In this document: piece after piece, positions 1 through 32,084 of the stretch
Layout: every line of letters begins with the position of its first letter
How positions within the stretch are numbered: position 1 is the first letter of the stretch
Assembly (NCBI GenBank): GCA_015491245.1
Contig: WFWH01000041.1
Span: 1 to 32,084 of the forward strand
Reading direction: 5' to 3'
DNA from: Patescibacteria group bacterium
GTDB taxonomy: Bacteria; Patescibacteriota; Minisyncoccia; Phycocordibacterales; UBA12088
Length of the DNA stretch: 32,084 nt
Translations under genes and position numbers: made by a program
The notes under the pieces: model-generated
What the model saw: only the letters and a program-made list of their open reading frames with translations
Database searches by the model: none
Told to the model about the DNA's origin: nothing

Positions 1-474
1 CTATTCCACCTGCTGCGCTGCGGGAATGCCGTAGGTTGCCTCTATCTTCTCGCGCAGTACAGGGAGGTATGCCTCGCCCAAGGAATCGGAGATTGCCGCG
101 GCAAAGTATTCGGCGAGGAGCGGATTGCCCTTTCCTTCCAGTATTTCTCCGAGGCATTCCCCGCACGGCGCCTCACCATTCACCACCTCTTCAAGGCAGT
201 CACATACTAATGCCCTTTCTTGATGTGAGGGATCGGTGAAGCAATATGTGCAGGGGTTCTGGAGGCAGCATTGGTAGCGGCCGCTGGCTATGAGCGCTCT
301 CACTCCCTCGGATACCTCGGCGCTCAGCGCGCGCGGCTCCGCGGCGCCTTGCGGTGCCGCGCGGCCACCATCGTGCAGTAGGGGCGCGGCCCAATACCCC
401 GCCGCCGCAGCGGCGGCTATCGCCAGCGTGCCGACAGCGTAGCGAGCGAAAGCGGTAGGGATGCGTGTCAACAT
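1..474 (-). CDS. Small membrane-anchored/secreted Cys-rich protein (CC-x4-C-x2-C ... C-x-C ... C-x2-C)
   Basis: ORF 1..588(-). A likely internal start (MLTRIPTAFARYAVGTLAIAAAAAAGYWAA) gives an N-terminal TM/signal. Conserved-looking Cys set YQCCLQNPCTYCF...CDCLEE...CGECLGE. Confidence 0.7.
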   Translation of the reverse strand: MLTRIPTAFARYAVGTLAIAAAAAAGYWAAPLLHDGGRAAPQGAAEPRALSAEVSEGVRALIASGRYQCCLQNPCTYCFTDPSHQERALVCDCLEEVVNGEAPCGECLGEILEGKGNPLLAEYFAAAISDSLGEAYLPVLREKIEATYGIPAAQQVE

Positions 475-481
475 ATGCGGG

Positions 482-967
482 TTAGATGGTGAGATAGGGA
501 CGCAGTGCGCCGTTGGTAAATTGGTACACCTCAAAGGGGGCGCGCTTGGGGCCCGGCATGCCTGGTGTGCCAGAAGGCATGCGCGCAAGCCCGATGCCGT
601 CTATTGCGGGCCGCTCTGCCAGCAATTTTTGCAGCGCTTCCATAGGCACATGCCCCTCCACGCGATAGCCCGCCATGGTAATGGTGTGGCAGCTGAGGCC
701 GTCTTGGGGGATGCCGTAGCGCTTCTTCACTGCATCCATATCATCGGTGTTCCGTACCGACACAGTGAAACCGTTGCGCCGCAGGGCTTTGGCGTACCCC
801 TCGCAGCAGCCGCACGTGGGTGATTTGTATAGTACTGCGGTTATGCCGGAGCCAAACCCTGTTACGGGAGGCTGCGGGTCTGCGGGAGCGGTAAGCAGGT
901 AGAATCCCGTGCCGCCGAGCACGAGCACCAGTGCGGCCGCCGCCGCACCAAGCATGGTATTACGCAT
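482..967 (-). CDS. DUF411-family metal-binding protein with N-terminal TM
   Basis: Start MRNTMLGAAAAALVLVLGG inside ORF 482..1228(-). Motifs YKSPTCGCCEGYAKALRRNGF, SCHTITMAGYRVEGHVP and GLARMPSGTPGMPG match the DUF411 pattern. Confidence 0.85.
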   Translation of the reverse strand: MRNTMLGAAAAALVLVLGGTGFYLLTAPADPQPPVTGFGSGITAVLYKSPTCGCCEGYAKALRRNGFTVSVRNTDDMDAVKKRYGIPQDGLSCHTITMAGYRVEGHVPMEALQKLLAERPAIDGIGLARMPSGTPGMPGPKRAPFEVYQFTNGALRPYLTI

Positions 968-1041
968 ACGCAATGTGTGTGAGGTATTGAGCGGATAAGG
1001 GGAAGTGATGCCGTGCGGATAGGTTGCCGCGCATTCCGCCG

Positions 1042-1464
1042 TTACCACACACGTGGATGTACAATCCCTTTTGCCAGCGCCTGCCGCAACGGATCGCGGA
1101 GGGGAAGAGGCGGCGCACTGTGCAGGAGCAATGCGGTTTGTTGGTTTTGGCGCGCCACGCACGCGGCGAGAACGCGCGCGGGGATTCTCGCGGCGCCTAA
1201 CGCGGCCGCCAGTGCCGCCAGTGCCCACAGGAGAATAGTCTGCAGTGTGGGACTAAAATAGAAAGTGTGCTGCCACTGCAGCACATGCTGGGCTACGCTG
1301 GTGGCGCAGGCGTTGGTGCGCGTAAACGGGCAGGTGCGCCCACCCTGATTGTGTGTTGCGTAGTCGGTGCCGCCGAGCAGCAGTACTCCCACCAATGCCG
1401 CCAATATCCCTGCGGCGACAACGGAACCGCGCGTGCGTTTTTTGCAGCATGCACGTTGCATCAT
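1042..1464 (-). CDS. Small membrane protein with two predicted TM segments and Cys/His motif (TCPFTRTNACATSVAQHVLQWQHTF)
   Basis: ORF 1042..1575(-) with probable internal start MMQRACCKKRTRG. Hydrophobic segments VVAAGILAALVGVLLLGG and TILLWALAALAAALGAA. Same strand and spacing as the DUF411 gene. Confidence 0.55.
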   Translation of the reverse strand: MMQRACCKKRTRGSVVAAGILAALVGVLLLGGTDYATHNQGGRTCPFTRTNACATSVAQHVLQWQHTFYFSPTLQTILLWALAALAAALGAARIPARVLAACVARQNQQTALLLHSAPPLPLRDPLRQALAKGIVHPRVW

Positions 1465-1592
1465 GTGGCCAGTGTAAAACAATTTTCCCTTTCTGTGAAC
1501 GCGCAGTGGTACTTTTTTTCGGGATGCGTGCATACCGTACATAGCGCCGCGGGCGTGGCACGGCTTTGTAGGCACTCATCAATTTGAGTGCC

Positions 1593-1622
1593 TCAAAAAC
1601 AAAACCCGCCGTGCAGGCGGGT
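1593..1622 (-). terminator. Rho-independent terminator for the minus-strand gene ending at 1640
   Basis: Minus-strand reading cccgcctgcacggcgggttttgtttt: GC-rich hairpin followed by a T-tract. Confidence 0.75.
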
Positions 1623-1639
1623 CGAGAAGGGGAGGGGTT

Positions 1640-2455
1640 TTAATCCGCCGCTTCTTGCGGGGCGGCGGGGACAACGCCGGCGGCTTCCGTGCGCACTTCG
1701 CCCTCCTTTTCGGTGAGGCGATACACCGGAAGCCCTGCGGCAAGGCGGCGGAGCGTTTCCTCGCGGCCGCGTGCTGCGGCGGCGAAGAGCTCCTCGGTGA
1801 GTGCGCCCAGTGCTGCAGCATCCTCTCCGGTGACGCCGAAGAGGGGTGCGATCGCGGCCGCATAGGCGCGCAGGCGCCGCGCTGAGCGCGCAGCATCAAA
1901 CACGAATGCCTGGCCATGGGCATTCGTGTGCGCTGCCATACGGCGCTCGGATTCGTTCACCACCACCGCGCCCTCGCGGTGGTCTCCGGCATAGGTGTCG
2001 CAGCGCACCGCGCTTTCGGTTTGTGCTTCCGCAAGTGCGCGGGTGAGCAGTGCCGCGAGCGCCGCAGCGTCCTCGGCCGCCATGCCGTACGCCGCGGCGT
2101 CGTGCAGCGCATGACGTACGTGGCCGCAGCCCGTCCAGCGCGGCGCGCCGTCGGCAACGTGCGTGTCGCTGTGCACGCACAGGCGCCCCCCCAAGAAGGA
2201 GAGGGTAGCACGCCAGAGCGCTTCTACCGAAGGGGCAGGAAGCCCTTGCGCGCGGCGCGCGCGGGCAACGGCGGCTGCTGCAAGCACGAGCTCCATGTCG
2301 CCACCGGGCGCGGCGAGCCCGTGGGTTTGCCCTTCCGCACACCTGCCATCCACGCAGCAGGCGTGCCGCGACATTCCCTCCGCTTCCTCCGGTTGGCGGA
2401 TACCTTCCGCGACGAAAGCGGCGGCGTCTTTTTGATTAAGATAATTTTTTCCCAT
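1640..2455 (-). CDS. Hypothetical protein with CVDGR / PGGD / HSDTH / GCGH motifs (putative carbonic-anhydrase-like metal site)
   Basis: 271-aa ORF starting MGKNYLNQ. SD-like aggggag lies just upstream of its ATG on the minus strand. Terminator follows. Motif order C-x-D-x-R ... PGGD ... H-x3-H ... CGH. Confidence 0.75.
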   Translation of the reverse strand: MGKNYLNQKDAAAFVAEGIRQPEEAEGMSRHACCVDGRCAEGQTHGLAAPGGDMELVLAAAAVARARRAQGLPAPSVEALWRATLSFLGGRLCVHSDTHVADGAPRWTGCGHVRHALHDAAAYGMAAEDAAALAALLTRALAEAQTESAVRCDTYAGDHREGAVVVNESERRMAAHTNAHGQAFVFDAARSARRLRAYAAAIAPLFGVTGEDAAALGALTEELFAAAARGREETLRRLAAGLPVYRLTEKEGEVRTEAAGVVPAAPQEAAD

Positions 2456-2637
2456 ACGTTCTCCCCTGGCGTTTTTCTTCTGCTCTTTTGGTGAGCCGGC
2501 GGGGATTGTAGCACACCCCCTATGGAATGGAAGAGGCGCAACGGCAGAGGGCTGGGAAAACTAAAAAAAACACGACATGCGTGAGGTGCGGTACGTCCGC
2601 ATGTACATTTTTGCGTAGGTTGGTACAATGCAGTCCT

Positions 2638-3906
2638 ATGGAAGGCACACAACGCGGCACCCCACCCCATCATTCCCTGCACGCGCGCGGGCTTATCGCA
2701 CAGGTCGGCGGCGGTACGCTGGAAGAGATTTTTTCCGTGCCGCGCAAGGTGTACCTCGGCATTGATCCGAGTGCTGACTCCATTCATGTGGGCAATTTGG
2801 TGCCCGTCATACTGTTGAAGCACCTGTGCGACCTCGGGCATACTCCTGTGCTGCTCGTGGGGGGCGGCACGGGACTCATCGGCGATCCCAAGGAAAGCGG
2901 CGAGCGCCCGTTGCTTGCCAAAGAGGCGGTGCGGGAAAACGCTGCCGCGCTCGCGCGCCAGCTCTCCGCACTTCTCCAAACTGATTCTCTCCTCATGGTG
3001 GATAACGCCGCGTGGCTCACCGAACTGCACCTCATTGATTTTTTGCGCGACATTGGCAAGCACTTCAGCGTAAACCAGCTCATCAAGCGCGACGTGGTGC
3101 GCCGCCGCCTGGAGACCGAGGAGGACAGCATTTCCTACACCGAGTTTTCGTACACGCTCCTGCAGGCGTACGATTTTCTCCATCTGTTTGAAACGCAAGG
3201 GGTAACGCTGCAGGTGGGTGGCGCGGACCAGTGGGGCAATATTGTGGCGGGTGTGGATCTCATCCGCAGAAAGAAGCGTGCGGCCGCCTATGCGCTCACC
3301 ACACCCCTTGTGGTAGACAAGACTACCGGAAAAAAGTTCGGCAAGTCGGAGGGCAATGCCGTGTGGCTGGCGCCGGACAAGACCTCGCCGTTTGCGTTCT
3401 ACCAATTTTGGCTCAACGTCGCCGACGAGAATGTGGAGGAGTACCTGAAAATATTTACCTTTATGCCGCTTCCGCGCATTGCGGAGGTGGTGGCGGCGCA
3501 TCGCGCTACACCGCACGCGCGCCACGCCCAGCGCACACTCGCGCACGCGGTGACGGCGTTCGTGCATGGCGCCAAGGCGGCAGAAGCAGCAGAGGAAGTA
3601 TCCCGCGCGCTCTTCGGCGGGGGAGATTTCTCATCGCTTTCAGAGGCGGCGCGCGCGGCTCTCCTGAACGAGGTTCCCTCACTCGTGCTTTCCAGCGAGG
3701 AGCGGAAAGAGGGAGTAGCGGTCGCGGATGCGCTCGTGCGCACGGGCCTTGCCACCTCCAAATCGGAGGCGCGCCGCCTAGTGGAGAGCGGCGGTGTTAC
3801 GGTAGACGGCGTGCCGGCGACGTCGGAAACCAAAGTGGGTACGGCGCTCCCCGAGGGGCGTTGGGTGCTCCTGCGCCGCGGCAAAAAGGTGGCGCTGGTG
3901 CGCTAG
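2638..3906 (+). CDS. tyrS: Tyrosyl-tRNA synthetase
   Basis: YLGIDPSADSIHVGNLVPV (HIGH-like), GGADQWGNI, KKFGKSEGN (KMSKS-like), C-terminal S4-like domain (SKSEARRLVESGGVTVDG). Start at internal ATG 2638. Confidence 0.95.
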   Translation: MEGTQRGTPPHHSLHARGLIAQVGGGTLEEIFSVPRKVYLGIDPSADSIHVGNLVPVILLKHLCDLGHTPVLLVGGGTGLIGDPKESGERPLLAKEAVRENAAALARQLSALLQTDSLLMVDNAAWLTELHLIDFLRDIGKHFSVNQLIKRDVVRRRLETEEDSISYTEFSYTLLQAYDFLHLFETQGVTLQVGGADQWGNIVAGVDLIRRKKRAAAYALTTPLVVDKTTGKKFGKSEGNAVWLAPDKTSPFAFYQFWLNVADENVEEYLKIFTFMPLPRIAEVVAAHRATPHARHAQRTLAHAVTAFVHGAKAAEAAEEVSRALFGGGDFSSLSEAARAALLNEVPSLVLSSEERKEGVAVADALVRTGLATSKSEARRLVESGGVTVDGVPATSETKVGTALPEGRWVLLRRGKKVALVR

Positions 3907-3925
3907 CATGCGCGTAGGAAACGCG

Positions 3926-4603
3926 CTACCCCGCGAATGCGAGTGCGTGTACTACGTGCGCACCCGCCGACAAAAGCGCGCGCCGCGCTTCGCACAGGGT
4001 GGCGCCCGTGGTGGCGATGTCGTCCACCAGCACCACCTGTGCCCCCGAAAGCGCCGCGGTGCGCCGTGCCAGAAACGCGCCTGCGACATTCTCCGGACGG
4101 CGCGCATGCGGCAGGCGCGATTGGGGAGGGCCGTTGCGCGTGCGCACCAGTACATCTTCCCGCACGGTAAGGCGCGTCTCTGGGAGCGCGTGTGTGAGCG
4201 CGTGCGCCAAGAGGGCGCTTTGGTTGAAGCCCCGCGCGCGCAGGCGCGCGGGGCAAAGCGGTACGGGCACCAGGAGTGCGGGTGCCTGATTTTCTTGCAC
4301 CGCAAGAATCTGCGGCGGCTTTTCGGCAAGCGGCGGGAGCAGGGGCGCACCAGCAGCGCGTGCCCCCCTGAATTTCAGCGCCCACAGCAGCTGGCGCACT
4401 TCCGGCGCGCGGTAGGGGTACAGCACCGTAATCCACGGGTGGCGTGCGTGCGGGCGCGGCGCGTAGAGGGTGTACAGGCGTGCTGCGGGTATGCGCCGCC
4501 ATGCGTGCACCCTCTTGTGCGCGGGGAACAGCAGTACCTGCAGCAGCGCCGCGCCGCGCGCCCACGCTGCCGCCAGCACGCGCGCTGTTTTCCGTTTCGC
4601 CAT
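3926..4603 (-). CDS. ComF-family phosphoribosyltransferase
   Basis: PVPLCPARLRARGFNQSALLA and PRPP loop VVLVDDIATTGATL; LKFRGAR typical of ComF. The usual N-terminal CxxC zinc ribbon is absent. Confidence 0.88.
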   Translation of the reverse strand: MAKRKTARVLAAAWARGAALLQVLLFPAHKRVHAWRRIPAARLYTLYAPRPHARHPWITVLYPYRAPEVRQLLWALKFRGARAAGAPLLPPLAEKPPQILAVQENQAPALLVPVPLCPARLRARGFNQSALLAHALTHALPETRLTVREDVLVRTRNGPPQSRLPHARRPENVAGAFLARRTAALSGAQVVLVDDIATTGATLCEARRALLSAGAHVVHALAFAG

Positions 4604-4650
4604 GGGTAACCGAGTGGTATACTAAGTCACTATAGCACGCTCAGTAACGT

Positions 4651-5880
4651 ATGGGTTTCCTTGACCGCTTTAATTTCCAGGATGCGCTCCGTGCGCTCCC
4701 TTTTTCTCCCAAGGGAAAGAGCGCATTGGGTATTGATATTGGTTCCTCTTCCGTCAAAGTCACGCAAATCCGCAATGAAAACGGCGTGGCGATACTGGAG
4801 ACGTACGGTGAACTTGCGCTGGGTCCCTATGCGGACGTAGAGATTGGGCGTGCGACCTCGTTAGAGGTTGATCGCCTCACTGAAGCCCTGCGCGACATTT
4901 TGCGGGAGGCAAACGTTACGACCAAAGAGTGCGGCGTTTCCATACCCTTCACCTCCAGCCTTATTTCGCTCCTGACACTTCCCGCGGTAGACCGCAAGAC
5001 GCTCACCAACATGATTCCCTTGGAGGCGCGCAAATACATCCCTGTTCCCATTTCCGAGGTGCTCTTGGACTGGTTTGTCATTCCCGAAGGTGATGCCAAA
5101 TTTCTCTCAAAAGAGGATGCCGAGGAGTCGCACGCTGCTCCCACCGAAGCACTCGCGCCACAAAAAATCGCCCCCGCTTCTCCCCTCACGCCCTCACCCC
5201 CCCAAGGGCGGCACACGCGGGAGCCGGAGAAAAAACTGCACGTACTTCTCGTGGCAATTCATAACGAGGTGCTGCGGAAATTTGATACGGTCATGAAGGC
5301 GCTTGGACTGCGCCCCGCATTTTATGAAATAGAAATTTTCAGCACCATCCGCTCGGTATTGGGGCGCGGGGTGGCGCCGGTGATGGTGCTGGATATCGGC
5401 GCGGCGCGCAGTAAAATTTATATCGTGGAGGCGGGGGTGGTACGTGCCACCCATGCGGTGAACAAGGGGGCGCAGGACATCACGCTCACCCTTGCGAAAA
5501 CGGCGCAAATTTCCATCACCAAAGCGGAGGAAAAAAAGCGCGAGGTAGGCCTTCTGTCGGTCCCAGGGGATACCATTGGCGAGAAACTCGCCCCCATTGC
5601 CCACCGTACGATGGAGTATATTTTCGCAGAGGCAGAGCGCGCCATTTTAGCATACCAGCGCCGCTTCCATGCCAATATCGCGCAGGCGGTGCTGACCGGC
5701 GGCGGCGCCACACTCAAGGGGCTCTTGCCGCTCGCACAGAAAAAATTTGAGCGCGAGGTGGTGCTGTCGGACCCGTTTAAGAAGGTGCAGTATCCCGCAT
5801 TTTTGGAAGAGGTACTGCGGGATGCAGGGCCTGAATTTGCGGTATCACTCGGCCTTGCGCTGCGCAAATTGCGCGAGTGA
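4651..5880 (+). CDS. pilM: Type IV pilus assembly protein PilM (actin-like ATPase)
   Basis: LGIDIGSSSVKVTQIR, IPLEARKYIPVPISEVLLDWFVIPE, AVLTGGGATLKGL; start of T4P locus. Confidence 0.93.
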   Translation: MGFLDRFNFQDALRALPFSPKGKSALGIDIGSSSVKVTQIRNENGVAILETYGELALGPYADVEIGRATSLEVDRLTEALRDILREANVTTKECGVSIPFTSSLISLLTLPAVDRKTLTNMIPLEARKYIPVPISEVLLDWFVIPEGDAKFLSKEDAEESHAAPTEALAPQKIAPASPLTPSPPQGRHTREPEKKLHVLLVAIHNEVLRKFDTVMKALGLRPAFYEIEIFSTIRSVLGRGVAPVMVLDIGAARSKIYIVEAGVVRATHAVNKGAQDITLTLAKTAQISITKAEEKKREVGLLSVPGDTIGEKLAPIAHRTMEYIFAEAERAILAYQRRFHANIAQAVLTGGGATLKGLLPLAQKKFEREVVLSDPFKKVQYPAFLEEVLRDAGPEFAVSLGLALRKLRE

Positions 5881-6040
5881 AGCACCGCGTCGTGTCCTCA
5901 AGGGATCGTACCCGCAACGCGCTTTATACACAGCTTACCCCTAGTGCGGACGCGCAAGAGGCACACTATGCCGTATAATTACCCATACCTGCAGCCGCAT
6001 TCCGCGCCGCGCGGCGGGCGCATGCACTACGGTGTCCCGT

Positions 6041-6862
6041 ATGGAGCCTCGATTTAAAACCTCATTTATTCCCAAGACATCACTCCCCGCCCAAGGGGAC
6101 GGCGGGGCGCATGCAGCATCCCCAAAGCGAGGCAGTACGCTTTTACTGTCGGCGGGTGTGTTGTTCATTGCATCGCTTACCGCGGCGGGTGCCCTCTACG
6201 CGTACCGGAGTTACCTAGTGAACGATATTGCGTACAAGGCGGATTTGCTGCAAGAAGAGCGCAAGTCCATCGATCCCGCCCTGATACGTGCCATGGCGCG
6301 CCACATGGCGCGCATTGAAGCGGCGAAAAAGATTCTTGCCGCTCACATTGCCCCCACCGTGCTGTTTTCCTTTCTTGAGGAAATTACCCTGGAGAATGTG
6401 CGCTATGCGAGCATGCGTATGGCCGCAAACGAAGGAAGCATTCAGGTGGCGCTTCAGGGTGAAGCGACTAATTTTGAGGCAGTTGCCCTGCAATCAGATG
6501 TGTACGGCAACAACCGCATGGTGCGGCGCGCGTTGTTTTCTGACGTGAATCGCAACAGTGAGGGGTTGGTATTGTTCAACGTGGACGCCACTATGGATCC
6601 GCGTTTTTTGCGCTACGGGAATTATCTCACCCTTCGTGCCAAGGGGGATGGGGCGGTAAGCGACACTCCGGATACCGCGGGGGACGCTCCGGCGCCGTCG
6701 CGGCCTACCTCGGCAGAGGCACCTCCGGCGGCAGTGGTTCCGCAAGAGGCAACGCCCTCCGCAGGAGAGACTGGCGGCGATGCAGAAACAGATGCGGGTT
6801 CCTCGGAAGGTGCGGAGTCTCCGGAAGGCTTACTGCCACCGCCACCGGCCGCATTACCGTAG
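6041..6862 (+). CDS. pilN: PilN-like T4P inner-membrane assembly protein
   Basis: Single N-terminal TM (LLLSAGVLFIASLTAAGALYAY) followed by coiled-coil/ferredoxin-like region; lies between pilM and the PilO-like gene; low-complexity Pro/Ala/Glu tail. Confidence 0.7.
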   Translation: MEPRFKTSFIPKTSLPAQGDGGAHAASPKRGSTLLLSAGVLFIASLTAAGALYAYRSYLVNDIAYKADLLQEERKSIDPALIRAMARHMARIEAAKKILAAHIAPTVLFSFLEEITLENVRYASMRMAANEGSIQVALQGEATNFEAVALQSDVYGNNRMVRRALFSDVNRNSEGLVLFNVDATMDPRFLRYGNYLTLRAKGDGAVSDTPDTAGDAPAPSRPTSAEAPPAAVVPQEATPSAGETGGDAETDAGSSEGAESPEGLLPPPPAALP

Positions 6863-6898
6863 CGCACACACATCAATGCCTGTAATCAAGTTTTTACC

Positions 6899-7504
6899 AT
6901 GAAAAACCAAACGCTCATTGCGCTCGTGTTGTTCCTTGGTGCCCTCGGTGTGTACCTTGGATTGGTGCAGCCGCTGTATTCCAGTGTGCAGGCGCTTAAG
7001 CCGCGCAGTGCGCAGTTGGATGCGGCGCTGAAAAATGCAGATCAATTTCGCGCGCGCATGAAAGAGCTGAGCGCTGAATTTTTGGTAAAAACCGACAATG
7101 AGAATGCACGGCGCCTCCAAAAGTTGCTGCCGGACAATATAGACAACGTGCGCCTCATTATCGACATCAACAACATTGCCCGCGGGCGCGAGGTGGCGAT
7201 TCGTGATTTTTCTATTACGGAAAATGCACCTCCAGAATCGCCTACACGCGGCGCCGCGCGCCGTGCGGCACGCAGTGAGGAACTTTCTCCTTCAGGCCCG
7301 CGCTACCGCAGTGTGGATCTCAGCTTCACGGCGGAAGCGCCATACCGCCGCTTTCTCGCATTCCTTGATGATTTGCAAAACAGCTTGCGCCTGGTGGATG
7401 TGCGGAAGATACAAGTTTCTCCCGCAGTGCCGGTTGAGGGGGAAGAAGCGGAAGAGCCGAATTACCAGTTTTCCCTTACTCTTACCACGTATTGGCTTGA
7501 GTAG
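6899..7504 (+). CDS. pilO: PilO-like T4P inner-membrane assembly protein
   Basis: N-terminal TM (LIALVLFLGALGVYLGLVQPLY), coiled coil, KLLPDNIDNVRLIIDINNIAR, and C-terminal YRRFLAFLDDLQNSLRLVDVRKIQV typical of PilO. Confidence 0.82.
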   Translation: MKNQTLIALVLFLGALGVYLGLVQPLYSSVQALKPRSAQLDAALKNADQFRARMKELSAEFLVKTDNENARRLQKLLPDNIDNVRLIIDINNIARGREVAIRDFSITENAPPESPTRGAARRAARSEELSPSGPRYRSVDLSFTAEAPYRRFLAFLDDLQNSLRLVDVRKIQVSPAVPVEGEEAEEPNYQFSLTLTTYWLE

Positions 7505-7518
7505 AACTGCCGAGGCGT

Positions 7519-7845
7519 ATGGAATCAGTACTGCAGCACAAAAATTTCGTTATCATCGTAGGGACCGGCCTTATCATTGCCGCCGCATTCCTCTTTTTGT
7601 CCAAAACCGACCCGGAAAGCGCCGGTGCCGCAGCGGCGCTCTCTGCCGAAACACGTGCGCGATTGGAGCAGAGCGCTGAGATAGAGCGTGAGATTATTCA
7701 AGAGCTCCGCAAGCTGCAGTCCATCACGTTTGACGATTCTTTGTACGAAGATCCCTCCTTCCAACAATTAGTGGATTTCAGCCGCCCGATAGAGAGCCAG
7801 CCAGTGGGGCGCGACAATCCCTTTGCACCACTTTCGGTGCAGTAG
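7519..7845 (+). CDS. Small bitopic membrane protein in the PilP position of the T4P operon
   Basis: ORF MESVLQHKNFVIIVGTGLIIAAAFLFLSKT..., ending VGRDNPFAPL (PilP-like 'RDPFxP' terminus), between pilO and pilB. Confidence 0.65.
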   Translation: MESVLQHKNFVIIVGTGLIIAAAFLFLSKTDPESAGAAAALSAETRARLEQSAEIEREIIQELRKLQSITFDDSLYEDPSFQQLVDFSRPIESQPVGRDNPFAPLSVQ

Positions 7846-7911
7846 CGGAAAGGGCGCGCAGCGCCCTCGTGCACCCGTATTTATTTGCATCATCGTAATT
7901 GATACCCTACC

Positions 7912-9750
7912 GTGGATATCCTCTCTCTACTCATTGATAAAGGGGTCATCACTGAAGCAGATGCCGCTGCATTCCGTGAGGAAGCGGCGCGCGAAGGCTT
8001 GCCCATTGAGGAGATACTAAAGCGGCATGAGGTGCCCAAAGAGACGGTGCTCGCGGTGCGCGGCGAATATTTGCAGATGCCGACGCGCGTGATCCCTGAG
8101 GGGTACGTGGTGCCCTCAGAGGTGCTCTCGCTCATTCCCGAAGAGTCGGCGCGGCACTACGGCATAGTGCCGCTCGCGTTTGCCGATGGGGTGTTAGAGG
8201 TAGGCATGACCGACCCCGATAACATAGAGGCGGTAGATGCGCTTAACTTTATCGCATCCCAAAAAGGCATGACCTATAAAATTTTTCTCATTGCCCAGGA
8301 AGATTTTGACCGCGTGCTTGCGATGTATGGCGGCATCGGTGGTGCCATCAATAAGGCGCTGACCGCACTCAATGAGGGTGGCGATGAGGAGCAAAAGCCA
8401 GTGGTACATTTGGGGGGGCGCAGTGCCCGCCCCCAGGAATCCCTTACTGCGCCCGCGACGCCGCAGGGAGTGCCGGAGGCGCGCATTGAGAGCGAGGATG
8501 CACCGGTTACCAAAATTGTGGCAACGATTATCCGTAATGCGGTAGATGGCAACGCTTCGGATATTCACATTGAAAATAACGGAGAGAAGGTGCGCGTGCG
8601 CTTTCGGGTGGACGGGGTGCTGCATACCAGTATTTTGCTCCCCACCAAGGTGCACCGTGCCATTGTGAGCCGTGTGAAAATACTCGCATCGTTAAAGTTG
8701 GATGAGCGGCGCAAGCCACAGGATGGGCGCTTTTCCGCCACCATTGACGGGCGCAAAATTGATTTTCGCGTATCTACCTTTCCTACCCGTTTCGGGGAAA
8801 AGGTGGTGCTGCGCATTTTGGATCCGGAAAAGGGCATTACGCGCCTGGAAGAGTTGGGCATGGGTGAGGCGCACATCAAAACGGTGCGTACCGCCATACA
8901 GAAGCCCTACGGCATGGTGCTCATCACAGGTCCCACCGGATCGGGAAAATCCACCACGCTTTACGCCATGCTGTCAGAAATGGATACCGAGCGCAAAAAC
9001 GTCGTCTCTCTGGAGGATCCGGTGGAGTACAACATTGCGGGGGTCAGCCAATCGCAAGTGCGCCCCGATATCGGCTACACCTTTGCCAACGGCCTGCGCT
9101 CCATTTTGCGCCAGGATCCGGATGTGATCATGGTGGGCGAGATACGCGACAAGGAAACGGCGCAGTTGGCGGTGCAGTCAGCCCTGACGGGGCATTTGGT
9201 TCTCTCCACACTCCACACCAATACCGCAATCGGCGCGATCCCCCGCCTGCGCAACATGGGGGTAGACCCTTATCTCATCGCGCCCACACTGGAGCTCGTC
9301 ATTGGCCAGCGTTTGGTGCGCCGCCTGTACCCGGGCTCGGGGCGCAAAATTCCGCTGGAGGGCACGCTGAAAAAGATGTTAGATGAGCAATTTGCAGATT
9401 TGCCCGAAGAGTACAAGAAAGACATTCCCTTGGACCAGGGCTATATCTGGGGGCTCCAGCCCACCGGTGATTGCCCCACCGGTACACGCGGGCGTACCGC
9501 GGTACACGAGGTGCTGGCGGTAACCCGAGAATTTGAGGATGCCATTCTCAACGATGCGGGAGAAAACGAACTGTACGACTTGGCGCGCAGCAAGGGCTAC
9601 CTTACCATGCGCGAATCAGCGATCGTCAAAGCGCTCAAAGGCGAGATACCGCTGGAAGAGGTTAATACGCTGGGCGGATCGTTTGCGGCGCTCGCCGAGG
9701 AAGAGGCGGTGCAAAACCCGGCTCAACCCCCCGAGGAAATTGCCGTATAA
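7912..9750 (+). CDS. pilB: T4P extension ATPase PilB / GspE family
   Basis: GTG start; GSPII_E N-terminal domain; Walker A GPTGSGKSTTLYAML; VSLEDPVEYNI; Asp box; Walker B DPDVIMVGEIRDKETA; STLHTN. Confidence 0.95.
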   Translation: MDILSLLIDKGVITEADAAAFREEAAREGLPIEEILKRHEVPKETVLAVRGEYLQMPTRVIPEGYVVPSEVLSLIPEESARHYGIVPLAFADGVLEVGMTDPDNIEAVDALNFIASQKGMTYKIFLIAQEDFDRVLAMYGGIGGAINKALTALNEGGDEEQKPVVHLGGRSARPQESLTAPATPQGVPEARIESEDAPVTKIVATIIRNAVDGNASDIHIENNGEKVRVRFRVDGVLHTSILLPTKVHRAIVSRVKILASLKLDERRKPQDGRFSATIDGRKIDFRVSTFPTRFGEKVVLRILDPEKGITRLEELGMGEAHIKTVRTAIQKPYGMVLITGPTGSGKSTTLYAMLSEMDTERKNVVSLEDPVEYNIAGVSQSQVRPDIGYTFANGLRSILRQDPDVIMVGEIRDKETAQLAVQSALTGHLVLSTLHTNTAIGAIPRLRNMGVDPYLIAPTLELVIGQRLVRRLYPGSGRKIPLEGTLKKMLDEQFADLPEEYKKDIPLDQGYIWGLQPTGDCPTGTRGRTAVHEVLAVTREFEDAILNDAGENELYDLARSKGYLTMRESAIVKALKGEIPLEEVNTLGGSFAALAEEEAVQNPAQPPEEIAV

Positions 9751-9766
9751 TAGTGACCGCACGCGC

Positions 9767-10210
9767 ATGAAAAAAGGAAAACAACCTCCCAAGGTGGTGT
9801 TGGTGGATGACGACGAGTTTCTCGTTGACATGTATGCGCACAAGTTCAAGGAGCGCGGAGTTGACGTGGCGGCATTCCGCAAGGGGGAAGAGGCGCTGGC
9901 GTATCTGCGGCAAGGAAACACCCCTGATCTTTTGGTCGTTGATCTTGTGATGCCGAACGTAGACGGGCTCACATTGCTGCGCGCGGTGCAAGACATGCGC
10001 CTTTCTCCCCGGCCGGTCATTATTATTCTTTCCAACCAGGGGCAGGAAGAAGACATTGAAAAGGCGCGCGCACTGGGGGCGGACGGCTACCTTATCAAAG
10101 CAAACGCGGTACCTTCCGAGGTAATTGAAATGTGCCTCAACCACCTGGAAGGGAGAGGCGCGTCAAGTGTCGCACAGGGGCACGATGCGCATCTAGCGGC
10201 GCATCGCTAA
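9767..10210 (+). CDS. Single-domain response regulator (CheY-like receiver)
   Basis: VVLVDDDEFLVDMYA, phosphoacceptor LLVVDLVMPNVDG, IILSNQ, ADGYLIKANAVPSEVIE; no output domain. Confidence 0.92.
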   Translation: MKKGKQPPKVVLVDDDEFLVDMYAHKFKERGVDVAAFRKGEEALAYLRQGNTPDLLVVDLVMPNVDGLTLLRAVQDMRLSPRPVIIILSNQGQEEDIEKARALGADGYLIKANAVPSEVIEMCLNHLEGRGASSVAQGHDAHLAAHR

Positions 10211-10225
10211 AAGCGTGGCAATATT

Positions 10226-11347
10226 ATGGACCGAGAAGCACACAGCATTTATCTGCAGCACGCCGCTAAATTGGTACAGGAGGGGCGCGACTACACCGAT
10301 GATCTGAAAGCGCTGGTGGATACCGTGGTGAGCGAGGGTGCGTCGGATTTGCACTGTACGGTGGGTTACCATCCCACGATGCGGGTGGAGGGTGCGCTCA
10401 TTCCCCTCACCCAGTTTGAGAAACTAACGCCCGAAGACACGGCGGGATTGGCGCGCGCGCTCCTGAACGATGCGCAGATGCGTTTCTTTTTTGCCCAAGA
10501 GGAAATTGATTTTTCCTATACGGCAGCCGAACAGGTGCGCTTTCGCGGCAACGCGGCATTTGAGCGGGGCAATATTGCCATTTCGCTTCGCCTCATCAAC
10601 AACCTCATCCGCTCCTTGGAGGAGTTGCGGCTTCCTCCCATTTTGGAGGAGTTTACCAAGCATAAGCAGGGGTTCTTCCTGGTAGTGGGGCCGGTAGGGC
10701 AGGGCAAAACCACCACGCTTGCCGCTATGCTGCAAATTATTAACGAGCAGCGCACGGAAAAAATTGTCACCATTGAGGACCCCATAGAGTATCTATTTAC
10801 CCCGAAAAAATCCATGATAATCCAACGCGAGGCGCGGGTGGACACGAAAGATTTTCACCATGCCCTGCGCGCCGCCTTACGCCAAGACGTAAACGTCATC
10901 ATGGTGGGGGAGATGCGCGCGATGGAAACCATAGCGAGTGGGGTTACCGCCGCCGAGACGGGGCATTTGGTGTATTCCACGCTTCATACCAACAACGCTG
11001 CGCAAACCATTGACCGCATCATTGATTCGTTTCCCGCCGGCCAGCAGGACCAGATACGGGTGCAACTCGCCTCCAGTTTGACCGGCATTTTCTCCCAGCG
11101 CCTCGTGCCCAGCATTGCCGGCGGGCGCGTGCCCGCCTACGAGCTTCTGATCAACACCAAGGCCGTAGCAAACCTCATCCGCGAGCGGCGCACCCATGAG
11201 ATCAATACCGTTATTGAAACGGGAGTGGAAGAGGGCATGATTTCGCTGAACCACTCGCTCGCGGAGCTTGTGCGCCGCGGCGAGGTGGCGGTAGAGCAAG
11301 CGTTTGTGGTGTCCACCGAGCCGAAGGAGCTGGAGCGCCTCTTGTGA
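10226..11347 (+). CDS. pilT: T4P retraction ATPase PilT family
   Basis: GASDLHCTVGYHPTMRVEG, Walker A GPVGQGKTTTLAAML, DVNVIMVGEMRAMETI, AAETGHLVYSTLHTNNAAQTIDRIID. Confidence 0.94.
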   Translation: MDREAHSIYLQHAAKLVQEGRDYTDDLKALVDTVVSEGASDLHCTVGYHPTMRVEGALIPLTQFEKLTPEDTAGLARALLNDAQMRFFFAQEEIDFSYTAAEQVRFRGNAAFERGNIAISLRLINNLIRSLEELRLPPILEEFTKHKQGFFLVVGPVGQGKTTTLAAMLQIINEQRTEKIVTIEDPIEYLFTPKKSMIIQREARVDTKDFHHALRAALRQDVNVIMVGEMRAMETIASGVTAAETGHLVYSTLHTNNAAQTIDRIIDSFPAGQQDQIRVQLASSLTGIFSQRLVPSIAGGRVPAYELLINTKAVANLIRERRTHEINTVIETGVEEGMISLNHSLAELVRRGEVAVEQAFVVSTEPKELERLL

Positions 11348-11348
11348 C

Positions 11349-11369
11349 GGCGCGCGCTGCACGCGCGCC
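11349..11369 (+). other. GC-rich hairpin after pilT (ggcgcgcg-ctgca-cgcgcgcc), possible weak terminator
   Basis: 8-bp stem with 5-nt loop just after the pilT stop, followed by gcgcctttctc; no clean T-tract. Confidence 0.4.
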
Positions 11370-11431
11370 GCGCCTTTCTCTGTTAGGATACTATATACCA
11401 TTCCACGGAAGCGCATCTGAAAAATCCGCCT

Positions 11432-12640
11432 ATGCTGTTTACCTACAAAGTTATTTCCCAAAATGGGCAAAAGTTTGAGGGGGAAATAGAGGCCATAAAC
11501 CAAGATGTGGCGATCAGTAGCCTGCAGAACCGCGGGTTCATCGTGGCGGATATCCGCCCAGCCGAGAAAAAGTCCCCCTGGGAGTGGGAATTCTCCTTCG
11601 GTAGCGGCATCTCAACGCGCGACATCGTGATCGTTTCGCGCCAAATCGCCACCCTGTTTGAGGCGCAGGTATCGGCACTGCGCATTTTCCGCCTTTTGGC
11701 GACTGAGATGGAGAATAAAAACCTGCAGCGCGTGTTTGCCGCGGTGGCAGATGATTTGCAGGGTGGCAGCTCCATTTCACGCGCACTCGCCAAACACCCG
11801 CAGGTATTTTCTGAATTCTACGTCAACATGGTGCGTACCGGTGAGGAGACGGGAAAACTGGACGAAGTATTTACGTTCCTCGCGGATTATTTGGACCGCA
11901 CTTATGAGATTACGAGCAAGGCGCGCAATGCGCTCGTCTACCCGGCATTTGTGATTGCCACATTCATTATCGTGATGTGGCTTATGCTCACCATGGTGAT
12001 ACCGCGCCTGGGCGACATGCTGCGCGAGTCGGGGCTGGAGCCGCCCGTGTACACCAAGGTAGTGCTCGCGCTCTCCGATTTTGCAACGAGTTACAGCTAT
12101 GTGCTGCTTTTTCTTATCGCGGCACTCTCAATAGCGCTGTGGCGCTACTACCGCACTCCGCAGGGGCGCCTTGCGATGGACGAGCTGAAGTTGCGCCTTC
12201 CCGCGGTGGGTAATTTGTACCGCAAGCTGTATCTCTCGCGCATTGCCGATAATGTGAGCACCATGCTGGACAGCGGCATATCCATGGTGCGCACGCTGGA
12301 GGTGACTGCCGAGGTGGTAGATAATGCGGTGTACCGCACCATCCTCAGGACCGCGCTACAGGAGGTGAAAAACGGCATGGCGCTCTCAGGTGCGCTCTCA
12401 CGCTATCCCGAAATACCCAGCATTATGGTGCAGATGATACGTGTGGGTGAAGAGACGGGGGAGTTGGGCACCATCCTGCGAACCCTCTCCAAGTTTTACC
12501 GCCGCGAGGTGGAAAACGCCGTGGATACCCTTATCGGACTCATAGAGCCCGCGATGATTGTGGCGCTGGGGCTGGGCGTGGGCGTGTTGCTCGCTTCGGT
12601 GCTTATTCCGATTTACAACATCACACTCTCCATTCAATAG
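11432..12640 (+). CDS. pilC: T4P inner-membrane platform protein PilC / GspF family
   Basis: Two T2SF domains; ISTRDIVIVSRQIATLFEAQVSALRIFRLLA; VRTGEETGKLDEVF; VRVGEETGELGTILRTLSKFYRREVENAVDTLIGLIEPAMIV. Confidence 0.94.
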   Translation: MLFTYKVISQNGQKFEGEIEAINQDVAISSLQNRGFIVADIRPAEKKSPWEWEFSFGSGISTRDIVIVSRQIATLFEAQVSALRIFRLLATEMENKNLQRVFAAVADDLQGGSSISRALAKHPQVFSEFYVNMVRTGEETGKLDEVFTFLADYLDRTYEITSKARNALVYPAFVIATFIIVMWLMLTMVIPRLGDMLRESGLEPPVYTKVVLALSDFATSYSYVLLFLIAALSIALWRYYRTPQGRLAMDELKLRLPAVGNLYRKLYLSRIADNVSTMLDSGISMVRTLEVTAEVVDNAVYRTILRTALQEVKNGMALSGALSRYPEIPSIMVQMIRVGEETGELGTILRTLSKFYRREVENAVDTLIGLIEPAMIVALGLGVGVLLASVLIPIYNITLSIQ

Positions 12641-12699
12641 TGTCTCTTGTTGCCGCTACTGTTATCCACAGCCCTTTTCTGCATACGGGAGGTAAGACC

Positions 12700-12705
12700 G
12701 TATAA
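12700..12705 (+). promoter_or_regulatory. Candidate -10 box (TATAAT) of the major pilin gene
   Basis: Exact TATAAT in the pilC-pilin gap, about 80 nt before the pilin start; no obvious -35. Confidence 0.5.
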
Positions 12706-12786
12706 TACAAGCATAATCGACGAGGGTGGTCCTAGGTCAGCCCCCTTTTAAGCGCGATTATTATTCAGCATAGCTTTTATTAATCT

Positions 12787-13212
12787 ATGGTATCTATGCG
12801 TACACGTAACACTACGCGAGGGTTCACCCTCATCGAACTTTTGGTGGTGATCGCCATCATCGGCATCCTCGCATCGGTCGTGCTTGCCTCGCTCGGCAGT
12901 GCACGCGAACGCGCGCGCCTGGCATCTGCACAATCTTCGCTCAAAAGCGCGCAGGCAGCGGCAGTGATCTGTGAGGATGGGGGCGGCACGGTGCAGCCTG
13001 CTGCTTCGGGAACCGCACCCACTGCGGGATCAAATATTTGCAGCGATACTGCGATTACCGATGCCACGTACCCGTCTTTGCCTGCTAACTGGGCGTATAC
13101 AAATTCCACTGCGGGTGGTTCTGCGGGAGACGGAGTCTTCACTATTGAGGCTTCGGGAGAGGGCAACACCATCACTTGTGATGCCAATGCGTGCTCTACT
13201 ACAAGTGCGTAA
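12787..13212 (+). CDS. Type IV prepilin (likely major pilin)
   Basis: Class III signal: [35 protein letters not shown]; short soluble domain with Cys pairs; own promoter-like box and terminator. Start could also be ATG 12796. Confidence 0.9.
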
Positions 13213-13238
13213 ACAAAAACATAATAAGCAGAACGCAA

Positions 13239-13269
13239 GAAAAACCCCGCATGCGGGGTTTTTCTTTTT
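13239..13269 (+). terminator. Rho-independent terminator after the pilin gene
   Basis: gaaaaaccccgcatgcggggtttttcttttt: GC stem plus T-tract. Confidence 0.88.
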
Positions 13270-13296
13270 GTACACCCTGCGGTATGCTTAAGAACA

Positions 13297-13746
13297 ATGA
13301 GTGTGTCCGCACCAAGAAGTGCACCGGGTGCCGCAAAAGGTTTTTCCCTTGCAGAGCTGCTGGTGGTGCTAGGCGTCATCAGCATCCTCGCTGCCACCGT
13401 TATGGTGAGTTTGAGTGATTCACGCGTAAAGGCGCGCGATGCACAGCGGGTGAGTGAGCTGCAAAACCTGAAGGTGGCACTGGAACTCTACCGCGATGCC
13501 AACGGCGGCACCTATCCCGCATCACTCTCCGACCTCACCCCCACCTATGTAGATCCCGTTCCGTCTGATCCGTTGAGCGGCAACGCCTACACCTATGTTC
13601 CCTCGTCCGGAAACGGCACCTATGTGCTCATAGCGCCCGATTTTGAGAAAGCGTCTAACCTCCCCGACGACGACAAAAACGGCACTATCCTCAACCAAGA
13701 CTGCGGCAACGCCGATGATCCCCTGCCGTACTGTGTCCAGCCCTGA
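13297..13746 (+). CDS. Type IV pilin / GspG-like pseudopilin
   Basis: AAKGFSLAELLVVLGVISILAATVMVSLSDSRVKARDAQRVSELQNLKVALELYRDANGGTYP with Pro-rich/disulfide C-terminus. Confidence 0.9.
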   Translation: MSVSAPRSAPGAAKGFSLAELLVVLGVISILAATVMVSLSDSRVKARDAQRVSELQNLKVALELYRDANGGTYPASLSDLTPTYVDPVPSDPLSGNAYTYVPSSGNGTYVLIAPDFEKASNLPDDDKNGTILNQDCGNADDPLPYCVQP

Positions 13747-13766
13747 ATGTAACTTACCGCACCGCC

Positions 13767-14597
13767 GTGCTTTCTTCGCTACTCATTTCCTCTTTTGCGT
13801 TTGTTTTCGGCACGCTCGTCGGGAGCTTTCTCAACGTGGTGCTGATGCGCCGCGGTGTGCGCTCCCCGTGGCGGGGGCGCTCTGCGTGCCGCGCGTGCGC
13901 GCGTGTGCTCTCGGCGCTGGAGCTTATTCCACTCATTTCTTTCGCAGCGCTGCGCGGCAGGTGCCGCACCTGCGGTGCCACGCTCTCCCTCCAGTATCCC
14001 GCAGTGGAGCTGCTCACCGGTTTTTTGTTTCTCTTTTCCTCCCTTGCGCTCGCGCCGCAGAGCTCGGCGGCGTGGGGCACACTCGCGTTTTGGTGGATTG
14101 CTATGAGTTTTTTCGTGCTCATTGCGGTGTATGACTGGCGCCACGCGCTCATACCCGACGAGTACCTCATTCCCTTTGCGGCGGCGGGTGCTGCCTACGC
14201 GCTCTATACGGCCGCGCTCTCCTCCGCTTTTGGGGAAGTGCTCTTAGACCGCGCCCTCGCCGCGGTACTGCTGTTCCTTCCCTTTTACGCCCTTTGGCAC
14301 TATTCAGAGGGGAGATGGATAGGGCTCGCGGATGGGAAGCTTGCTGCGGCGCTCGGTGTGTGGCTGGGGCTCTCCCAAGGGCTTTCCGCGGTGGCGCTTT
14401 CTTTTTGGGTGGGCGCTGCGGTGGTGCTCCTTTTCATGGCGGCGCAGCGCTTGTTGCACTACCGCGACGCGCTCACCATGAAGAGCGAGATACCCTTCGG
14501 ACCCTTCATGGTTGCAGGCGCGCTCCTGGTACTGTTTTTTGATATTTCCGCCGTCGATGCGACACAGTGGCTGGTTTCCCTCTTTCCTTTTTCCTAA
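13767..14597 (+). CDS. pilD: Prepilin peptidase / N-methyltransferase (PilD family)
   Basis: GTG start; GTLVGSFLNVVLMRR; two CxxC motifs (CRAC, CRTC); YDWRHALIPDEY and GLADGKLAAALG carrying the catalytic Asp residues. Confidence 0.9.
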   Translation: MLSSLLISSFAFVFGTLVGSFLNVVLMRRGVRSPWRGRSACRACARVLSALELIPLISFAALRGRCRTCGATLSLQYPAVELLTGFLFLFSSLALAPQSSAAWGTLAFWWIAMSFFVLIAVYDWRHALIPDEYLIPFAAAGAAYALYTAALSSAFGEVLLDRALAAVLLFLPFYALWHYSEGRWIGLADGKLAAALGVWLGLSQGLSAVALSFWVGAAVVLLFMAAQRLLHYRDALTMKSEIPFGPFMVAGALLVLFFDISAVDATQWLVSLFPFS

Positions 14598-14644
14598 TTG
14601 GTGCCATTGGTATTTGGAAGAACGTGCCCTACAATACAAGCTGT

Positions 14645-15310
14645 ATGTTCTCGCGTTTTATACTTACGCGCGGGCGCCGTGGTGCCAGTGTGCAGCCTTG
14701 CTTTAAGGCGCAGGAGTTGCAAGGTGTGCGGGGCTTCACTCTCATTGAGCTTCTTACGGTTATTGCGATTATCATTTTTATCTCCAGCGCACTCTTTTTT
14801 CAGGGTGCGCGCCAGCGTGCGGGGACTGAGGTGAAAAATGCCGCCTACGGCCTCGCGCTCCAACTGCGCGAGTTGCAAGCGGAAGCGCTCGGAGTACGGG
14901 GAAAAAGTGGCGATTTTAGCGGCCGTGTGGGGATGAATTTCTTCCTTGAGGTAGATGACCAAAAAGACGACCGCGAGTATGTTACCTTTGTGGATGCAGA
15001 TGATGATTTCCGCTACACCCCCGCCGCCGATACGCTGCTGGATACCTTGGCATTACCGGCGCGCGTGCGCATCCGTGAAATTAACCGATTGGGAAGCGGC
15101 CAGGACCCCGCTACGGTCACGCCCGGTGGTGAGAGTAACGGGGTGACGGTCGTGTTTGTGCGCCCAGTGCCGGATGCCACCATTTCCTTAGTGCAGGCAG
15201 CTGCGGCGTACCCTTGGACGGGCGCAGAGATAGTGCTAGAGAGCACCTTGGATAATACGGTCGCCGCCAAGGTGGTGGTGAAGGATGCAGGGGTTATCTA
15301 TGTGGAGTAG
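14645..15310 (+). CDS. GspH/FimT-like pseudopilin
   Basis: [64 protein letters not shown] box 9 nt upstream of ATG 14645. Confidence 0.82.
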   Translation: MFSRFILTRGRRGASVQPCFKAQELQGVRGFTLIELLTVIAIIIFISSALFFQGARQRAGTEVKNAAYGLALQLRELQAEALGVRGKSGDFSGRVGMNFFLEVDDQKDDREYVTFVDADDDFRYTPAADTLLDTLALPARVRIREINRLGSGQDPATVTPGGESNGVTVVFVRPVPDATISLVQAAAAYPWTGAEIVLESTLDNTVAAKVVVKDAGVIYVE

Positions 15311-15349
15311 AATATTGCTTAAGGAAACGCCGCACCCTCACGCCCTGTT

Positions 15350-16696
15350 ATGTTTATAACCATGTTGCCGAACCAATCGTCTCGCCCCCGCGCCGCTGCA
15401 CACGGATTTACCCTGGTGGAAATGCTGGTGGCGGTATCGGTGTTTATTATTGTGGTGTTAATCGCGGTGGCGTCCTTGCTGACGTTGTTAGATGCCAATG
15501 TGAAAAGCCGCTCCCAGCAGCTGGTGTTTAACAACCTCACGGTGGTACTGGAGGGAATGGTGCGCAGCATACGCGCTGGCGCCGCATACACCATAGAGGC
15601 AGGCGGCACGCGCTTGCGATTCACCGATGCTGATGGTGACGAGATTGTTTATGAGCATGTAGTAGACAGCGGTACGGGGAGAGGGAGTGTGGTGCGTATC
15701 GTCAACCCTTCCGCCGGCGGAACACCGGTAACATTAACGCCGGCTTCCCTGGATGTGGCGGTGCTGCTGTTTGAAGCGGTGCCTTTTTCAGGCAATGCGA
15801 GCGGCGAGTTTGACAAAGTGTTGATCACGCTTCGCGCGCGCTCCGTGACCGGTGATCCGGCAACGGATTCTGAATTTACGCTCCAAACTACTGTATCGCA
15901 AAACGCGCGGGTAACAGTGCCTTCGTCCGGAAGCTTTGCCCTGGGGACTAACGTCCCCTACTGCACCATTCCAGATAACGTGCCTGGTATCTCCCTGTTG
16001 GTGGAGTTTGAAAATGAAAAAAATGCGTATACTGCCCTCAAAGGGAGTGTGTCGGACACCTATTACTTGGATTACGTACTGGATAAGCCCATTCCCGCCG
16101 GCAATTACCAGCTCTACCTTGCTGCGTGGGATGACCACTGCGTAGTGCAAGACAGCGCGGGAAACACTTCGGTGTGCTACGAGGGGTTGGCGCGCTATAC
16201 GCAAGCGGGGGAGTCCATTACCGCGCGCCTTACTCTGCGGGATACTGGAGGGGCAACGCGGTATGTATACACGTCTGCCACCCCCGATTTGCCGTGCGGG
16301 GAGGATTTTCCCGAGATTCCGCCGACGGTCCCCAAAGATTTGGACCTGAACGATGACGGGAAATACAGTTGGTATGAATATGTGGTGGCGGCGGGGGGTG
16401 ACGACCACGCCGCCAACCAAGGCGTGAATAATCCCTACTTCAGCTGCCTGAATTTCTTTACCGACCCCAATGACCTTGCGGCGGGTGCATTAGACACCAC
16501 GGCAACGAACGAGGAGATCATAGCGGTGCGCATCCTGCACTCCAATTGCGTAGAGGTAGACAAGGGAAACCAGGCAAACTGCAGTGGCGCCTCGGGCGGC
16601 AGTGTGGTGCCCGCGTGCCTCGGTTTTGTGTGCCTCTCGGGCAATTGCCCGCAGGGTTCGGGAGGAGACTTGGAGCTCCCGCGTGAGGAGCTATAA
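15350..16696 (+). CDS. Large minor pilin/pseudopilin with predicted EF-hand-like loop
   Basis: AAHGFTLVEMLVAVSVFIIVVLIAVASLLTLL prepilin signal; 448 aa; DLNDDGKYSWYE 12-residue loop. Confidence 0.82.
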   Translation: MFITMLPNQSSRPRAAAHGFTLVEMLVAVSVFIIVVLIAVASLLTLLDANVKSRSQQLVFNNLTVVLEGMVRSIRAGAAYTIEAGGTRLRFTDADGDEIVYEHVVDSGTGRGSVVRIVNPSAGGTPVTLTPASLDVAVLLFEAVPFSGNASGEFDKVLITLRARSVTGDPATDSEFTLQTTVSQNARVTVPSSGSFALGTNVPYCTIPDNVPGISLLVEFENEKNAYTALKGSVSDTYYLDYVLDKPIPAGNYQLYLAAWDDHCVVQDSAGNTSVCYEGLARYTQAGESITARLTLRDTGGATRYVYTSATPDLPCGEDFPEIPPTVPKDLDLNDDGKYSWYEYVVAAGGDDHAANQGVNNPYFSCLNFFTDPNDLAAGALDTTATNEEIIAVRILHSNCVEVDKGNQANCSGASGGSVVPACLGFVCLSGNCPQGSGGDLELPREEL

Positions 16697-16707
16697 GCAA
16701 CAAAAAG

Positions 16708-17289
16708 ATGCACCGAGCGGAAAGGCAGTCGAACACGTCAAGTGCGTTCACTCTGGTAGAAACGCTGGTAGCGGTTGCAATTTTGGCATTGGTGCTTGCG
16801 GCGTATCTCTCGCTCGCGCAGGAAGGCGTTTCGCTGGTAACCAATGCCAAACAGCGCACGACGGCATTTTACCTTGCCAATGACGCCATGGAGTACATCA
16901 AAAACATTCGCGCAACTGATTTGTCCAACAGGAAAGAAATACTGGCGGCGGGAAGCGATTTTTACTCCATACTTTTCACCAATGGGAAGTGTAACGGCCC
17001 CAACGGCTGCGCACTGGACACCGCCAACGGAACGGCACAAGAGTGTGTGCCCGCGGGTGGACAGGTATGCCAGCCTCTGCGCTTTGACGACGCTGCCTCT
17101 TTGTATACGTATGATCCCGCGGCACCACCCTCTGCATTTACCCGCGTGGTGCGCATTACGCCCTCTTCGGGGCTTTCCGACGAGGTAGCGGTGTCGGTAG
17201 AGGTTTCATGGGAAGAAAAAACTGGAAAGAAAACATATACGATTACCCGCCTTTTCTATGATTTTGAAGCCGTGGTTCCCGGCCCGTGA
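16708..17289 (+). CDS. Minor pilin/pseudopilin (PilV/GspI-like)
   Basis: SSAFTLVETLVAVAILALVLAAYLSLAQEG prepilin-type segment. Confidence 0.82.
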   Translation: MHRAERQSNTSSAFTLVETLVAVAILALVLAAYLSLAQEGVSLVTNAKQRTTAFYLANDAMEYIKNIRATDLSNRKEILAAGSDFYSILFTNGKCNGPNGCALDTANGTAQECVPAGGQVCQPLRFDDAASLYTYDPAAPPSAFTRVVRITPSSGLSDEVAVSVEVSWEEKTGKKTYTITRLFYDFEAVVPGP

Positions 17290-17290
17290 T

Positions 17291-20940
<3,650 letters not shown>

Positions 20941-20973
20941 CGGCACATGTGGGTGTGTGCTATGCTCGTCTGC

Positions 20974-21270
20974 ATGATAGATGAGGCTACAGTACGACAC
21001 CTGGCGCACTTAGCACGGGTGGCACTGAGTGAGGAAGAGGCGGCAGCGTTGCGGCGCGATTGCGCGGCGGTACTGGAGTATGTGTCTGAATTGGCGCGCG
21101 CAGCGGTGGCGAAGGAAAAAGAAGCGCCACTTGATCTCGGCCCAGTGCACAATGTGATGCGGGAGGATGTTGTGGCATGTGAGGCGGATGTTGCTCCCGA
21201 AGTGCTGCTAGAGGCCGCGCCGGTGCGGGAAGGCCCCTATGTGCGTGTGAAAAAAATATTGGATGCCTAA
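20974..21270 (+). CDS. gatC: Asp-tRNA(Asn)/Glu-tRNA(Gln) amidotransferase subunit C
   Basis: MIDEATVRHLAHLARVALSEEEAAALRRDCAAVLEYVSEL...MREDVV...APVREGPYVRVKKIL; directly upstream of gatA. Confidence 0.92.
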   Translation: MIDEATVRHLAHLARVALSEEEAAALRRDCAAVLEYVSELARAAVAKEKEAPLDLGPVHNVMREDVVACEADVAPEVLLEAAPVREGPYVRVKKILDA

Positions 21271-21273
21271 GTA

Positions 21274-22704
21274 GTGGATGTACGTATGACGGTGGGAGAG
21301 GTGCGAGAGAAGGTGGAGCGCCACGGCGCCCGCGCGGTCGCGCGGGATGCGGTTGCGGCTATCGCCGAAAAGGATGCGAAGGTGGGCGCTTTTTTGGAAG
21401 TGTTTGATGATGTACAGGCACAGGCGGACGCGGTGGACCGCCGCCTTGCTGCGGGGGAGCGCCTTCCTTTGGCGGGAGTACCCATTGCACTGAAAGACAA
21501 TATTTTGGTGCGGGGAAAGCGCGTGAGTGCGGCCTCGCGCATGTTGGAAGGCTACGTAGCGCCGTATGACGCGCACGTCGTGCGGCGCCTCAAGGAAGCG
21601 GGTGCCGTGCTCATTGGGCGCACCAATTGCGATGAGTTTGCCATGGGGTCATCCACAGAATATTCGGCGTTTGGCCCCACGAAAAACCCGCACGACCCCT
21701 CCAGGGTGCCGGGGGGCTCTTCCGGCGGATCGGCGGCGGCGGTTGCTGCGGGCATGGTGCCGCTTGCGCTGGGTTCGGATACGGGCGGCTCCATTCGCCA
21801 GCCCGCCAGTTTTTGCGGTGTGGTGGGACTCAAACCGACGTATGGTGCGGTATCGCGGTATGGGCTTATTGCCATGGGCTCTTCGCTGGATGTCATCGGG
21901 CCGTTTGCCGCTACGGTTGCCGATGTGGCACTGCTCTATCGCACCATCGCGGGCCATGATCCCTGTGACAGCACCTCGCTGCCGCCCGAGGGGCACCCCT
22001 CTCGCGCGCACCACGAGCGCACACACCCGCTGCGCATCGGCGTGCCGCGCGACTTGCTGGGCGAGGGTATGGATTCGCGTGTGGCACAGGTGTTTGAGGA
22101 AGCGCTTGCGGCACTCGCGCGTCGAGGGCACGAGGTGGTGGATATTGCGCTTCCTGCCGCGCGCCATGCGCTTGCGGTGTACTACATAATCATGCCGGCC
22201 GAGGCATCCACCAACTTGGCGCGCTATGACGGCGTGCGCTACGGTTTGCATGTGGAGGGTGCGGATCTGTGGGAAGATTATTTGCGCACGCGGCAAGAAG
22301 GTTTTGGTCCTGAGGTAAAGCGCCGCATTCTCTTGGGCACCTATGTGCTCTCCGCAGGGTACTACGATGCCTACTACCGCAAGGCGCAAAAGGTGCGCCG
22401 CGCCATACGGCGCGAGTTTGCCGCGGCATTTGCTACAGTGGACGTGATTGCTACTCCCACCGCACCGACTCCTCCCTTTCGCCTTGGGGAGAAGCGCGAT
22501 CCGCTCTCCATGTATCTTGCGGACGTGTTTACCGTGCCCGCGAACATTGCAGGCATACCCGCACTGTCCTTGCCTATGGGGAGTGTAGAAGAAGGCGGCG
22601 CTTCATTGCCGCTGGGAATGCAATGTATGGCGGCGCACAGGAATGAAGAAGTGCTGTTCCACATCGGCGAGGAGCTGGAAGCGCACCATGCCGCCTCCCG
22701 CTGA
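21274..22704 (+). CDS. gatA: Asp-tRNA(Asn)/Glu-tRNA(Gln) amidotransferase subunit A
   Basis: Amidase signature: PIALKDNI (catalytic Lys), VPGGSSGGSAAAVAAG, LGSDTGGSIRQPASFCGVVGLKPTYGAVSRYGLIA. Confidence 0.96.
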   Translation: MDVRMTVGEVREKVERHGARAVARDAVAAIAEKDAKVGAFLEVFDDVQAQADAVDRRLAAGERLPLAGVPIALKDNILVRGKRVSAASRMLEGYVAPYDAHVVRRLKEAGAVLIGRTNCDEFAMGSSTEYSAFGPTKNPHDPSRVPGGSSGGSAAAVAAGMVPLALGSDTGGSIRQPASFCGVVGLKPTYGAVSRYGLIAMGSSLDVIGPFAATVADVALLYRTIAGHDPCDSTSLPPEGHPSRAHHERTHPLRIGVPRDLLGEGMDSRVAQVFEEALAALARRGHEVVDIALPAARHALAVYYIIMPAEASTNLARYDGVRYGLHVEGADLWEDYLRTRQEGFGPEVKRRILLGTYVLSAGYYDAYYRKAQKVRRAIRREFAAAFATVDVIATPTAPTPPFRLGEKRDPLSMYLADVFTVPANIAGIPALSLPMGSVEEGGASLPLGMQCMAAHRNEEVLFHIGEELEAHHAASR

Positions 22705-22721
22705 GGTATACTGGTGACTGC

Positions 22722-24095
22722 ATGGCAAAAGAAGGAGGGCCTGGACCATTGGACCCCGGGCATTGGACCACCGATCCGGTATCGGTAATTGCGGTACTGC
22801 TTTTCATTGGCGCAGTGGTCAATGCGCTGCTTTCCTCGATTGAGGCGCGCTTCGGTTTTGATCCCACCAATCCTTCGGGGCGCTACCCTCTCTTTGTCCT
22901 ACAGGAGTCCACGCCGCTCAAAACACCCGTGCGGGTGGTGGCAGAGGAAACCTCGGTGTATGCAACCGCAGGTGCACAGGCGGTGACGGTGGGCCGCCAG
23001 CGCCGCGGTGCGTGGGGCACATTGGCAGACGGCCCTCTGGTCCTTCAGGATGCCCAGTGGTGGAAGGTGGATTTTTTTGCCGGCGCCGACGGATGGGTGC
23101 CCGCGCGCGTGCTGCGTGGTGGGGATGCGCGGGCGCTTCTTACCGACCCCGTACCACCGGGTACGCGCGTAGCGGCTTCTTTTAATGACGTTGCGGTGTA
23201 TCCCTCGGCGGGCGGCGGCGCCGCGCGCGGCACCCAGAGCATGCGCGCGCGCGGGCGTGTGGTGGAAGGGCCGCTGATGGTGGGCGGCGCGCGTTGGTGG
23301 AAGGTAGATTTTGAGAAAGAACCTGACGGGTGGGTGGAAGAACGAAATCTCGAGCGTATCCGCCCTGCTTCCTTCACCTATCTCACCGCCGCCACGCCGC
23401 TTTCCTCCGCCGTACGCACCACGGTAGAAACGCCGCTCTACCGAGACCCGGGAAAGGGCATACTGGATTTTTTGGAGCAAGGGGTGCGGGGGGTACTCAC
23501 TGGGGGTCCCGAAGAGCGTGAGGGCATTACTTGGTGGCGCGTTGCATTCAGGGGCGGCAAAGCGGAGGGATGGCTTCCCGCTGCCACGCTAGAGCGTGTG
23601 TTGTTTCCACGTGCGCTTTCATCTTTGTCCAGCCTCAAGGTGTGGCTGTTCGCCCTCTCACTTGCGGCATCCGCCCTCCTGGCGGTATTCATTTTCGGGG
23701 TGTTGGTGCGGCTGGCGCGCGTGCGCCGCGAAGAGCTTGCGGCGCTATGGCGCGGTGCCCCTCAACAGCGTGGAGTGGAGCAGGATCCGCGCTGGCGGCA
23801 TATTGAAATGCTGATGCAGTCTGAGAACCCCGCCCAATGGCGACAAGCTATTCTGGAGGCGGACATTATTTTGGATGCACTCCTGACGAAAATGGGATAC
23901 CAAGGTCTGGGGGTGGGGGAAAAACTGCGCCAAATTGAGCGGAGTGACTTTTCCAGCATAGATGCAGCATGGGAAGCGCACCGTGTGCGCAACCGTATCG
24001 CCCATGAGGGAAGCGAGTTCCTCTTGACTAAGCGTGAGGCACAAAGGGTGCTTCAGCTATATCGCGCGGTTTTTGAAGAGTTTTTCTACCTCTAG
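22722..24095 (+). CDS. Membrane protein: N-terminal TM, three SH3-like (WWKVDF...GWV) repeats, second TM, cytoplasmic HEPN-like helical domain
   Basis: Repeats AQWWKVDFFAGADGWVPARVL / ARWWKVDFEKEPDGWVEERNL / ITWWRVAFRGGKAEGWLPAATL; TM LKVWLFALSLAASALLAVFIFGVLV; C-term AHRVRNRIAHEGSEF with R-N-x3-H. Confidence 0.8.
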   Translation: MAKEGGPGPLDPGHWTTDPVSVIAVLLFIGAVVNALLSSIEARFGFDPTNPSGRYPLFVLQESTPLKTPVRVVAEETSVYATAGAQAVTVGRQRRGAWGTLADGPLVLQDAQWWKVDFFAGADGWVPARVLRGGDARALLTDPVPPGTRVAASFNDVAVYPSAGGGAARGTQSMRARGRVVEGPLMVGGARWWKVDFEKEPDGWVEERNLERIRPASFTYLTAATPLSSAVRTTVETPLYRDPGKGILDFLEQGVRGVLTGGPEEREGITWWRVAFRGGKAEGWLPAATLERVLFPRALSSLSSLKVWLFALSLAASALLAVFIFGVLVRLARVRREELAALWRGAPQQRGVEQDPRWRHIEMLMQSENPAQWRQAILEADIILDALLTKMGYQGLGVGEKLRQIERSDFSSIDAAWEAHRVRNRIAHEGSEFLLTKREAQRVLQLYRAVFEEFFYL

Positions 24096-24169
24096 TGCCT
24101 TTGGTCCCCAAAAGGGAGAACTTTGGTCTTGCCATACCGGCGGGAGGATGCTATGCTACCTATATAGAA

Positions 24170-24240
24170 AGCGGGGTAGAGAAGTAGTATCTCGGGAGGC
24201 TCATAACCTCCAGACGTGGGTGCAAATCCCACCCCCGCAA
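24170..24240 (+). tRNA. Initiator-type tRNA-Met (CAU)
   Basis: AGCGGGG...CCCCGCA acceptor with A1.A72 mismatch (initiator hallmark), anticodon arm GGAGG-CTCATAA-CCTCC, T-arm GTGGG-TGCAAAT-CCCAC, A73; CCA not encoded. Confidence 0.85.
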
Positions 24241-24259
24241 CAAAGAAAGCGTGACACGC

Positions 24260-24289
24260 AAAGCGCCGCCCCGTACGGGGCGGCGCTTT
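24260..24289 (+). terminator. Strong hairpin downstream of tRNA-fMet (aaagcgccgcccc-gtac-ggggcggcgcttt)
   Basis: Perfect 13-bp stem with 4-nt loop, about 20 nt after the tRNA; only a short T run. Confidence 0.6.
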
Positions 24290-24459
24290 GTGCAGGTCGC
24301 GGGAAGGGATGGTGGGGATAACGGTATTTGCCCCTTCCACAGGGGTATGCCATGCTTACAAATACGGGGTTCAGCGCCCTCGCACTTCGTGCGAGCGCAC
24401 TGGCATTACTCATTAAACACATTACGGCGGTTCGCTTCTGCGGGTCCGAAAACCGAATT

Positions 24460-25131
24460 ATGAAGCGAAAAAATTACACGGCATTCTTTGCTGGAGCGCT
24501 TTTTGCGGCTCCTTTGTTTGCAGTGGCCACCTTTGCGTTTGGGCAGGTACATGCGGACGCGAGTGCGGGCGCAGCTTCTGCTTCCGCTGCGAGTGTTACG
24601 GCAGTGCCCGTTACTATGACGGACCGGCAGCGCGACGCGTTGATCCGTAGCTTGATGGCGCGTGTGCAAAAATTGGAGCGGCGTGTGGTACGGCTGGAAA
24701 ACCTATTGAAAGCGCGCACCGGCGCCACCCCCCTTCCGAGGCCGCTCCCTTTCAAAGAGCCCGAAGACATGCAAAAGTTCAAGAAGCGGCTCCATGACCA
24801 GGGTAGCGGCAATATTCGCGTGTGCCATGCGGGAGACGGCGCAGATATGACACTGCGGGTCAATATTGCCGCCATGAAGGCGCATCTCGGCCACGGTGAC
24901 ACGTTGGGCGTGTGCGGATCCGGTCAGTTCAATGAGGTGCTTAAGAAACTATTGGAAAGGAAAATGACGAAGATGCAGGAAGCATATCTCGATCATTTGG
25001 ACGACGAAGAGGACGCGGGCGACGATGATGACGAAGATGATGACGATGATAACGGCGAACGCGACGATCGGGATGAGGAAGACGGTGACGTTGATGATAG
25101 CGCGGGTACTGCTGGTTCTAATAGCTCATAG
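24460..25131 (+). CDS. Secreted protein with CH...AHLxHGDxxGxC motif and highly acidic Asp/Glu C-terminal tail
   Basis: Signal-like MKRKNYTAFFAGALFAAPLFAVATFAFGQVHA; coiled coil RVQKLERRVVRLENLL; NIRVCHAGDGADMTLRVNIAAMKAHLGHGDTLGVCGSG; tail DDEEDAGDDDDEDDDDDNGERDDRDEEDGDVDD. Confidence 0.75.
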   Translation: MKRKNYTAFFAGALFAAPLFAVATFAFGQVHADASAGAASASAASVTAVPVTMTDRQRDALIRSLMARVQKLERRVVRLENLLKARTGATPLPRPLPFKEPEDMQKFKKRLHDQGSGNIRVCHAGDGADMTLRVNIAAMKAHLGHGDTLGVCGSGQFNEVLKKLLERKMTKMQEAYLDHLDDEEDAGDDDDEDDDDDNGERDDRDEEDGDVDDSAGTAGSNSS

Positions 25132-25169
25132 CGCGCTACTCGTACTGCGGTAATCGCGCCATTGTCCAC

Positions 25170-25192
25170 CGCGCCCGCTTGTTGCGGGCGCG
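25170..25192 (+). other. Hairpin cgcgcccgc-ttgtt-gcgggcgcg in the intergenic gap (possible terminator)
   Basis: Perfect 9-bp stem after the acidic-protein gene; no T-tract. Confidence 0.45.
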
Positions 25193-25258
25193 GCTGCGCG
25201 TAGGGGGGTACATTATGCTTTGCGCGGCCGCGCGCCCCCTTGCTATACTAGCAGTGCT

Positions 25259-25954
25259 ATGCAGTGTGTCATACTTGCTGCAGGGAAGGGAACGCGCATG
25301 CGCCCTTTGACCGATTTTCGCCCCAAAACACTGGTAAAGCTCAATGAGCGGCCCATTTTGGATTACATCGTGGAGGCACTCCCCGATGAGGTGACTGATT
25401 TGGTGTTGGTCATTGGGTACCGCGGTGAACAGGTACGGGAGCACTGCGGTGATAATTTTTACGGGCGCCGCGTTACGTATGTAGAGCAGGAAAATCCCGT
25501 GGCAGGGACCGCCAATGCACTGGAGCAGGCACGGGCAGCGATAAAAGGGAAGTTTCTTGTCCTAATGGGTGATGATCTCTACGGGAAAAAAGGCCTTACG
25601 CGCGCCGTCTCCCACGATTTGTGCGTTATCGCCGCAGAGAGTGACGAGCCAGAAAAGCAGGACGTGGTTATTCAGAGAGAAGACGGCACGCTCAGCTACT
25701 TTTTGGAGAAACCCAATCCTGCCCCTGCCAAGCTGGTGGCAACCGGCGCATTTGTGCTAGACGAGCGCATCTTTAATTACCAGACCGCGCCAGACCCTCG
25801 CACCGGGGAGCAGCATCTCCCTGTTATGGTGCAGCAGTTGGCACAAGAATACGCAGTGCCGGTTGAGGTGCTGGAAAAGTGGTACCCTATCGGCTACCCG
25901 GGCGATGTGGTAGTGGTGGAGCGGGTACTGAAGGAGGTGAGTTTGTTGGATTAG
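25259..25954 (+). CDS. Sugar-phosphate nucleotidyltransferase (NTP_transferase family, GlmU-N/RfbA-like)
   Basis: MQCVILAAGKGTRMRPLTDFRPKTLVKLNERPILDYIVEAL...AGTANALEQAR...LVLMGDDLYG. Confidence 0.92.
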   Translation: MQCVILAAGKGTRMRPLTDFRPKTLVKLNERPILDYIVEALPDEVTDLVLVIGYRGEQVREHCGDNFYGRRVTYVEQENPVAGTANALEQARAAIKGKFLVLMGDDLYGKKGLTRAVSHDLCVIAAESDEPEKQDVVIQREDGTLSYFLEKPNPAPAKLVATGAFVLDERIFNYQTAPDPRTGEQHLPVMVQQLAQEYAVPVEVLEKWYPIGYPGDVVVVERVLKEVSLLD

Positions 25955-26027
25955 CGTTTCTCGTGCGCCTTGAATCGGCCCGCACGTATGGTATGCTTTT
26001 TGCGCGTGGGGTATTACCCTCTTACCT

Positions 26028-26101
26028 GCCGGGGTAGCTCAGTTGGTTAGAGCGTGGGACTCATAAACCCAAGGTCGTGAGTTCGATCCTCACCCCCGGC
26101 A
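26028..26101 (+). tRNA. tRNA with CAU anticodon (elongator Met or Ile2)
   Basis: GCCGGGG/CCCCGGC acceptor, D-arm GCTC-AGTTGGTTA-GAGC, loop CTCATAA, T-arm GTGAG-TTCGATC-CTCAC, A73. Confidence 0.92.
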
Positions 26102-26150
26102 CTGTACGTTGCGATGTGGTGCCGCATCGGGTATGATAGCGCATGCGCCA

Positions 26151-26224
26151 GCGGGCGTAGCTCAACCGGTTAGAGCACCCGCCTGTCACGCGGGAGGTTG
26201 CGGGTTCGAGTCCCGTCGCTCGCG
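26151..26224 (+). tRNA. tRNA-Asp (GUC)
   Basis: GCGGGCG/CGCTCGC acceptor, anticodon arm CCCGC-CTGTCAC-GCGGG, T-loop TTCGAGT, G73. Confidence 0.95.
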
Positions 26225-26267
26225 CACAAAGCAGCCGCCGTACGCCACGCGTACGGCGGCGTTGCGG
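26207..26267 (+). repeat. 61-bp perfect direct repeat, copy 1 (overlaps 3' part of tRNA-Asp)
   Basis: cgagtcccgtcgctcgcgcacaaagcagccgccgtacgccacgcgtacggcggcgttgcgg, identical to 26392..26452. Confidence 0.97.
26232..26258 (+). terminator. Hairpin gccgccgtacgc-cac-gcgtacggcggc downstream of tRNA-Asp (inside repeat copy 1)
   Basis: Perfect 12-bp stem with 3-nt loop just after the tRNA 3' end; duplicated in repeat copy 2. Confidence 0.6.
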
Positions 26268-26293
26268 GTGCGCAGAGCGCTACGGGACTCGAA

Positions 26294-26347
26294 CGGCGTG
26301 CCCGGTATACAAGAGCCGCCCGCGGCGGCTGCTTGTCGGGCACGCCG
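26294..26347. repeat. Long imperfect hairpin in the repeat spacer (cggcgtgcccg ... cgggcacgccg)
   Basis: Nested arms cggcgtgcccg/cgggcacgccg, acaag/cttgt and agccgcc/ggcggct around loop cgc; one GTAT bulge. Confidence 0.85.
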
Positions 26348-26391
26348 CGTCCAACGCCGCTTAGCGCGCGTGCGCGCTTAGCAGAGTGGGA

Positions 26392-26452
26392 CGAGTCCCG
26401 TCGCTCGCGCACAAAGCAGCCGCCGTACGCCACGCGTACGGCGGCGTTGCGG
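26392..26452 (+). repeat. 61-bp perfect direct repeat, copy 2 (tRNA-Asp 3' fragment plus hairpin)
   Basis: Identical to 26207..26267; not part of a complete tRNA. Confidence 0.97.
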
Positions 26453-26626
26453 ACTGAGCGCGTCCACATAGGTAACTTTTTCTATTTTTTAGAGTTTTTT
26501 ATAAAAAAGCAGCCACTTCTGCTGCTGCTACTCCGCACCGGGGAGTGACGGGGGTGATTGCGGCAGTGGTGCTGTGCTAGTATTTACTAGGAATTAGCAA
26601 TTGCATTATTCATTATAGAGAATAGT

Positions 26627-27148
26627 ATGAACACCAAATTACTTATTGGCGGTATAGTGGTACTCGCCGGAGTTTTGGTCGTGTTCTTGTGGTTGCGCAG
26701 CAGCCAGGAAATGCCTGCCACCGTTGATGCGCCAACTGGCGTTCCTCCTGCGCCCGCAGCGCCTCCTGCGCAACAATCTCCGACGGCCACCCAAGCGCAA
26801 AGCGCCTCCACACCGGTCGCGGATGAAACAGACCCCTCTCCTGCAGCTTCTCCTGCTGCTGAGACGTCTTCCCAAAAGACCTTTAACATCACTGGACGCA
26901 ACTTCGCATTCTCCCTGCAGGAGATTCGCGTGAAAAAGGGTGACACCGTCACCATCAACTTTTCTTCCGTGGAAGGATTCCATGACTTCACCATTGACGA
27001 ATTCAACGCGCGCACTGAACGGGTCCAAGCAGGCCAGTCAAGCTCGGTGACGTTTGTGGCGGACAAAGCAGGTACGTTTGAGTATTACTGCTCCGTGGGA
27101 AGCCACCGCGCGCTGGGCATGGTGGGGCGACTCATTGTGGAAGAGTAG
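26627..27148 (+). CDS. Membrane-anchored cupredoxin (plastocyanin-like)
   Basis: N-term TM, Pro/Ala linker, then KTFNITGRNFAFSLQEIRVKKGDTVTINFSSVEGFHDFTIDEF...AGTFEYYCSVGSHRALGMVGRLIV (His, Cys, His, Met copper-ligand pattern). Confidence 0.9.
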   Translation: MNTKLLIGGIVVLAGVLVVFLWLRSSQEMPATVDAPTGVPPAPAAPPAQQSPTATQAQSASTPVADETDPSPAASPAAETSSQKTFNITGRNFAFSLQEIRVKKGDTVTINFSSVEGFHDFTIDEFNARTERVQAGQSSSVTFVADKAGTFEYYCSVGSHRALGMVGRLIVEE

Positions 27149-27183
27149 CGACAGCGGCCTTATCCAAGAGGTGCCAATGCAAA

Positions 27184-27210
27184 AACCCCGGTGTGCCGGG
27201 GTTCTTGTAA
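27184..27210 (+). terminator. Rho-independent terminator after the cupredoxin gene
   Basis: aaccccgg-tgtg-ccggggtt followed by cttgtaatttt. Confidence 0.7.
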
Positions 27211-27313
27211 TTTTGGGGCGTGCACTGCCATGCCGCACAGTAGCCTATAGGAAGGCGTCATGGGGATTCGTGCCACGCCGCGCTGTACCTGAGGGGTGCT
27301 AGTATATTCTACA

Positions 27314-27466
27314 ATGATGTTCTTTACCGTTTTTTTGGGTGTCTTGGTTGTACTGGTGGCAGCAGCACACATAGCAGCCGCTGGAGGCATACTGTGTACT
27401 TTTTATGCCTATCGTGTGCTACGCGGAAATGAGAGTGGTGATCAGCGCCATCATTCCCGCACCTAG
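27314..27466 (+). CDS. Possible 50-aa small membrane protein (MMFFTVFLGVLVVLVAAAHIAAAGGILCTFYAYRVLRGNESGDQRHHSRT)
   Basis: Read by eye (below the ORF-track length cutoff). One strong TM; TATATT box 5-8 nt upstream of the ATG; 3' end overlaps the convergent ZIP gene by 48 nt. Confidence 0.45.
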   Translation: MMFFTVFLGVLVVLVAAAHIAAAGGILCTFYAYRVLRGNESGDQRHHSRT

Positions 27467-28186
27467 CGCCGCCCAGAAGAGAGGGAGCATGATTCCCTCA
27501 CGCTGTGCCGCCCGTAATGAGTGAGGCGCGAGATCTTGTGCGATTACCGAGAGGAGCGCACCGCCCGCTACCGCGAGCACACCCGCGCGGAGTACCTCAG
27601 CCTCTCCCAGGAGAAGGCCGCCGGTGATGCCAATAAGGACAGTTCCGGATACTAAAAAATTTCGCACGAGCGCTTGCCTCACCGAGAGTCCCGCACGCCG
27701 CAGCACAAAAAATTCTGATAATTCCTGGAGCGTTTCATGTAGCACTACCGCAAGTGTCACCGCGATGCCCAAGGAAACGCTCACGGTAAATGAAGTGGCA
27801 ATCATAATGCCGTCTCCCGCATTATGCACCGCATCTGCGGCGAGTATACGTAAGGCATGCGGGCGTGCATTCTCACGTGTGTGTTCACAGGTGTCCTCAC
27901 GATGATGGTGGTGGTAGTCAGTGACAGTTTTTCCTAGGAGGTACATGAGACCGATACCTGCCAGGGCAAGCCCCAACATTGTTGGCAGGGAAAGTACATT
28001 GGCAATTTCTCTGAAAATGCCTACGGCCACTACTATAAACACCCCCGCGGCAAAACTCACCAAGAGGTGCAGGTGCGTTTGGGTCCATCGAGAGAAAAAA
28101 CGGTTGAGCGTAATGACGCCGATGAGGGACACCGACATGACCACCAAACCGGCAAGCAGTGGATAAGCAAAAAAGAAATTTTCCAT
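27419..28186 (-). CDS. ZIP-family divalent metal transporter
   Basis: MENFFFAYPLLAGLVVMSVSL start. ZIP motifs DAVHNAGDGIMIATSF and LHETLQELSEFFVL; cytosolic His-rich loop YHHHHREDTCEHTRENARPH. Confidence 0.9.
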   Translation of the reverse strand: MENFFFAYPLLAGLVVMSVSLIGVITLNRFFSRWTQTHLHLLVSFAAGVFIVVAVGIFREIANVLSLPTMLGLALAGIGLMYLLGKTVTDYHHHHREDTCEHTRENARPHALRILAADAVHNAGDGIMIATSFTVSVSLGIAVTLAVVLHETLQELSEFFVLRRAGLSVRQALVRNFLVSGTVLIGITGGLLLGEAEVLRAGVLAVAGGALLSVIAQDLAPHSLRAAQREGIMLPLFWAALGAGMMALITTLISA

Positions 28187-28299
28187 GAAAAGGGTTACTT
28201 TGCAGCATACGCACCTTATCTCTTGTCGGCAAGCTGCGCGGATGCGTAAGGATGCAGCGACGCGGCGCGTGCAGTGCGCTATACTAGAGAAGAAAGCGT

Positions 28300-29883
28300 A
28301 TGGGTAAGAACGCATTCCGTGGTATTTTGCTGGCAGGTGCGGTGGTAGCGGTCACAGTGGCGTTTGGGATATGGCGCACAGGAGGACAGAGTGCACCCCC
28401 CTATGAATACATTGCTGCCGTACGAGGCGCCGTGGTGCGCGAAGTGAACGTGACCGGTGTGGTGGAGCCTGCATTACGCATCCCGCTTGCTTTTGAGAAG
28501 GGGGGAAGGGTTGCACAAATTTTCGTGGGAGAGGGACAAGCGGTGCGTGCGGGAGATTTACTTGCTCGCCTGTCCGATGCAGAAGCGGATGCGGCGTACC
28601 GCGCTGCATTGGCTGAATTGGCTGAAACACGCGCGCGGTGGGAAAAAACACTGCGTGGCGCACGCCAGGAGGAAAGAGCCCTCGCGGAGGCAAAACTTGG
28701 TGCCGCGCGCCTCCAAGAGCTTCAGGCGGAAGAGGAGGTGAAAGAGAAAGTAGCCGAGGCTTTTTCGCGCGCGTATGGTGAGGTGCGAAAAAGTATTGAC
28801 CAATTGTACGAGAGGGAAGTTTCGGGTTCATTTCGGTTTGGCGTTAACATAGATGACGGCAGTGTGCGTTACTTTTTTTCCGCACCACGCGAGGAAGCCA
28901 TCACCCTCAGCGAGCTGCGCACCCAGCTCGCCACGCGCTTTGCTGCATGGCAAGCGCGCAATGCGTACCAGGAGGAGGCGGCAGATGCGGGTGCGCACGC
29001 GCGTGCAGCAGAGGACGACCTTACTCTCTTGCGCACACTCTTGTCTAAAATGAGTGAAGTAATCATTGCACAGCGTGCGCGCAATACCAGCCAACAGGCG
29101 ATATACGATCGCTACAAAGACGATCTGGCTACTGCGCTGAATACGGTGAATGGGCTCCTCGCGTCGGTAAAACGCGCCCGCTTTGCGTACGAGCGCGCAC
29201 AGGCGGAAGTGCGCGTTGCGGAAGCAGAGCAGATGCTCACCACCGCCCCTGCACGCACCGAGGATGCGGCAATCGCTGAGGCGGCGGTGCGCCGCGCCCG
29301 CGCACGCGTAGCACAGGCCGCAGCACAGAGAGATGCGTGGTACCTGTTTGCGCCAAAGGACGGCATCATCACGCGCCGTGATGTGGAAGAGGGCGAGGTG
29401 GTGGCGGCAGGTGCGCCTGTCATAATGCTCGCGCCGGCGGCACGCTATCAATTGCGGGTGTTTCTCCCCGAGACAGACATAGTGGATGTCCGTGTCGGAC
29501 AGATGGCCCGCGTGTCACTAGATGCGGTGGAGGGGGAAACGTTTGATGCGCGGGTAGCGTCAATTGCGCCCCAGGAAACCATCCGTGACGGCGTACCTAC
29601 CTATAAGACCATTCTTTTCGCGGAGGAGCTGCCGTCGCAGGCGCGCTCCGGGATGTCGGCTGAGATCACCATCAAAGCGGCGGAAGTGCGCGACGTAATA
29701 AAAGTGCCTGCACGTACCCTGCAAGAGGAGGATGGTAAAGCGTACGTGCGTATCCTCACCGAGGACGGGCGAGTGGAGAAACGGCCGGTGGAGACGGGTC
29801 TGCGCGGGTCCGACGGCAGCGTTGCAATACGAAAAGGGGTAGCCGAGGGTGAAAGGGTGATACTCTTTTTGCGGGGAGAGTGA
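28300..29883 (+). CDS. Efflux periplasmic adaptor / membrane fusion protein (MacA/HlyD-like)
   Basis: TM N-terminus; REVNVTGVVEPALRIPLAFEKGGRVAQIFVGEGQAVRAGDLLARL biotinyl-lipoyl-like half; long coiled coil; FAPKDGIITRRDVEEGEVVAAGAPVIML; IKVPARTL...GLRGSDGSVAIRKGVAEGERVI. Confidence 0.9.
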   Translation: MGKNAFRGILLAGAVVAVTVAFGIWRTGGQSAPPYEYIAAVRGAVVREVNVTGVVEPALRIPLAFEKGGRVAQIFVGEGQAVRAGDLLARLSDAEADAAYRAALAELAETRARWEKTLRGARQEERALAEAKLGAARLQELQAEEEVKEKVAEAFSRAYGEVRKSIDQLYEREVSGSFRFGVNIDDGSVRYFFSAPREEAITLSELRTQLATRFAAWQARNAYQEEAADAGAHARAAEDDLTLLRTLLSKMSEVIIAQRARNTSQQAIYDRYKDDLATALNTVNGLLASVKRARFAYERAQAEVRVAEAEQMLTTAPARTEDAAIAEAAVRRARARVAQAAAQRDAWYLFAPKDGIITRRDVEEGEVVAAGAPVIMLAPAARYQLRVFLPETDIVDVRVGQMARVSLDAVEGETFDARVASIAPQETIRDGVPTYKTILFAEELPSQARSGMSAEITIKAAEVRDVIKVPARTLQEEDGKAYVRILTEDGRVEKRPVETGLRGSDGSVAIRKGVAEGERVILFLRGE

Positions 29884-29926
29884 AATACCCATTCTCCAAA
29901 CCTGCGCCTGCTGCACCACACAGAGC

Positions 29927-30628
29927 ATGAATCTGCTTGAGGTCAAAGATGTGGAAAAGACCTACCCCGACGGCACGCGGGCGCTGCGTGGCGTTACGCT
30001 CTCCGTGCGCGCGGGGGAAATGGTGGCGGTTATGGGCCCGTCAGGATCGGGGAAATCCACCCTCCTGCATATTCTGGGGCTGCTGGATCGTGCAACAAAA
30101 GGCACGTACCGTTTTAAGGGACAGCGCACGGAAGCATTTGATGGCGCAACACTGGCGCACCTGCGTAATGCGGGGATAGGGTTTGTCTTCCAATTATTCA
30201 ATCTGATCGCAAACTTCTCCGTGGAAGAGAATGTGCAATTGCCGCTCTATTACTCGCAAGTTCCCGAGCGGGAGTGGCGCACTCGCGCGCATGAGATGTT
30301 AGAACGGGTGGGTTTGATGCATAAACGAAATCAATATCCCAATAAGCTTTCCGGCGGTGAGCGCCAGCGTGCGGCGATCGCGCGCGCGTTGGTTACGCAC
30401 CCGGAGATAATTCTCGCAGATGAGCCGACGGGCAATTTGGACAGCGCAACCGGGGCGCAGGTGATGGCACTGTTTCAAATGCTGCACCGAGAGGGGAAGA
30501 CCATCGTGCTCATTACACACGATCCCACTATCGCGGCATATGCGGAGCGTGTGGTACATCTCCGCGACGGCGTGGTAGCACGTGAAGCAATGCACCGCGC
30601 GGCCGCACCTCACACACCCACACCATGA
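29927..30628 (+). CDS. ABC transporter ATP-binding protein (MacB/LolD-like)
   Basis: Walker [23 protein letters not shown], signature [16 protein letters not shown], Walker [14 protein letters not shown]-loop ITHD. Confidence 0.95.
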
Positions 30629-31869
30629 AATTGCATCACGCCGCCCATCAGGCCCTGCGGGGCCTATCCGCGCACCCTACGTGGCTTGGCCTTGCGCTGT
30701 TAGGTATAGCCATTGGCGTTGCTGCGGTGGTGTCTATCGCATCCTTGGGGGAGAGCGCTCGTGCGCTCGTGGTGGGAGAGATAGAGGGATTAGGCGCGGA
30801 AACGGTAGTGGTGCGCCCCGGCAGGGAGCCGAAGGGGCTCGCAGATATTCCTGATTTGCTGCTTACCCAATCGCTCACCATGCAAGATGTCGCGGCGCTG
30901 CAGCGGCGGGAAAATGTGCCGCACTTGCAGGACCTCATGCCTACCGTTTTCCTGCCCGGCCTTGTTGCGCGGAAAACAGAATCGTTCCGTGCGCATGTGT
31001 TTGGCGGAGATGCGAATTTTTTCAAAAAAGCACTTTCACTAGAGGTGAAGGAAGGGGTGGTATTTTCCAAGGAAGAAATTCGCGCCAAGCGACGCGTGGC
31101 GGTTATCGGCAGCCGTGTGCGCGATGAGCTTTTCGGCGGCGCGCAGGCGGTGGGCAAGAGGATAACCGTGGGGGGTGTCAAATTTAGGGTAGTAGGGGTG
31201 TTCGCACCGGCGGGCCAGGTTGCGTTTTTCGACGTAGACCGCGCAGTCGTCGTTCCCTATACCGCCGCTCAAGCCTACATAACAGGAACCCGCTACTTCA
31301 ATGAAATCGCCTTGCGTTTTAAGTCTCCTGAGTATGTAGCGCGCGGGGTGCGCGATGTGGCAGCGACCCTGCGGGAGCGCCACCGCCTCGGCCCCAACGA
31401 TGAGCCGGATTTCAACATCGTCACCCAACAGGCACTGGTGCGCCAGGTGGCTACCATAGTGGACGCACTAACGGTGTTTTTAATTGCGGTCGTTGCGGTG
31501 GCGCTCGTGGTGGGGGGCATTGGCATCATGAATATCATGCTGGTTTCGGTGACCGAGCGCACGCGCGAGGTGGGGGTGCGCAAAGCGGTGGGCGCGACCG
31601 ACCGCGACATTCTGCTGCAGTTTCTGCTGGAAGCGCTGCTGCTCACCGTAGCGGGCGGCATCGCGGGCGTTGTAGGCGCGCTGGGATTGTCCTATCTTGC
31701 CGCACGTGCGGTGGCGCGGTTTACTGCGCTTGATTGGCCGTTTGTGGTCCCGTGGGGTACGGTGCTGCTGGCAGTTTTTGTTGCAGGGATGATTGGGCTG
31801 GTGTTTGGCCTTTACCCGGCATGGAAGGCGGCACGGAAAGATCCGGTTGCGGCATTGCGCCATGAGTAG
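30625..31869 (+). CDS. ABC transporter permease, MacB/FtsX family
   Basis: ATGA overlap with the ATPase gene; MacB-PCD domain; C-terminal GGIGIMNIMLVSVTERTREVGVRKAVGATDRDILLQFLLEALLLT. Confidence 0.94.
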   Translation: MKLHHAAHQALRGLSAHPTWLGLALLGIAIGVAAVVSIASLGESARALVVGEIEGLGAETVVVRPGREPKGLADIPDLLLTQSLTMQDVAALQRRENVPHLQDLMPTVFLPGLVARKTESFRAHVFGGDANFFKKALSLEVKEGVVFSKEEIRAKRRVAVIGSRVRDELFGGAQAVGKRITVGGVKFRVVGVFAPAGQVAFFDVDRAVVVPYTAAQAYITGTRYFNEIALRFKSPEYVARGVRDVAATLRERHRLGPNDEPDFNIVTQQALVRQVATIVDALTVFLIAVVAVALVVGGIGIMNIMLVSVTERTREVGVRKAVGATDRDILLQFLLEALLLTVAGGIAGVVGALGLSYLAARAVARFTALDWPFVVPWGTVLLAVFVAGMIGLVFGLYPAWKAARKDPVAALRHE

Positions 31870-31948
31870 AGGGCGGTATCCGTGTGCGCAGCGTGAGGCA
31901 TTTTGCTCTCTCTGGCGGTCTTGTGGTATAAAAGGAGCGCACGGCAGT

Positions 31949-32021
31949 GCCACCGTAGCTCAGTTGGTAGAGCGCATCCATGGTAAGGATGAGGTCCCCG
32001 GTTCAATCCCGGGCGGTGGCT
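31949..32021 (+). tRNA. tRNA-Thr (GGU)
   Basis: GCCACCG/CGGTGGC acceptor, D-arm GCTC...GAGC, anticodon arm CATCC-ATGGTAA-GGATG, T-arm CCCCGG-TTCAATC-CCGGG, T73. Confidence 0.93.
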
Positions 32022-32084
32022 CAGCACTCGCAGCCCTGCTGCGCTTGTGGTGAGAGTTATTTTTACTTTGGAAAGGCATACTAT

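Follow-up and report, generated by a model that had tools for sequence, protein, structure and literature searches.

The window, by which we mean the whole 32,084-nucleotide stretch analysed, lies on contig C41 of an 866 kb genome in 53 contigs that is 97.6% complete (G000). At its tRNA-Asp(GTC) gene we detected a perfect direct repeat enclosing a folded insert (Table 1). A sequence-only reading of this locus had reported two identical 61-nt copies that begin in the tRNA-Asp T-loop and cover the acceptor 3' strand and a hairpin with a 12-bp stem. Our repeat search bore this out and placed the onset at C56, directly after T54-T55, from where the repeat spans the 3' strands of the T-stem and acceptor stem, the trailer and the hairpin. 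The copies are spaced 185 nt from start to start, and a perfect 61-nt repeat within 1.5 kb cannot be attributed to chance. The tRNA-Asp gene is still complete, its 3' end being the tail proximal to the element. The 124-bp spacer (26268-26391), which the earlier reading had measured correctly, consists of features that it had missed: an inverted copy of the tRNA tail (tail') and two further hairpins (X and Y). Positions 26279-26294 in tail' are 94% complementary to 26204-26219 in the tRNA-Asp tail, and the spacer folds with a z score of about -10 against shuffles, as RNA and as DNA alike. The flanking tails (tail1 and tail2) agree at 61 of 61 positions, yet tail' is imperfect, and tail' was therefore not freshly copied at this locus; the tails were probably homogenised or duplicated later, for which tandem duplication or gene conversion may be the cause. 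An integrase had been reported absent from the window, and we likewise found no integrase domain among the 20 larger ORFs scanned. A gene for a cupredoxin-like protein (26627-27148) lies downstream of the element, and the other neighbours in the window are ordinary: a ZIP transporter, a MacB-type exporter, type IV pilus genes and an NAD ligase.

Table 1. Features of the tRNA-Asp locus in the window, and the split tRNA-Ala locus of a second genome.
Feature	Position	Strand	Basis or remark
tRNA-Asp(GTC), target gene	26151..26225	+	ARAGORN; Rfam tRNA 70.7 bits
Direct repeat copy 1 (tail1: C56 to tRNA 3' end, trailer, terminator-like hairpin)	26207..26267	+	repeat 61, insert 124
Terminator-like hairpin within copy 1 (12-bp stem, 3-nt loop)	26234..26260	+	inverted repeat
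Inverted arm (tail'), imperfect reverse complement of the tRNA-Asp tail, T54 through acceptor strand	26268..26294	+	inverted-repeat match; family per-position complementarity
Core hairpin X, with near-invariant GGTATACAAGA...TGCTTGTCGG motif at 26304-26339	26294..26347	+	inverted repeat; family alignment
Core hairpin Y (CGTCC...CTTAGCGCGCGTGCGCGCTTAG...GGGA), running up to C56 of copy 2	26348..26391	+	family alignment
Covariance-model R1 match, 64.4 bits, E 2.8e-14 (copy is in the seed alignment and matches by construction)	26283..26400	+	
Direct repeat copy 2 (tail2 and second terminator-like hairpin, 26419-26445)	26392..26452	+	repeat search
Split tRNA-Ala(TGC) with Gabija genes	L077 (G062:C1:8000-27999), 10.88-14.9 kb	sense strand	also L127-L139

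A search of G000 with the repeat region found, elsewhere in the genome, copies of the middle of the spacer and none of the repeat; they lie behind tRNA-Thr(TGT) and tRNA-Leu(GAG), twice in tandem at the latter, and the tmRNA of this genome also has an element behind it. The G000 sites share a core of about 97-100 nt made of two hairpins, and the tail and its inverted copy are specific to the local RNA gene. Along the tRNA strand the unit runs from tail1 through the terminator-like hairpin, tail', hairpin X (GGTATACAAGA...TGCTTGTCGG) and hairpin Y to tail2 where this is preserved. A search of 297 genomes of the order for the pattern GTATACAAGA-N6..30-GCTTGTC matched 35 of them, and a reversed control pattern gave two matches in all. 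All exact-pattern matches with a taxonomic name belonged to Patescibacteria (Kaiser-, Yonath-, Nomura-, Campbell- and Taylorbacteria, among others); a few record titles give only 'bacterium'. The covariance model R1 matched 218 of 397 genomes and 126 of 179 genera in the order, with up to at least 8 copies in a single genome in this order-level search, and 21 of 380 genomes across the phylum. The sequence-only reading had raised the possibility of an assembly artefact, which we reject because the same anatomy recurs across hundreds of independent assemblies.

The fold is conserved by compensation. RNAalifold, run on 35 copies in an alignment that was not fitted to the structure, predicted 31 pairs, 21 of them with compensatory changes. 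Among 147 distinct copies, whose alignment was fitted to the structure, 96.3% of cells form standard pairs, double changes occur at 30 of the 31 pairs, and 829 cells are doubly changed (188.5 +/- 13.2 in shuffles). Double changes far outnumber single ones in the consensus stems, and the internal loops are near-invariant alongside this strong covariation. Rfam 15, searched at gathering and at permissive thresholds, returned tRNA only and showed no intron or ribozyme resemblance; phage and plasmid records held no similar DNA. Four pattern matches in viral contigs (IMG/VR) lacked tail' and hairpin Y and were taken as chance. Our literature search found no description of these elements, the nearest title (PMC13059738) not treating them, and they are apparently a so far undescribed family of gene-free, strongly folded tRNA-tail elements in Paceibacterota.

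Elements are inserted in tRNA or tmRNA genes, between T55 and C56. The interrupted gene keeps a complete 3' end (tail1) and its own terminator, followed by tail', the core and then the displaced tail2. The start of the copy was 20-130 nt (mostly 55-62) past the 3' end of a tRNA or tmRNA on the same strand in 98 of 150 cases; 31 copies lie at 130-700 nt and are largely second or third units of tandem arrays, nine lie at 0.7-8 kb, and 12 have no tRNA or tmRNA in the available sequence. The targets include all 20 amino-acid tRNA kinds as well as tmRNA. Identity between tail1 and tail2 is bimodal, extending over about 7-11 nt or 19-25 nt, with a few cases of 50-82. Nearly all copies of tail2 retain their T-loop and T-stem portion, which agrees with the pairing of this portion to tail' in the model; the acceptor portion is present in full or missing. 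Complementarity between tail' and tail1 amounts to about 80-95% and extends from T54 across the acceptor strand and the trailer; in 20 of 79 cases tail' has one added base facing the 3' end of the tRNA. At four loci (L192, L229, L241 and L244) tail2 is interrupted by 7-9 extra nt near the boundary of T-stem and acceptor (nt 65/66), which may mark a second break point. In three families, elements behind tRNA-Gln (L053, L059 and L064) have a shortened arm end, with GGACGAGAAAG instead of GGACTCGAAAG, hinting at a tRNA-Gln lineage of elements.

Other cores occur as well. We noted two or more additional types, starting with GAAACGAACGAG... or ending with TACAGAATCTGTAAGATTCGAATCC (L191, L201, L242; L059, L209, L234), in which tail, terminator and tail' are arranged in the same way, and in others the inverted arm has an extra hairpin around a shared AACTGCTT-like motif (L337, that is G000:C51:1200-3600, and L070, L071, L083, L084 and L209). 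Partial copies were also seen after the distal terminator or behind an otherwise empty tRNA-Asp (G007, L036). These core types with a common layout suggest a superfamily.

Comparison of the tRNA-Asp locus in relatives, a check that the earlier reading had proposed, revealed that the two-copy structure is not universal: in the same-family genomes G001, G005 and G008 the site is empty, with a single tail and a single terminator, and in G006 it is occupied by a different element. A comparison of 204 copies found 141 pairs of cores with at least 80% identity at different tRNA kinds and 22 at the same kind, and tail' fits the local tRNA in all core pairs at different tRNAs. Three of these pairs lie within single genomes: L201 at tRNA-Gly and L202 at tRNA-Glu (94%), L281 at tRNA-Gln and L283 at tRNA-Glu (92%), and L252 at tRNA-Tyr and L258 at tRNA-Glu (91%). 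Judged from these comparisons, cores demonstrably move between tRNA genes, with tail1 and tail' matching whichever tRNA hosts them. At L202 the distal, original terminator ends at CTAG, where an ordinary terminator would stop, and the proximal one runs on into the complement of acceptor strand and T-arm; no other observation hints so clearly that tail' arises by extension of the terminator hairpin.

We also detected copies 0.7-3.9 kb past their tRNA with genes in between. At six loci, one of which (L088) has runs of N in the gap, tail2 rebuilds in silico a tRNA lying upstream beyond the intervening DNA. A search for split tRNAs over all distant copies recovered only the tRNA-Ala(TGC) of G062, whose 5' and 3' parts form the ends of a segment of about 3.9 kb with the distal 3' end intact; no other tRNA-Ala was found in this assembly (89% complete). 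Between the two elements of this segment lies a complete Gabija system, GajA (E 1.8e-153) and GajB (E 3.5e-184). Other cargo includes an 819-aa SMC-like ATPase at tRNA-Ser (L096), whose best PADLOC match is LmuB (Lamassu-like), and a 514-aa protein without a Pfam match at tRNA-Glu (L080). Cargo genes are in sense orientation with the element at their 3' end, and no integrase or tyrosine recombinase was found among the scanned cargo ORFs. Clustering of ORFs near elements returned mostly housekeeping genes. One cluster of LAGLIDADG endonucleases was set aside, being located 5' of tRNA-Asp and not generally associated with elements; its genes run into the 5' end of tRNA-Asp at L172:4728-5477, L213:7300-8022 and L226:6212-6877, and elements lie behind that tRNA in all three genomes. 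On the reverse strand of L182, about 100-200 nt upstream of the element, we noted by eye a tRNA missed by ARAGORN with an apparent group I intron in its anticodon region.

Our best explanation, held with middling confidence, is that the window locus belongs to a family of ORF-less mobile elements specialised for tRNA T-loops, which would move at the DNA level by means of an enzyme acting in trans. Tail', core and tail2 (or, in a circle, tail1, terminator, tail' and core) would fold as a three-helix single-strand structure whose arm helix has the sequence of the tRNA T-arm. Strand exchange or synthesis may begin at the T-loop, the terminator hairpin would be extended by copying the tail back to T54 to give tail', and the segment of tail and terminator would be left duplicated after insertion by a trans-acting enzyme that the element does not encode. 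In the consensus stems G-U makes up 2.2% and A-C 1.2% of cells, compared with 5.4% and 0.2% in the tRNA acceptor and T stems of the same loci; DNA-level folding is favoured because constraint at the RNA level should keep A-C much rarer than G-U. These pair statistics are evidence, not proof: G-U still exceeds A-C in the element stems, and the contrast between element and tRNA stems is weaker in the best-scoring third of copies. Plain templated copying leaves the systematic bulge at the tRNA 3' end unexplained.

None of the three enzyme families searched accounts for the presence of elements across genomes. Tyrosine recombinases (PF00589) are nearly universal at about one per genome, without expansion, and the single-contig genome G114, with at least 8 elements, has no PF00589 match at E<=1e-5. 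Y1 transposase (PF01797) was not detected in the element-bearing genomes G000, G001, G012, G021, G030 and G047, nor reverse transcriptase (PF00078) in G000, G001, G012, G021, G024, G028, G029 and G030, which also carry elements. A single Xer-type recombinase is the only near-universal candidate among the families tested, and an enzyme from outside those families is at least as likely. Since the repeat includes the 3' end of the tRNA, we also weighed a retrovirus-like origin primed by tRNA; it was rejected, as tail' matches the genomic trailer and not CCA and reverse transcriptase is often absent. We propose, tentatively and with more doubt than conviction, that a gene-free element, on insertion, writes a new inverted copy of the tRNA tail beside its core by extending the terminator hairpin to T54, and that it forms the mobile end of cassettes of defence genes with their anchor in tRNA genes. 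Ultra-small bacteria would then have a mode of transposition and gene capture that is new.

The sequence-only reading had offered two accounts of the locus. One was the remnant of a collapsed or excised element, that is, the scar of a conventional tRNA-targeting island. A direct repeat of the tRNA 3' end from the T-loop fits such a scar, but 218 of 397 genomes, over half of those in the order, carry the spacer as a conserved element with covariation, and tail' and core are not features of att scars. Family distribution, R1 matches and covariation refute this as a full account, and we see next to no chance that it is right. The other, a tiny hairpin element duplicating the tRNA tail, came close to the data; it fell short in that the tail occurs as a direct and as an inverted copy and in that the family reaches far beyond one locus. 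An integron-like arrangement, in which tail', core and tail2 act as a folded attC-like site, the tRNA T-arm as an attI-like site and a gene plus its element as the cassette, would explain the compensatory stems with little sequence conservation, the tandem arrays and the order of sense-oriented cargo gene followed by a folded site at its 3' end, as in integron cassettes. Most copies have no gene, however, and the PF00589 count, which is about one recombinase in each genome and none at E<=1e-5 in G114, also speaks against this arrangement, which we think quite unlikely.

Two further alternatives place the function of the fold in RNA. The element could be an intron-like, self-splicing or processed RNA in the T-loop, with tail' as a guide pairing with the T-loop and splicing joining tRNA positions 1-55 to tail2. 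Strong covariation with near-invariant internal loops is consistent with this, as is the rebuilding of tRNAs in silico when the 5' part is joined to tail2 across 0.7-3.9 kb of cargo, and in G062 two elements and the Gabija genes separate the parts of the sole tRNA-Ala(TGC) found by about 3.9 kb. But splicing is not needed, because nearly all insertions leave a complete tRNA, and the split case is one of 150 copies, in a genome that is 89% complete and without other tRNA-Ala genes. The acceptor part of tail2 is degenerate in many copies, tail1 and tail' are separated by a terminator, the stems are poor in G-U and relatively rich in A-C pairs, and nothing in Rfam resembles an intron or ribozyme; we consider splicing unlikely, though it keeps some weight. 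The element could also be a regulatory or processing RNA that extends tRNA transcripts by a structured 3' part and so controls their termination or 3' maturation; this would suit the position of the element, always on the tRNA strand and directly downstream, and the systematic unpaired base at the tRNA 3' end. Such a role is improbable: occupancy of a given tRNA is erratic among relatives, cores jump among tRNA kinds, some copies sit kilobases away behind cargo, and the element lies beyond the terminator.

The preferred reading, a mobile element of tRNA T-loops, has wider implications. The elements reside in essential genes and occur in more than half of the genomes sampled from a major order of bacteria that are ultra-small and mostly uncultured. 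If the reading is true, they would offer a genome-wide route by which genes, anti-phage systems among them, reach tRNA loci although no integrase is encoded. To our knowledge, no known bacterial element has an arm of 20 or more nt that matches its target and is made anew at each tRNA. The tRNA-like repeats that the elements make may also mislead annotation and assembly of Paceibacterota genomes.

Several known systems share parts of this design. Like the attC sites of integron cassettes recombined by IntI, the elements are folded, covarying sites at the 3' end of cassettes, occur in arrays and may recombine as single strands, but they are anchored in tRNA T-loops, their arm is the tRNA's own tail and they are mostly geneless; the dedicated tyrosine recombinase that accompanies an integron array was not found here by PF00589 search or among scanned cargo ORFs. 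With tRNA-targeting phages, ICEs and islands they share insertion in the T-loop, restoration of the tRNA 3' end by the element and a displaced tail at the far end, whereas the insert here is about 120 bp without genes, carries an inverted tail copy, uses any tRNA kind and has no integrase in the window or scanned cargo. REP/REPIN-RAYT systems and MITE-like palindromes are likewise short, non-coding, palindromic and mobilised in trans; the elements described here differ in their strict T-loop target and target-matched arm, and Y1 transposase was not detected in G000 and several other element-bearing genomes. Group I introns of tRNA genes are also structured insertions with guide pairing to an exon, but our elements sit in the T-loop and not the anticodon loop, duplicate the tail and have no group I core. 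Rickettsia palindromic elements are multi-copy palindromic repeats inserted in protein genes; they resemble our elements in being multi-copy palindromes of small genomes and differ in target, which here is the tRNA T-loop. We file the family as a new kind of tRNA-anchored, non-autonomous element that would work in part like integron cassettes and in part like tRNA islands.
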